From: Bacillaceae bacterium
GTDB lineage: Bacteria; Bacillota; Bacilli; Bacillales; Alkalibacillaceae
Direction: 5' to 3'
NCBI GenBank assembly: GCA_017656265.1
Contig: JACDOD010000008.1
Span: 62,001 to 126,000, forward strand
Length of the DNA: 64,000 bases
Part shown: piece by piece, positions 1 through 64,000 of the stretch
Numbering within the stretch: position 1 is the stretch's first letter
Layout of the letters: every line of letters begins with the position of its first letter
Position numbers and translations under genes: made by a program
Notes under the pieces: generated by a model
The model's database searches: none
Told to the model about the DNA's origin: nothing
Seen by the model: only the letters and a program-made list of their open reading frames with translations

Positions 1-492
1 TTTGACAAACATCGGGTAACCAACCATTTTTTCGGCTTCTTCAATATCCTTTTTCTCTTCTTTTTCGGAAAACACGTAAAAACGGGGAATGGCAATCCCA
101 TTCTTCCCAAGAATATCATATGTCAAATCCTTGTTGCGGCAAGCTTCCATCGTATCTACACCAGAGTGGGTATAAGGAATGCCATAAGATTCTAAAATGG
201 CACGAATCCTTAAAGGACCGGTTCCATCATAAAGTGAATCCGGCTCATCCAAAAATCCTTCAGCAATCACAAACGCCACATCAATGGGTGTATAACGGTG
301 AATATCTTCTTCCAATTGAGCAGCATTAAACACATTAACCGGCACAACATCCATTTCATAGCTGGTTAAAGCTTCAATAATACGCTCAACTGTTTCCGTT
401 TTCGCACATTCATGAAAACGGGAGGTCCGCTGATGATCAGGAACCCAGTTATAAAGGAAAAGAACCCTCTGTTTCAACCCTTCATTCCCCAT
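1..492 (-). CDS. D-Ala-D-Ala ligase-like ATP-grasp protein (N-terminal part, runs off window)
   Basis: Minus-strand frame starting at 492 reads MGNEGLKQRVLFLYNWVPDHQ...IRAILESYGIPYTHSGVDTMEACRNKDLTYDILGKNGIAIPRFYVF; ddl/ATP-grasp pattern. Confidence 0.7.
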   Translation of the reverse strand, partial: MGNEGLKQRVLFLYNWVPDHQRTSRFHECAKTETVERIIEALTSYEMDVVPVNVFNAAQLEEDIHRYTPIDVAFVIAEGFLDEPDSLYDGTGPLRIRAILESYGIPYTHSGVDTMEACRNKDLTYDILGKNGIAIPRFYVFSEKEEKKDIEEAEKMVGYPMFVK

Positions 493-704
493 TTCCTATA
501 GTTTAGCAAGCTAATTATACTGATTGTTTTTAATGGAGGCAATAAAAAAGTTATTGGAAGTTTATACAGCATCTGGGTAAGGCAGTGCCCGCCGAAATCG
601 CAGCATGTTGATAACATAAAAAATATCCGAACTTATTCATGTGACGATTGAATATCGTTCGGATATGTCATGATCTTTTTATACTTTTGTTTCAGCCTTT
701 CTCC

Positions 705-1052
705 CTATTCCTCATTTGTTTTTTTGTCTCGATACTTTTTATGCTTGTCCTTATCCCACTTCATAACAAAGCCATTTTCCTTCAATTTTTCATAATGCTT
801 GTCCAGAAAAGACATTTTCTTGTCTGCCTTTTCCTGTGTAATTACTCCATATTCCACATATTTTTTTATGATATTTTTGTGAAGGTCAAAAAACTCTTTG
901 TAAAGAGCTTCCATCTCCTTTTTTTGCTCATCTGTAAGGGTAACATCTGCCTTCACTTCAACATCTGTTTCCGGTTCTGCACCCACCGGATTAATGGCTG
1001 CCAGCATAAGAACAGAGATCATGGCAGCCAGAAGGACCGTCAGCCGCTTCAT
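705..1052 (-). CDS. Secreted DUF2680-like protein
   Basis: Signal peptide MKRLTVLLAAMISVLMLAAINPVGA followed by the charged LTDEQKKEMEALYKEFFDLHKNIIKKYVEYGVITQEKAD pattern. Confidence 0.7.
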   Translation of the reverse strand: MKRLTVLLAAMISVLMLAAINPVGAEPETDVEVKADVTLTDEQKKEMEALYKEFFDLHKNIIKKYVEYGVITQEKADKKMSFLDKHYEKLKENGFVMKWDKDKHKKYRDKKTNEE

Positions 1053-1288
1053 CTTGCATCTTCCCCTTTCATCATTTTTTCACCTATAGTTTGCCGACTT
1101 TTAAGAGGAATATGTAAAAAAGCTCTTGCTGAAGGAGATGGCTGGATGTGTGAGCAAGTATTACATTCCATTTATTTCTGTTACAGAAATTCTGGGCAAA
1201 TACCCTTTCGTTATTACCATTTTGTCTTGATTAAATCAAAAAAAATTGATTTAATGGAATAAATACGTACTGCAATAGAGGTATAACA

Positions 1289-2530
1289 ATGATGACTAGA
1301 AAAGATGCTGGTTTTAGCCCCATACCTGCTGTGGGAATCGTGGTCGGCCTGTGTTTAATTGGAGATTCTATGCTTTACATCACACTCCCCGTATTCTGGG
1401 AAGATGCTGGACTGTCTTCTTTGGTCCAGGTAGGGATACTATTATCCATCAATCGGTTCATTCGTATTCCCCTTAATCCTGTAATCGGCTGGTTTTATTC
1501 CCGCTTTTCTTTAGGGTCCGGTCTGATCATTGCTGTTATCATAACTGGTGCAGCGACCGTTGGATATGGTATCAGCCAAAGCTTTTGGTTCTTTTTCTTC
1601 TGCAGAATTTTATGGGGATTGGCATGGTCATTTTTAAATATAGGGGGGTACATGACTGTTGTCCGCTATTCCAGTGACCATGATCGTGGAAAACAAATCG
1701 GTACCTATAACGGCATTTACCGTCTGGGAAGCCTGGCAGGGATGCTTGTCGGAGGAGCCATGGTATATCTTGTTGGCTTTTCGTATGTTTCCATTTTGTT
1801 TGGATTGATTTCACTCACAGGTATCCTGATCATTCTTACTTCTATCGATGTTTTTAAGGGCGATGATCAGCACAATAAAAAAATGTTCCCTCATTCTAAA
1901 GCTGACGTTATGAAGCTCTTGTTCTCAAGAAGAATTATTGTAATTATTGTAACCGCTCTGTTTATTTCCCTGCTCTATGAAGGTGTGCTGACTTCCACTT
2001 TAAGTCATATGATTCAATGGAAATATGGAGATCACATTCATTTGTTTGGCATCGTCATTGCCAGTGCTACCCTCTCAGGAATTCTGCAGTCATTACGTTG
2101 GGTGTGGGAACCTTTTGTTGGGAGAGCGATTGGAAGCCATTCGGACCGGCAGGGAGACCGAATTCATTTATTTCTGATCGTTTTATTTATAACATCCATC
2201 TTGTTGTTAGTCTTACCCGTTCATTTAAAGATTGAATATTGGATGATGATCGCGTTACTCCTGTTATTAACTGCAACAGCAAACAAAACCCTTATTGACG
2301 CAATATGTACAGATGCTGCACGGTCAAATACAGCTGCTGTCATTTCGATCTATACACTCTCTATGGACTTAGGAGCTGCTTTAGGTCCCTTTTTGAGTTA
2401 TATGATTATCGATTTATCTTATGGTTATGTTGCACTATTCTATGGAGCAAGTATGATATGTATTTTTCTGATGCTCATTTGGTGGATGGAATCAAAAAGA
2501 AACCCCAAAGCAGCCCGTTCTTCAATATAA
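1289..2530 (+). CDS. MFS transporter
   Basis: 413 aa, multiple TM segments, MFS loops (GKQIGTYNGIYRLGSLAGMLVGG). Confidence 0.85.
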   Translation: MMTRKDAGFSPIPAVGIVVGLCLIGDSMLYITLPVFWEDAGLSSLVQVGILLSINRFIRIPLNPVIGWFYSRFSLGSGLIIAVIITGAATVGYGISQSFWFFFFCRILWGLAWSFLNIGGYMTVVRYSSDHDRGKQIGTYNGIYRLGSLAGMLVGGAMVYLVGFSYVSILFGLISLTGILIILTSIDVFKGDDQHNKKMFPHSKADVMKLLFSRRIIVIIVTALFISLLYEGVLTSTLSHMIQWKYGDHIHLFGIVIASATLSGILQSLRWVWEPFVGRAIGSHSDRQGDRIHLFLIVLFITSILLLVLPVHLKIEYWMMIALLLLLTATANKTLIDAICTDAARSNTAAVISIYTLSMDLGAALGPFLSYMIIDLSYGYVALFYGASMICIFLMLIWWMESKRNPKAARSSI

Positions 2531-2597
2531 ATTCTGGAAAATAGCCTGTTTCAAACAAGATGGAATGACTATAATGAAACAAACTATCTACTATTTT

Positions 2598-3068
2598 TTA
2601 AGGTTGTATAGGAAGATAAATGTCAAATTTAATATTGTTTGAGGATGACAAATTTTTAGCCTGCTGCCGGCTATATACTTCCAGCTTCAGCGTATCGGAA
2701 AGCAACCTAATTCCCTCTCTTTCCAACTCACTGTATGCATGCTTATACGTTTCATACACCTGATTAACCGGACCACTATGGGTAAACGTCGCATATTGAC
2801 GCGCAGGAATAATCAGATTAGTCATTCCTTCTGGAAGTTCAGACCGTCGAGTCTCTTCAACTTCCAGACCGATATAATAAGTAAAATCCGTTTCCCGATC
2901 ATGAAAAGGACAAATAATGCTGTCCAGATTAACGGGGTTCGGAATCCTGTCCAGATTTTCTAGAAACTTGGCCCACAGCTTTCGGACCGCTCCATCCTGT
3001 GCATCTTCGAAGGAACCGGACCACCCAAAAGCGGCAGTCGTTATGGAATCTTTTGTTACGATTTTCAT
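2598..3068 (-). CDS. GyrI-like / effector-binding domain protein
   Basis: 156 aa; ...IPARQYATFTHSGPVNQVYETYKHAY...FDIYLPIQP, GyrI-like fold signature. Confidence 0.75.
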   Translation of the reverse strand: MKIVTKDSITTAAFGWSGSFEDAQDGAVRKLWAKFLENLDRIPNPVNLDSIICPFHDRETDFTYYIGLEVEETRRSELPEGMTNLIIPARQYATFTHSGPVNQVYETYKHAYSELEREGIRLLSDTLKLEVYSRQQAKNLSSSNNIKFDIYLPIQP

Positions 3069-3158
3069 AGCACACCTCTCCTTTTATTGTGATTATTTTC
3101 TTTATAACATAGAATATGGACAAAACATGTCATGGTTTAACATGTCTTTTGAAAGGAG

Positions 3159-3887
3159 ATGCTTCAACTGAAAAAAGCAAAGAGGATGATTCAGATTCTT
3201 ATGCATATTCATGTAAATCCCAGGTTTACGGTCAAAAGTCTATCCGATCATTTCCAAGTATCCTACCGCACCATCCAGCGGGACTTGCAGGAATTAATAG
3301 AACTGGGCGTTCCCCTTTATTCGGAGCCCGGTGTAAATGGTGGCTATCGCCTGTTAAATAAAGGCTCGCTTCCTCGTCCATTTACACCATCTGCACAAAA
3401 AGTTTCAGGGAGGCTTGAATATATTGATGGCTTCTATGCAGCAGGATTTTGCACAGAAGCTCCCTATGATGCCCGGGAAGAGATGCATTTAATGGTTCCC
3501 ATGAAGTGGATTGAGCTGAAAAAAAGAGTAAATGAAATTCCTCTTATAAAAGACGTTAAAACAAAAATTGGTATATCCTGGATGAAGGAAGAAGGGTTTA
3601 CATACTATACCACGTTTGAAGTGAAACAAGAAGGAGGCCTCCCACCTGATATGGTGCTTATCAGAATAGAAAGTGGATATTATATTCGCTTTACCCACCA
3701 GGGGGATCTGCATAAAGCTGCCATTGACCGTACCTATTATTCTATTTACGACTGGCTGAAGCAACACTCCTATAAAATTGATCATAATCGTCCCTGGCTC
3801 GAAATATTTGACCAGCGCTATTCACCTGGTGCACCTAATAATGCTTATGATATTTATGCACCGGTAATAGAAGGGGATCACAAATAA
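3159..3887 (+). CDS. HTH (YafY/HTH_11-type) regulator fused to GyrI-like effector-binding domain
   Basis: N-terminal HTH (FTVKSLSDHFQVSYRTIQRDLQELIELGVPLYSEPGVNGGYRLL); C-terminal GyrI-like (GYYIRFTHQGDLHKA...YDIYAPV). Confidence 0.75.
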   Translation: MLQLKKAKRMIQILMHIHVNPRFTVKSLSDHFQVSYRTIQRDLQELIELGVPLYSEPGVNGGYRLLNKGSLPRPFTPSAQKVSGRLEYIDGFYAAGFCTEAPYDAREEMHLMVPMKWIELKKRVNEIPLIKDVKTKIGISWMKEEGFTYYTTFEVKQEGGLPPDMVLIRIESGYYIRFTHQGDLHKAAIDRTYYSIYDWLKQHSYKIDHNRPWLEIFDQRYSPGAPNNAYDIYAPVIEGDHK

Positions 3888-4011
3888 TATTGGTATAAGT
3901 TGCTTAAGATATTGTTATAACATTAATACAAATATTTTCCAAGAAAGTGTGATGTGTGAAGCGAAATATTACAAGAATCGGCAATAGTCTGGGACTAACG
4001 CTTCCTAGACC

Positions 4012-4536
4012 CTAACTCTTTAGAATCCCCAAATACTCCTTCCACGGGCCAACATCTTCACGATATCGATTGGCCATCACTCTCGCAATTTGTGAAAGAT
4101 GGGTTAAATCATGTACAGCCCAGGTGGAAATCAATTCTCTTAGCTTCACAGTCCCGAACGCCGGATGGGTCCCTGTTAATTCCAGGGTTGATTCTGATGT
4201 AATGAACTGTTTTAGCCTGGATAAATTCTCTTTTCGCAGAGCTCTAAATTCTTTTAGCTTTTCTTCAATAGTGGCTGTAGATTCTTGTTTCAGGTGACTG
4301 AAACGGTCAAATTCAGGAAAGGGCTGATTTTCACCTTCTGCAAGGATCATCTCAATTCTCGGAATCCAATTATGTTTTTCTCCTTCAATGAGGTGCTCCA
4401 CTACTTCTGTTACATTCCATGACCCTTCGCCCTCGTCACAGCTCAGCCAGCCATCAGACAAACCTGTCAGAAAATATTCCAGCGATTGGGGTGTGCGTTC
4501 CAGCACTTCTATAGCTTCTTCCAGTTTAAAGTTCAT
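4012..4536 (-). CDS. DinB-like family protein
   Basis: 174 aa; ...[23 protein letters not shown]...[20 protein letters not shown]. Confidence 0.8.
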
Positions 4537-4575
4537 GTCACTGCTCCTTCCGATTTTTATACTTTTTATTATAAA

Positions 4576-5505
4576 CTAAAGGTTCTTTTGTCTCTCTACT
4601 ATTTCCAGAAAGGCTTGAACCTGCGGGAGTTTACGGGCATCTTCTGTAAAACATACCCACGTTTTTCTGCTTAACTGCTTTTTGTTTATCATGAGAGGAA
4701 TGAAATGATACTCTTCCCGTTTCAAATCTCTTATGGCTATTTCAGGAAGGACAGCCATCCCAAGCCCCTTTGACATCAATTGTTTACAGGTTTCGATCTG
4801 ATCCACTTTAATTTTTCTGGAAAAAGAAAAGCTGCTGCTATGGTTTATAAACCACTCATTGACAGTAGAGTGAAAGGTGGGATCACTTTGAAACTCAATC
4901 AGCGGTTTTTCATGATGGATGGACCCCTCCTTCTTCTTTTCTACCAGATACAGGTTATCCGAAAACAGTTCATAACCATTTAAATGCGGTATTTTTTCAC
5001 CCCTGACAATACAAAGGTGGTAATGTTCATAAGTGGTTCTGAACATTTCGCTTAGACCCGTCTGAAGTTCCACTTTGACATTAGGGTAAGTTTCTATGAA
5101 GCTCTCCAGGATGGAAGGAAGCACATACTGTCCAATTACTGACGACACACCAAGAGATAGGGTACCCGCTATTTGATCAGACATGGCTTCCACTTTCTCT
5201 TTTACCTTTTCTTCTTCCTGAATGATTTTCTCAGCAAAACTAAGAATTTCTTCCCCAGCAGGTGTGAGCAGCAATTTTTTATGTGATCTGACGAATATCT
5301 GCTTTCCCCATTGTTCCTCAATCTGTTTCAAACGCTGACTGAGAGCAGGCTGGGAAATCAACAACTCCCTTGCTGCTCCCCTGACCGTTCCAATTTGATT
5401 CAAAGCCACTAGCAATTGATAATCTTCTATTTTCATCATAACTCCCCTATTGATTTTACTTATCATTTTTGATAATAAATATGTATTTTTCTTATCATTA
5501 AACAT
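4576..5505 (-). CDS. LysR family transcriptional regulator
   Basis: HTH EDYQLLVALNQIGTVRGAARELLISQPALSQRLKQIEEQWGKQIFVRSHKKLLLTPAGEEIL. Confidence 0.9.
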   Translation of the reverse strand: MFNDKKNTYLLSKMISKINRGVMMKIEDYQLLVALNQIGTVRGAARELLISQPALSQRLKQIEEQWGKQIFVRSHKKLLLTPAGEEILSFAEKIIQEEEKVKEKVEAMSDQIAGTLSLGVSSVIGQYVLPSILESFIETYPNVKVELQTGLSEMFRTTYEHYHLCIVRGEKIPHLNGYELFSDNLYLVEKKKEGSIHHEKPLIEFQSDPTFHSTVNEWFINHSSSFSFSRKIKVDQIETCKQLMSKGLGMAVLPEIAIRDLKREEYHFIPLMINKKQLSRKTWVCFTEDARKLPQVQAFLEIVERQKNL

Positions 5506-5578
5506 TATATATACTTTTCAGTGAATAAAAAAGTCTGGAAACGGAGAAAGCAGCCAGCCTTCCCATTTCCTTCATCCT

Positions 5579-6772
5579 TTGGAGAGGATAATCATGAGAA
5601 AAATTCTGTATATGACCGCTCAATTGATATCGAATATTGGAGATGGGATGCAGCAAATCGCTTTGTACTGGTATATTTACTCCCTTACAGGCAGCCCTTT
5701 ATCCATTGGAATCATGATTGCCATTTATTATCTGCCATCTATGGGACTGTCACCATTTGCGGGTGCTCTTTCCGACCTGATCCACCCTAAACGGCTAACG
5801 ATCATTGTCAACTTCTTTCGAGGTATTGCCGTTTTCATACTGGCACTTGTCATCTGGTTTGAAGTCAGCAGCCTTTATTTTCTGTATCTATTTCAATTGA
5901 TCATGGCAATTCTTTATACGATTTATAAGCCAGCTTCACAGCGTTTTATTAAGCACACTTTTTACAGAAAAGAAATCCCATCTATCATGGCACTTTCCAA
6001 TTCTCTCGAACAAGTTGGGTATATTCTGGGAACAGGGTTTGCCGGATACTTGATTACAATCATACCTGCAAGCATTACCATCGGACTGAATGGTATATCA
6101 TTTATGCTGACAGGCTTACTGTTCCATTATATATCATTGGTTGCGAATCCTGAAAAGACAGTCAATCATCAATCTTATCGCTCCATGATTGCGGAAGGTA
6201 TACAATATATTAAATCTAAGCCTGATCTCAAATGGTTGCTGTTGATATCTGTCGTAGGAAGCTTTGGCCTACAGCTCACCATCACCGTCTTACCTGCACT
6301 GGCTAACCAATTAGGAGGATCTGGAAGTTTTTATGCAATCCTTGATATCACTTTTACAGCAGGAGGAATAGCAGCTGGTCTAATACTGGGGATCATTTTA
6401 AAAAAGCAGCCAAAAGGCGTGTTCTTTTGTACCGTGGCGGGAATGATGGGCACATCCATTGTCATTTCGATCAATAACAATGCAGCCATTGCCGTTCTGA
6501 TGCTATTTTTGTTTGGGATCTTTGTAACGGGGCATTTAATCGTCTCGCACACGTATATTCAATTAAGCTCTTCCCATGATATGATTGGAAGAGTTATAGG
6601 CGTCAGAACGATCCTTGCATCAGCGGTTAAAGTCACATCCTCATTGTTAACCGGCTTATTCGCTGCCAATTTTGGTGTTCATTTTATATTTCACATTTTT
6701 ACATCCTTGCTTCTCATCGCTTTAGTAACCCTCTTTCTGAGGAAAAGGTTTCAGAAGCAGTTAGCCCTTTAA
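5579..6772 (+). CDS. MFS transporter
   Basis: 397 aa polytopic; divergent from the LysR gene. Confidence 0.85.
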   Translation: MERIIMRKILYMTAQLISNIGDGMQQIALYWYIYSLTGSPLSIGIMIAIYYLPSMGLSPFAGALSDLIHPKRLTIIVNFFRGIAVFILALVIWFEVSSLYFLYLFQLIMAILYTIYKPASQRFIKHTFYRKEIPSIMALSNSLEQVGYILGTGFAGYLITIIPASITIGLNGISFMLTGLLFHYISLVANPEKTVNHQSYRSMIAEGIQYIKSKPDLKWLLLISVVGSFGLQLTITVLPALANQLGGSGSFYAILDITFTAGGIAAGLILGIILKKQPKGVFFCTVAGMMGTSIVISINNNAAIAVLMLFLFGIFVTGHLIVSHTYIQLSSSHDMIGRVIGVRTILASAVKVTSSLLTGLFAANFGVHFIFHIFTSLLLIALVTLFLRKRFQKQLAL

Positions 6773-6847
6773 GCAATTTCCCAATGCTTGTATAACAACA
6801 TAGATTCAGTCATCTCAGCCCCAAAACCTGTTTAGGAGGAAGACGAC

Positions 6848-8056
6848 ATGTTCAAGCTCTCTCGATCGCTGTTATATATTTTGATGCTACTCTTTTCTTC
6901 TATTGCTATTTCGATGTACACCATCGTTGTTGCCTGGGTTTTATATGAGATTTCTGGAAATGCCTTTTATTCAGGAATGCTGGTTGGGGTTGGTTTTTTG
7001 CCAGGTCTTCTGTTCAACCTCTTTTTTGGGGTATTTGTTGACCGGTTCAATCGATGGAAAATAGCTTTGGCAGGTTTTAGTGTATCCAGTCTTGTATTTT
7101 TGGTTTTTACAATGACCATCCTCACAAATGTCATGGAAGTCTGGATGATTTTATTATTTCATGCCGTTATCCAGCTGATGAATTCCATGAATAGACCGGC
7201 TCTTCAGGCCTATTTGACGCAGCTGTTTTCCAGGGATCAATATGCCAAAATTATCGGACTTTCTTCCAGTTTAAGTGAGTTAGGGTGGATTGCTGGAGTC
7301 AGTATAGCCGGCTTTCTTCTGGCTGTACTGGGGGATGCATGGATGATGGGCTTTATCTTTTTCATCAGTCTGCTTACCTTACTCTGTCTATATTTATTAA
7401 GATCAGCAGGAAACCAACATGAGATGCAACCAAAACCTAACCAATCTATGCTCAGCGAACTGAAGAAGGGCTTCGGCTATCTGGTGAATCATACGACTAT
7501 AACAGGAATGATGATCATCGGCTTTGTCGGTCAGCTAGTTCTTCACTCTAATACTGGACTTCTCCCTGTTTATACAAGCTCTTACCTGGGAGAATCCAGT
7601 CAAATTTTCGGACTGCTGGAAGGCACGCTGTCAGCTGGGGCTATAGCGGCAGGTGTTGCCGCTTCATGGGCGCTCAGAAAACTAAAATACTGGGTAACCG
7701 CTTACGCTAACCTGACCATCATAGCTGGCGTTTCTTTGATATCGTTCAGTCATTCCGTCCATCTATCTTTTCTGGGCATTTTTCTTATTGGTATTGGCAC
7801 TACACTATTGCGGGTCAGCACCCAATCCATTCAGCAAATGCTCACGGAACCTTTATATCATGGGAGAATGGCCAGCTATCGTATGGTCATTAACCAGGGA
7901 TCTGTGGTCATCGCCAGTCCTATTCTCGGATTCGTCAGTGAATCCTATGGGGCTAATGCGGGATATATGATTCTATTGATTCCTCTAATCTGTGTATTCA
8001 TGTACTCAATGATCTTTCTCAGAAAACATCCTATTGAAACGAATTATCAGGGTTAG
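6848..8056 (+). CDS. MFS transporter
   Basis: 402 aa polytopic, tandem with the preceding MFS gene. Confidence 0.85.
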   Translation: MFKLSRSLLYILMLLFSSIAISMYTIVVAWVLYEISGNAFYSGMLVGVGFLPGLLFNLFFGVFVDRFNRWKIALAGFSVSSLVFLVFTMTILTNVMEVWMILLFHAVIQLMNSMNRPALQAYLTQLFSRDQYAKIIGLSSSLSELGWIAGVSIAGFLLAVLGDAWMMGFIFFISLLTLLCLYLLRSAGNQHEMQPKPNQSMLSELKKGFGYLVNHTTITGMMIIGFVGQLVLHSNTGLLPVYTSSYLGESSQIFGLLEGTLSAGAIAAGVAASWALRKLKYWVTAYANLTIIAGVSLISFSHSVHLSFLGIFLIGIGTTLLRVSTQSIQQMLTEPLYHGRMASYRMVINQGSVVIASPILGFVSESYGANAGYMILLIPLICVFMYSMIFLRKHPIETNYQG

Positions 8057-8409
8057 CATATGTTAACAACGTATTTAAGCAGTTTTTAATTGAGATTTCA
8101 ATAATAAAAAAACTTATAAGATCAATTATTTTAAATGCAATATGCCTTCCATAAGTTGATTTGCGACCCTTATAGCTTCTTCCCGGTTTTCCGCAGGTGC
8201 GGAAATCATCAGTCCATCTTGAGAACTCCAGATGCCCCCAGATTCTGTTCTTTCATTTTTTAAAATAGTCAGCTGACTAAAATCATTAATGGAACAAGAT
8301 CGTTTGTTTTCATAAAAAAAGAATAGGCATAAAGAACCTATTCTCAACATTCACATTATTTGTGCTGGTTGGGCTGATTTATCATATAGGTTTCTTTGAT
8401 CTCCCTCAT

Positions 8410-9276
8410 CTATTTTATTGGAACGTAAATATCGACCTGGGACTGCTCATGGTCAGGTCCGAGAAAACGTTCATCATACCATTCAAAATCATCTGCTTCC
8501 GCCAACTCATAGCCTGATTTCGGTAGCCAGATCGCATAAATATAATCATAGGCATCACCCAGGGTTTCTACACTTCCTTTATGGGTAACCACCACATATT
8601 TTTGAGCCGAAACCGTTTTGACTTCCATGCCATCCGGCACCTCTTTAACATTGGTGACCGGTGTACAAGCCATATAAGTAAATTCATCATCATATGGATT
8701 CATGCAAAATTCACAAAGCCCTATGGTGACATTTTGATTGGCCTGATTTTTAATTTCTCTGATTCTGGGGATAAATTCATTCCACAATTCAGGAATTTTA
8801 TTTTCTTTCAAAGTTGACGTGCACTTCAAACCTACAACTGTAAAGGATGGCTTTTCCACTATTCTCGGTTCCATTAATGAACCTCCCTCTAAATGTTTTA
8901 AGATGGAGCTGGTCAGTCGGGGTTTTTCTTTTAATAACAGCCTCTCATTTTTTCTCCGATATTGCCCGGGTGTGACCCCGAACATTTTTTGAAAAGCCCG
9001 TGTAAAGGATTCCTGTGAACTGAATCCATATTCGGAAGCTATGTCAATAATCCGGTAATTGTTGTCCCTCAGTAGCTGAGCTGCGTTTGTTAAGCGGCGG
9101 CGCCTGATATAATCCCCCAGTGATTCACCGACAAAAGTTTTGAAAATACGATGAAAATGATGCGCCGAGAAATTGACCTGATGGGCCACATCAGCAATCG
9201 TTAAATCGTATTTCAAGTTTTTCTCAATGTAATCAACTGCTTTTTGAATTTCGTATAAATAACTCAAAGGGATCAC
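8410..9276 (-). CDS. AraC family regulator with GyrI-like effector domain
   Basis: AraC HTH pair (LTIADVAHQVNFSAHHFHRIFKTFVGESLGDYIRRRRL...IIDIASEYGFSSQESFTRAFQKMFGVTPGQYRR) plus C-terminal GyrI-like domain. Confidence 0.9.
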   Translation of the reverse strand: MIPLSYLYEIQKAVDYIEKNLKYDLTIADVAHQVNFSAHHFHRIFKTFVGESLGDYIRRRRLTNAAQLLRDNNYRIIDIASEYGFSSQESFTRAFQKMFGVTPGQYRRKNERLLLKEKPRLTSSILKHLEGGSLMEPRIVEKPSFTVVGLKCTSTLKENKIPELWNEFIPRIREIKNQANQNVTIGLCEFCMNPYDDEFTYMACTPVTNVKEVPDGMEVKTVSAQKYVVVTHKGSVETLGDAYDYIYAIWLPKSGYELAEADDFEWYDERFLGPDHEQSQVDIYVPIK

Positions 9277-9377
9277 CTCATCAGTTCCGTCTATGTAAAA
9301 CTATTTTTGCATAAAGCTCAAATGATTTTTTGATTATTTTTGCTCCCTTTTGAAAAAGAAATTTTTTCAAAAAAAAA

Positions 9378-9422
9378 CTTAGACGGCACAACTAACACAA
9401 ATTCTTAGTTGTGCCGTCTAAG
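9378..9422. terminator. Bidirectional hairpin terminator
   Basis: CTTAGACGGCACAACTAA...CTTAGTTGTGCCGTCTAAG: 18-bp perfect stem flanked by A and T runs, between two minus-strand genes. Confidence 0.75.
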
Positions 9423-9453
9423 AAAAAAAAGACGCCAATGGACGCCTGTGAAA

Positions 9454-9969
9454 TCACATATTCGGAGGTTCAATCCCCTGCAATCTCATCATGAGATTTA
9501 CCTGACCTAAATGATACACTTCATGTTGAAAGACACGGTGCAGGATCCATCCTATTGTAGGGTTTTCTATGGGCTCGCCGCGGTAACCTTCTGGAATTTG
9601 CCGTGTTTCCTGAAGAATCGAAATATCCTGGCTCTCCAGAAAAGATAGGGTATTTTCCCTTGTCCACTCTAAATAGTCAAAAAGCTTGTCTTTGGTATCC
9701 AGCTCCCTTTTTCGTCTGGGCATCATATTTTCTTGCTGGATGACACCTCTGAGGAACCAGTCTTCTGCCTGAGCCGTGTGGCGCAGCAAAAAAGAAATGC
9801 TATTTTTGTACCCTTCTGTCTTCCATTCCAGCTGTTCTTCTGTCAGCTTCTTATAAGCAGGGAAAAAACGGTCGCGCAGGTCGTTGATGTGGGGGAATAT
9901 TTCAATCGCTTTCATCCACGTCACCTCACTTAATTTATATACTTCACTCATATGTATGTATTTCAACAA
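9454..9969 (-). CDS. DinB family protein
   Basis: 171 aa; LEWKTEGYKNSISFLLRHTAQAEDWFLRGV...HRVFQHEVYHLGQVNLMMRL. Confidence 0.85.
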   Translation of the reverse strand: MLKYIHMSEVYKLSEVTWMKAIEIFPHINDLRDRFFPAYKKLTEEQLEWKTEGYKNSISFLLRHTAQAEDWFLRGVIQQENMMPRRKRELDTKDKLFDYLEWTRENTLSFLESQDISILQETRQIPEGYRGEPIENPTIGWILHRVFQHEVYHLGQVNLMMRLQGIEPPNM

Positions 9970-10085
9970 TTACGTATTCGAATCCTGTTTTGATTACGTG
10001 TAAGTGAGGGGACGGTATGAAACAAAAGTTAGCAGGCCACGCTTCTCCTCAGGAGATGCGTGGCTATACATAAAGACTGATGATT

Positions 10086-10250
10086 TTAATGCTTCTTTTT
10101 ATCCCCGCGCGTTTGTTTCGTAGACACATCTTCCTGATTATGAAATTGATTGGCTGTATCGTTGCCCGTTGTTGCCTCATACCCTACGTTTACTTTGCCT
10201 TTATTCATCTCTTCTATGTTTATCCGGTACTGATTTTTGTCTTTTTGCAT
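10086..10250 (-). CDS. Small hydrophilic protein (54 aa), absent from the supplied ORF track
   Basis: Minus frame MQKDKNQYRINIEEMNKGKVNVGYEATTGNDTANQFHNQEDVSTKQTRGDKKKH*. Confidence 0.5.
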   Translation of the reverse strand: MQKDKNQYRINIEEMNKGKVNVGYEATTGNDTANQFHNQEDVSTKQTRGDKKKH

Positions 10251-10428
10251 ATTTGAAACTTCCCTTCACTTTTTTATTATTTTTTCTAAAGGGAATCAGT
10301 GAATGTATAGCAATTTCATCCTGTAGCTTAAAAAGTGGCATGGTTATATTTGGCCCTCATGCTGGATCTCTACGGGCTTATAATAATCATGAAGTCATGA
10401 ATATGTCATGACCAGAGGAGGTATAAAT

Positions 10429-11310
10429 ATGTTTTATCATGTAAAGGAATTACAATATGATGCAAAACCAAGTCAGCCAGATCCAGTTTATGCGAAAAAA
10501 CTGCAGGAGATTTTAGGCGGACAATATGGTGAGATGTCCGTGATGATGCAGTACCTTTTCCAGGGCTGGAACTGCCGTGCTGACAATAAATATCGGGATA
10601 TGATTCTAGACATTGCCACAGAGGAAATCGCTCACGTGGAAATGATTGCAACCATGATTGCTCAACTCTTAGACGGGGCACCGGCACACGATCAGGAACA
10701 GGCTGCTCAGGACCCCGCAGTGGAAGCTGTACTTGGAGGAATGAATCCCCAGCATGCCATTGTAAACGGATTGGGTGCACAGCCCAACGATAGTGTAGGC
10801 TATCCATGGACTGCCCGTTATACCATTGCCAGCGGAAACTTGCTTGCGGATTTCCGCGCTAATCTCAATGCGGAATCCCAGGGGCGGCTGCAGGTTGCAA
10901 GGCTGTATGAAATGACCACTGACCCCGGTGTCAGGGATATGCTGTCCTTTTTAATTGCCCGTGACACGATGCACCAGAACCAGTGGATGGCAGCTATAGA
11001 AGAACTTGAACAAACTCAGGGAGCCATCGTTCCATCTAGCTTTAATCAGGAATACGAAAAACAGGAAGTATCCTATTCCTTCATGAACTTTTCAGAGGGA
11101 GAAGAAAGCCGCGAAGGCCGCTGGGCAAACGGACCAACCTTTGATGGACAGGGTAATTTTGAATATATCCAGAAGCCCGAGGCCATGGGGCAAAAACCCG
11201 AGCTCCAGCCAGCACCCGCTTATATTCACGGCACACCGCCGGAAGAACTCAGAAAAATTCAGGGTACAGGAAAACTGGAACCCGCCTACAATAACCAGCC
11301 TGTACAGTGA
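10429..11310 (+). CDS. Manganese catalase family protein
   Basis: MFYHVKELQYDAKPSQPDPVYAKKLQEILGGQYGEMSVMMQYLFQGWNC...ATEEIAHVEMIATMI; di-Mn ferritin-like catalase. Confidence 0.9.
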   Translation: MFYHVKELQYDAKPSQPDPVYAKKLQEILGGQYGEMSVMMQYLFQGWNCRADNKYRDMILDIATEEIAHVEMIATMIAQLLDGAPAHDQEQAAQDPAVEAVLGGMNPQHAIVNGLGAQPNDSVGYPWTARYTIASGNLLADFRANLNAESQGRLQVARLYEMTTDPGVRDMLSFLIARDTMHQNQWMAAIEELEQTQGAIVPSSFNQEYEKQEVSYSFMNFSEGEESREGRWANGPTFDGQGNFEYIQKPEAMGQKPELQPAPAYIHGTPPEELRKIQGTGKLEPAYNNQPVQ

Positions 11311-11316
11311 TTAGAT

Positions 11317-11355
11317 GAAGCACATTCCCAAATAAGTGGGGATGTGCTTTTTTAA
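11317..11355 (+). terminator. Rho-independent terminator after Mn-catalase
   Basis: AAGCACATtCCCA...GGGgATGTGCTTTTTT. Confidence 0.7.
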
Positions 11356-11468
11356 AATAAGGGACAAACCTATCTTCTTCATGGACGGACCCAGTCATTT
11401 TCATTGATTTTAAACGATCATATGTTATATAATTCAACTAATTAGTTGAATAGTTGAATTAAGAGGGG

Positions 11469-12143
11469 ATGTTTGTAATGAAATCAAGGGAATTTAAGGA
11501 CAACGTTTACCATCATTTTTCCCGGATTGGAAAAGTGCTGTCCAGCCCGAAACGCATCGAACTTCTCGATTTACTTTCCCAGTCTCCAAAAACCGTGGAA
11601 AGACTGGCTAAGGAAACCGAAATGAGTGTTGCCAATACATCGAAGCATTTGCAGGCTCTACTGGAAGCCCGGCTGGTTCACTTCCGTAAAGAAAAAAATT
11701 ACGTCATTTACCAGCTGGCCAGTGAAGAAGTGGTGGATTTGCTCTTTGCCATCAGAGGACTGGCGGAACATCAGCTGCCTGAAGTCAATATTTTGAGGCA
11801 GGAGTTTATTGAACGTCCGGAAGAGCTGGAATCCATCGAGCTCCCGGAACTTCTGAATCGGGTGGATCAGGATGATTATGTTCTCTTAGATGTCCGTCCT
11901 AAAGAAGAATATGAAGCCGGGCATATCGAAGGTTCCGTTTCCATCCCAATAGATGAGCTCCATGATTTATTATCAAAAATTCCAAAATGCAAACAAATCA
12001 TCGCCTACTGTCGCGGTCCTTACTGTGTCTATGCAACCGAAGCGGTCGAGCTTCTAAAATCGGAAGGCTATAACGCTTACCGGCTGGATGCTGGTGTTCA
12101 TGAATGGAAGATGAATCAAAAAAATCAATCACATGAACACTAA
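11469..12143 (+). CDS. ArsR-type HTH regulator fused to rhodanese domain
   Basis: HTH (SSPKRIELLDLLSQSPKTVERLAKETEMSVANTSKHLQ) and rhodanese (YVLLDVRPKEEYEAGHIEGSVSIPIDEL...IIAYCRGPYC). Confidence 0.9.
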   Translation: MFVMKSREFKDNVYHHFSRIGKVLSSPKRIELLDLLSQSPKTVERLAKETEMSVANTSKHLQALLEARLVHFRKEKNYVIYQLASEEVVDLLFAIRGLAEHQLPEVNILRQEFIERPEELESIELPELLNRVDQDDYVLLDVRPKEEYEAGHIEGSVSIPIDELHDLLSKIPKCKQIIAYCRGPYCVYATEAVELLKSEGYNAYRLDAGVHEWKMNQKNQSHEH

Positions 12144-12170
12144 TGGTGAGAGTGTTAGGAGTGAACATGA

Positions 12171-13412
12171 ATGTCTGCTGAACCTCAAGTTAAAATCGGA
12201 ATCAAAGAAAATGTTATTCAATTTTCATTACTCGTTATCATCAATCTTTTTGTAGGGTCAATGGTTGGGCTGGAGCGAACGGTTTTGCCGATCATCGGAG
12301 AGGAGCAATTTGGCCTTGCTTCAGCCAGTGCCGCTCTTTCCTTTATTGTGAGTTTCGGTTTCTCAAAAGCTATCATGAACTTCTTTGCAGGAAACATTGC
12401 CGATCATATTGGCAGAAAACAGGTCCTCGTACTGGGCTGGGTGGTAGGTTTATTCGTGCCGATTTTCGTGATTTTTGCTCAGTCCTGGTGGATGATTGTA
12501 TTTGCCAATGTACTGTTAGGAGTCAACCAGGCCCTCACCTGGTCTATGACCGTAAATATGAAAGTGGATTTAGCAAAGTCAACTCAGCGGGGGCTTGCAG
12601 TTGGATTGAATGAATTTGCCGGGTATGTAGGTGTCGGGTTAATGGCCATGATCTCCGGATATGTGGCCTATACCTATGCCCTCCGTCCAGAACCCTTTTA
12701 TCTTGGCATAGGAATTGCTGCAGTTGGTATTCTGTTGTCCTTATTTGCTAAAGATACCGGAAAACATTTGAAAGCTCAGGCACAGCAGACCAAATCAGCC
12801 CCTGCATTATCCATAAAAGACATATTTGTTCAAACCACATGGAGTGACAGGAATTTATCAAGTGCGACAGTTTCCGGACTGACGACAAACTTGAAAGACG
12901 GCATGATCTGGGGACTGCTCCCCATTTTCCTGGCCGCTTCTGAGTTATCGGTTGATCAGATTGGGATCGTCGTTGCCATTTATCCTGCAGCATGGGGGGT
13001 GTTCCAGCTTTTCACTGGAGGATTAAGCGATCGTGTGGGACGTAAATGGATGATCGTGTTTGGCATGTGGACCCAGGCAGCCGGAATCTGGTGGATTCTA
13101 TTTTCCGGCACCTATATTTCCTGGATCATTGGAGCGGTTATCCTCGGAATCGGCACCGCCATGGTATATCCAACCTTAATCGCAGCCATCAGTGATGTGG
13201 CAGCTCCCGAATGGAGAGCATCATCCCTCGGAGTATACCGATTCTGGCGGGACAGCGGGTATGCCTTTGGAGCTATCATTGCCGGGATTTTGGCTGACTT
13301 AATGGGGGTGAGCTGGGCTATAGGCCTCGTCGGTTTTCTGCCGCTTCTGGCTGGAATCAGTGCTGCTATCAGGATGGAGGAAACACTGTATGTCGACCAT
13401 CCAGGTCGATAA
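12171..13412 (+). CDS. MFS transporter
   Basis: 413 aa polytopic; GRKQVLVLGWVVGL and DRVGRKWMIVFGMW MFS motifs. Confidence 0.88.
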   Translation: MSAEPQVKIGIKENVIQFSLLVIINLFVGSMVGLERTVLPIIGEEQFGLASASAALSFIVSFGFSKAIMNFFAGNIADHIGRKQVLVLGWVVGLFVPIFVIFAQSWWMIVFANVLLGVNQALTWSMTVNMKVDLAKSTQRGLAVGLNEFAGYVGVGLMAMISGYVAYTYALRPEPFYLGIGIAAVGILLSLFAKDTGKHLKAQAQQTKSAPALSIKDIFVQTTWSDRNLSSATVSGLTTNLKDGMIWGLLPIFLAASELSVDQIGIVVAIYPAAWGVFQLFTGGLSDRVGRKWMIVFGMWTQAAGIWWILFSGTYISWIIGAVILGIGTAMVYPTLIAAISDVAAPEWRASSLGVYRFWRDSGYAFGAIIAGILADLMGVSWAIGLVGFLPLLAGISAAIRMEETLYVDHPGR

Positions 13413-13445
13413 GAGGGAGATCTCATGCTTATGAGATCTCTCTCA
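13410..13445 (+). terminator. Hairpin terminator
   Basis: GAGGGAGATCTCATgcttATGAGATCTCTCTC immediately after the MFS stop. Confidence 0.6.
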
Positions 13446-13535
13446 TTTCAGGTGCAAGTCTTGATTTCTTTGTCGTGAGCTCTGACTCTTTAAGGCCGAG
13501 GCCTGATATCTCAAGTGTGAGGGCTGATTTAATGT
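13446..13535 (-). repeat. Imperfect 21-bp tandem repeats (about 4 units)
   Basis: Minus strand reads AAATCAGCCCTCACACTTGA/GATATCAGGCCTCGGCCTTAA/AGAGTCAGAGCTCACGACAAA/GAAATCAAGACTTGCACCTGA; same family as 19437-19660. Confidence 0.55.
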
Positions 13536-13927
13536 AATGTATGCTCTTTTGTTCATACGAAAACGCAAGGGTGTAAACTATTTATTATATAACTTCACAG
13601 CTCTCAAATCGCTTTTTTAGATGAATATCATCGAAAACTTCCTCTGTTGGACTGATCCATCCTGTTATAAAATTTTGAAGAGACAAAGAAATTAATCCAT
13701 GAGAAGAAAAGATGCGGAAACAATATCCAACTTAATTATTGGGTTTGCCAGAGTCATTTTTTTCAATATTACAAATGAAGCTTGTCACTTTAATTAAAGG
13801 TTACAGGGATCAGCATAAAGGAGCATGGTTTTCTGAAGCATACTGTAAAAACGACTTCTCTAAGTGTTAATATAGAAAAGACAATATTTTTTGTTGGAAA
13901 GTTCTACAAAGTTATGGAGGTTATTGT

Positions 13928-14620
13928 ATGTCAAAACACACCGAAATACTAATGAGCGACCCAAAAATTGCGGCTATCCCCGTGAAAGGAACTCATGAAC
14001 CATTCGTCAACCTGGTTGATTACGATCCAGACATTTTTATAGATAAATCTCAGTCACAGATTGCCAGTAATAGCCCTTTTTTTTCTTATGTACGCCGTTC
14101 AGTGGCTGAAAAACTGGTTGCTGCAAAAGCCTATCTCCCTAAAGGAGTTCATTTCTATGTCAAAGAAGGTTATAGACCAGCAGAGGTTCAGGTACAAGCC
14201 TTTAACGAGACCTACCAAGAGTTAAAAAAATCATTTTCCAATATGAGTCAAGAAAATCTTATTGCCATGGCATCAAAATATGTTGCCCCTATCGAAGTTG
14301 CCCCACATCCAACAGGCGGAGCTCTTGATGTAACATTAATAACTTCAGACGGAAAAGAGCTAGACTTAGGAACACCATTTAATGCATCACCAAATGATAC
14401 AGAAAATGCCACGTACTTACAGGCTATAAATATATCTAATAAAGCGCGTGAAAACCGAAAAATTCTATCTTACTCTCTTCAGGCAGCCGGTTTTGTCAAC
14501 TATTTTACTGAGTGGTGGCACTGGTCTTTTGGAGACCGTTATTGGGCATTGATGAAAAATGAAAGCAGCTCAATCTATCAGCCAGTATCCGAACAGGAGT
14601 TGAAGAAATTGGTTGAATAA
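13928..14620 (+). CDS. VanX/DdpX-type D-Ala-D-Ala dipeptidase family protein
   Basis: KEGYRPAEVQVQAF..., HPTGGALDVTLI, EWWHWSFGDRYWA: M15D zinc ligand motifs. Confidence 0.85.
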   Translation: MSKHTEILMSDPKIAAIPVKGTHEPFVNLVDYDPDIFIDKSQSQIASNSPFFSYVRRSVAEKLVAAKAYLPKGVHFYVKEGYRPAEVQVQAFNETYQELKKSFSNMSQENLIAMASKYVAPIEVAPHPTGGALDVTLITSDGKELDLGTPFNASPNDTENATYLQAINISNKARENRKILSYSLQAAGFVNYFTEWWHWSFGDRYWALMKNESSSIYQPVSEQELKKLVE

Positions 14621-14786
14621 AAAAGCTAAGACTCACCCAGTAATTTTTCTCCTCCTTACTTTTCTGCAGACAGCCCTTTCTATGAAGATTTTGTTGAAAC
14701 GGTAAGTAGGAGTTCTTTATGATTAAAAGATTATTAAAACCAGGGAATTTGCCAGGAACATTTTAATTACCAGGAGGAGACAAAAA

Positions 14787-15386
14787 ATGGAGAAAAAATC
14801 CCCCTCACTTGTAGGAATGATTTTTAGCCCAAACAACCAATTAACTGCTATTAAGAGTTATCCTCTAATTTTAAATCCACTATTAATAATTGTATTTTTA
14901 AATATCCTTTTAGTTGTTTTGACTACTTTTTCACTTGATAATACTGTCATCTTTCAAGATAAAGTCCCCAATGATATGTTTATGGCAAAGATGTTCTTTC
15001 TGTATGGCGCAATAATTTCCAGTACTATAGTAATAATAATAAAACCCTTAGGCTATTCTGCATTATTTTCTACAGCATCTAAAGTGATAAAATTGAATGT
15101 GAAGTTTAAACAGCTATTTTCAATGTTCATCTACATTAGTATTTTTGATGTTCTAGTAATGGTCCTTAATCTGATTCAATTACAATATAATGGAGGATTA
15201 CCGGAACAAATTTTTTTGCCATCTGCATTAGGCTTTTTTATAATCGCTATATGGAAAATGATTTTAGTGGCCTGGGGACTAAAAATCATAACAAATATGT
15301 CTAAAACAACTTCATGGCTTTTAGCGTCAGTATATTTTGTAAGTTCGTTACTGTTAAACATTATGTTAGGGAGTATATCCATTTAG
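14787..15386 (+). CDS. Yip1-domain-like membrane protein
   Basis: 199 aa, five or so TM segments, MIFSPNNQLTAIKSYPLILNPLLIIV N-terminus. Confidence 0.55.
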   Translation: MEKKSPSLVGMIFSPNNQLTAIKSYPLILNPLLIIVFLNILLVVLTTFSLDNTVIFQDKVPNDMFMAKMFFLYGAIISSTIVIIIKPLGYSALFSTASKVIKLNVKFKQLFSMFIYISIFDVLVMVLNLIQLQYNGGLPEQIFLPSALGFFIIAIWKMILVAWGLKIITNMSKTTSWLLASVYFVSSLLLNIMLGSISI

Positions 15387-15477
15387 CCAATGAATGAGGC
15401 AATAAATTCAGAATAGATATCATAAATCTATTCATTTTGGAAGGGCTAAAAATACACCATCAGAAAATCCAAAACAA

Positions 15478-15528
15478 AAACTTGCCTGCCCGAGCACATC
15501 CCGCTTCGGAAAGGCAAGTTTTGTTTAT
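15478..15528. terminator. Hairpin terminator
   Basis: AACTTGCCT...AGGCAAGTTTTG between convergent genes. Confidence 0.5.
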
Positions 15529-15555
15529 AATTTGAGATTTTCCAATACTAATTTT

Positions 15556-17670
15556 TTATCCGCGCTCCATTTCTGCTTTCGTATCCTTTTCCAGCAGTAC
15601 GATCAGTCCGGGCAGAAGAACACCCCGGATGAGGAAGGTATCCAGTATAATTCCCACGGCGACAATGAACCCAAAAACAAATAAAAGCTGAATCGGCTGG
15701 GTCATAAGGACCGCAAAGGTGGCCGCCAGGATAATTCCGGCAGATGAAATCACACCACCTGTACTGGCAACCGCCCGCTTTGTTGCTTCCTTAACTGAAT
15801 GCTTCCTCCGTTCCTCCTGAAACCGTGAGACCAGTATAATATTATAGTCGATCCCAAGGGCCACTAAGAAAACAAAGGCGTAAAGGGGTACCCTTGGACT
15901 GATGGTGCCAATATCAAAGAACAAATCTGTCAGGAATATTCCCAGTCCCAGTGCAGCCAGGAAGGAGACCAGAATTGTTCCCATCATATAAATCGGCATT
16001 TTAATCGATTTCGTCAGTACAATCAGCATTAAGAAAATCAAGATGGTTTCTAAAAGCACAATCACGATAACATCCCGATTATTCAGAGTTCGTTCCTCTA
16101 CTTTTTTCGCAGTTTCTCCAGCGAAATAGAGTTCTCCCGTTACATTGCCTTCCTCCAATATTTCGTCATGATCAGCAATGATGTTTTCCAGCGTGTCTAT
16201 CGTCTCAACTTCATAAGGGTTTTCTTCAAAAGTCATGCTGTAATTGATCACTTTTCCATCATCGGCGATATCATTGATCTGAACACTGCTTACCAGTGGC
16301 TGATCTGCCAGCACGTTTCGCAGGTTCTCCTGCTGATCCGGCGACAGTGCTTCTTCTCCTTCAAAGAGTACAGTAGTTGGGGCAAGATCACCTTTTGCAA
16401 ACTTTTCACCTAAAATTTCATACCCCTGTCTGGAAGGCATATCCTCAGGAAATGACTTAATCGTGTCATATTCATACTGGAGATTCACCATGTTTCCTGC
16501 AGACACGAGCAGTAACAAGATAATAGCAGCGACTGATAGCCCTGGCTTTTTCACAACAAAACGGCCAACCCTGCTCCAGAAGGAATTATTTTTAGACGCT
16601 TCATCCCCAACCCTGGGGATTTTCGGCCAGAAAGACTTTCTGCCAAACAGGGTAAACAGCGCAGGAGTAAACGTCACAGATGCCAGCATGACTACAGCCA
16701 TAATCGTCGCAAAGGTCGGTGCAAAATTTTGATAATCCCCAGACTTCGCAAAAAACAGGACAAGCATCGCCGCTAAAACGGTCCCGCCAGAGAAGAACAC
16801 CGGTATACCCGTTTCCCTCATAGCTGCTTTCATGGCTTCAAATTTATTTTCGTAGTGCTTTAACTCTTCACGGAAACGAGAAAACACAAACAATGAATAA
16901 TCTGTTACAGCCGCAAATAATAGTATGGAACCGATGGATATGGTCTGATTACTTAACGTCAACCCTGCCTTACCCAGAATACCGAGAATTTGGATAGAAA
17001 CCTCATAGACAAAGGCTGCTGCAATCAATGGGATCAGCGCCAGCAACGGAGAACGATAAATCACAATTAGTAATACAAGAATAATACCAATGGTCGAAAA
17101 AAGGAGGACCAGGTCCGCTCGTGAGAACAGGTCCAGTGAATCAACAGCAATTCCAGCTGGTCCAGTCACATACATCTCAAGCTCCGATGTTTCCTCAACA
17201 ATCTCCTCTATCTGTTCCTTGGAATCCTTGAGTTCTGCTGTTTCCAGTTCGGGAGCAAATGTAAGTGGAATGGTAGCTGTTTCTTTATCCTCTGAAAAAA
17301 ACTTCGCCTGTGCCTGAGGTGGTAATGCGCTCAACGGAACAAGACCTTCAACACCAGATACACCTTCTTCCCGGATATGGTCTAACACTTCAGCCAGTTT
17401 CGTTACTTCAATTTCCCCATCATTGGATTGAAACACTAAAATTGCCGGTGTTCCTTCATTGCCTGGAAAGTACTCATCCAACTTGTTCTCAGCAATCACT
17501 GCTTTCGCATCATCAGGCAAAAAACTGACCGAAGACACTTCATAATCCTTAGCATTTGGCGCAAAAACCGCAAGCAACGTGGTGACAATCAACCAAATCG
17601 CCAGCGTGCTCCACATCCCTTTTTTTGTTGATACAAAATCCGTAAGCTTATTTAATAAGGGTTTCATCAT
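15556..17670 (-). CDS. MMPL/RND family transporter
   Basis: 704 aa; two TM repeats with YVVFVFLVALGIDYNIILVSRFQEERRK-type MMPL signatures. Confidence 0.9.
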   Translation of the reverse strand: MMKPLLNKLTDFVSTKKGMWSTLAIWLIVTTLLAVFAPNAKDYEVSSVSFLPDDAKAVIAENKLDEYFPGNEGTPAILVFQSNDGEIEVTKLAEVLDHIREEGVSGVEGLVPLSALPPQAQAKFFSEDKETATIPLTFAPELETAELKDSKEQIEEIVEETSELEMYVTGPAGIAVDSLDLFSRADLVLLFSTIGIILVLLIVIYRSPLLALIPLIAAAFVYEVSIQILGILGKAGLTLSNQTISIGSILLFAAVTDYSLFVFSRFREELKHYENKFEAMKAAMRETGIPVFFSGGTVLAAMLVLFFAKSGDYQNFAPTFATIMAVVMLASVTFTPALFTLFGRKSFWPKIPRVGDEASKNNSFWSRVGRFVVKKPGLSVAAIILLLLVSAGNMVNLQYEYDTIKSFPEDMPSRQGYEILGEKFAKGDLAPTTVLFEGEEALSPDQQENLRNVLADQPLVSSVQINDIADDGKVINYSMTFEENPYEVETIDTLENIIADHDEILEEGNVTGELYFAGETAKKVEERTLNNRDVIVIVLLETILIFLMLIVLTKSIKMPIYMMGTILVSFLAALGLGIFLTDLFFDIGTISPRVPLYAFVFLVALGIDYNIILVSRFQEERRKHSVKEATKRAVASTGGVISSAGIILAATFAVLMTQPIQLLFVFGFIVAVGIILDTFLIRGVLLPGLIVLLEKDTKAEMERG

Positions 17671-17779
17671 TTCATTCCTTTCTTTTTCTAAATTTCGATT
17701 GAAAGTGACACTTTTGTCACTTTAGGCATAAAAATAACACTCCCATTACCAATTATTATCATCCAGAGTAACAGAAGTG

Positions 17780-18355
17780 TCAACTATTATTTATGAACAT
17801 TCCCTCACGAATAATTTCCTTAATAGACTGAACCCATTCAGAATGGGGAATTTGGGCAAAATTAGGAACCAAAAATGACTGCAGAATGTAGCCCACGATC
17901 AGCGTGTCAGGAATATGGGCCTTCAGCTTTCCCTCTTCCTTGCCCAGTCGCACAAAACCAATAAGAGATTGATACATGTTCAAGTGAAGCCCATCCAGCT
18001 TTTCATTTTTCTCCTCCAGTTTTTGATTATTCACAGGAACATGTCGGCCAATTTCTATCAGCTGATGGATATTAGGGTGGCTCATCATCAGCTCAAGCAA
18101 ATAATCAAACTGATCCTCAAAACGGTCATACTCCTTAATTTTTCCGAGCTTATCCATAAACTGATCCATTTCATACATCATAAATTCCATGATCAGCTCT
18201 TCTTTATTGCCAAAATACTTATACAGCGCACTTCTGGAAACCTCCAGCCTCTCTGCAAGAAGCCCAAAGGTAAATCCCTCATACCCATGATCCAAAAGCA
18301 GTTCCTTCGTCGCCAAAAACAAATCTTCATCCGAAAACTTCCGCTCACGTGCCAT
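17780..18355 (-). CDS. TetR/AcrR family regulator
   Basis: HTH FTFGLLAERLEVSRSALYKYFGNKEELI; adjacent to the MMPL exporter. Confidence 0.9.
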   Translation of the reverse strand: MARERKFSDEDLFLATKELLLDHGYEGFTFGLLAERLEVSRSALYKYFGNKEELIMEFMMYEMDQFMDKLGKIKEYDRFEDQFDYLLELMMSHPNIHQLIEIGRHVPVNNQKLEEKNEKLDGLHLNMYQSLIGFVRLGKEEGKLKAHIPDTLIVGYILQSFLVPNFAQIPHSEWVQSIKEIIREGMFINNS

Positions 18356-18500
18356 AGTCTCACCTCACCTCTATTATAAAACAACAAAAAAAGAAAGGAA
18401 ATGACAAGCTGGGGTGGAAACGGATTACTTTAATATCTGCAAATAAAAGGGACAGGTAATGACGATAGAGAATCTATAAAATGATGATCTAAGTGGAGGA

Positions 18501-19151
18501 ATGAAAATGTATTTTATCATAGGCGATGTTCACGGATGCTACCACACATTTAAACAGATGATCGATCAACATTGGGATCAGGAGAATGAAGTTTTGATTC
18601 AGCTGGGGGATCTCATTGACAGAGGAAAGAATTCACCGAAAGTGGTTGAACTGGCAAGAAGATTAAGCAGCAATTTTCCATCCCGTACGGTTTTTTTAAA
18701 AGGTAATCACGAGTTTGAGATGATCGAACACTTTTTGCACCCTCCCAATAAACATTGGCTAAAGCAGTGTGGTGAGATAACCCTTAAACAGTATGATGAA
18801 CAAGGCAGAGATTGGGAAAGTGATGTCCAATGGTTTCGCACCCTTCCGCTTTTCTGGGAAAATGACTATCTATTTATTAGTCATGCAGGCATATCGAAAG
18901 AAGCTGTAAATCCCTTTAGAGAAGACGATGAATTCGGGGTTTTATGGAATCGAAGCCCATTAAAAAACATAAACAAGCTCCAGATTATTGGTCATACTCC
19001 ATGTGAACGGCCAGCCTATGATACCCTGAGCAATTCGTGGAATATCGATACAGGAGCCGCTTATTCCGGATATCTTACCGGAGTTAAAGTTAAACCAAAT
19101 GGAGAAGTCATTGAATTTAAAAAAGTAGATACAGATATACGAGATCAATAA
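18501..19151 (+). CDS. Metallophosphoesterase (PPP-type serine/threonine phosphatase)
   Basis: GDVHGCY...GDLIDRGKNS...LKGNHEFE...SHAG motifs. Confidence 0.92.
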   Translation: MKMYFIIGDVHGCYHTFKQMIDQHWDQENEVLIQLGDLIDRGKNSPKVVELARRLSSNFPSRTVFLKGNHEFEMIEHFLHPPNKHWLKQCGEITLKQYDEQGRDWESDVQWFRTLPLFWENDYLFISHAGISKEAVNPFREDDEFGVLWNRSPLKNINKLQIIGHTPCERPAYDTLSNSWNIDTGAAYSGYLTGVKVKPNGEVIEFKKVDTDIRDQ

Positions 19152-19164
19152 CCCCTCTTCACTA

Positions 19165-19291
19165 CCCCTCAATTCTCGGTTTATACGCTGCCTTTTTTCT
19201 GATCCAGCTTCAGGATTTCCACGAGCTGTTCGGCCAAGTAGTTGGAACTGTATTTGAAGTCGCGGTTGACCCACTCGATGATCATACCCGC
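19165..19291 (-). pseudogene. 3' fragment of a TetR-family regulator (copy 1)
   Basis: Minus strand: AGMIIEWVNRDFKYSSNYLAEQLVEILKLDQKK then frameshift; close to copy 2 at 32752-32900. Confidence 0.7.
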
Positions 19292-19436
19292 CTAAGACCT
19301 CTTACCTGAATTCTTATGATTTCTCCAACTTTAGCGTTAAAACGGTTGCCATAAATTCAGCCGCCTTGAAATTCCATTCATAGTGTAATGATTACACCTA
19401 ACTTTCCAAATTCGTTTCAAGACCCTCAGCGAAAAA

Positions 19437-19660
19437 AAACAGGGCTTGCTAGTGAGATATCAGGATTTACTAACGGGAAATCAGAGCTCGTGCGAGGAAA
19501 ATCAGGGCTTACGTACGAGATATCAGGTTTCGTGCCCAAGATATCAGGGCTCACCTACGATATATCAGGTTTCGTGCCCAAGATATCAGAGTTCACCTAC
19601 GAGATATCAGGGCTCACGTACAAGATATCAGGATTTGCGCTCGAGATATCAGGGCCCTAA
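19437..19660 (+). repeat. Imperfect 21-bp tandem repeat array (about 10 units)
   Basis: Units such as GATATCAGGTTTCGTGCCCAA / GATATCAGGGCTCACCTACGA; translates as heptads EISGLTY/KISGFVP without stops. Confidence 0.75.
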
Positions 19661-19935
19661 TTTGGCTCTTTTGCCCGCATGAATGCTTGCTTGATGAAAG
19701 CGGGGAGTTAAGTAAAAACCTTTACCAAAATCCGTGTGCTTCCCACATAGCGAAATATTTACACCATTAATTAATGATTGATAGTTTTCAAATGTTGTCC
19801 CATGATACCAAACTTGGCTAAAAGCATTAAATTCCCTAGATCAAACAGCATGATTCACCATAAACGAGCATCCTATTTTTTATACTAATGTCACAAACTC
19901 AAACTGTCTCCAGATTTTCCGGCATCTTTAGACAG

Positions 19936-21268
19936 CTTGATATCCCACTACACAAACGGTTTTGGATATTCCGAAATCTATGGTCAATTTTGGATCCTTT
20001 ATATCCCACTACGTTCAGATAAAACGATTCGGTCAGCGAGGATTTATATAAGTACTGGAAAGCTTTATATCCCACTACGTTCAGATAAAACCAGAATATA
20101 TCCGGCCGCTTGTGCCAGGATACATTACTTTATATCCCACTACGTTCAGATAAAACCGTTTTCGGGCTGATCCTTTTTAATCTGATATCGTTCTTTATAT
20201 CCCACTACGTTCAGATAAAACCGTTTTCGGGCTGATCCTTTTTAATCTGATATCGTTCTTTATATCCCACTACGTTCAGATAAAACAATTGGGACTTGAT
20301 TATCATTGGACTAGAATAGAAACCCTTTATATCCCACTACGTTCAGATAAAACGAAAAGAATTTCAAAGTTGAGAATTATTTTTTCATCTACCTTTATAT
20401 CCCACTACGTTCAGATAAAACGAAGTCAGCAAGAAGGTAATCAGAAAAGCTATGAAAACTTTATATCCCACTACGTTCAGATAAAACGCGCAAAGACAAA
20501 CACCCAGCTATGAGTGATCTCCCTTTATATCCCACTACGTTCAGATAAAACGAAAACACCGCAGGCGTAAGTTTTTCCGGCGGTAATAACTTTATATCCC
20601 ACTACGTTCAGATAAAACTTAATAACCCCAATGTAATTAATGATACCAATTGCGGCTTTATATCCCACTACGTTCAGATAAAACACTCTCTCTACTGTCA
20701 AATATTCCAACAAAATCAACCTTTATATCCCACTACGTTCAGATAAAACTGTCTCTAACGTTTGAATGGCATTATCATTTGAAATCTTTATATCCCACTA
20801 CGTTCAGATAAAACGGCAGCTCTTCGTTGCAATACTTGCAGTGTTCTGTTCTTTATATCCCACTACGTTCAGATAAAACCTTGAACACCGAAACCATCCA
20901 GCTATGGACAAAACCCTTTATATCCCACTACGTTCAGATAAAACGCAATCATGCAAAGTGCCATACTCGGACTTGAACCCTTTATATCCCACTACGTTCA
21001 GATAAAACAGACTCAACCCCGACCCCACATGTTGAGCCGTACATCTTTATATCCCACTACGTTCAGATAAAACCTTCAGAAATCTCATTACATATATACT
21101 CCCAATTTTCTTTATATCCCACTACGTTCAGATAAAACGGTTTTCTGTTTTGATTTTTCGATCACAACCTGGTACCTTTATATCCCACTACGTTCAGATA
21201 AAACCATTCCCCAGGGACAAAGTCGCCGCGGCGATCAGCCTTTATATCCCACTACGTTCAGATAAAAC
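19936..21268 (-). CRISPR. CRISPR array 1: 20 identical 29-bp repeats, 19 spacers, plus one degenerate terminal repeat at 19936
   Basis: Plus-strand repeat CTTTATATCCCACTACGTTCAGATAAAAC (crRNA sense GTTTTATCTGAACGTAGTGGGATATAAAG) at 19997, 20063, 20128, 20193, 20258, ... 21240; spacers about 35-38 nt. Degenerate repeat on the left and leader-like sequence on the right imply leftward transcription. Confidence 0.98.
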
Positions 21269-21400
21269 CCTGAAAACTATAAAATCAGACCCCTTGTCTC
21301 ATAAGGGGTTAAGCACCATCCTTATCACCTAAGGATTCCTGATTTTGCAGTAAATCGTCAGTCGTGTTTTTAGAAAATTGATTAAATGATACTCTATCCC
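21269..21400 (-). promoter_or_regulatory. Putative leader of CRISPR array 1
   Basis: Shares TTTTGCAGTAAATC(G/A)TCAGTCGTGTTTT and CCCCTTGTCTCATAAGGGGTT-like blocks with the array 2 flank. Confidence 0.65.
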
Positions 21401-21496
21401 TTGATACACATGGCATAGACCGGTATTTACTAAATAATCGATCTGCTGCAAAACAAGGACTGATACAGTAATAATTTTACAGAGTTTGCGTGTTTT

Positions 21497-21760
21497 TCAC
21501 AAGAATAAATCTATTGGACTTTTCTCCTGGCCATAAATTATTTTTTGAATGTTACGCGGGTTCTTTACCTGATATAGATATATGGAATCTTCCTCTTCCT
21601 CAATTATCTTATGAAGCTCAGATAAGCATTCCGATAATTTTCCTTTGGATATCTCTCCCTCAAAAACGGAATTTTGTGTCCAATCCAGGTATTTTCTTAA
21701 TTTTTTACATACCTTACCCACTCTTTTCTCACCTACATCATAAGTAATGATCACAAACAT
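21497..21760 (-). CDS. cas2: CRISPR-associated endonuclease Cas2
   Basis: 87 aa: MFVIITYDVGEKRVGKVCKKLRKYLDWTQNSVFEGEISKGKL. Confidence 0.95.
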   Translation of the reverse strand: MFVIITYDVGEKRVGKVCKKLRKYLDWTQNSVFEGEISKGKLSECLSELHKIIEEEEDSIYLYQVKNPRNIQKIIYGQEKSPIDLFL

Positions 21761-21763
21761 AAA

Positions 21764-22750
21764 TTACCACCACACTTTCAAAGGTTTGTAATCCTCATCA
21801 CCAATAAAATGTTTCACTAACTTATAGCACTCTAGACGAATAAGGTAACGATAAGATGTGTTTCGTTTTAGTGAACGATGTTTTACGGTCTGTTTCAAAC
21901 GTTCTTCCCACGCTTGAATGAACCGTTTTTTCCCCTCTTCATTTAAATAACAAATTTCACCCTCGAGCTGATCAAAATGTGATGGAGTAATTCTGCGTTT
22001 GTTGATTAAAGATAGTATTATGGAATCAACAATTAATGGCTTAAATATTTCTGCTATATCAAGACTGAGTGAAAATCGTTTTGTTGACGGTTCATGTAAA
22101 TAGCTAATGGTTGGGTTTAATGGTGTTTTATATATTTCAGAAAGGATTACCTGATACATTAACGTATTACCAAATGATATCATGGCGTTTAGTGGATCCC
22201 GCGGAGGTTGTTTCTCTCTTCTCTCAATTGCAAAATCTTGCTTAACCATGTGGTTAAAAGCTTCATAATAAAGCTGGCGAATTTGTCCTTCTTTTCCCAT
22301 TAAAGTTGGAATATCAGTAGACGTTTGAAATTGTTGTTCTATTGCTTCTATTTCATCCATAATAGATTCCGTGTGGCTTTTATGCCTTCTTAAATTTCTT
22401 TGTATATGGTGAACTGCACCATGAAGAAATTGGAAAGCGAGTTTCATACGTTTGTAATGATCCAAATAATTTTCACTTTGCTTTACAATGACAAAGCCTG
22501 ACTCTTTCTTTTCTCTTGGATAAAAAGTTCCCGAATAATATCCATAATAGTTGTAAAAGGAAAGGAGAATCCCGTACTGGGTTAAATAACTCAAAAGTTT
22601 GCTATTCACATCAATTTCTCCAAAGAGATGAAGTGTTCTAATCTTCTCAATAGGCAATGGCTTCTTTTCACCGGATTCTTTTTCAAAATATATTGTATTA
22701 TCTTTTCGTTTTAATCTGCCGTTTGAAAATATATAATGATCACGCATCAT
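21764..22750 (-). CDS. cas1: CRISPR-associated endonuclease Cas1
   Basis: MMRDHYIFSNGRLKRKDNTIYFE...DPLNAMISFGNTLMYQV...SYLHEPSTKRFSLSLDIAEIFKPLIVD. Confidence 0.95.
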   Translation of the reverse strand: MMRDHYIFSNGRLKRKDNTIYFEKESGEKKPLPIEKIRTLHLFGEIDVNSKLLSYLTQYGILLSFYNYYGYYSGTFYPREKKESGFVIVKQSENYLDHYKRMKLAFQFLHGAVHHIQRNLRRHKSHTESIMDEIEAIEQQFQTSTDIPTLMGKEGQIRQLYYEAFNHMVKQDFAIERREKQPPRDPLNAMISFGNTLMYQVILSEIYKTPLNPTISYLHEPSTKRFSLSLDIAEIFKPLIVDSIILSLINKRRITPSHFDQLEGEICYLNEEGKKRFIQAWEERLKQTVKHRSLKRNTSYRYLIRLECYKLVKHFIGDEDYKPLKVWW

Positions 22751-23258
22751 CCTCTCCCACCTCCCTTGCAAAGCAAAATGCATAGTATGAACAAGATTTA
22801 CAGTAAGGCAACTTCTTGACAGGTGGAGGAGAAGGCTGTTCAATAATCTTATATACTTCTGCAATGGCTTTTTGTATTTTGTTACGGTTTTTGTCAGACA
22901 ACACTACTTCCAAAGTACGTTTTTCTTTTGTATAACTGATTAATCCTTTCTTTTCGATGCCCCTCATCGATAATTGATATAAATAAAATAGCATTTGCAG
23001 CTTGTCCGATTCCTTCATTTTACTTGAAATTTTCACTTCTCTTACATAACTTCCATCAATGGCATCTATCTTAAAAGCACCATCTATAAAAGTCTCTTTT
23101 TCCTTCAGCCTCGGATAAGAATTTTCATGGAGCAGCTTTCCCTGCATGACCCTGTCATGTTCCTCTTCCATCCCAATACCCTTACGATATAACCATAATT
23201 TCCGTTTACACAAAGAATAATAGTGAAGATCTACTCCACCTACAGTTTGATTAGCCAT
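22740..23258 (-). CDS. cas4: CRISPR-associated exonuclease Cas4
   Basis: MANQTVGGVDLHYYSLCKRKLWLY...C-terminal YCKSCSYYAFC Cys cluster. Confidence 0.93.
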   Translation of the reverse strand: MANQTVGGVDLHYYSLCKRKLWLYRKGIGMEEEHDRVMQGKLLHENSYPRLKEKETFIDGAFKIDAIDGSYVREVKISSKMKESDKLQMLFYLYQLSMRGIEKKGLISYTKEKRTLEVVLSDKNRNKIQKAIAEVYKIIEQPSPPPVKKLPYCKSCSYYAFCFAREVGEDDA

Positions 23259-23274
23259 TTTTATCCTTCCTTTT

Positions 23275-25494
23275 CTAATCAAATATACTTTCAGACTGGT
23301 CCAGGAGACCTTTCTCATTGGAGTAGTCACAATGGATACAGTACAACCCTTTAAGATCATCCAAAGGAGTTATTCCTATTTTCTTTGCCCGCCATTCATT
23401 TACATTTACACTATATCGTTCAAGATGTTTTCGATATCTACGCTTATCCGCTTTTGATTGGGACTGCTTCCATTTATTATAAATCTCCTGGAATTCCCGT
23501 TGTTCGGCATATTGTATGGGGACAGCTTGTACTTGCTGAATATCGCGTAGCAAATCTTGAGCCTCTTGTTTTTTTATTTCATAATGCGGGCGATTTGTTA
23601 ACTGTTTTAATGTAAGGTCAAATTCCTTTTTAAATGATGTGCCTTCAAGGGATTTTTCGTTATATAATTCTTTAATCATTCGATGTTTAACAGACTCTAA
23701 CAGCAATCCTTTGCTATACTGTTTTAACAACTCAACACTCCGTTCATAAATATCATAGTGATATACAGATTTTCGTCCCTTTTTAATTCCTGAAACATCT
23801 TGAGTGAAAATGTGGATATTAGGCTGGTCAACTGGTTTCTTACCCTTTCGATTACAGCGTCCATAACGCTGAAACTGACTGTCCAGTGTAGACATCTCGG
23901 TGAAAAGAAGATCAAAGTCTATATCTAGACTAGCCTCTACTAACTGTGTAGTTACCCAGACACCCGGAAGATCGTTCCTATTAAACTCCATGATTTTTCC
24001 TTCTAAGTCAGCCCGATCTTTTTTTATAAATCTTGAATGAAGTAATGTTACATCCACCTGTCTTTCCTTTAGATCATCATATGTCTGCTGCGCCTTATCT
24101 ACTGTGTTGCAAATCACAAGGATCTTATTTTTGATACTTTTCTCCTTAATCTCATTCATAACCTGTTCATCTAAAACCGATTCATCTCTGACTAAAATAT
24201 GATGACGCTTAATTGAATCATCAATAAATTCGCCATATGTTATTGGAAGACGAGAGCTTGACAGTTCCTTTTTTAATGCTTTTACGTAATAATCAGGTAG
24301 TGTTGCCGTCATGATCATAAATGATCCGCCAACTTCATCTATTAACTTCATCGCACGTATGAGCAAAGCTGCAATTCTGGGATCATAAGCCTGCAGCTCA
24401 TCTATGATAACTTTTGAAGTAGCCATAGTGGCATATTCTTTTTCAAAACCAAGATAATAAAACGGAAATTTAAGAATTTGATCGATGGTTGAAATAATCA
24501 GTTTATTAGCAAACTCCTTTGACTGGCTATGAATTTTTTCAAGAAGTACGTCATCGCCTTCAATTTTGTCATATAAATAATCAAGACTTGTTGAATGAAG
24601 AAGACCAGTCGCTTCCTCACCAAATACATTCTTTCTGGTAAAACCTATATTTTCTGGATCTGTAATACGGTCAAACATCGCATTAATACTGACTCTGAGG
24701 GGGAGTGTGAAAAAACCTTTATTGTTTCCCAGCCATAAAAGCCCGGCTTCTGTCTTGCCCATTCCTGTTTGTGCAACAACCACAAGATGATGATTCTGAT
24801 TCTTTTCTGTAAAGGTTTGCAAATGATTTTTTTCTACTTTTAATTTTGCTGTGAAAAATCGATTGACATGGTCCGCTACGTTCATATCGATACCAAGTTC
24901 GATTGGTACATGTGCAGAAGCAGCATGATCTAGACGATGTAAAAGTCCCTTTAGTAATACATAACGGTAATAAAGGGAATCATCAGGCTGAATGCGTTTC
25001 TGTTTTTCAATTAAATTCATTTTTGAGGGACGCGTTTGTTCTTCTATCGGGATTCCCATATGCTCCTCAATATCGTTTTTGTAAGGCAGTACATTTTCCT
25101 GGTAAACCTGAACAACCTCAGATTTATCAGGCTTAACAGCCCGTTCATGATGAAAGGCAACTATTTGGGTAACCAACTTTTTTTCTTCACAGTCGAGTCC
25201 TAATTTTTTAAATGGAATACACATAACCGAAATAAAGTTGTGTGGAATCGAATGATTCACTGAGACGTTTATCTGAGGCTTTCCAATGGCCTGGCGTAAT
25301 TTATTTTGAAATGCCAGGTCAGCCTTTCCAACATCATGATACTTAACTGCTATTTCAAGGAGTTCCCAGTCTCGTTCTGTTAAATGATGTAGTTGGGATT
25401 GATACAGATTTTTAAAGTGCTTAAGGCGTTCTTGAAGTTGATCGGTATGTTCCTTTATCGTTTCAATTGGATTAGATTTGGCATAAAAGATCAC
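23275..25494 (-). CDS. cas3: CRISPR-associated helicase/nuclease Cas3 (HD + DExD)
   Basis: HD motif KYHDVGKADLAF; Walker A AQTGMGKTEAGLLW; VIIDELQAYD; QRYGRCNRKGK. Confidence 0.95.
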   Translation of the reverse strand: MIFYAKSNPIETIKEHTDQLQERLKHFKNLYQSQLHHLTERDWELLEIAVKYHDVGKADLAFQNKLRQAIGKPQINVSVNHSIPHNFISVMCIPFKKLGLDCEEKKLVTQIVAFHHERAVKPDKSEVVQVYQENVLPYKNDIEEHMGIPIEEQTRPSKMNLIEKQKRIQPDDSLYYRYVLLKGLLHRLDHAASAHVPIELGIDMNVADHVNRFFTAKLKVEKNHLQTFTEKNQNHHLVVVAQTGMGKTEAGLLWLGNNKGFFTLPLRVSINAMFDRITDPENIGFTRKNVFGEEATGLLHSTSLDYLYDKIEGDDVLLEKIHSQSKEFANKLIISTIDQILKFPFYYLGFEKEYATMATSKVIIDELQAYDPRIAALLIRAMKLIDEVGGSFMIMTATLPDYYVKALKKELSSSRLPITYGEFIDDSIKRHHILVRDESVLDEQVMNEIKEKSIKNKILVICNTVDKAQQTYDDLKERQVDVTLLHSRFIKKDRADLEGKIMEFNRNDLPGVWVTTQLVEASLDIDFDLLFTEMSTLDSQFQRYGRCNRKGKKPVDQPNIHIFTQDVSGIKKGRKSVYHYDIYERSVELLKQYSKGLLLESVKHRMIKELYNEKSLEGTSFKKEFDLTLKQLTNRPHYEIKKQEAQDLLRDIQQVQAVPIQYAEQREFQEIYNKWKQSQSKADKRRYRKHLERYSVNVNEWRAKKIGITPLDDLKGLYCIHCDYSNEKGLLDQSESIFD

Positions 25495-25541
25495 CTATAA
25501 TCCTCCTCCTTAAAAAATAAGGAAGATGCAATAGCTCTCCC

Positions 25542-26240
25542 TTATTGATGGAAAAAAGTAATATCTTTAAATGGATCTACATATAATTCATCAAAATTTT
25601 CAATAAATTCACCAGCTTGAACATAACCGACATGAATCTTTTCCCACACTCGTACTCCGTTCTGAATGCGGTATTTCCAATTCAGTTTATAAGGAAAGTG
25701 AATTTCTTCTTCAATGAATTTCATAGGTATATATGCGTTATATGTCAGCTGTGGTTCTTCTTTACACCGACTTAGTTCGACTATTTCACATTCATCTATA
25801 CGAACAAGGTCCTCCCACCTTCCTAAACTTAAATGATGGTTGGCTTTACCATTTATTCTAGCTTTCAACTCATGAAGGACCTCATCCTCAGCCAGTACAT
25901 GAATCAATAAGTGAACGTTATACAAAAGGTGCATGTAAATTGGCATCGTTGTTATGTCACTCATTTCCCTTTGAACACCCAGACCATCTGCTGTAAGTGC
26001 AAATTCATTTGTTTTATCTTTTTTGAAAAAATAGTGTGTCTGATAATCTGTTACAAGAGTATCGTAATTTCCCTGAACACTGATTCTCATTGGAATAAAA
26101 GATGTTGCTTCAAGAGCTGAATGCAGCATACCTTTAACCGTTGAATATGGAGGCAGGGGGTAGGTTTCCGACACTTTAAAAGCAAACGGTTTTTTATAAC
26201 AGGCTGTCTGCTGATACAACTTTAATCTAAGAGCTTTCAT
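25542..26240 (-). CDS. cas5: CRISPR-associated protein Cas5 (type I-B)
   Basis: MKALRLKLYQQTACYKKPFAFKVSETYPLPPYSTVKGMLHSALEA. Confidence 0.93.
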   Translation of the reverse strand: MKALRLKLYQQTACYKKPFAFKVSETYPLPPYSTVKGMLHSALEATSFIPMRISVQGNYDTLVTDYQTHYFFKKDKTNEFALTADGLGVQREMSDITTMPIYMHLLYNVHLLIHVLAEDEVLHELKARINGKANHHLSLGRWEDLVRIDECEIVELSRCKEEPQLTYNAYIPMKFIEEEIHFPYKLNWKYRIQNGVRVWEKIHVGYVQAGEFIENFDELYVDPFKDITFFHQ

Positions 26241-26241
26241 T

Positions 26242-27135
26242 TTAAACGGTCACTCCATAATGATCCGCGACCTTTTCTTTCATGGATGAGAAAAATTCTT
26301 CAATAGATCCTGCTCTGTCACCCGCCAGCTCTGCAAATTGTTCTTCATTGCCAAATAAACCTGAAACATAACCTATATAGGTATTTTCATCTACTTTTTC
26401 CCCCGCAAAAGTAGTCTCTAAAACGTCTTCTAAAGCTTTTACATTAATATTGTAGCTTTTCTTCCTAGGTTCCAGAGTAACTCGACCAAGAAAGAATGGG
26501 TTAGAAACTGAATATACTCCACCAATAACAAACAATGGCGCAAGGCTTTCCTGACGACCTCGAATATTACGATTCAATAGCTTCAAGATGTCCAGAAGCT
26601 GATAAATACGGTTAACACGTTCTTCTTTTGGAAGCTTAACATCCCCATCTACCCCTACTTTATCCAGGTCAAGCGTAATTGTGTAAGTATAGAGACTTTC
26701 ATGTTGTTCAATATTAGCAAGGTTTGGAGTCTCTCCCACCCTTTCTGCCAGTCCCATATTATTGAGGAACTCTAGATCACTGCGATACGGTTCCAGAGAG
26801 ACAGCATGTGATAATCTTGCAACTGCCGGGCGTTTTTCAGATTTTTTTCCTGTTTTTAGATATCCAAAAAAATCCATTTCTGCAGAATCTTCAATAGTTA
26901 CATCATCTTTAAATTGAAGAGTCCCTTTTTTCTTATCCACTGTATCTAGATTCCACTCAAACCACTCGTTACCTAACCGTACAATGTCATACCTTATGCT
27001 TTGGCGTGATACAAAGGTCAGCACGTCACCATTCCCGCGATGTATTTTTTTCAACTCAGAAATATTCGCAATTCCTTCTCCGTAATTTAAAGAATTAGCA
27101 CGAAAAACGACCGTAAATGTTAAACCTTTACCCAT
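26242..27135 (-). CDS. cas7: CRISPR-associated protein Cas7 (Cst2/DevR-like)
   Basis: GKGLTFTVVFRANSLNYGEGIANISELKKIHRGNGDVLTFVSRQSIRYD; DevR/Cas7 family pattern. Confidence 0.93.
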   Translation of the reverse strand: MGKGLTFTVVFRANSLNYGEGIANISELKKIHRGNGDVLTFVSRQSIRYDIVRLGNEWFEWNLDTVDKKKGTLQFKDDVTIEDSAEMDFFGYLKTGKKSEKRPAVARLSHAVSLEPYRSDLEFLNNMGLAERVGETPNLANIEQHESLYTYTITLDLDKVGVDGDVKLPKEERVNRIYQLLDILKLLNRNIRGRQESLAPLFVIGGVYSVSNPFFLGRVTLEPRKKSYNINVKALEDVLETTFAGEKVDENTYIGYVSGLFGNEEQFAELAGDRAGSIEEFFSSMKEKVADHYGVTV

Positions 27136-28924
27136 TGTTCAAAACCTCCTCTTTTTTAACTGATGAATCTTGCCCTAACATTCCGGCAATAAATGCACTG
27201 GCAATCGTTTCAAAATCAAGTCCTTCTTCTTTGAAGGAATCAACAAACACACCTGGAACCTTAAGATCAGTGCCCAAGTATAAGCGGAATATTGTATCCA
27301 TAAACGCCTGTTTGTTACCTGCCTTGACAGCATTGATAAGTCGATAAGCAATTCCTTCTAATTTTTTTCTGCCGCTTGCACGATATGGTCCATCTCCTGT
27401 TTGATTGTCCCGGCTGTTTACCATTTGTTCACGCAACTCTACTCCACGGTAATAAATAAAAGAAATCAGTTTATCTTGACTTCGCATATCTTTCACCCCT
27501 TTTTTTGCCTGTAATATTCGCTGCCGCTCACGAACAGCATGAAAAGCACCCTGGCCATGATACGGATTGGAAATGGTTTCCCTCAAATACTCAAAAATCA
27601 CCTCGATCGGGTCTATTCCTTTGAAAATCGTTCTGAGAAAAGCATCACGCAGGTCTCTATGCTGCAGCCATTTCAATCCCTTCCCATATTCAGCTAAATA
27701 CCTGACTAAATATGTAGGCATATGATAGTAATCAAGTAATGTTTTCTTTGCCTGATAATCAGAATGAACCTCTAAGAAAAAATAAGAATTATTTATTCGC
27801 TCGGCTTTATCCAGCGACTCCTGTAGCACATTTACGATTGCTTCTCCGAAAGTAGACCCCTTAGAACGTAAGTCACGATAATGATGATTAAGTTTCATAA
27901 TGTTAAAAAAGGATTCTTGTGACAGAATCAGTCCTGCATAACGAAGTGTTTCATTTGCTTGAGCACTTCCTACTTTTCTTGAATAGAATGCCATTCCTAG
28001 CGGTGACATAAATAATATGAGCCTTGCAACCGAACTCAAGGGAACTGGCTGCTTCTTATCAAAATCCCAGTGGAAATTCACTGCTTTACTTTTCGAAAGA
28101 GCCAGAGGTGAAAAAACCATTTCTTCATAAGATTGAGTAGCCAATAATCCGTCAATAAATGAGCATGGAAGTGCATGTTCCTTAAAATACTGCTTAACTA
28201 GATCAATTGATTTGAGTTTTTTGACAATTTTCAGCCAATCTTTAAACGGTTTGTAATCCTGGTGTTCGGTCAAAAAATCTATGATTTCTCCTGCTTGGTT
28301 ACCCGATTTCAGGAACTCTGAAAATTTTAATTCTAAATAAGCAGGCTTTACAAAATCCTTTTCAATTTGTTCAACATGTTCTTCTGTACTTTTAGCATTA
28401 AATGAGGGCTGCAGAATGCTTGTCTGACCAAAGAAGGGATTTAGTATAACTGCTTTAACATAATTGAGAGTTAGCTTTTCATTGATTAATTTTGATGAGG
28501 CATACTTCCTATACATTTCTATCGATTTTTCAGTATTGAGTAGATCTTTTTCTTGTTTTACCCCTTTGACTTGTTCCACAATTTCACTTAATTTCTTATA
28601 ATCCTCTGTATCTTCAAAATACTTCTTTACTTTTTTTACCTGCTCATTCATCGTTCTTCTAATTTCTGTTGCATATTGCTTGATGCGGTCAGGATTTTTT
28701 TTCATTTGGTTGAAGTACCAGTTCATGCGACTAATATCTCTTTCAACTACACTGAACCGTTGAATCAATTCATAAATATATTTTTCTGCTAAACCATTTA
28801 ATGATTCAGCATTTAACGTAACCCCATTATCGCTAAAAGTGATCTGGTTCTCATCTAACAACTGTGTCAACCCTATTAATCCAGCTGTCATAGCCCATTC
28901 TTCAGCCTCAATATATATCGACAT
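27128..28924 (-). CDS. CRISPR-associated large subunit Cas8 (type I-B-like)
   Basis: 598 aa between cas6 and cas7; position plus length fit Cas8b; sequence otherwise divergent to my reading. Confidence 0.8.
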   Translation of the reverse strand: MSIYIEAEEWAMTAGLIGLTQLLDENQITFSDNGVTLNAESLNGLAEKYIYELIQRFSVVERDISRMNWYFNQMKKNPDRIKQYATEIRRTMNEQVKKVKKYFEDTEDYKKLSEIVEQVKGVKQEKDLLNTEKSIEMYRKYASSKLINEKLTLNYVKAVILNPFFGQTSILQPSFNAKSTEEHVEQIEKDFVKPAYLELKFSEFLKSGNQAGEIIDFLTEHQDYKPFKDWLKIVKKLKSIDLVKQYFKEHALPCSFIDGLLATQSYEEMVFSPLALSKSKAVNFHWDFDKKQPVPLSSVARLILFMSPLGMAFYSRKVGSAQANETLRYAGLILSQESFFNIMKLNHHYRDLRSKGSTFGEAIVNVLQESLDKAERINNSYFFLEVHSDYQAKKTLLDYYHMPTYLVRYLAEYGKGLKWLQHRDLRDAFLRTIFKGIDPIEVIFEYLRETISNPYHGQGAFHAVRERQRILQAKKGVKDMRSQDKLISFIYYRGVELREQMVNSRDNQTGDGPYRASGRKKLEGIAYRLINAVKAGNKQAFMDTIFRLYLGTDLKVPGVFVDSFKEEGLDFETIASAFIAGMLGQDSSVKKEEVLNNG

Positions 28925-29649
28925 TAATGCACCTCCTCTCCCTCATATGTTAGCAATCCAAAATATGTTGTTCTTTTACCAATACCCAGTTTGTAAAGGA
29001 TTTGTAAGTCATCTGGGTGTCCCGATAATTTGAATGAACCTCTGTATGCTGTGAAGAATAAAGAGGAATTCTGGTGTTTCTTCTTAAAAAATCGGTTACT
29101 TTCTTTTATAACGGTTTTTTTCATGTTAATCGGTGTAAACTGAAGGGGCTGGTACAATTTCCGATTGGCAGCACGTTCTATCTGGAGATTAGCAAAATAA
29201 TTTAGTTCTTTTTCATACTGTTCATCTGTAGGAGATAGTGGATTTCCTTTTCGGTCTTCAACTAAAATCGGGGACAAAGTTTTCATATAAACACTATTAG
29301 TAGTGATTGTTGCTTCTTTCAAAATCTGAATATTTTTTTGCTTCCAGGTCACTCCATCAATCTCATATGTTTTTAATTGTTTAAGACCGTTGAAAGCATG
29401 CACAGCAAATTCCATCTCTGAACTGACGGTTATGGTAATTTCCTTCACTTGAATACTATCACTAGAAACTTTGAAATCTTTTAAATATGTTGCAAACGAA
29501 AATGGCTTTATTTCGTTTTTATTCTTGATGAACAATGTTTTGTAATATAATTCATCTTCATTTTTTATGGCTTCCTTAATTAAGCTGTAAACTTTCATTC
29601 TGTAATGAAGAGGAAGCCTGTCTACTTTATATGTTACGGCGAACCTCAT
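28924..29649 (-). CDS. cas6: CRISPR pre-crRNA endonuclease Cas6
   Basis: MRFAVTYKVDRLPLHYRMKVYSLIKEAIK...; C-terminal glycine-rich loop LYKLGIGKRTTYFGLL. Confidence 0.93.
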   Translation of the reverse strand: MRFAVTYKVDRLPLHYRMKVYSLIKEAIKNEDELYYKTLFIKNKNEIKPFSFATYLKDFKVSSDSIQVKEITITVSSEMEFAVHAFNGLKQLKTYEIDGVTWKQKNIQILKEATITTNSVYMKTLSPILVEDRKGNPLSPTDEQYEKELNYFANLQIERAANRKLYQPLQFTPINMKKTVIKESNRFFKKKHQNSSLFFTAYRGSFKLSGHPDDLQILYKLGIGKRTTYFGLLTYEGEEVH

Positions 29650-29689
29650 AAAACCACCTCCCTTTCTTATATTAATTTTATTGCTAATA

Positions 29690-29718
29690 ATATTACATCA
29701 AATCCCTCATTTGGTCAA
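29690..29718 (-). promoter_or_regulatory. Predicted sigma-A promoter of cas6-cas2 operon
   Basis: Minus strand TTGACC-17 bp-TAATAT (-35 at 29713-29718, -10 at 29690-29695), about 41 bp upstream of the cas6 start. Confidence 0.7.
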
Positions 29719-29821
29719 TGTTACCATGTGAATTTATAGAATTTATTCGTTTAAGATAGTTCCATTATATTTTTTCATATGACAATAATTGTCATGGGAA
29801 CATATTTTCCTTTAAAAACAT

Positions 29822-29931
29822 AAAAAAAATGACGAGAAATACTCGTCAATCCCCACTGCGTTCAGATAAAAGTTATACATTTTGAAAAAAATAATATAAG
29901 AATTTTATATCCCACTGCGTTCAGATTTTTT
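29822..29931 (-). ncRNA. CreR-like degenerate mini-CRISPR (psi-repeat / psi-spacer / psi-repeat / terminator)
   Basis: psi-repeats at 29903-29931 and 29844-29872 (both CACTGCG instead of CACTACG), 30-nt spacer 29873-29902; hairpin TGACGAGtatttCTCGTCA + T8 directly after the second psi-repeat; spacer matches the cas promoter region. Confidence 0.8.
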
Positions 29932-29936
29932 ACAAT

Positions 29937-29965
29937 AGTATACAGGACTCTACTTGTTATTTCCA
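29937..29965 (-). promoter_or_regulatory. Predicted promoter of the mini-CRISPR RNA
   Basis: Minus strand TGGAAA-17 bp-TATACT, -10 six bp upstream of the first psi-repeat. Confidence 0.55.
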
Positions 29966-30979
29966 TCCCTCTAATGAACGGTTATTAATTGTCTTTTCAT
30001 ACCTTTTTACTAACTCTTTATATTCATGTCTTAATTTTTCACGAACTTGTGCTGGTGAAAGAACGGTTGCATTTAACCCAAAAGAGCGTACCCAGCGAAG
30101 AAATTCCTCTATACTTTTGACAGTCACTTTTAATGTCACTGAGCCATCTTTATGTCGTTCAATTTCTGGGTCAACATTAAACGGTTGTTCTAAAACATAG
30201 CGAGCTACATCCGAATCAAAATGAACCACAAAAGTAGTTCTAATTCCTTCATCCATGATGGACCAACGTTCAGACAAAAAGCGATCAATGCTAAACTCTT
30301 TAGGAATAAAAAAGGATTCCTCTGTTAGTCTTACTACTTTGAAACGATCCAGCCTAAAAACTCGTTCTTCTTTTCGAATATGACAATACGCAACTAGATA
30401 TAGATGCCCTTCTCGCATAACAAAAACATAAGGATTGAGTTTCCGTGTATTATGATCGTCACGTGATATTGTATAGTAATCGGCTTCAACAACTATATTT
30501 GCTGCCATGGCATTAATCATAATGGGCAGGATTTTATTATCCTGAAGGCATTTTGAACGGTTTTGAAATACAATCCTTTCATCTAATATAAGATCTATGC
30601 TTGATGAATCTGTCTGTTTAACAAACCTTGATACTTTTTCTATACCTTTTTTATAGGCAAGGTGCAGAGGATGGTGATCTGATAATTTTCCAGTAGACAG
30701 AAAAGGAAATAATATTAGCGCCATAAATTCATCAAGCGTAAGATGATTTCCGATTCTTGCTGGACTATGTATTAATTTATAGCCATATTTAGGATCAACA
30801 TGAAAATAAAATCCTACTTCTTCGAGTTTTTTTATATCCCTGTAAATGGTACGTTGTGAAGCATGACAAAGGTCAGCTAAAGTTCTTGAACTGGCATATT
30901 CATGATTTGTCAGATAATTAACTATAAAGAAAAGACGTTCAATATGGTTTAATTTCTCTGGATACGTCATCCTTTCCAC
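29957..30979 (-). CDS. HTH/WYL-domain transcriptional regulator (CRISPR-associated)
   Basis: HTH ASSRTLADLCHASQRTIYRDIKKLEEVGF; WYL-like core ...YVFVMREGHLYLVAYCHIRKEERVFRLDRFKVVRLT. Confidence 0.9.
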   Translation of the reverse strand: MERMTYPEKLNHIERLFFIVNYLTNHEYASSRTLADLCHASQRTIYRDIKKLEEVGFYFHVDPKYGYKLIHSPARIGNHLTLDEFMALILFPFLSTGKLSDHHPLHLAYKKGIEKVSRFVKQTDSSSIDLILDERIVFQNRSKCLQDNKILPIMINAMAANIVVEADYYTISRDDHNTRKLNPYVFVMREGHLYLVAYCHIRKEERVFRLDRFKVVRLTEESFFIPKEFSIDRFLSERWSIMDEGIRTTFVVHFDSDVARYVLEQPFNVDPEIERHKDGSVTLKVTVKSIEEFLRWVRSFGLNATVLSPAQVREKLRHEYKELVKRYEKTINNRSLEGWK

Positions 30980-31042
30980 ACCTTTCAGTGAATGTTGAAA
31001 CTATTTCATTAACTCCCTGGTGAGATTCCAGTTGTTTAGATG

Positions 31043-32511
31043 ATTTATACCCGCAACGTTCAGATAATATCTAACCCTTATTTAATGACCTCCAAAACAA
31101 ATGTTATTTATATCCCACTACGTTCAGATAAAACTGATTTTTTGTAAAATGATTTACCTTATTATCTGAACTTTATATCCCACTACGTTCAGATAAAACT
31201 TGCCGTATTGTGCGTCTTGCAAGACTTCCTCGATCTTTATATCCCACTACGTTCAGATAAAACCCTGAAGTTCTTCATCCGTCATCTTTTCAAAATATCC
31301 CTTTATATCCCACTACGTTCAGATAAAACGGTCGTATTCGGGTTCGCCTTCCTCATTTTTGCCCGCCTTTATATCCCACTACGTTCAGATAAAACTATAA
31401 AGGGGCAGAAAAGGCATTAGATGCGACCAACTTTATATCCCACTACGTTCAGATAAAACTGAGGCATTCTTAGCAAGATGTGAGTTTGGTGGAAACTTTA
31501 TATCCCACTACGTTCAGATAAAACAAGAAAATCATACTGCTTGGATTGTCTCTATAGTAATCTTTATATCCCACTACGTTCAGATAAAACGCTTAATTCT
31601 TCGTACACAGCTACTCCGTAAATTTTAGCTTTATATCCCACTACGTTCAGATAAAACAGTCAAATATATCCTTAGGCAATTTGCTCCAATTCCCTTTATA
31701 TCCCACTACGTTCAGATAAAACGAAATTCAAGTAACAAAGGAAACTAGAGGTCTACTTGCTTTATATCCCACTACGTTCAGATAAAACGTTGTGAATGGC
31801 CACACCTTCAAAAACTGATCCCCCCTTTATATCCCACTACGTTCAGATAAAACAATTGATGTTGCGTTAAGAGAAGTTATTGAATTGACACTTTATATCC
31901 CACTACGTTCAGATAAAACATTCCTAAACCGCCAAAGCCGATTGTCATGGCTGAAAACTTTATATCCCACTACGTTCAGATAAAACTTCATAATCCCCAT
32001 GTGAACTAACATGACAGATAGTTCACCTTTATATCCCACTACGTTCAGATAAAACCATTTCCGTTGTCATACATATCGTTGTATTCTTCTTCTTTATATC
32101 CCACTACGTTCAGATAAAACAATTCCGCCATTTGCAGGATATTCAAGTTCTGTCACTTTATATCCCACTACGTTCAGATAAAACAACCATTGATGAAGTA
32201 AATGCAATTAGTTGGTAAGGCTTTATATCCCACTACGTTCAGATAAAACTTACTATTTTGAATCGCTTTTACGATCCCCTGATCGGCTTTATATCCCACT
32301 ACGTTCAGATAAAACGCTCACGAACGCCTCAAACCCATCGTCCTCTTCTTTCTTTATATCCCACTACGTTCAGATAAAACGTAGCTGATCGTCAGCTTCG
32401 CCGTTGTCGTCCTCAACTTTATATCCCACTACGTTCAGATAAAACCTAACTGTTCATCCATAAAAGCATCCCAGCCATCAGCCTTTATATCCCACTACGT
32501 TCAGATAAAAC
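31043..32511 (-). CRISPR. CRISPR array 2: 22 repeats, 21 spacers, plus one degenerate terminal repeat at 31043
   Basis: Same 29-bp repeat as array 1 at 31106 (C1->A), 31171, 31235 ... 32417, 32483; degenerate repeat ATTTATACCCGCAACGTTCAGATAATATC at 31043. Confidence 0.98.
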
Positions 32512-32700
32512 CCTAAAAATTAGAATAGCTGAAACCCTCATGTCTCAAGGGGTTGAAACATTTCCATAATTGTACGAAAAGCTTTATTTTGCAGTAAATC
32601 ATCAGTCGTGTTTTCCAGGTTTTAATCAGATTCCTCTCAATCCCTTGTGGCTCAAGGCCTTATGTGCTCTAACCCAAAATTCTGATTTACTGCAAATCGC
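32512..32700 (-). promoter_or_regulatory. Putative leader of CRISPR array 2
   Basis: Shared leader blocks with array 1 flank (TTTTGCAGTAAATCATCAGTCGTGTTTT; TGTCTCAAGGGGTT). Confidence 0.65.
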
Positions 32701-32751
32701 CCTATTCGGATGACTATATTTTACAGCAAAATGCCATATTTTACAATCCAA

Positions 32752-33175
32752 TCACTCCCCCTCTACCCTCGGCTTGTACGATGCCTTTTTCTGATCCAGC
32801 TTCAGGATTTCCACGAGCTGCTCGGCCATGTAGCTGGAACTGTATTTGAATCCGTTGTTGACCCACTCGATGATCATCCCGATAATCGCGTACACCCGGT
32901 AACTGGCATGAATTTATCGGTTAATTTTTGGATTAGGTGAGGATTCATCCAGATCCTTAAGGGCGAGATCACGCAAAACCTTTCCAATCTTCATCTGAAA
33001 GCCAAACAGAGTACTGGATCTATAAAGCAGCGTGTAAAAACTGGCATATTTGTACACATGGTCGAACACCTTAGCCACCTATGATGTCAGGTTTTTCATT
33101 TCCGGGGTGCGGGAATCTTTATAGGTGTCGCGGTAGGATGCCCAAAAAGGCATCAGATGTAACACCATCGCACCT
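32752..33175 (-). pseudogene. Decayed TetR-family regulator (copy 2, C-terminal two thirds, two in-frame stops)
   Basis: Minus strand: MPFWASYRDTYKDSRTPEMKNLTS*VAKVFDHVYKYASFYTLLYRSSTLFGFQMKIGKVLRDLALKDLDESSPNPKINR*IHASYRVYAIIGMIIEWVNNGFKYSSSYMAEQLVEILKLDQKKASYKPRVEGE*. Confidence 0.8.
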
Positions 33176-33332
33176 GTTGGAGTAAAAACCTGGAACAGTG
33201 ATTACCGCAGATGCAGGCTGGACGGCGTTTTAACGTAAATGGAGTCCAATCTAAAGTGACAATCCCGGCTATGGCAGCGAATCCATGACCGGGATTTTTT
33301 TCTCCTTTACATCTTATCTGCACTCTTTTTTA

Positions 33333-33887
33333 CTATAATTTATGTAATCTTTTGGCCAGGGTATAGGCAAACACCGTAAACATCTGGTTAATTTCCCCTT
33401 CTATGACCATTCTCTCAAACTCTGAAACTGGGACCACCAAAGCTTCTGCAAATTCAGTCGGGTCAAGTTTCTGTTCACCCACTTTATAGCAGTCCTTCAC
33501 AAAAAAAGTGGTGATGGTGTTAGTCGACACGGCCGGATTTGTATAAAATCTACCGAGCTTTAATGGTGGAGCATCAGAAGTATAGCCAGTCTCCTCACGC
33601 AATTCCCTCATTACAGCGGATTCTAAGTCTTCATTTTCCTCTATTTTACCCGCAGGAATTTCAATAAAAAAATCGCCACCCCCATGCCTGTACTGCTTAA
33701 CGAGCAGTATTTCATCGTTTTCGGTAATAGCAATAATGTTAACCCATTCAGGATATTCGTTCACATAATAGTTCTCGATGATTTCGTCATTTGGCAGTAA
33801 AACCCGGTCACTTCTTAAATTGCCAAATGGTGTTTCATAAATATATCGGCTATTGAGAATTTCCCACTTTTTCATCATCTTCACCAC
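33333..33887 (-). CDS. NUDIX hydrolase (ADP-ribose pyrophosphatase-like)
   Basis: Nudix box GKIEENEDLESAVMRELREETGY. Confidence 0.93.
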   Translation of the reverse strand: MVKMMKKWEILNSRYIYETPFGNLRSDRVLLPNDEIIENYYVNEYPEWVNIIAITENDEILLVKQYRHGGGDFFIEIPAGKIEENEDLESAVMRELREETGYTSDAPPLKLGRFYTNPAVSTNTITTFFVKDCYKVGEQKLDPTEFAEALVVPVSEFERMVIEGEINQMFTVFAYTLAKRLHKL

Positions 33888-33910
33888 CTAAATACAATAT
33901 TATCGAATTT

Positions 33911-34171
33911 TTAAAATACTCCCCTCAAGATAAAAAACTCAATCACAAGGACGATGAAACATAAAAAGAAAAAGATTCCCACTCGAAATTCAGCTTCCCA
34001 ATCTCTCAGTAGTTCTCCTTTAAAAAGAGAGATGATATCCGGACGCAAATCCAGCTTTATGCACTCCCAGAAGTGATCGGCATCATCGAAAAACTGCCGG
34101 AAGAAATAACGAAACAGGTAAAAATCCAGGACGATAAAAGCCATAAACAAAATATACGCAATCAGAACCAT
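33911..34171 (-). CDS. Small membrane protein
   Basis: 86 aa with two hydrophobic segments. Confidence 0.5.
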   Translation of the reverse strand: MVLIAYILFMAFIVLDFYLFRYFFRQFFDDADHFWECIKLDLRPDIISLFKGELLRDWEAEFRVGIFFFLCFIVLVIEFFILRGVF

Positions 34172-34636
34172 CGTACTCCCCCTTCGCTTGTTTCCTCTAA
34201 TGATAAGTACGTATTTGTTAATGAAGAGTTTCGTTTTGAAAGGAGGAGAGCACGTCCAAATGCGTACAACGTGCAGATGCCATATATATAGAATGGCGAT
34301 CTTTATTTCATTGTCATTTATTCAAAGGGACTTGCGTTATACATAGTAATGGGAAAGGTTAATCTTCGGGTGTAGAAAATAGACTCCTGTGAGCAAGAAA
34401 TTTGTTTTCAATTACAAAGCAACAGTTCTCATTTATGAAATATACGCTCTCATATAGGGGATACAAATTTTCATTTATAACACAAGGTTCCCATTTGTAG
34501 ATACAGAATATCATTTGATCATTATTGATTTCCCTTTAATTCGCATAAAATTATCACAAAGATCCTGATTAAATAAAAGATAATTTAAAAATTAATTTAA
34601 AGTAATAGAAATTAATCTTTCAATTTTTTCAGTATT

Positions 34637-34651
34637 TTATTATAATTATAA
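34637..34651. promoter_or_regulatory. PerR-box-like operator upstream of katG
   Basis: TTATTATAATTATAA differs from TTATAATNATTATAA at one specified position; a second weaker box TGAGAATAATTATTT at 34654-34668. Confidence 0.6.
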
Positions 34652-36937
<2,286 letters not shown>

Positions 36938-37188
36938 CAGACGTCAGGTTTTACAAAAAGCATAGGGAAATTCGCAGACGTCATTGCCTGATTCATCTGT
37001 TTCCGAAGCACCTTATGAGGATGCCTGATCTTATACTCATTCCTTTGACAGGAAAACGAGTTTAAGTCATGAGCACTGATAAGGTGCTTTTTTTATTGCG
37101 ATGATCTGCTTTCAATGGGAAAAGTGATAGATGCCCAAGAGATTGAGTCTTTTCACCTTCATGAAGAACACATGCGCTTCGGTTGTGT

Positions 37189-37531
37189 TATGGCCTTCCA
37201 TCGCTTTGATGAAGGCCATTTCCCCTGCGTTTCTTCCCTGTTTTGGCCTTCATCGCTTTGATGAAGGCCATTTCCCCTGCGCTTCGGCCCTGTTTTGGTC
37301 TTCATAGCTTTGATGAAGACCATTTCCACTGCACTTCTCCCCTGTTTTGGCTTTCATCACCTTGATGAAGGCCATTCCCCCTGCACTTCTCCCCTGTTTT
37401 GGCTTTCATCACCTTGATGAAGGCCATTCCCCCTGCACTTCTCCCCTGTTTTGGCTTTCATCGCCTTGATGAAGGCCATTTCCTCTGCACTTCTCCCCTG
37501 TTTTGGTTTTCATCACCTTGATGAAAATCAT
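37189..37531. repeat. 52-bp tandem repeat array, 7 copies, each with a hairpin
   Basis: Units start at about 37189, 37241, 37293, 37345, 37397, 37449, 37501; core GGCCTTCATCgcttTGATGAAGGCC. Confidence 0.9.
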
Positions 37532-37594
37532 ATATTAAGGCAAATCATGTTTGGGAGGCCAATCAAGAATGTCGTTGGCTATCAACTTATTTCA

Positions 37595-38140
37595 CTAGAT
37601 TTGAAGTTTGAAGACAAACTGTTCCCCGATCTTCCCCATTATTCTTTTCCCTGTATCAACAAACCCAACCTTTTCATACAGTTTTTGTGCCGGGATATTC
37701 TTATGGTTAACGGCTAAAACAATTTCATCACATTCAGAAAACTGCCTTTTTACATAGTCCCGCAAAAGGTTCATTCCTTTTTTACCGTACCCCTTTCCCT
37801 GTCTGGATTCATCGATGGATAACCTGGTCAGTAGTAAAGCTTTTGGATTTTCTGTATACTTTTTTACCACATCTCCTGAACGCAGAACAAAAAAACCGAC
37901 TGGAGCTTCATCATGGAGAATAACAACTGGATGCATCGTTTTGTCCGCTTTTACTTCAGATATGCAGTGCTGAGGCAACGATGTGAATTTTTCTTGTTCT
38001 TCGGGCAAACAAAAGTTAAATAATGCTTCATCGTATTTTTGTTTATATAAATCCAGTCTGACATCAGTTTCTTTACTCATGTTCTTCACCCCGTTATCAA
38101 ACGGCAATTCTATTTCATCCCCTGTTGCTCGTTCTGCCAA
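37595..38140 (-). CDS. GNAT family N-acetyltransferase
   Basis: LLTRLSIDESRQGKGYGKKGMNLLRDYV...NIPAQKLYEKVGFVDTGKR. Confidence 0.9.
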   Translation of the reverse strand: MAERATGDEIELPFDNGVKNMSKETDVRLDLYKQKYDEALFNFCLPEEQEKFTSLPQHCISEVKADKTMHPVVILHDEAPVGFFVLRSGDVVKKYTENPKALLLTRLSIDESRQGKGYGKKGMNLLRDYVKRQFSECDEIVLAVNHKNIPAQKLYEKVGFVDTGKRIMGKIGEQFVFKLQI

Positions 38141-38435
38141 AAAGGATAATAGCTATCGTTAGACAGAGCATACTCATGGCCCAGAACACGCCTGAAATCC
38201 CAATTCGCAGGGAAATCTCCTCTGATGCCATTATGTGATCAGGGTCAAAATGAATCGCCTTCATAAAAAAGTTAAAGGCGAATGTGAGCATCATAAGGTG
38301 CAACAAAATCATGGAATAGGCATAACCATTTTGTTTAGTTCTATACCAGAGCAGTATGGCCATTATACCTACAAGAGATATCATGATAAAAAAGCCAACC
38401 GTCAGCAATGCTGGGACTTCCTGTTCCAATGGCAT
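38115..38435 (-). CDS. Membrane protein, unknown function
   Basis: 106 aa, three TM segments. Confidence 0.55.
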   Translation of the reverse strand: MPLEQEVPALLTVGFFIMISLVGIMAILLWYRTKQNGYAYSMILLHLMMLTFAFNFFMKAIHFDPDHIMASEEISLRIGISGVFWAMSMLCLTIAIILFGRTSNRG

Positions 38436-38503
38436 ATGATCACTCCCGGGGATATCTCGTCTGGATTACTGTTCATCCGTCTTATAAAACTAACTTTGCT
38501 GAT

Positions 38504-39508
38504 TTACCAGCTCAGGATCGTTTCTTCAGAAATTTTTAGCTCTTCTCTCTCCAGAGACTGCCAATCCTGAACTTGATTTTTATCCAGCAAAAGAATTTTT
38601 AAATTGCTAAGTTCCTGCAGTTCAGATACAGAAGTTACCTCTGTATCCCGAATATCCAAATACTCGAGATTAGTCTGACTGATTAGTGGAGACAAATCTT
38701 TGACCCTTGTTCCTGCAACCTGAAGCCTTTCCAGCCCTTCATAATCCCTCAAAAATTCTAGAGAATCAACAGGATTTTCACTGAGGATTAGCACCTTTAG
38801 CTGTTTCATTTGTTCGAGTCCTTTTGTTGACTTTATCTGATTCCCTGCTACATTTAAAAGCTCTAGATGACTTAACCCCGAAAGCGGCTCCAGTGATGTA
38901 ATCTGGTTATATTCAAGATTCAGGCTTTCAAGGGAGGTCAGATCTTTCAAAGGAGTAATATCCTTGATCTTATTCTGGCCCAGCAGCAACCTCTCTAGGT
39001 TATCAAGGGGTGGGAGCCCATCGATATGTTCCAGACCATTATCTTCTAAATACAGGTCTGTCAGCTGGTTTAAATGCTGAAGATCTTTTAGATCAGGCAC
39101 TTCCGGGACACGGCTCCTGGAAATGCTTAACTCCTTCAAGTTATTGAGTTCTTCTAAAAATGAGGAATCCTCAAATAGAACTGAAATACGCAGGGACTCT
39201 AGATTTTTAAGTTCACTCAAAATGGATAGATTCAAGATTCCGCTTTCCGCTCCCTGATGGTCCAGATCTAGCTGCTTTACTTTAAGAAGATCTTCTGCCG
39301 TTAAATCTTCACGATTTTTGTCCAGCTCCTGAGCAATTAACGCTAAAACAATTGGGTCCTCTACCTGCTGTAATGGATCATTATACTCTGTATTAGCCTG
39401 TTTTTGTTGATCATCCTGCAGCTTTTTTGTTGAGGTTTCCGAAGTATTCTCCTCACAGCCAAAACTGAAAAAAATGAGTAGTATAAATAAGAACAAGATT
39501 CGTTTCAT
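38504..39508 (-). CDS. Leucine-rich-repeat lipoprotein (internalin-like)
   Basis: Lipobox FSFGCEENTS; LRRs LKDLTSLESLNLEYNQITSLEPLSGLSHLELLNVAGNQI. Confidence 0.85.
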   Translation of the reverse strand: MKRILFLFILLIFFSFGCEENTSETSTKKLQDDQQKQANTEYNDPLQQVEDPIVLALIAQELDKNREDLTAEDLLKVKQLDLDHQGAESGILNLSILSELKNLESLRISVLFEDSSFLEELNNLKELSISRSRVPEVPDLKDLQHLNQLTDLYLEDNGLEHIDGLPPLDNLERLLLGQNKIKDITPLKDLTSLESLNLEYNQITSLEPLSGLSHLELLNVAGNQIKSTKGLEQMKQLKVLILSENPVDSLEFLRDYEGLERLQVAGTRVKDLSPLISQTNLEYLDIRDTEVTSVSELQELSNLKILLLDKNQVQDWQSLEREELKISEETILSW

Positions 39509-39656
39509 TCTGCTGACCCCTCCTATGAGTTATTGAATATCAGTAAAATATTCCAATAACAATCCCTTTTTTAAATAGACGACGGTTACCAGATAAAGTT
39601 ACAGGGTTATAAAACATATAAAAGAAAGGGTTCCCTTGCTTGATTCCATTTAAAAA

Positions 39657-40289
39657 TTATAGTCGCAGTTTCTTTTTTAAAAGCTCAAAATGGGACATAA
39701 AAGAATATTCAATACCAGACGCAGGCATAGACAGCATAACCTGATCCAATAATGGATAATCATACAGCTTTCCTTCATACACCACTTGGAAACGCGGATG
39801 ATCTTTAAAGTCATTAGGAGTGATCAGAGCAGAAGGACGATCCCATAAATTCAGGCCGCTTTTTTCAAAGACATCCGCAACAAATTGGGAGCAAAAGTAT
39901 TTGTTTCTTTGATAAACCGGATGGCGAACAGCTACACCAATGAGTCCCAATAAATTATATGAATATATATCTTTATTCATATTAAAGCTCTGGATAACAT
40001 TTCTGATGCGAATATATTCCTTTGATGAGACATCAATCTTTAATAGTAAGCATCTCGTGTTATAAAAGTATCGGTAGGTACCAAAATAGACATCCTCTTT
40101 TATAAAACCAGCAATCAGAGGATTTCTCGGATATTTTCGCCCAAAGCTATAGACTTCATTGAGTTTGCTGTCAAAAACTATGGAAACATGATTGTAAGGC
40201 GCATTTGTAAACCTTTTAATGACTTTGGTAAACAATGTGCCTGTATCAGTCAATAAAACATAAACCGGCCTGATCTTTTTAACCAGCAT
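39657..40289 (-). CDS. Permuted papain/NlpC-P60-like (YiiX-type) protein
   Basis: NAPYNHVSIVFDSKLNEVYSFGR ... NKYFCSQFVADVFEKSGLNLW. Confidence 0.6.
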   Translation of the reverse strand: MLVKKIRPVYVLLTDTGTLFTKVIKRFTNAPYNHVSIVFDSKLNEVYSFGRKYPRNPLIAGFIKEDVYFGTYRYFYNTRCLLLKIDVSSKEYIRIRNVIQSFNMNKDIYSYNLLGLIGVAVRHPVYQRNKYFCSQFVADVFEKSGLNLWDRPSALITPNDFKDHPRFQVVYEGKLYDYPLLDQVMLSMPASGIEYSFMSHFELLKKKLRL

Positions 40290-40605
40290 AGCTTTTCTGT
40301 CCTTTCCTCAACACAAGCGGCAAATCCCCCACTTCTTTATCCCTGGAGGTCTTCATCACTTCGGTATTCTACGATATCCCCAGGCTGACGGTCTAACGCC
40401 TCAAATCGCCGCTAAGGTTGAAAATCGAATTGCCTTTCCATTTTTCAAGATTGAAAGGTTTGCCATCGTATTTCCAACCTTCTCTGAGAGTTTGGTTACG
40501 CTCATTTTTCCCTTTTGCGAGCATCAAATCAAAATGGATAACTTTTAAAGATTTTGAATCAACAACAATCTTCTTTCTATTGAAGAGTTGAGCAATTTCC
40601 GCCCT

Positions 40606-40660
40606 CAAACATGCACTTCACCGTACCTGAATAAAAAGCACGAGGAAAAAAGTTGTTGAA
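40606..40660. mobile_element. Degenerate Tn7-like transposon end (element A, left-end type)
   Basis: CACTTCACCGTACCTGAATAAAAAGCACGAGGAAAAAAGTTGTTGAA resembles the 56415-56470 left-end sequence TTTCACCGCACCTAAATGAACGGTACGGTGAAAAAAAGTTGTTTAA. Confidence 0.45.
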
Positions 40661-40682
40661 TAACGCATGAAAGATATTAAAA

Positions 40683-41630
40683 TTAAAACCATGAACAATA
40701 TTTGTCTAAATATGCAATAGAGCGCTGTCTCAGCATACGCATTTGATCGGTCATTTGAGCCTGTTTATCTACCCAGGCTATACCTGCTAGTCCTTCTAAT
40801 GATTTATAGAGATTTATACGCTCCAGATCAAGTGACTGTGAGGAAGCGTTCTCCCAGCCGTAAAATAGCCGCTGCTCCAACTCTGTGTTTTTATCATGTA
40901 AATCCATCAATGGCAACTTCGCAAGATCCCATAACGGATCTCCGATAGAAGCCCCTTCAAAATCTATAACTCCCTTTATATCACTTTCATCTGGTCGAAT
41001 CAATAGATTACGAAAACCAAAATCACAATGAATGAAAGTCGTTCTTGGAGGTTCTTCTAGGCCATTGATCCTATCCTTAATGGCTGCCAAATGCTGTTCC
41101 AGACTACTTTGCCTGTCTTCTTCTGAAAGCTTTATCCGACCAATCCACTTATCTACTTGACGTTCGATATAGCTTTTCCAGGAAAACTCTTCAAATGTAC
41201 TGGCATCATAATTATGTCTAAGCCAAAAGTCAGATTCTTTCAACTCATTTTTGGATAAAGCAAATTGCATTTCCGCCAATACCTCACCGATCTTTTCCAT
41301 TAGAAATGATTGTTTTTCTTCATTGTAGCTGGAGAATAAGGGGGCAATCGGTTTTCCGTCCATCCAATCCTCAATGATTATAAAATCCTCATCAATCTTA
41401 TCTTCGCATATGAGTTGAGGTACCCTTACACTTTTTGAGTTTAAAAGTCTTAAGCTTTTTACTTCCCTATTAAAGAGATATTCCTGCTTATGAATTTTAA
41501 CCGCCACATGTTTGTGGTTCATTTGCCCTTTGTAAACGAGTAGTTCTGGCCTTGTGACAACAGACTGGAGTGAATGCAAGCCCAACTTTTCACAAAGTAA
41601 TTTTACATTCATCATTTCCTCCTCAACCAA
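40683..41630 (-). CDS. Aminoglycoside phosphotransferase-family protein
   Basis: FIHCDFGFRNLLIRPDESDIKGVIDFEGASIGDPLWDLAKL. Confidence 0.85.
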   Translation of the reverse strand: MVEEEMMNVKLLCEKLGLHSLQSVVTRPELLVYKGQMNHKHVAVKIHKQEYLFNREVKSLRLLNSKSVRVPQLICEDKIDEDFIIIEDWMDGKPIAPLFSSYNEEKQSFLMEKIGEVLAEMQFALSKNELKESDFWLRHNYDASTFEEFSWKSYIERQVDKWIGRIKLSEEDRQSSLEQHLAAIKDRINGLEEPPRTTFIHCDFGFRNLLIRPDESDIKGVIDFEGASIGDPLWDLAKLPLMDLHDKNTELEQRLFYGWENASSQSLDLERINLYKSLEGLAGIAWVDKQAQMTDQMRMLRQRSIAYLDKYCSWF

Positions 41631-41660
41631 TTCTTCTGATTTATTTCAGCAGCCAGCTTA

Positions 41661-41863
41661 GTGACATACTCCCGCCACCTACGCTGACGCTAAGAGATGG
41701 GAGCTTCTCAGTTAATCCCGCCCGACCAGAGAAGAAGTTAGTAAATGCTTTATGTAAGTTTAGTTGGGCGTCGGCCAATGCCAGGCTGTCTACTTCCATG
41801 CCTAACCAAATTAATCTCCCTCTTTCACTTCATTCAGAAGTGGGAGACTTCTTTCGGAGGTAA
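41661..41863 (-). mobile_element. IS200/IS605 (IS1341-type) relic with TnpB N-terminal remnant
   Basis: GTGACATACTCCCGCCACCTACGCTGACGCTAAGAGATGGGAGCTTC and GAAGTGGGAGACTTCTTTCGGAGG end-like hairpins; minus strand NLHKAFTNFFSGRAG resembles TnpB. Confidence 0.55.
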
Positions 41864-42252
41864 GTTAAATTCTGCTTAACCACCTTTTTTTGGGATGCTT
41901 AAAATAATCCAATCCTGACCTTGGATACGTCAACATAAAGATATTGGTTCGTTTGAAGAAAAAGAGAAACGAACACCAGAACAAAAAGAACTGAAGACGC
42001 TACAAACAAGTTTATGAACCTTTAAAAATTTGTTCAGTTTAATGTTAACATACATTACCAGTATACTATTAGAAATAGGTAGAGTCTCCTTTCTCATGTT
42101 TTGTTTGGTCACAAATCTGAGAATACTCTACCTTTGCCTTTTCTACCAAGAAAAAACATATAAACAAACTATATACATCATCGAATAAAATACTTCTATT
42201 TATGTTTGTTTATATATATTACTCTATTTACTTTCGCTTCATAGTTAATTAA

Positions 42253-42873
42253 CTATATTTCTGATCGGAAAGTTCTCCCCAGTTCTTCGCCCAATCCGAA
42301 ATAATGACGAAAATTATAAATCAAAGGATTCCATTTATTCGGATCAATATGACTTTCATTTTTTAGAATATCGTGATGAGCATGGACGTGTAGCACTTTA
42401 GTTTCAACAATTGCAAAATGCGGAGTATGGCCCGGTATTCGAACATCTTTTACTTTTGCTTCAATTTGAATGGGACATTCCAGAATACGATCTGGTTTAA
42501 CAGAAACAGATTGAACAGGTGTTAATTCACTCGCCTTAAACTTGTCCTTTTTATATAAAAACCCATTCTTTCTTTTGTATTCTGGTACCGGATTTTTCCC
42601 CGTATATGGAGCTAATTTTTCAACATTTTTCCATAATTCTGATGAAGGTATATTCAATACAACTTCTTGATGACGCTGTATATTTTCATATGCCTTTCCT
42701 CCTAATCCAAGTCCTAAAATAATACAATGACCAAGAGCCCATGAAGAAGATATCGGGCTAATATTTGTCGTCCCATCTTCATTTACCGTATTTAAAAGTA
42801 CTACAGGAGTGCCATAATACAAAATCTTAGGCTCAATAATTGTTGTTTGATTAAATGTTTTCTGTTTTTTCAT
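42253..42873 (-). CDS. Flavin reductase-family (FMN-binding split barrel) protein
   Basis: GTPVVLLNTVNEDGTTNISPISSSWALG. Confidence 0.85.
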   Translation of the reverse strand: MKKQKTFNQTTIIEPKILYYGTPVVLLNTVNEDGTTNISPISSSWALGHCIILGLGLGGKAYENIQRHQEVVLNIPSSELWKNVEKLAPYTGKNPVPEYKRKNGFLYKKDKFKASELTPVQSVSVKPDRILECPIQIEAKVKDVRIPGHTPHFAIVETKVLHVHAHHDILKNESHIDPNKWNPLIYNFRHYFGLGEELGRTFRSEI

Positions 42874-42964
42874 AAAAATTCCCCCTATTTGATAGACCTT
42901 TCATTCATTGTATAATGAAAATATTTCTAAGTTCATCGAATTGTGGATGTAAAAGGAGGCTAGA

Positions 42965-43654
42965 TTGATGGGAGTAAATCCAAATGTTTCATCTATTGCA
43001 AGCTTAATAAGCGAACCATCAAGGGCTGCGATTTTGTTGGCACTATTAGATGGCACGTATCGCCCAGCAAGTGAACTTGCCTATATGGCAGGTATTACAC
43101 CTCAGACTGCAAGTTTCCATTTAAAGAAAATGCTTGATGTTAATGTTGTAACCATGCAAAAGCAAGGAAGGCATCATTATTATGCTATTAAGAATTATGA
43201 AGTAGCAAAGGTTCTTGAATCTCTTTTAGCCCTGGCACCACAACCTGAAATTAAGTCTTTAAATCATTCAGAAGAGAACAAAGCCATTCGTTCAGCCAGA
43301 ACGTGTTATGACCATTTAGCCGGAAATCTTGGCGTACAGATTACTCATGCTATGCTTAAAAACGGGATTCTTAAAGATGGGGACAAAGAATTTGAAGTAA
43401 CTGATAAGGGAGAAGCATTTTTTATTCGTTTGGGTATTGATATTTCTTCTTTGAAGCAGATTCGCCGTTCTTTTTCTCACAAGTGTTTGGATTGGAGCGA
43501 AAGACAATATCATCTTGCCGGATCTCTAGGTTATGCTCTATTAAATAAAATGTTAGAAGATGGCTGGATTAATAGGGTAGCTGATACTCGTGCAGTGAAA
43601 GTATCAGCATTGGGCAAGAAAGAAATTGAGAAAAACTTTGGAATTAAACTGTAG
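42965..43654 (+). CDS. ArsR-type winged-helix regulator
   Basis: SEPSRAAILLALLDGTYRPASELAYMAGITPQTASFHLKKMLDVNVV. Confidence 0.88.
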   Translation: MMGVNPNVSSIASLISEPSRAAILLALLDGTYRPASELAYMAGITPQTASFHLKKMLDVNVVTMQKQGRHHYYAIKNYEVAKVLESLLALAPQPEIKSLNHSEENKAIRSARTCYDHLAGNLGVQITHAMLKNGILKDGDKEFEVTDKGEAFFIRLGIDISSLKQIRRSFSHKCLDWSERQYHLAGSLGYALLNKMLEDGWINRVADTRAVKVSALGKKEIEKNFGIKL

Positions 43655-43671
43655 TCTTTCAAATTCTAAAT

Positions 43672-43885
43672 GTCTCTTGTGTTCTAACATCCTGAAGAAT
43701 TTCATTTACTGCAATGTTCATATGATTAACCTCTCTCTTCCTAATTCATCTTTATCCTTCTTTGTAATACCTGGCTATCTTTTTTTCTGTCCAGCCTGTC
43801 TTATGTTTTTGCCATGATAATCTCCATAATATGAAAAATTGCGTGCTTGAGTTGTTTCTTCAGTCTTTCCCAAGCACGCAATTAT
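43672..43885 (-). pseudogene. Deleted Tn7-like tnsB/tnsA remnant (element A right side)
   Basis: GTTCTAACATCCTGAAGAATTTCATTTACTGCAATGTTCATATGATTAACCTCTCT and CTATCTTTTTTTCTGTCCAGCCTGTCTTA...CCAAGCACGCAATT nearly identical to 55395-55455 and 56215-56320 but with most of tnsA deleted. Confidence 0.8.
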
Positions 43886-43984
43886 GAATGTTGACAAAAT
43901 AAAAAAGTTGTTTAAAAATTGATTAACGATTTTTTAGAATACTAATTGTTTAATGCAAAATAACTATGATATTCAACTTAAGTA

Positions 43985-44089
43985 TTAATCATCACAATTA
44001 AAACATTTAGAGCCTGGTAAAGTACCAAGCTCAAAAAGTTTTCCGCATCCTGTACAAATATCAAAGTTTGTTAACCAAAATAATCCCAT
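43985..44089 (-). CDS. 34-aa zinc-ribbon microprotein, absent from the supplied ORF track
   Basis: MGLFWLTNFDICTGCGKLFELGTLPGSKCFNCDD*, two CxxC pairs, GGAG upstream. Confidence 0.45.
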   Translation of the reverse strand: MGLFWLTNFDICTGCGKLFELGTLPGSKCFNCDD

Positions 44090-44353
44090 AAAAATGGCTC
44101 CGATCAGCAAAAAACGATGTTCGGAACCATTTTTAAATTATTTTTGGCTAGTTATGTCCCAGCCTCTTTGTTTTCGGCACTTTCTGCTAACTGAATCAGA
44201 TCTTCTTTGTTTATACATCAACAAAAGCCTATTCCTTTTTTAATCAAAGTCATTATCGGTCCGTTTATACAATAAATTTCACCCATCAAAATATTAAAAA
44301 CCTTTCATAAGAGGAAAAACACCTTTCTAAACATAGATAAAACTTAAAATAGT

Positions 44354-44995
44354 TTAGTATTTTTTCAAAGCATTCCGGACAAATGATAATAGGAATTTGT
44401 TTTTGAAAAAAACATATACAGGAAATATGCTAAAAATCAATAAATAGGGAAATGCAATGAGGATCATTATCAGCAATATTTTAGAAATTATCAAAAAAAT
44501 CGTTATATGGATTTTTCTTATGGCAAATGTAAAGCTCATTAAAAATATATGCCTGACTGGAGCATCCATCATTACACTAAACGTAATAAAATACTGATGT
44601 ATTAACAGCATTAATAAACTAATAATCATAGCAAGACTTATAAGGATATAAGTAAAACTGTTAATTAACTGACTGTTAATTCCCAATTGAACATATAAGT
44701 AAAGTGAACATAATACAGTGATTAAAATAAAGGAATATAGATAACTTCTTAATAAATACTGTTTAAAACCAGAGAAAAATTCCTTAAAAAGACCTCCTCC
44801 TTCTTCTTTCACCCACTTGTAAGTTACATGATACAAGGCAAAAAGGGCTGGGGGTATGGTGATCACTGGCAAGCTTATGACTAGACACAGTAAGTTAAGA
44901 AACCAGTATTCGGCAACTAAATATAATTTGGATTTTATATTCGATTGATAAAAGTCTCCTTGCATGATGGTCAATCCTTTAGAAGGTTTGATCAA
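44354..44995 (-). CDS. DUF624/YesL-family membrane protein
   Basis: 213 aa polytopic, LNLLCLVISLPVITIPPALFALYHVTYKWV; linked to sugar ABC genes. Confidence 0.85.
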   Translation of the reverse strand: MIKPSKGLTIMQGDFYQSNIKSKLYLVAEYWFLNLLCLVISLPVITIPPALFALYHVTYKWVKEEGGGLFKEFFSGFKQYLLRSYLYSFILITVLCSLYLYVQLGINSQLINSFTYILISLAMIISLLMLLIHQYFITFSVMMDAPVRHIFLMSFTFAIRKIHITIFLIISKILLIMILIAFPYLLIFSIFPVYVFFKNKFLLSFVRNALKKY

Positions 44996-47081
44996 ACCGT
45001 TGTACCTCTCGAACTACTTCGAACCTTTCATAATTCGAAGCAATTACACGATTTCCCTGTTTAAGCCTTAATTTTATATAAAAATTCCCTTCATTACACT
45101 CATCAGGCACTTTCCAGTAAGGTTGTGCACCAACTCCTAGTTCAATTAATGAAATAACTTGATTTTCTTTTATTGTCCAAGTCTCTTTACCCTGATGTTC
45201 AAAATAACAATTGCCTTGTTCATCTTCAATTGTAACTTCTAATGTTACATTTTCAAATTTTTTGTATAAATCATTTACGCAGATAATGGATTTAAATAAC
45301 GGAAAACCAGGATTCAAACGTTTCCTTGGCATTTTAATGGAAATTAATAAAGGTTCATAAGACTGCTTTAAAGTATAATATCCCTTTTTTGGATTACGGT
45401 CGTAATCAACCACTGACCATGTAATAGATGGCCAGCAATCAACAAACATAAATTGAAATAAACCTGTAATTTTACCCTTGTTTCGCCGGTAATTTTCAAT
45501 AGCAAATTTCAAGTAATCAGATTGATATTGTTGACTGTTAGAAATAAATTCCTCAATACTGTTTCCTGCTGATATGCCTGCAACATTAAATGTTTCATCA
45601 TACTGAAAATCGTGATACGCCCAGGTTTCCCAATCCGGAGGCCATAATTTATCTTTATCCATCATTTTTTCCATACTCTCTTTATTTGGCAATGCCTGGG
45701 CACCAAATTCTGTTACAAATGGAGCTCCCGGTAAAGCAGTATATTCATAATAAGACCCGTAATACCATCCGGGATATACATGTTCGGTAAAATCTGAGGA
45801 CTCTTTTACAATTCTGCTGCTATCTTCCTCTTTAACTGCACTGTACAAAATCGGATCTAAATACTTGCTATTTTTACTGGGTTCATTATGGCAACACCAG
45901 ATAACAATTGACGGATGATTATAATATTGATTAACCATATCTTTTATTTGCTCTACAGCTTCAGCTGCAAATTCATCATTCTGCTGGTATGACCATTGCA
46001 AGGCAAAATCTTGCCAGACTAAAATCCCGTTTTTATCACAAGCAAGGAAAAACTCATCTCTTGTCACATGAGCATGAACTCTGACAGCATTAATATTTGC
46101 TTCTTTTATTAATTGAATGTCTTTTGAAATTTTTCCTTCTGTAAATTCACTTAGCCATTGAGTAGGAATATAATTTGTGCCTCGAATAAATATTTCACGC
46201 CCGTTTAAAAATACTTTTCCTGCCGAATTTTGCTTAATTTCACGAATTCCAAATATAATTGCTTCCTTAAGTACTTGTGTACCATTATTCATTTGTATTA
46301 CCAGTTGATATAAATGGGGATAGCCATGATCCCAGCACCACCATAATTTTGGCTCTTTTATTGTCATAACTGCCTGGAATCTTTTAGCCCCTCTTGGTAT
46401 TCGCTGATTCACTTCCTTGATATATATATTCTCATCATTGAAATTATAAGGGGTAATACGGTATTCGATGTCTATATTCTCCTCATTCAATGACTGAATC
46501 TCACAATCAATAACTACTGCTGCGTCATTAAATCGTATAATCGGAGTTACTTTACTTTTTGAAAGTTTAAATTGAGGAGTTGAATAAAGAATAACATCGT
46601 TCCATATACCGCCTGTATTTTTATTTTGTCCAGTCTCACTGTCCCATGACCCCGGCCTTGTATCGTGATGATTCAATACTCCTTTAATTAATCGTTTATT
46701 TTCCGGCCATATTTTTCCTGGTTCTTCATATGGGGATGTAACTTTTGAAAGGATTTCATTCTCGCCTTCTCTCAATACAGGAGTCACTTCAAATTCATGT
46801 GATTGAAAATAGCCTTCATGATCTCCAACCTTAACTCCATTTACATATAGTTCGTGATAGTAATCCACACCATCAAACCGAAGCCAATACCTTTCATTTT
46901 CAGAAAGTTTTTCAATAGTAATCAATTTCTTAAACCATACTGTACCGCAAAAATCATGCAACCCTTCTAACTCCCAGTTAGAAGGGATGTTCATTACTCC
47001 TTTCCAGCAGTCGCTATGCAAATGATTAAAGTTTAAATCGACAGGGGCATATTCCCATTCACCATTTAAATAAATTTTCAT
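44979..47081 (-). CDS. Glycoside hydrolase family 2-type (beta-galactosidase/mannosidase/glucuronidase) protein
   Basis: LNGREIFIRGTNYIPTQWLSE...VRVHAHVTRDEFFLACDKNGILVWQDFALQW...VIWCCHNEPS. Confidence 0.9.
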   Translation of the reverse strand: MKIYLNGEWEYAPVDLNFNHLHSDCWKGVMNIPSNWELEGLHDFCGTVWFKKLITIEKLSENERYWLRFDGVDYYHELYVNGVKVGDHEGYFQSHEFEVTPVLREGENEILSKVTSPYEEPGKIWPENKRLIKGVLNHHDTRPGSWDSETGQNKNTGGIWNDVILYSTPQFKLSKSKVTPIIRFNDAAVVIDCEIQSLNEENIDIEYRITPYNFNDENIYIKEVNQRIPRGAKRFQAVMTIKEPKLWWCWDHGYPHLYQLVIQMNNGTQVLKEAIIFGIREIKQNSAGKVFLNGREIFIRGTNYIPTQWLSEFTEGKISKDIQLIKEANINAVRVHAHVTRDEFFLACDKNGILVWQDFALQWSYQQNDEFAAEAVEQIKDMVNQYYNHPSIVIWCCHNEPSKNSKYLDPILYSAVKEEDSSRIVKESSDFTEHVYPGWYYGSYYEYTALPGAPFVTEFGAQALPNKESMEKMMDKDKLWPPDWETWAYHDFQYDETFNVAGISAGNSIEEFISNSQQYQSDYLKFAIENYRRNKGKITGLFQFMFVDCWPSITWSVVDYDRNPKKGYYTLKQSYEPLLISIKMPRKRLNPGFPLFKSIICVNDLYKKFENVTLEVTIEDEQGNCYFEHQGKETWTIKENQVISLIELGVGAQPYWKVPDECNEGNFYIKLRLKQGNRVIASNYERFEVVREVQRFDQTF

Positions 47082-49444
47082 ATCTCCGCCCCCTTTTTCT
47101 TACGGATTAGTGTAATTGTTGTTTCTTCGTTAATTCCTTTGAAAACTAGCCCTTGATCTGTTATCTCTCCCATGGCAGAAGTCCATCCCTGATTAGTAAT
47201 TAATTTTAGGGCCCCATTTGAATGAAAAGGAGATACAGTCATTTGGATTTCATTGCGGTTAATTCGTAAATCTGTAATCTCAACTGTAGCATATTCAACG
47301 ATGATTTCATTTGTCAGGGCAAAGTTTCTTAATAAGATTGCTCCTGATCGAGGTGCAAGTACTATCTCTTCCCCATCATATAATGGCTTGCCATGTTCAT
47401 AAACAACCGTTCTCTGTTCGATTTCATCATAATTGAGTACAAAGACAAAAGACTCTTCGACGTTTCTTCTTTCAACTATTGAAATATCATCATTGCTGGC
47501 AGTTAGATGGGGTTCAACATCTATGAATTTTGCTATTCTCTTAATTACTTCCACATGGTATTTGTAATCATGCCCCATGCCAATACCTAGAACAATTATT
47601 TGACCATCTCCATAGCTCTTCTTATAACCCGCCACTTCATTATTTCCTGTTCTAGTAAAGGTAATAAAAGGCTCTCCGTCATAACGCTTGAATCTTAATC
47701 GCTGTTTTACCGCAACAGAATCAATTCCAGCAACGTTTACATAATCAATGCCCGAAACCACTTCCCATTGCCCCAATTCAAGAACATCGGCTAATATCGT
47801 ACATGAATGTCCTCTCAAATCTTGAGACGGTATTTCAGGATAAAGAACTAATTTACCTCCTTGTTTAACATAATCAGCCAACCGCTTTTGCAAATCAGGA
47901 TTCATATACTTAGTCGAGAATACCCATAAGGTTGGGGTTTCGTTTGGATCCAACGAACTTAACAAATTAACGGCCTCAAAATGTATATCAGCAGCTGTCA
48001 ACAATCTGGCAATACCGTCAAAAGAAAAATCTTCCCTTTTCTTTGCAATTTCGTTAAAAATCTTTTGGTCACGCTCGTCAACTACATCTGTCATATAATC
48101 ATCCGGATTAAAACCAATATAAGTATGTACTTGTTTAGTTGCATTCAGAAGCCTTTTGCCAATCGTCCCTAAAACTTTTCCAAGATGTTTTGCACGCTCA
48201 TAATTTGGCCTTATACTGCCATTTGAATCTACAGGTGCCTGCCATTCATGTCTCCTCCCAAACAGTCCAATCTCCTCATAGTTCTCTCCAGCTATAAACA
48301 TGTAATAGTTTAAAGCATTCATACCATGTGCTACACAGGTACGAGTATTTAACTCTAAATCTTGCGGATAAAGTTTTGGACGATCAGCTAAACGACCAGA
48401 TTGAAATTCAGCAGAAAATAAGGGCTGGTCCTTATCAGATACCGCTTTTGTATATGCACAACTTAAAACAAGGTCGTGAAAATTGTCATAACCAATGTGT
48501 CCAGGATAAAAATCTCCTGCTAATATTACATCAGAAAATTCTGTTGATTTATATAACTGGGAAAGGCCGATTGGATAGTCTACACCACGGCTATAGATAG
48601 AATAATCTTTAAAGCCGTGAACATTAATGATATATGGAACATTAATACCTGTTTGATTTGCAAAACTTTTTAAAACCCCTATATATTCTTTAAAATATTC
48701 CCGCCAAAATGAACGCCATTCATAATGGAACGAAGGATAATCTTCAGGTAGGCCCTGGTGAAACGTTTCGACAAAAGACAAAAAAGATTCTTCTCGAATT
48801 CCATACGTCTCATTAAATTTATCAATTGTTCCATATTTTTTCTCCAGATAATCATGATATCGTCTAAGTGTATCTGAATTAAAGTCTGAACAATTAGTAA
48901 CCCAATGCAGCATCCCAATTTCATTGCATAATTGATACATAATAATTGGTCCGCCATTTGAAATTTGTTTTGGTGCGATGATCCTGTTAACTTCTTTATA
49001 CCATTGTTTTGTTTTTTCCAGAAAAACTGGGTGCTGATAGGATACTACTCTTGTTGGATGATCTTCTCCGTTTTTTTGTTTTGCAATTACTTCCGGATAT
49101 TTATCAAGCAGCCATTTTGGTACTCCTTCATATCGAACTTCTGCCATAACATATGGCCCTGGACGAACAATGCAAAACAGGCCCTTTTGTTCGACAAGGT
49201 CAAGGAACCCTTTAAGGTCTTTCTCTTCTTTTGTTACTCCTGTAAAATCGTATCTGCCTTCCTCAAATTCATGCCATACCCATGGTACATATGTACTCAC
49301 TAAATTACAGCCTGATTTAATTAAAAGATCTAATCGATGTTCCCATTCGTTCTTTGGAACGCGAAAATAATGAAATTCTCCACCATACAGAAAGACTTCC
49401 TGATCGTTAATAATAAATTTCCCCTTTTTAGAAACAACTGTCAT
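47078..49444 (-). CDS. Glycoside hydrolase family 35-type beta-galactosidase
   Basis: FIINDQEVFLYGGEFHYFRVPKNEWEHRLDLLIKSGCNLVSTYVPWVWHEFEEGRYDF...VRPGPYVMAE. Confidence 0.92.
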   Translation of the reverse strand: MTVVSKKGKFIINDQEVFLYGGEFHYFRVPKNEWEHRLDLLIKSGCNLVSTYVPWVWHEFEEGRYDFTGVTKEEKDLKGFLDLVEQKGLFCIVRPGPYVMAEVRYEGVPKWLLDKYPEVIAKQKNGEDHPTRVVSYQHPVFLEKTKQWYKEVNRIIAPKQISNGGPIIMYQLCNEIGMLHWVTNCSDFNSDTLRRYHDYLEKKYGTIDKFNETYGIREESFLSFVETFHQGLPEDYPSFHYEWRSFWREYFKEYIGVLKSFANQTGINVPYIINVHGFKDYSIYSRGVDYPIGLSQLYKSTEFSDVILAGDFYPGHIGYDNFHDLVLSCAYTKAVSDKDQPLFSAEFQSGRLADRPKLYPQDLELNTRTCVAHGMNALNYYMFIAGENYEEIGLFGRRHEWQAPVDSNGSIRPNYERAKHLGKVLGTIGKRLLNATKQVHTYIGFNPDDYMTDVVDERDQKIFNEIAKKREDFSFDGIARLLTAADIHFEAVNLLSSLDPNETPTLWVFSTKYMNPDLQKRLADYVKQGGKLVLYPEIPSQDLRGHSCTILADVLELGQWEVVSGIDYVNVAGIDSVAVKQRLRFKRYDGEPFITFTRTGNNEVAGYKKSYGDGQIIVLGIGMGHDYKYHVEVIKRIAKFIDVEPHLTASNDDISIVERRNVEESFVFVLNYDEIEQRTVVYEHGKPLYDGEEIVLAPRSGAILLRNFALTNEIIVEYATVEITDLRINRNEIQMTVSPFHSNGALKLITNQGWTSAMGEITDQGLVFKGINEETTITLIRKKKGAEI

Positions 49445-49456
49445 TTCAGTTCCTCC

Positions 49457-49999
49457 TTACTTACCAGTTAAGCTTTTTAATTCATTTAATTGATTCTCGG
49501 CTTTTCTTTTTGCTGATTCATTCATTCCAAATGCTTTTATGACCAGTTCAAATATCTCTATAGCCTTTTCAGTTTCTCCCTGTGCTTTATACAGTTTACC
49601 AGTCTGCAATAAAATTTCTGGCAAATGATCATTATCTAATCTGAAATATTCTTGAAAAATCGCAATCCCATCTGATGGTGAAAGTTTTTCATAAATAATT
49701 TTATTAATTTTTTGTTTTGCTTCTTTATAAATTGATGGTTTAGGAATTGCCCACTGACTGGACCATGCATTTAATACATCTTCATAACCGCCAATAGTAA
49801 CATAATCTTGTTTCTCCTCGCTGTATATTTCACCGCCTTTAAGGGCTAAACCGTAGTCTTTCTCTTGAAAACTATTATTTGCCTGTTCGAAGAAAATGTT
49901 AGATTTTTGATATGTTTCAAACCAGACATAAGAATATACAGCAACTATAAATAATAAAACAGATATACTTGATATCAACATTTTTTTCATTGTTTTCAC
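49457..49999 (-). CDS. Membrane-anchored TPR-like protein
   Basis: N-terminal TM, then LPEILLQTGKLYKAQGETEKAIEIFELVIKAF. Confidence 0.6.
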   Translation of the reverse strand: MKTMKKMLISSISVLLFIVAVYSYVWFETYQKSNIFFEQANNSFQEKDYGLALKGGEIYSEEKQDYVTIGGYEDVLNAWSSQWAIPKPSIYKEAKQKINKIIYEKLSPSDGIAIFQEYFRLDNDHLPEILLQTGKLYKAQGETEKAIEIFELVIKAFGMNESAKRKAENQLNELKSLTGK

Positions 50000-50004
50000 C
50001 TACA

Positions 50005-50889
50005 CTATTTTAATCCAGCAGAGGAAAAAGCTTCGATAAAGTATTTTTGCATAAAGAAAAATACTACTACAACAGGTAATGTCACCAGTGTTGTTGCAGC
50101 CCATAATTGTTCAAGAAATTGCCCAGGTATGGTTGTTTTAAACGTGTATAAACCAAGCTGCAACGTAAACATAGATTCATCTCGCAAATAGAGCAAGGCC
50201 ATAAATAAATCGTTCCAGCTTGTCATAAAAGCAAGAATTGCAACTGTAGCTAAAACAGGTTTTGACATCGGCATAATAACTTTAAAAAACACTTGAAATT
50301 CATTGGCTCCATCCATTCTTGCAGCTTCTATATACGCGTCTGGAATACCAATTAAAAACTGACGTATTAAGAAAATGTTATATGCACTTAATGCAACCGG
50401 GAGGATCATTACTCTATATGTATTGACCCATCCAAAATTAAACATCATCACATATGTTGGGATTAGAAGCAAGATTGCCGGAATCATCATTGAACCAATT
50501 ACAACTTTAAATATAATTTCTCTGCCTGGAAATCTCAGTTTACTAAGCGCATAAGCGACCATAGCGTTTAATATAACATTTAAAACCGTTACACTTGTTG
50601 AAATGATAATTGTATTCTTAAACAGGGTCCCAATATTTAGGGAAGTAAAAACCTTTATGTACCCTGATAATGTCCAATCTTCTGGAAGGGATAATGGCTG
50701 GTGCATAATTTCATTTCCTGGCTTAAATGAATTTAAAATCATTATTACAAATGGATATAAGACAACAAGAGATCCTAAAATCAATATTAGATAAATAAGC
50801 AGCTTTGCCGCTGAAGGAAGTCTGAAAGGTTTTCGACTCTTATTTATTATTGTTTGTGATGTACTTTTATGTTTTGGCTGTAAGTTCAC
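50005..50889 (-). CDS. Carbohydrate ABC transporter permease (MalG type)
   Basis: IEAARMDGANEFQVFFKVIMPMSKPVLATVAI (EAA loop). Confidence 0.95.
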   Translation of the reverse strand: MNLQPKHKSTSQTIINKSRKPFRLPSAAKLLIYLILILGSLVVLYPFVIMILNSFKPGNEIMHQPLSLPEDWTLSGYIKVFTSLNIGTLFKNTIIISTSVTVLNVILNAMVAYALSKLRFPGREIIFKVVIGSMMIPAILLLIPTYVMMFNFGWVNTYRVMILPVALSAYNIFLIRQFLIGIPDAYIEAARMDGANEFQVFFKVIMPMSKPVLATVAILAFMTSWNDLFMALLYLRDESMFTLQLGLYTFKTTIPGQFLEQLWAATTLVTLPVVVVFFFMQKYFIEAFSSAGLK

Positions 50890-50907
50890 TTATATTTCCC
50901 CCTCTTC

Positions 50908-51795
50908 TCAATTCTCTTTTCTGTGGAGGATCTTCCATTGTATCGTTGTCATTATTAAAATAACAATCGCAAGCAGCAGCCCAATTGCAGACGCATAACC
51001 CATAGACATATCATCAAACCCTTTTTTATACAGATATAAAACCGGTGTTAAACCAGCATTGTACGGTCCGCCTTCTAAGTCAAAAACCATAAATACTTCT
51101 GTAAACATCTGCATTCCATTTATCAGGTTCATTGTTAATACAAAAACGATCTGCGGTTTAAGAAGGGGCAATGTAATTTTTGTAAATTGCGTCCACCATC
51201 TGGCCCCATCAACTCTAGCAGCTTCATATAAAGAAGGATCTATATTGTAAAGTCCTCCTAAAAAAATGATCATTTGCACAGCAAACCATTTCCAGCTATT
51301 AAATACAGCAAGCATCGGCATAGGGAGCCATTCAGAAAATGTCCAATAAATAGGCTGGTCAAGAAAACCAATTGACAGTAAAAACAGCTGTATTGGTCCA
51401 TTTGGATTTGCCAAAAATTCAAAAATAATCATTGCTGCAGCTACAGATGTTACGACTGGTAAAAAGTATATAGTACGAAAAATACTGCCTCCCTTTGTAA
51501 TCTCTTTCAGCAGCAAAGCAAGACCCAGGCCAATGATAAATGTAAGGGCAATAAATATGGCCTGATTATAAATTATGTTAAAAATAGACTTCCAAAACAA
51601 AGAATCCTGTATGCCCTTAATCCAGTTACCGATCCCAACAAACCTTGCTTTTTCAGGATTAACTATATTAATATCCAAAAAACTCATTTTAAAGGACAAA
51701 AAAATAGGATATAAAAGAAAAATGAGAAAATATAAGATCCATGGCAATGAGAAGAGATATCCAGAAATCGTTTCTCTTCTGATATTTTTCAGCAC
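50908..51795 (-). CDS. Carbohydrate ABC transporter permease (MalF type)
   Basis: YEAARVDGARWWTQFTKITLPLLKPQIVFVL. Confidence 0.95.
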   Translation of the reverse strand: MLKNIRRETISGYLFSLPWILYFLIFLLYPIFLSFKMSFLDINIVNPEKARFVGIGNWIKGIQDSLFWKSIFNIIYNQAIFIALTFIIGLGLALLLKEITKGGSIFRTIYFLPVVTSVAAAMIIFEFLANPNGPIQLFLLSIGFLDQPIYWTFSEWLPMPMLAVFNSWKWFAVQMIIFLGGLYNIDPSLYEAARVDGARWWTQFTKITLPLLKPQIVFVLTMNLINGMQMFTEVFMVFDLEGGPYNAGLTPVLYLYKKGFDDMSMGYASAIGLLLAIVILIMTTIQWKILHRKEN

Positions 51796-51879
51796 CTAAA
51801 TCCCTTCTTTCAAAAAGATCTATTTTTTGCTGGATTTTATAAGATAAGCCTGCCGGTAAAACGACAGGCTATTAAATCG

Positions 51880-53247
51880 TTATTGACTAAGCAATTCTCT
51901 AGCTTTTTTAGCAGCATCATTTACTGCTTCTTCCGCAGAGATATCATCTTTGATTACTGTTCTCACATAATTTTTGAGCAGCATGTTACTTATATCTCCA
52001 ATTTCTGCAACAGGTTCATTTGGAAGAGCATGTTCCAGCTGATCAACAAAAGGCTTGATGTCAGGCTGCTGGAAATATTCATCATCTGTTAGGGACTTTA
52101 ATGTAGGTAGCTGAGCTAATTCTTTGAGTGATTTCAAGTTAATTTCATCTTCCATCATAAATTTAATGAATTCCCATGCCAGTCTTTCACGCTCAGGATC
52201 ACTCTTGAAAATCATAAGTGAGCGTCCATCGAGAGTCGAATAATGAGTTTGTCCTTCTTCTGGAACAGGTATTGGTGCCACACCAACATCTTCACCAATT
52301 ACCATTGGCTTATCCTTCGCTTCGTTTAGGTTAGCTTTCCATCCATAACCAAATTGAAGCCACATTCCAACTCGTCTGCTGAAAAAGTCATTGCCATCCA
52401 TATTTTCTGGAGCATATTTCTGAGCTTTATCCATAAACTCATAAAACTCTTTAAGTTTAGCATCTGGTTTATCAAAAACAATGTCAGTCCCTAAATCATT
52501 AAAAAGTTGATATTTGCCCTGATTAAAGTTATAGTAGATTTGAGCATTCATAGTCCAATACCAGCCGCCCCATGCTAATGCTTCATTCCAGAATACATTT
52601 CCATAAATTGGGGCACCATTTTTGTCCGGTAAATTATCAATGGCCTTAGCAGCTTCTAAGTATTCATCAAAAGTACTCGGGGGATTTTCAGGATCTAAAC
52701 CGGCCTGTCTAAATAATTCTTTGTTATAAATCATCATTTGAGTTGTAGCATTCCATGGAACATAGTACTTTCCGCCAAAGTTTTCCTGAATGTATTGTGG
52801 TGCAATACGATTAAAAAGTTCTTTTGAACCTGGCATTTTATCTAGATTTACAATTAATTTATCTTTTGCATATTTGGCAGGCTGATAACCAAATACCCCT
52901 ACCAGCACATCTGGCGTATCTCCTGCAGCAATGCGGGCAGTCAGTTGACCGCCTTCAGGTTCTTGTTCAACATTAACAGTAACATCAGGGTGCCTTTTCA
53001 TAAATTCTTTGGCCAAGAATTCTTTTGTATGTTTTAAATAATAACCACCTGCAGGAACCATAACGGTAATTTCACCGGACAATTTCTCTTCTTTTTCCTC
53101 ATCTTCGTTTGAGTTCTGGTTTTCCTCACTTTTCGTTTGAGTAGTTTCTTCATTTGTTTCCGTGTCAGATGTTTCTGAGGAGCAGGCTCCCAAAAACACA
53201 CTAAACATCATTAATACCAGTATTACTATTAGAGGCGTTTTTTTCAT
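51880..53247 (-). CDS. Carbohydrate ABC transporter substrate-binding lipoprotein
   Basis: MKKTPLIVILVLMMFSVFLGACSS lipobox; RIAAGDTPDVLVG; start set at 53247 rather than 53328. Confidence 0.93.
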   Translation of the reverse strand: MKKTPLIVILVLMMFSVFLGACSSETSDTETNEETTQTKSEENQNSNEDEEKEEKLSGEITVMVPAGGYYLKHTKEFLAKEFMKRHPDVTVNVEQEPEGGQLTARIAAGDTPDVLVGVFGYQPAKYAKDKLIVNLDKMPGSKELFNRIAPQYIQENFGGKYYVPWNATTQMMIYNKELFRQAGLDPENPPSTFDEYLEAAKAIDNLPDKNGAPIYGNVFWNEALAWGGWYWTMNAQIYYNFNQGKYQLFNDLGTDIVFDKPDAKLKEFYEFMDKAQKYAPENMDGNDFFSRRVGMWLQFGYGWKANLNEAKDKPMVIGEDVGVAPIPVPEEGQTHYSTLDGRSLMIFKSDPERERLAWEFIKFMMEDEINLKSLKELAQLPTLKSLTDDEYFQQPDIKPFVDQLEHALPNEPVAEIGDISNMLLKNYVRTVIKDDISAEEAVNDAAKKARELLSQ

Positions 53248-53340
53248 TATGTTTTTCCTCCTTTTGTCATCTATTTGCAGTAGCAAGTTTTTGGTCTTTG
53301 TTTGTTTTATGTACCACCCCCAATTCAAATGGATTTTTTA

Positions 53341-54333
53341 TTAGGTTAAAATCTTTGTTGATTCCCTTATTATTAGCTCAGTTGACAGTTTATAAAAATT
53401 CTCCGTCTCTTCTCCTTTCAACAGTTGATACAGAATATGAGCAGCCAGAGCTCCCATTTCATATTTTGGCTGCCGTATCGTTGTTAGAGATGGTCTTGTA
53501 TATTCTGCAAGCTGAATATCATCAAACCCAATTACGGAAATATCTTTAGGAACCTCAATTCCTTTCTCTTTAAATGCCCTTAGCCCTCCAAGAGCCATTT
53601 CGTCATTCGCAAAGAAAACCGCACTTGGCAGATCTTTTTGGCTAATCAGCAGCTTTGCAGCATTATATCCGCCTTCACGGGTAAAGTTCCCTGAGATATT
53701 CCACTTTGATTTATAAGGTAAATTGTGTTCTTTTAACGCTCTCTGATATCCTTTAAATCTTAAGATATTGTCGTGAGTTGTTACTGGACCACTTACATAT
53801 GCAATGTGTTTATGACCTAATTCAACCAAATGCTTTGTAGCTAAGTAGCCGCCTTGTTCATTATCAACTTCAATACTAACAATATGATCACTTTCAATAG
53901 AACGATCTAATGCAATAATCGGGAAGCTCTCATGTGCAGCCTGCACAAGAAGATCATTTTCAATATTATGAGCGAATACAATCGTTCCATCCACTCGCTT
54001 CTCCATTAAAAACTTTACTGCTGTGGAATTATAGCCACCAAAAGAACTGCAAGCAACCAGATTGTAACCGTTTTCATAGGATACATCCTGTACTCCTTGT
54101 ATCAGCTGTGAGTAATATGGGCCAGATAAATCACTTAATATCAAAGCAATCGTTTTAGTAGATTTGCTTTTAAGATCTGATGCAAAACCATTTTTTTGAT
54201 AATTTAATTTTTTTGCAGCTTCAAATACTTTTCTCCTGGTTTCTTCACTGATTTTCTGTTTGCCATTCAGTGCATAAGAAGCAGTCGATACTGCAACACC
54301 TGCCAATTTTGCTACATCTTTAATAGTCGTCAT
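53341..54333 (-). CDS. LacI family transcriptional regulator
   Basis: TTIKDVAKLAGVAVSTASYALNGKQKISEETRRKV. Confidence 0.95.
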   Translation of the reverse strand: MTTIKDVAKLAGVAVSTASYALNGKQKISEETRRKVFEAAKKLNYQKNGFASDLKSKSTKTIALILSDLSGPYYSQLIQGVQDVSYENGYNLVACSSFGGYNSTAVKFLMEKRVDGTIVFAHNIENDLLVQAAHESFPIIALDRSIESDHIVSIEVDNEQGGYLATKHLVELGHKHIAYVSGPVTTHDNILRFKGYQRALKEHNLPYKSKWNISGNFTREGGYNAAKLLISQKDLPSAVFFANDEMALGGLRAFKEKGIEVPKDISVIGFDDIQLAEYTRPSLTTIRQPKYEMGALAAHILYQLLKGEETENFYKLSTELIIRESTKILT

Positions 54334-54363
54334 AAAAATGCCCTCTTTTTTAATATTTGAAAA

Positions 54364-54377
54364 TCGAAACGTTTCAC
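54364..54377. promoter_or_regulatory. LacI/CcpA-type operator
   Basis: TCGAAACGTTTCA with core palindrome GAAACGTTTC upstream of the lacI-type gene; a weaker copy TCGAAACGATTCA near 54507-54519. Confidence 0.55.
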
Positions 54378-54631
54378 CTGATTTATAGATTAATACAATT
54401 TTAATTGTTTGTCAATTATGAAATTTATAATTATTGTTGAATGTAAATACCTTTATAACAATGAACCGGGAATGTTTTATTCATCTCTATCTATCTTTTA
54501 AATGTATCGAAACGATTCAATAACGTAAACAAAGATAGCTTGCATGCCAGAGCTTCTCATTCTCAGGCAAGCAAGCTTATTTATAGAATTATCATTAATT
54601 TGTATCAGTGTTCCTTTTTCTCTCCAATCAA

Positions 54632-55440
54632 TCAACCCCGGCAATAACACTCCTCTGATTTCACCCGTCCTTTTCTTGCCACAGTAGTGTGTTGGACATC
54701 ATATTCTTTTTGATACCAATATTTAAACTGTGTAAGGGTCGGTAATTTATCTTCATCTTCCAAAACCAGTTTTGGAATACCATTCTCATAATAAAAATCT
54801 TTAGCATAGAACTCTCGAATCATCATTTTATAAGCGTCAGATAAACTATTTTCCATGGTTGTTAAATAATATTTTTCTAAAGCAACTCTGAATATTTTCT
54901 TAGTAGACTCGTCTACGTTAATACCTGTATTTTGGGTTTTTCTGGGTCGACCTCGTTTTTTATTTCCTGCTGACTTATCTTTTCCTTTTCCTCCTGAACG
55001 ATGGTAATCCGGCAATAGAGCGTTGATATTTTTTCCTCTCTGCCAATATTTCCGTAAGTACTTACGAATCGCAGGGTATGAAACCTGATGCTCTTTTTGG
55101 GCATTTTTTATGTGCTTAGCACGTATTTTTTTTCATAAATAGCTGGCTCATCCTGAACCATATCCTTAATCACATTCCAAGCGTTTTCCCGAATTCGAAT
55201 ATCTTTTTCATCCATTTGTGTTCCAATAGAGGAATATGGATCTTCCTTGATTTTGATCAATTCTTCCTGAATAAGATCATCGATTACATCTGAGACTTTT
55301 CGCTTGAAAGGTAATGCTTTATTATTTTCCCGATCAATATCAATTAAGTAGCAAATGACATTCCCTGGATCTATCCAAAGAACTCTAAAGGTCTCCTGGG
55401 TTCTAACATCCTGAAGAATTTCATTTACAGCAATGTTCAT
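54632..55440 (-). pseudogene. tnsB: Tn7-like transposase TnsB, N-terminal part, frameshifted and truncated
   Basis: MNIAVNEILQDVRTQETFRVLWIDPGNVICYLIDIDRENNKALPF... then frameshift in an A tract (about 55120) into AKHIKNAQKEHQVSYPAIRKYLRKYWQRGKNINALLPDYHRSGGKGKDKSAGNKKRGRPRK... Confidence 0.85.
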
Positions 55441-56254
55441 ATGATTAACCTCTCTTTTACTGCTTCATCTTTAAATGTAAGACTGTTAATAGAGGAAGTT
55501 AACTTGAACTTTTTGGTTATATCAAACTCAATAAATTTTCTGGCCAACATGTGCTTAAACAAATGTAAAGCTGTACCTTTCTCTAATCCATACAAATGAT
55601 TAAACTCATTAAGTGCTGTCTTAACTGTCCCTTCCCAACTCTTTAAAAATTCATATAAATCAAGCAGATAATTCTGATCTGTTTCTTCGGGAAGGAAATA
55701 AGCATTGTGTATCCAATTGATGTTCTCGACAATGGTATTTGGCATATCTTTCTCGGTTACAATTCCCCAATTGACATTTTGCTCCTGCCAATAACTACAT
55801 TCGATCATTAACTTTTCGATTGTCCTCTTATCATTTAACTGCTCACTGGGTTTAATGGATCTAACTTTGTATACAACCTTATTGTCAATTCTTTGGGTAA
55901 TAAAAAAATCCGATGTAAATACAATCGGAGTCCTGGTGTTTTGATCTTCTGGATGTCTAATATTGAGTTTCTCTGCAATATCCAAAGTACGCTGTCGTTC
56001 AATAGGAAATTGTTCTCTGATATCTATTACATCATCCGCCCATTCAAGGAAATAAAAGAAATTTCTCTCTAAATCGGAAAATAAGTGGTGTATACGGGAG
56101 GTCTTCCACCCTTTAAGTCGATGGGCTCCCCTTTCGAAGGAACATCATGAACCCTTAACCAGGGTTTATAAGAAGCTAATTCTCCCTGTCCCCGACCTTC
56201 TTTGTAATATCTAGCTATCTTTTTTTCTGTCCAGCCTGTCTTACGTTTTGCCAT
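55437..56254 (-). pseudogene. tnsA: Tn7-like transposase endonuclease subunit TnsA, frameshifted
   Basis: MAKRKTGWTEKKIARYYKEGRGQGELASYKPWLRVHDVPSKG / KGWKTSRIHHLFSDLERNFFYFLEWADDVIDIREQFPIERQRTLDIAEKLNIRHPEDQNTRTPIVFTSDFFIT. Confidence 0.9.
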
Positions 56255-56372
56255 GATAACCTCCATAATATGAAAAAATGCGTGCTTGAGAATTTCTTCA
56301 GCCTTTCCCAAGCACGCAATTTTTAAACAACTTTTTTATTTTTTAAACAACTTTTTTATTTCTGCACATCTA

Positions 56373-56525
56373 TGTTTACGAATAAAAAAGTTGTTTAATT
56401 TTTAACTCCTAAATACGCATTTCACCGCACCTAAATGAACGGTACGGTGAAAAAAAGTTGTTTAAAAAATCAAATATCCCTGATTTTGAAACACTTATAA
56501 TGAATAAAAAAGTTGTTTAAAAACT
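56373..56525. mobile_element. Tn7-like left-type end (element C) with three spaced TnsB-type sites
   Basis: TGTTTACGAATAAAAAAGTTGTTTAATT at 56373; AAAAAAAGTTGTTTAAAAAAT at 56450; GAATAAAAAAGTTGTTTAAAAAC at 56502. Confidence 0.7.
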
Positions 56526-56561
56526 AAATTACACTATTTCAATTTATATACGCGAATAATA

Positions 56562-56640
56562 TTTGTCTAAACATGTAATAGAGCGTTGTCTCAGTATATG
56601 CATAAGGTCAGTAATTTATGACTGTTTAATTCAATCATGG
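56562..56640 (-). pseudogene. 3' fragment of an APH-family phosphotransferase related to 40683-41630
   Basis: AATATTTGTCTAAACATGTAATAGAGCGTTGTCTCAGTATATGCAT... matches AATATTTGTCTAAATATGCAATAGAGCGCTGTCTCAGCATACGCAT. Confidence 0.75.
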
Positions 56641-56692
56641 TATCATATTTTCCTTGAGACAATACTTGATTAAGAGTAGTTTCTACGCAGTT

Positions 56693-57838
56693 CTAGCCTA
56701 AATTAAATTCCTTTAAAATTATATTTTTAGCTTTTTTAAAACCCGATTGAGAAGTTAAGCCTGCAAATATCCCTCCAACTCCCCAGTCCTTTTCCTCAAT
56801 AGTACTAGAGAATATTTTATGTTCAAAATTTTTAATAACCTCATCTGAGAAATCATGATCTTCAAGACACTCCCAAAGTATACTATGAATTGCATTAACA
56901 CCAGTAGTCTTTTGTAAATAGTAACCCTTACTATAATTAATTTTTACAGGTTTGTGGTTAATGTCATTAACTATTTGTTCTTTAAAACAATTAACCCATT
57001 TTTTAGAAACCTTGACCCAAGCTTGATTAATAAAATCAGCTATTTTTTTAGAGTGATCATCAGCATATTTTATTAATTCTTTTTCATTTATGTACTGTCG
57101 ATCTTTCATATTAGTTTCTATATAATAATTAACTATTTGCCTTAAAGAATTTACAAAAGCAGATATACCAATTATGCCTAATGCGCCTGGAGCGTTAATA
57201 TCAAATTTTATAGCATTATTCCAAACTTTAGATTGTAGTTCATTGGGTTCATTTAAAAAATATGCTACTTTAATTGACATGTGTTTTATCAATTCCTCTT
57301 TATCTTTAATTTCTTTTTGTCCAAGAAGGCGATAGTTATGTTCTGCCAATAGTGTTAAATCAGTTTTTACTTTTTTTGCTTTTGAGTTAATATCTCTAAA
57401 CACTTCAACTTCTAGAACCCTATTCTCTTCTTCTGTTATTAGAATAATTACATTTAACATAAAATTTAAAAAATTAGGATCTTCTTTTGAAGCTTCTTCT
57501 AATCCTTTTATCCTATGTTGACCATCCACTATTCTAAAAATTTTATGACTTGGAGTCTTAAGTTGAACTAAGTCTGATCTGCTATCGAAAGGCTGGATCA
57601 ATTCATTAATATCATGTTTATTCACACTAAGAATTATTGAAGTTGGTAATAACTCTTTATCTTCAAATAATGCTTTTTTAATGTTTAAGTAGTGTTTTCT
57701 ATCAAGGGGCCTCTGATATCCATAAATATGCTCCCCATAAATTAATACTTCTGAGCTTCGCTGAATATCTTTAAAGCTCATAACCAAACTCAGATACTCT
57801 TGTTCAAATTGTTTAAATTTATGTGCAATTAAACTCAA
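56693..57838 (-). CDS. DGQHR-domain protein (DndB-like family)
   Basis: HKIFRIVDGQHRIKGLEEAS...EVEVFRDINSKAKKVKTDLTLL. Confidence 0.85.
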   Translation of the reverse strand: MSLIAHKFKQFEQEYLSLVMSFKDIQRSSEVLIYGEHIYGYQRPLDRKHYLNIKKALFEDKELLPTSIILSVNKHDINELIQPFDSRSDLVQLKTPSHKIFRIVDGQHRIKGLEEASKEDPNFLNFMLNVIILITEEENRVLEVEVFRDINSKAKKVKTDLTLLAEHNYRLLGQKEIKDKEELIKHMSIKVAYFLNEPNELQSKVWNNAIKFDINAPGALGIIGISAFVNSLRQIVNYYIETNMKDRQYINEKELIKYADDHSKKIADFINQAWVKVSKKWVNCFKEQIVNDINHKPVKINYSKGYYLQKTTGVNAIHSILWECLEDHDFSDEVIKNFEHKIFSSTIEEKDWGVGGIFAGLTSQSGFKKAKNIILKEFNLG

Positions 57839-57841
57839 AAT

Positions 57842-59365
57842 TTACACCTCCATTTTCTCTTCTAGAATACTCATTATTTCTTTATGGGCATCTATAAAAG
57901 GTTGGTACTCTGAATATAATTTTGAATTTATATCATCGATATTATTTTTCATATTCTCATATAAAGAAACTATTAATGACATATCATCATTAAATACTTT
58001 ATTAGTTTCATGTATAACAGCAGTATCTAACTGGCCATCAAAAACATATAATCCATAAATAAGAGTTAATTGTTTAAACATATCTTCTGTCAAATCACCA
58101 TTTTCTTCTAGCAAGTCCCCAGATAAATCAATTATCATTTTGAAATAATTAGTAATATACTCAAACTCTTTAGAGCCTAGAAAAGCATCTTTGTTTAAAA
58201 CCTTAGATAAAATACTCTTTAATATATTCGAAAACCAACCGTTGTCCTCTACATTATATTTTTCGCAAATATAACTTTTATATATATCTAGGAAATAATA
58301 TTCTAATGATTCTATGTAAGATTCTTTATTTCCACTGTATTTGTCAACAAAATGTAACCAATTCAATAAAATAAACTCTAGTACTTGCAGTTCAAAATTC
58401 AGCTCTTTTACTCTGCTAAAGTTTGCTAATAGAGAATGTTCATTATTAATTTCAAACCCTTTAAAATCATCACTGATCATAGGCTCAGGTATATTATCCA
58501 ATGAAATAGAGTCATACTTGTTAGTAAGTACACTATAAACATTAAATAGAAAGTTTGATAAAACACTTATATTGATTTCATAATCAATATCTAAAAAATT
58601 TTTTATATGATCAGAATAAACTCTATATAAATTAGAAGCAAAAGAAGAAAATTCTTCTTCTAACTTATATTCTTTTTTTACATTTCTTATACTATATAAT
58701 AACTCATCTATTTGATTAAGTAATTCTCCAACACGGTTCATAATACTTTGTGTTGGGTTTTTTACAGGGGTAAAATCATAATCTTTATAAAATATTTGAT
58801 GCTCCATTTCTCCCCATGCAGACTCTAACTGGCTTTTAATTTGTAATTCAAATAAATATTGATTGTACCTTGCTTTAATCTTATATATTTTGAGTCCATT
58901 TTTCATAGAAACAGGTTGTTTGTTAATGTTTTCAAACACTATTCCTACTGTCTCGAAATCACTAATTTTGTCAATTAAAAGTTTAAAAATATTTTCTCTG
59001 TCAACCCCTAAATCACCTATGATTTTTATTCCTATTACATCATCCCACTTTTTGAAATATTCAAATAATTCTTCGCTAGATTGTTCTATATCTTCTAGAG
59101 AAGTATATTTTTTTTTAAGGGATAATAGTTTGCTACTACGAATTAATTTTTCACTGACACTTTCTTTAGTTTTTACTCTTGTAGAAAATTTATAGTATTC
59201 TCCTGTATGTACTGAATTATTGTATTGAAGACTGTATTTATCTTTATGTTTATTCATAATATGTACAATCTTGCCCAAAATTTCTCTTTTCGCATCTTCA
59301 AACTTCTCTCTACATTCATTTTCGTAAAATTTTTCTAACTTTTCTAACATCTCACTAATGTTCAC
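57842..59365 (-). CDS. RelA/SpoT-fold nucleotidyltransferase-domain protein with long C-terminal region
   Basis: VSEKLIRSSK...WDDVIGIKIIGDLGVDRENIFKLLIDK...YLFELQIKSQLESAWGEMEHQIFYKDYDF. Confidence 0.85.
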   Translation of the reverse strand: MNISEMLEKLEKFYENECREKFEDAKREILGKIVHIMNKHKDKYSLQYNNSVHTGEYYKFSTRVKTKESVSEKLIRSSKLLSLKKKYTSLEDIEQSSEELFEYFKKWDDVIGIKIIGDLGVDRENIFKLLIDKISDFETVGIVFENINKQPVSMKNGLKIYKIKARYNQYLFELQIKSQLESAWGEMEHQIFYKDYDFTPVKNPTQSIMNRVGELLNQIDELLYSIRNVKKEYKLEEEFSSFASNLYRVYSDHIKNFLDIDYEINISVLSNFLFNVYSVLTNKYDSISLDNIPEPMISDDFKGFEINNEHSLLANFSRVKELNFELQVLEFILLNWLHFVDKYSGNKESYIESLEYYFLDIYKSYICEKYNVEDNGWFSNILKSILSKVLNKDAFLGSKEFEYITNYFKMIIDLSGDLLEENGDLTEDMFKQLTLIYGLYVFDGQLDTAVIHETNKVFNDDMSLIVSLYENMKNNIDDINSKLYSEYQPFIDAHKEIMSILEEKMEV

Positions 59366-59632
59366 TTAGGTCTCCCCCCTTATACCAAAAAATATTTTCA
59401 AGTAACCATACTTTAATTCTTTCTAATTTCTATACTAATATCGTTTGTACCTCGATTGTAGATGGTACATATTTATACAATTATTGGTGTCATAACCCAT
59501 TATATCTATTTTTTTAATGATTTCCATGATTACACCCATTTTTTATATCTTCAATAATCATAACAATAATACATGAATATAAATTGTATTTATTTATAGC
59601 CCATATATGAATACTTTTGTAATCCTCTCCCC

Positions 59633-59730
59633 CTCAACCCTGGTTTGGTTTTACACGCCGCCTTTTCACTTCAGAATTTCCACGAGCTGCTCGACCATGT
59701 AGTAGGGGCTATATTTGAAGTCGCTATTAA
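59633..59730 (-). pseudogene. 3' fragment of the TetR-family regulator (copy 3)
   Basis: Minus strand NSDFKYSPYYMVEQLVEILK then disrupted; interrupted at 59731 by a transposon end. Confidence 0.65.
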
Positions 59731-59760
59731 TGTTGGCAAATAAAAAAGTTGTTTAAAAAC
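59731..59760. mobile_element. Tn7-like left-type end (element D)
   Basis: TGTTGGCAAATAAAAAAGTTGTTTAAAAAC. Confidence 0.6.
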
Positions 59761-59821
59761 TTCTTTATACTAATTTAACTTAAGACAGTTTACCCATATA
59801 TATTATTTAGTCTTTAATGAA

Positions 59822-62113
59822 TTAGCGCTCCTCCTCTTTAATACTCGCTATTTGTTCGATTCCCTGTTGTATTTCTGAAGTAACTACCTTTTTAGCCTCT
59901 GCTGCTTTTGAACCGAACATGTCTTCAGGAAAGTCTTTGGTCATCATATTAAAATGTGATTCATGTCCTGATTCACAAAAAATCCTTTTAAACACCTTTA
60001 AATATTGCTGTTTTTCTTCTATACTTCTTTCCACCTCTAGATCTTCGTTTATATGGTGAGATCCATCATTAACCCATGAAAACAAGGATCGGCCAATTAT
60101 TTTATCCTGACCTTCAAATTTTTCTATTTCCTTTCTTATATCTACCCCACCAAAAAACTTAAAGTACGTTTCTAAAATTCGTCGCATAACATTTTGTATA
60201 GTTAACAAATTGTGATCTTTGGTCAACTTTAATTCATTCCAGAGTAATTCATAAGAGGATTTAATGGGGTTTTTATCACATCTTTCAACTTTAGACTTAT
60301 TATTAATTTTTTTAATAATCCAATAAGACTCATCCTTTTTAGAGTCATTATGATTATTATAGTCAAACGATACCTCTTTATGAAAATAAACATTATGAGT
60401 GAAAACAAACAGCTGTTTAATATTTGATCTTTTATTCCTTATATCCTCCATTATATTCCTTACTAGATTGCTCACAACAAAAAGCACATTACTGTCCAAA
60501 CTGGAAACAGGGTCATCTATTACGACAATTTTCTTTGATCTAATTCTCTCAGCATTATTGCTTCCTTGAATAAGATAATAAAAATATAGGAATGTGATAA
60601 ACGTTTTTTCCCCTTCACTTAAAGTATCTCCAACGTCTTCTCCGTCTTCCCTAATAATTCTATACTTTCCTTTTTCTTTTGTTGTAGATAGCCTAAAGTT
60701 TGTAAAGCCAAATTTGTTAAGATAAGCATTAATCTCATTTACAGTATTCTCGACACTTGTAACTTTCTTATCTGTTTCTTTAAGTTCTTTGTCTTTCTCA
60801 TCAATATAACCCCTTAATTGTTTATGACTCTCATTCATACCTTCAAGTGCTTTATTTATTGTTGTCAATTTACTCTTAAAATCATTGTATAATTGCTTAT
60901 TTTCTTCCACGATATAATGCCAAATATCATTGATTAAAATTTTCTTCTCTTCTTTCAGGTTATTAATAATATTGTTATAATTTTTTATTTCTTCGTTTGC
61001 TTTTTTTATGACTGCATTAATGGCATTAACTTCTGGAACAATTGACACTATTTTCACTGCTCGACTAGGTTCTTTCTTCTTTTTTTCAATTAATAATTTG
61101 TTATTTCTAAATTTACTTTCTATTAAATTTAGAAGTTGCTCTATCTCCTCTTTATTTAAATATTCGTTTTCAATTTTTATTAATTCTTTAACATTTTGTA
61201 AAGTTACCTCTGCATATTCTTCGTAATCACTTGCATCCTTGTTTAATTGATTAATCTGAGTAGTATATGTAGTATCAAAATAACTTTCTAGTTCCTCTTC
61301 AAAACCTTCTGGTAAATCCTGCTGACAGAAAGGACATATCCCATCAGAATTTTTCATGTGCTTATGACCTTCTCTTACCCAGTCACTTATGTTTAAATGT
61401 GAAATTAGCTTAGCAATATCCAAATCTTCTTTACCAACAATTTTTGTATTAAAAATCTCTTTGTTTTCAATGTCTTTTTTTAATGAAATCTCTTTTAAGT
61501 AATTCAATTCCTCAGGGTTTTGACTAAATATTGAATTTTGACGTTTTAATAATTCTTGTAAACTTATTGGTGCTCTATTCTTGAGTTTTTCTGCTTCTTG
61601 TATAAATCTTTCCATAAACTTTTCTTTTTTGTTACGTAATCCTTTAAAAGCTGTGTCTTTAAATTCTTCTTCATGTTTTTTCATGACTTTCCATACTCTA
61701 TTTTTAAATTTATCCTCTACTGATTTTTTCTCTTTCTCTTTTTCTTTAATATTCTCTTCAACTTTTATTATTTTACTTTCATATTTTTCAATGTCTTCCT
61801 GTAACTCTTCGATTTTCTCTTGTAATTCTTTGGATGCTTCCCCCAATGTAAATATCCCTTTTATATTACTATACTCTTTAAAATTTTCTTCTACAAAGTT
61901 TCTATTATAAACTACGATATCATAGTTTCCACCAGAACTGTCATAGCTACAATCTCTATATTTATCGTGAATACTAGATCTTAGATATTCCGAAATAGTT
62001 GTTTTCCCGGAACCATTACTTCCATACAAAAAGTTAATTTCTTTAAGTTCCGTTAAGTGTTCACCATTTTGACCATAAGTAGCAACATTCTTTATAGTCA
62101 TGTTTTTAATCAT
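59822..62113 (-). CDS. AAA_13-type ATPase, RloC/PrrC-like candidate anticodon nuclease
   Basis: Walker A LYGSNGSGKTTISEYL; coiled-coil zinc-hook CPFCQQDL; ABC signature LSEGEKTFITFLYFYYL; Walker B KKIVVIDDPVSSLDSNVLF; C-terminal MRRILETYFKFF...DGSHH. Confidence 0.75.
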   Translation of the reverse strand: MIKNMTIKNVATYGQNGEHLTELKEINFLYGSNGSGKTTISEYLRSSIHDKYRDCSYDSSGGNYDIVVYNRNFVEENFKEYSNIKGIFTLGEASKELQEKIEELQEDIEKYESKIIKVEENIKEKEKEKKSVEDKFKNRVWKVMKKHEEEFKDTAFKGLRNKKEKFMERFIQEAEKLKNRAPISLQELLKRQNSIFSQNPEELNYLKEISLKKDIENKEIFNTKIVGKEDLDIAKLISHLNISDWVREGHKHMKNSDGICPFCQQDLPEGFEEELESYFDTTYTTQINQLNKDASDYEEYAEVTLQNVKELIKIENEYLNKEEIEQLLNLIESKFRNNKLLIEKKKKEPSRAVKIVSIVPEVNAINAVIKKANEEIKNYNNIINNLKEEKKILINDIWHYIVEENKQLYNDFKSKLTTINKALEGMNESHKQLRGYIDEKDKELKETDKKVTSVENTVNEINAYLNKFGFTNFRLSTTKEKGKYRIIREDGEDVGDTLSEGEKTFITFLYFYYLIQGSNNAERIRSKKIVVIDDPVSSLDSNVLFVVSNLVRNIMEDIRNKRSNIKQLFVFTHNVYFHKEVSFDYNNHNDSKKDESYWIIKKINNKSKVERCDKNPIKSSYELLWNELKLTKDHNLLTIQNVMRRILETYFKFFGGVDIRKEIEKFEGQDKIIGRSLFSWVNDGSHHINEDLEVERSIEEKQQYLKVFKRIFCESGHESHFNMMTKDFPEDMFGSKAAEAKKVVTSEIQQGIEQIASIKEEER

Positions 62114-62191
62114 ATTTAATTATACCTCCACAAATTGGTCTTTGATCTATAAAATCCAAAAAGGCATATAACAAAGGGACACGACTTATCG

Positions 62192-64000
62192 TCATGCCCC
62201 TTCTGTAAATTCCGAGTTGCTATTAATTTGCTCAATAATGTGAATGATTTGCTTTGCATCATCAATGTTGTCCTTGAATAACTCCGATATACTCCCGAGT
62301 GCACGAAAAGGCTCTTCCTGAAGAACTTCTTTCTCAAGGTACCCGTTTTTGATTACATAATCAATGATTAGCTGAACAAACTTGATTTGGTTACTATTTA
62401 GTCGCTCTTCTGACAGAAATTCAGAAAAAGCTTCGTTAGCAGCTTGTCTGTCCAAACCTACAATTTGACGAACAAGCCTAGTAATTGAAGTGTCACCAAA
62501 CACCTTTTCATATTCTTCTTTTGTGCCAAGTTCTTTCCAGAGGATATCTTCTAACAATTTTACATCTTGTGCTGTTAGTGGTTTGTTGTTACGCAATTTA
62601 TAAATCACTACTTGATCTTTATGTTCTTTTAAATATTGATTTACACGTTTCCGGTAATTTTGCAAATTATTTGATGCGTAAAGAGGTTCGCCTTCTTTTG
62701 CTAACGTTTGGAAAGTGTCTTTGAAATTTGTAAAGTAATCTTTTTGATGTTCTTTTTCCAAGAACTTGATCAGCTCTCGCATGACCGTACGTACTTCTTC
62801 AAGGGCAAACACATCGGCTTCTTCCCAAAATTGATCATCTTGTACGCGATAAAGAATTTCTTTATTCTCGTTGATTTGTGGTATCGTTCCAAGTTCAGCC
62901 AATTTTTCAGAGGTATTAACCACACTTCGAATTTGTTTTGTAGCACTATTGGCTGTAAGGTAAGCTAATTCAATCGTATACATGACATTGTCAAAGCGTT
63001 TTGCCATTTCATCATCGTCCATAGGTGGTATCAATGGTGCAATATGTTCTTTAATTTCATTCACATTTGAAATCGAAAGTGATTGCCAGTTATCTTTGTT
63101 CTTGTATTTATGAATATATTTTAAATGCATCCGTACTTGAAAGTTATCTTCATTTAGTCGATGGATCTCTTCTAACAGCTCGTCCACAAGCTGCTGACGG
63201 TAATTTATGTACTTTTCCACCTGGAAATCAAGCGCCTGAAGTTCTCTTATGATATCTAATTTAAGTTCAAAAATACGCTGTGTTAGGCTAACCGTGAGCG
63301 TTCCTTCAATCCCTTTCTCATTCTCTCGGAAAAATTCAAAGTTCCGCAAATAATCAAAGATCAAGAAATATTCTTTATCCTGGCCTGGACCAAATAAATC
63401 TTCACACAAACGGGTCCCACGGCCAATCATCTGCCAGAATTTCGACTTGGAACGAACCTTTTTAAAGAAGACCAGGTTGACGACTTCCGGAATATCGACT
63501 CCTGTATCGAGCATGTCTACCGATACAGCAATATGTGGTGGCTTATCCTTTGTCGAAAAATCTTCGATTAATGTATCGACATAATTGACTTTGTAGTCAA
63601 TTCGTCGGCAGAAGTTGCCACCGTAATGGGGATATAATTCATTAAAGCGTTTGACAATTTGTTTAGCATGTTTGGAGTTCTTGGCAAAAATTATCGTTTT
63701 TCCTAAACGATCTCCACCTTCCATTTTAATTCCTTTTTCCATGAGCTCAGTTAATACCTGATCGATAGTATGATCGTTAAAGAGCCATTCGTTCAATGCC
63801 CCGCTCGATATATAATCTCCTACTTCTTTATCAAACGTATCCTCATACTGTTCCTGTTCTTCTGGACTTAATTCATCGTAATGGATCCCATCATCTAAAA
63901 ACTTTGACGTTGATTCAATTGTCCGATAATCGACAAGATAACCATCCTTTACGGCTTGTTCCAGCTCATAGGCATATGTTGGATTTCCTGTTTCCAACCC
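62192..64000 (-). CDS. hsdR: Type I restriction enzyme R subunit (EcoEI-type C-terminal part, runs off window)
   Basis: MLDTGVDIPEVVNLVFFKKVRSKSKFWQMIGRGTRLCEDLFGPGQDKEYFLIFDYLRNFEFF. Confidence 0.92.
   Translation of the reverse strand, partial: GLETGNPTYAYELEQAVKDGYLVDYRTIESTSKFLDDGIHYDELSPEEQEQYEDTFDKEVGDYISSGALNEWLFNDHTIDQVLTELMEKGIKMEGGDRLGKTIIFAKNSKHAKQIVKRFNELYPHYGGNFCRRIDYKVNYVDTLIEDFSTKDKPPHIAVSVDMLDTGVDIPEVVNLVFFKKVRSKSKFWQMIGRGTRLCEDLFGPGQDKEYFLIFDYLRNFEFFRENEKGIEGTLTVSLTQRIFELKLDIIRELQALDFQVEKYINYRQQLVDELLEEIHRLNEDNFQVRMHLKYIHKYKNKDNWQSLSISNVNEIKEHIAPLIPPMDDDEMAKRFDNVMYTIELAYLTANSATKQIRSVVNTSEKLAELGTIPQINENKEILYRVQDDQFWEEADVFALEEVRTVMRELIKFLEKEHQKDYFTNFKDTFQTLAKEGEPLYASNNLQNYRKRVNQYLKEHKDQVVIYKLRNNKPLTAQDVKLLEDILWKELGTKEEYEKVFGDTSITRLVRQIVGLDRQAANEAFSEFLSEERLNSNQIKFVQLIIDYVIKNGYLEKEVLQEEPFRALGSISELFKDNIDDAKQIIHIIEQINSNSEFTEGA

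Follow-up and report, generated by a model that had tools for sequence, protein, structure and literature searches.

The window analysed here, a stretch of DNA of 64,000 nucleotides, contains a minus-strand operon, cas6-cas8b1-cas7-cas5-cas3-cas4-cas1-cas2, in which all eight genes of a type I-B system of the Cst kind were found. One CRISPR array lies downstream of the operon and another lies upstream, beyond a gene for a WYL-domain regulator. Between this gene and cas6, outside the arrays and on the same strand, an ectopic mini-CRISPR of two repeats was read directly from the sequence. The features of the region are as follows.

19936-21268, minus strand: CRISPR array 1, repeat GTTTTATCTGAACGTAGTGGGATATAAAG, downstream of the cas operon
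21497-21760, minus strand: cas2 (TIGR01573, 3.7e-13)
21764-22864, minus strand: cas1 (TIGR03641, 2e-135); true start probably internal to the ORF
22740-23360, minus strand: cas4 (TIGR00372, 4.6e-22)
23275-25494, minus strand: cas3 (TIGR01587, 7.6e-77; TIGR01596, 4.7e-22)
25542-26240, minus strand: cas5 (TIGR01895, 7.4e-39)
26242-27135, minus strand: cas7/cst2, DevR family (TIGR02585, 3.3e-60; PF01905 DevR)
27128-28924, minus strand: cas8b1/cst1, Cascade large subunit and PAM reader (TIGR01908, 6.9e-07)
28924-29649, minus strand: cas6, crRNA-processing endonuclease, first gene of the operon (TIGR01877, 3.4e-23)
29654-29663, minus strand: cas6 Shine-Dalgarno sequence AGGGAGGTGG, read directly
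29661-29663, plus strand: PAM CCT, read directly; the complement, AGG, falls within the cas6 Shine-Dalgarno sequence
29664-29679, plus strand: core of the target (protospacer), 16 nt, matched except at position 12; the whole frame of 30 nt ends at 29693
29690-29718, minus strand: candidate sigma-A promoter of the cas6 operon, TTGACC (29718-29713), 17 nt, TAATAT (29695-29690); consensus match only
29822-29848, minus strand: intrinsic terminator, 7-pair hairpin (29848-29830, TGACGAG-TATTT-CTCGTCA) followed by T8
29844-29872, minus strand: psi-repeat 2 (psi-R2), CTTTTATCTGAACGCAGTGGGGATTGACG, read directly
29873-29902, minus strand: psi-spacer (guide), TTCTTATATTATTTTTTTCAAAATGTATAA, 30 nt, read directly
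29903-29931, minus strand: psi-repeat 1 (psi-R1), AAAAAATCTGAACGCAGTGGGATATAAAA, read directly
29937-29942, minus strand: candidate mini-CRISPR -10, TATACT; consensus match only
29965-29960, minus strand: weak mini-CRISPR -35, TGGAAA; consensus match only
29957-30979, minus strand: WYL/WCX-domain transcriptional regulator (PF13280, 8.9e-16; PF25583, 1.4e-16; PF08279, 3.4e-09), upstream of the mini-CRISPR
31042-32511, minus strand: CRISPR array 2, with the repeat of array 1, its last (low-coordinate) repeat degenerate; upstream, beyond the WYL gene

The two degenerate repeats around a 30-nt spacer, and the hairpin with T8 directly after the second, had been proposed in a first-pass annotation and are confirmed by direct reading. 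Each psi-repeat is identical to the array repeat at 22 of 29 positions. In psi-R1 the 3' part is retained (GTGGGATATAAAA, the crRNA 5' handle) and the 5' part is degenerate; in psi-R2 the 5' part is retained as far as the expected Cas6 site and the 3' part is degenerate. Retention of these two ends is what would be expected of a unit that has to yield one crRNA. The terminator overlaps the end of psi-R2, and two terminator-like sites were found where 0.7 would be expected. The repeat core CACTGCG has two copies in the genome, which are the two psi-repeats, and CACTACG has 42 array copies. The annotation was thus right that CACTGCG sets the psi-repeats apart, but its statement that every array repeat has CACTACG is slightly overstated, because the leader-distal terminal repeat (~31042) is degenerate in another way. 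It had also called a sigma-A promoter for cas6 and a -10 for the mini-CRISPR; the consensus matches are present, but in this AT-rich region such calls are no better than chance (8 promoter-like sites found, 7.4 expected). Rfam returned nothing beyond sub-threshold CRISPR repeat matches, and the predicted folding of the mini-CRISPR is not unusual (z -1.4).

The plus strand from 29664 reads TTCTTATATTAATTTTATTG, and the psi-spacer matches it at positions 1-16 with a sole mismatch at position 12, as previously claimed; here the matching stops at 16. The 30-nt target frame, 29664-29693, spans the Shine-Dalgarno sequence to the candidate cas6 -10. The score counts matched positions from the 5' end until a mismatch is met anywhere but at positions 6, 12 and 18, where mismatches are allowed. 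The psi-spacer scores 15, a value that none of 3,000 shuffled spacers (mean 5.9) and none of 3,000 shuffled target regions (mean 4.6) attained, so that the match exceeds all 6,000 shuffles. Plain identity over all 30 nt was rejected as a measure, since shuffles often equal the observed value (304 of 3,000, not significant). The signal lies in the PAM-proximal half because full-length identity is ordinary for AT-rich sequence. On both strands of the 64 kb window, the cas6 target is the top non-self match, and the next best scores 12. A search of the whole 3.2 Mb genome found TTCTTNTATTANTTTT in the target and the spacer itself and nowhere else; the 16-nt word with positions 6 and 12 free likewise finds the promoter and the spacer only, and when CCN is added and one mismatch allowed, the target alone is left.

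The trinucleotide 5' of the protospacer is CCT, in agreement with the earlier reading, and it fits the PAMs published for the closest characterised systems, those of Clostridioides difficile (YCN; PMC8406132) and the I-B1 system of Thermotoga maritima (YYD; PMC13199841). The array spacers of the window's genome gave no convincing match to sequenced phages, so its PAM was inferred from relatives, whose array-spacer phage matches have CCA in six of eight cases, CCG in one and TCA in one, a YCN pattern with which CCT is compatible. The nearest to the window system is L030, with a Cas8 57% identical to that of the window, which has a 35/35 protospacer with CCA in Aeribacillus phage AP45. Array spacers of L062, L075 and L034 had no convincing phage match, and weak matches of L059 spacers to Aeromonas and Escherichia phages were not used.

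Related loci were collected by Cas6 and Cas7 searches, which gave 82 distinct type I-B (Cas8b1/Cst) loci from Bacillota and a few other groups; one search for related loci with Cas6 alone found none, and the Cas7 alignment did find them. At each locus the bases after repeat-like sites were compared with the locus's own cas6-upstream region on both strands. With positions masked as above, 14 sites scored at least 13 against their own locus in a single round, two of them representing a single locus retrieved twice (L045, L095); spacers compared with the promoters of other loci reached this score 3 times in three full rounds. Without the mismatch mask, almost all of the top matches again lay at psi-repeat sites and had CC in the PAM, although neither of these searches selected for a PAM. 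A third search, requiring CCN and the handle, added L077, L091 and L111; its cross-locus control gave 6 matches in four rounds. The final list holds 17 loci including that of the window, 14 of them from the unmasked set. Thus, 16 other loci among the 82 have an ectopic repeat and a spacer matching their own cas6-upstream region, and the recurrence of such matches, anticipated in the first-pass annotation as a check, is confirmed with sequences that differ from locus to locus nearly every time. Taxa represented include Aneurinibacillus, Paenibacillus, Domibacillus, Alteribacillus, Aliibacillus, Ureibacillus, Lederbergia, Sporotomaculum, Sporolactobacillus (L045, the same locus as L095), Clostridium cadaveris and others. 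L111 (C. cadaveris) is a tentative member, its second repeat being distant and rearranged. Most relatives have their target 13-28 nt before the cas6 start, and in many a hairpin and T-run directly follow psi-R2.

Several candidates were dropped: L085, L104, L083 and L096/L103/L110 lacked a CC PAM or a repeat, and L054 was an array repeat matching itself. L107 is doubtful and was left out of the count, as was L043, where an array spacer scores 12 with the PAM CGC. This L043 spacer, near the leader-distal end of an array that stops ~970 nt before cas6, agrees with the cas6 promoter at positions 1-14 except 6 and 12, possibly by chance. About 65 of the 82 loci had no such element by the survey method, and the element is therefore not needed for a working I-B system. 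On the Cas7 tree its presence requires 15 changes, compared with 15.7 in shuffles; this scattered distribution says nothing about a single origin.

All 17 targets have a CCN PAM (CCT in 10, CCA in six, CCC in one). In many loci, including that of the window, CCN by itself is partly explained by the coincidence of the PAM with the complement of the Shine-Dalgarno sequence. The weight of the PAM evidence is carried by L034, L042, L061, L064, L073 and L077, because elsewhere the CC comes with the Shine-Dalgarno sequence.

When the 14 unmasked loci are aligned at the PAM, positions 1-5 and 7-11 match in 14/14, position 6 in 9/14 and position 12 in 6/14; positions 13-16 match in 13-14/14, and from position 17 matches drop to 2-8/14. 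Of the mismatches within positions 1-14, 13 of 14 fall at 6 or 12 (P 1.3e-10 if evenly spread, the loci not being fully independent, since L039 and L063 are congeners). Only a mask at every sixth position recovers as many as 13 loci; masks with other offsets recover 3-4 and those with other periods 3-8, the 8 of period 4 arising because it also frees position 12. Positions 6 and 12 are bases flipped out in Cascade duplexes, and in the I-B1 system of T. maritima binding is unaffected by a mismatch at position 6 but abolished by mismatches at the seed positions, 1-5 and 7 (PMC13199841). The match ends at 16-18 in nearly all relatives. One guide, changed at positions 13-14, is shared by two Domibacillus species, D. 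robiginosus (L063) and D. indicus (L039, identical with L068), and in this pair position 14 is altered in both guide and target.

CreR is the cas-regulating RNA of modulatory mini-CRISPRs (reported by Liu et al., 2023, in Cell Host Microbe). It is crRNA-like, is made from a mini-CRISPR, is partly complementary to the cas promoter and mediates autorepression by Cascade; it has been reported for types I-B, I-E and V-A, and its response to crRNA load and to anti-CRISPRs has been described (PMC12737573, PMC13131331, PMC12948488). The window locus has ectopic psi-repeats flanking one spacer, a significant partial match to the promoter and a compatible PAM, and the arrangement recurs independently with the Cascade pairing signature. 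Its match length (16 here, 16-18 in relatives) agrees with the CreR feature of complementarity too short for cleavage. These features suggest that the element is very probably a CreR, a mini-CRISPR RNA that guides the type I-B Cascade to repress its own cas operon. The first-pass annotation had proposed CreR-like autorepression, and the shuffles, the PAMs of relatives and the recurrence in 16 loci all support it at the level of sequence.

The mechanism that we infer begins with a stand-alone mini-CRISPR RNA, which would be transcribed, cut by Cas6 and loaded into the adjacent type I-B Cascade. Cascade would read CCT, and the first ~16 nt of the guide would pair with the cas6 leader/-10 DNA, the flipped position 12 being skipped. 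The short R-loop would block transcription of the entire cas operon. With pairing ending at ~16 nt, Cas3 would not be licensed to cut, so that the outcome would be repression and not self-destruction. By analogy, repression may ease when ordinary crRNAs occupy Cascade or when an anti-CRISPR disables it.

Other explanations must account for the same observations. An antisense small RNA could pair with the cas6 mRNA leader beside the Shine-Dalgarno sequence and block translation without Cascade, and at the window locus and in most relatives the guide is indeed complementary to the mRNA strand at that place. RNA-RNA pairing does not, however, predict mismatches concentrated at positions 6 and 12. 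In L034, L073 and L077 the guide runs in the same sense as the target transcript, which makes pairing between the two impossible, but CCN and the sixfold pattern still hold there, and in L042, L061 and L064 the PAM is not a Shine-Dalgarno sequence. The mismatch pattern, together with the tolerance of position 6 in T. maritima, and the sense-oriented guides lead us to prefer Cascade acting on DNA, and an antisense RNA is very unlikely.

Two degenerate repeats and a partial match to a nearby promoter also define CreA (PMC9458426), and the guide might accordingly repress a small toxin gene and so addict the cell to Cascade. The only matching promoter in the genome apart from the spacer itself, however, reads directly into cas6 through a short leader with no separate gene after it, so no toxin gene was found under the target promoter, and this also applies to most relatives, with their targets 13-28 nt from the cas6 start; such a module is extremely improbable here. 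We give as little credence to a dead array remnant whose match is due to chance or is a relic of self-acquisition. Array 2 does lie just upstream, and the corresponding units of L052 and L063 are themselves leader-distal ends of real arrays, but the match is unequalled in 6,000 shuffles and unique in the genome, and the psi-R1 handle, the psi-R2 5' half and the terminator are all retained. Decay would also erase the covariation of guide and target that recurs with different sequences. A CreR acting through Cascade remains the preferred reading.

From all the loci together, and with modest confidence, we lean toward a wider proposal. Autorepressing guides of Bacillota I-B systems would pair fully over positions 1-16 except at the flipped 6 and 12, and not beyond; this pattern would be selected at both ends, and guide and promoter would co-evolve across genera. 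The cut-off at ~16 nt would be a selected ceiling at which Cascade is bound and Cas3 is unlicensed, and some elements (L034, tentatively L111) would target the mini-CRISPR's own promoter in a second feedback layout.

In the autorepression of SpyCas9 the guide does not come from a mini-CRISPR but is the long-form tracrRNA, which serves as a natural single guide. As proposed here, the Cas effector of that type II-A system represses its own operon through a guide of limited length, and anti-CRISPRs relieve the autorepression (PMC13131331; PMC11417352). The scaRNA of Francisella novicida Cas9 is also a guide with a degenerate repeat, and its 15-bp match lies in a 5' untranslated region where the Cas effector represses transcription without cutting; in contrast to the window element, it works with a type II effector on a lipoprotein operon and not on cas (PMC9458426). 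CreA of CreTA is located between cas6 and cas8 in haloarchaea such as Haloarcula hispanica and shares with the window element type I-B, two degenerate repeats of which psi-R1 is the more diverged, a psi-spacer partly matching a neighbouring promoter, and Cascade as the repressor (predicted here); its target is a toxin gene with a TTC PAM, whereas that of the window element is the cas6 promoter with CCN (PMC9458426). With CreR the element shares the crRNA-like mini-CRISPR guide, the partial cas-promoter complementarity and the putative autorepression by Cascade. CreR in type I-B is already known, and the window locus is, as far as can be told, a new member; the 16-nt match rule that skips every sixth position is a result of the present analysis and, across 14-17 loci, may be new.

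The rule offers a test for self-regulating CRISPR systems that needs sequence only: an ectopic repeat is located, the next 16 nt are taken with positions 6 and 12 free, and CCN plus this word is sought in the cas promoter. The 17 natural guide-target pairs are an evolutionary record of Cascade-DNA pairing and suggest how much pairing is tolerated on the cell's own chromosome before cutting endangers it. The R-loop length needed to license Cas3 in type I-B thereby becomes directly testable.

The CreR units upstream of cas6 in L052 and L063 form the leader-distal ends of genuine CRISPR arrays, and array ends are therefore a likely origin of CreR elements. In L034 (G075, 6500-6560) the guide is directed at the promoter of the mini-CRISPR itself, whose extended -10 it matches (CCT PAM, positions 1-18, one mismatch at 12), rather than at a separate cas6 promoter. 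Since no terminator-like site lies between target and cas6, this element may repress itself and cas together. A second such case may be L111, where, ~180-250 nt upstream of cas6, the guide possibly aims at the region preceding its own first repeat; a short tandem duplication accompanies the second repeat, which is ~110 nt distant.

The WYL/WCX protein is a possible second regulator of the locus. A WYL regulator often lies directly upstream of cas6 (the window, L032, L057, L058, L049, L086, L087, L101, L102 and others), and occurs together with CreR only in the window and in L049 (a fragment); the two may therefore be alternatives. Four Anoxybacillaceae loci with no CreR (L035, L037, L038, L040) have in common, immediately before cas6, a motif like TTTGAC..AACGACAACATTTTC, which another regulator may bind. 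L037 (the same as L071, Geobacillus thermocatenulatus) has a 45-repeat CRISPR array inside the cas operon, between cas8 and cas7. In L044 (G168) cas6 is in two pieces ~2.1 kb apart, and the sequence just upstream of the second resembles an IS21-type transposase helper gene. In the window, near-identical leader regions flank both arrays (21342-21370 and 32586-32614), as do 19159-19288 and 32752-32880 further out, where a stretch of 95 nt is 92% identical. A 21-nt tandem repeat with nine register shifts occupies 19438-19655; the 90-aa ORF that contains it encodes repeated 7-residue units, for example EISGLTY.
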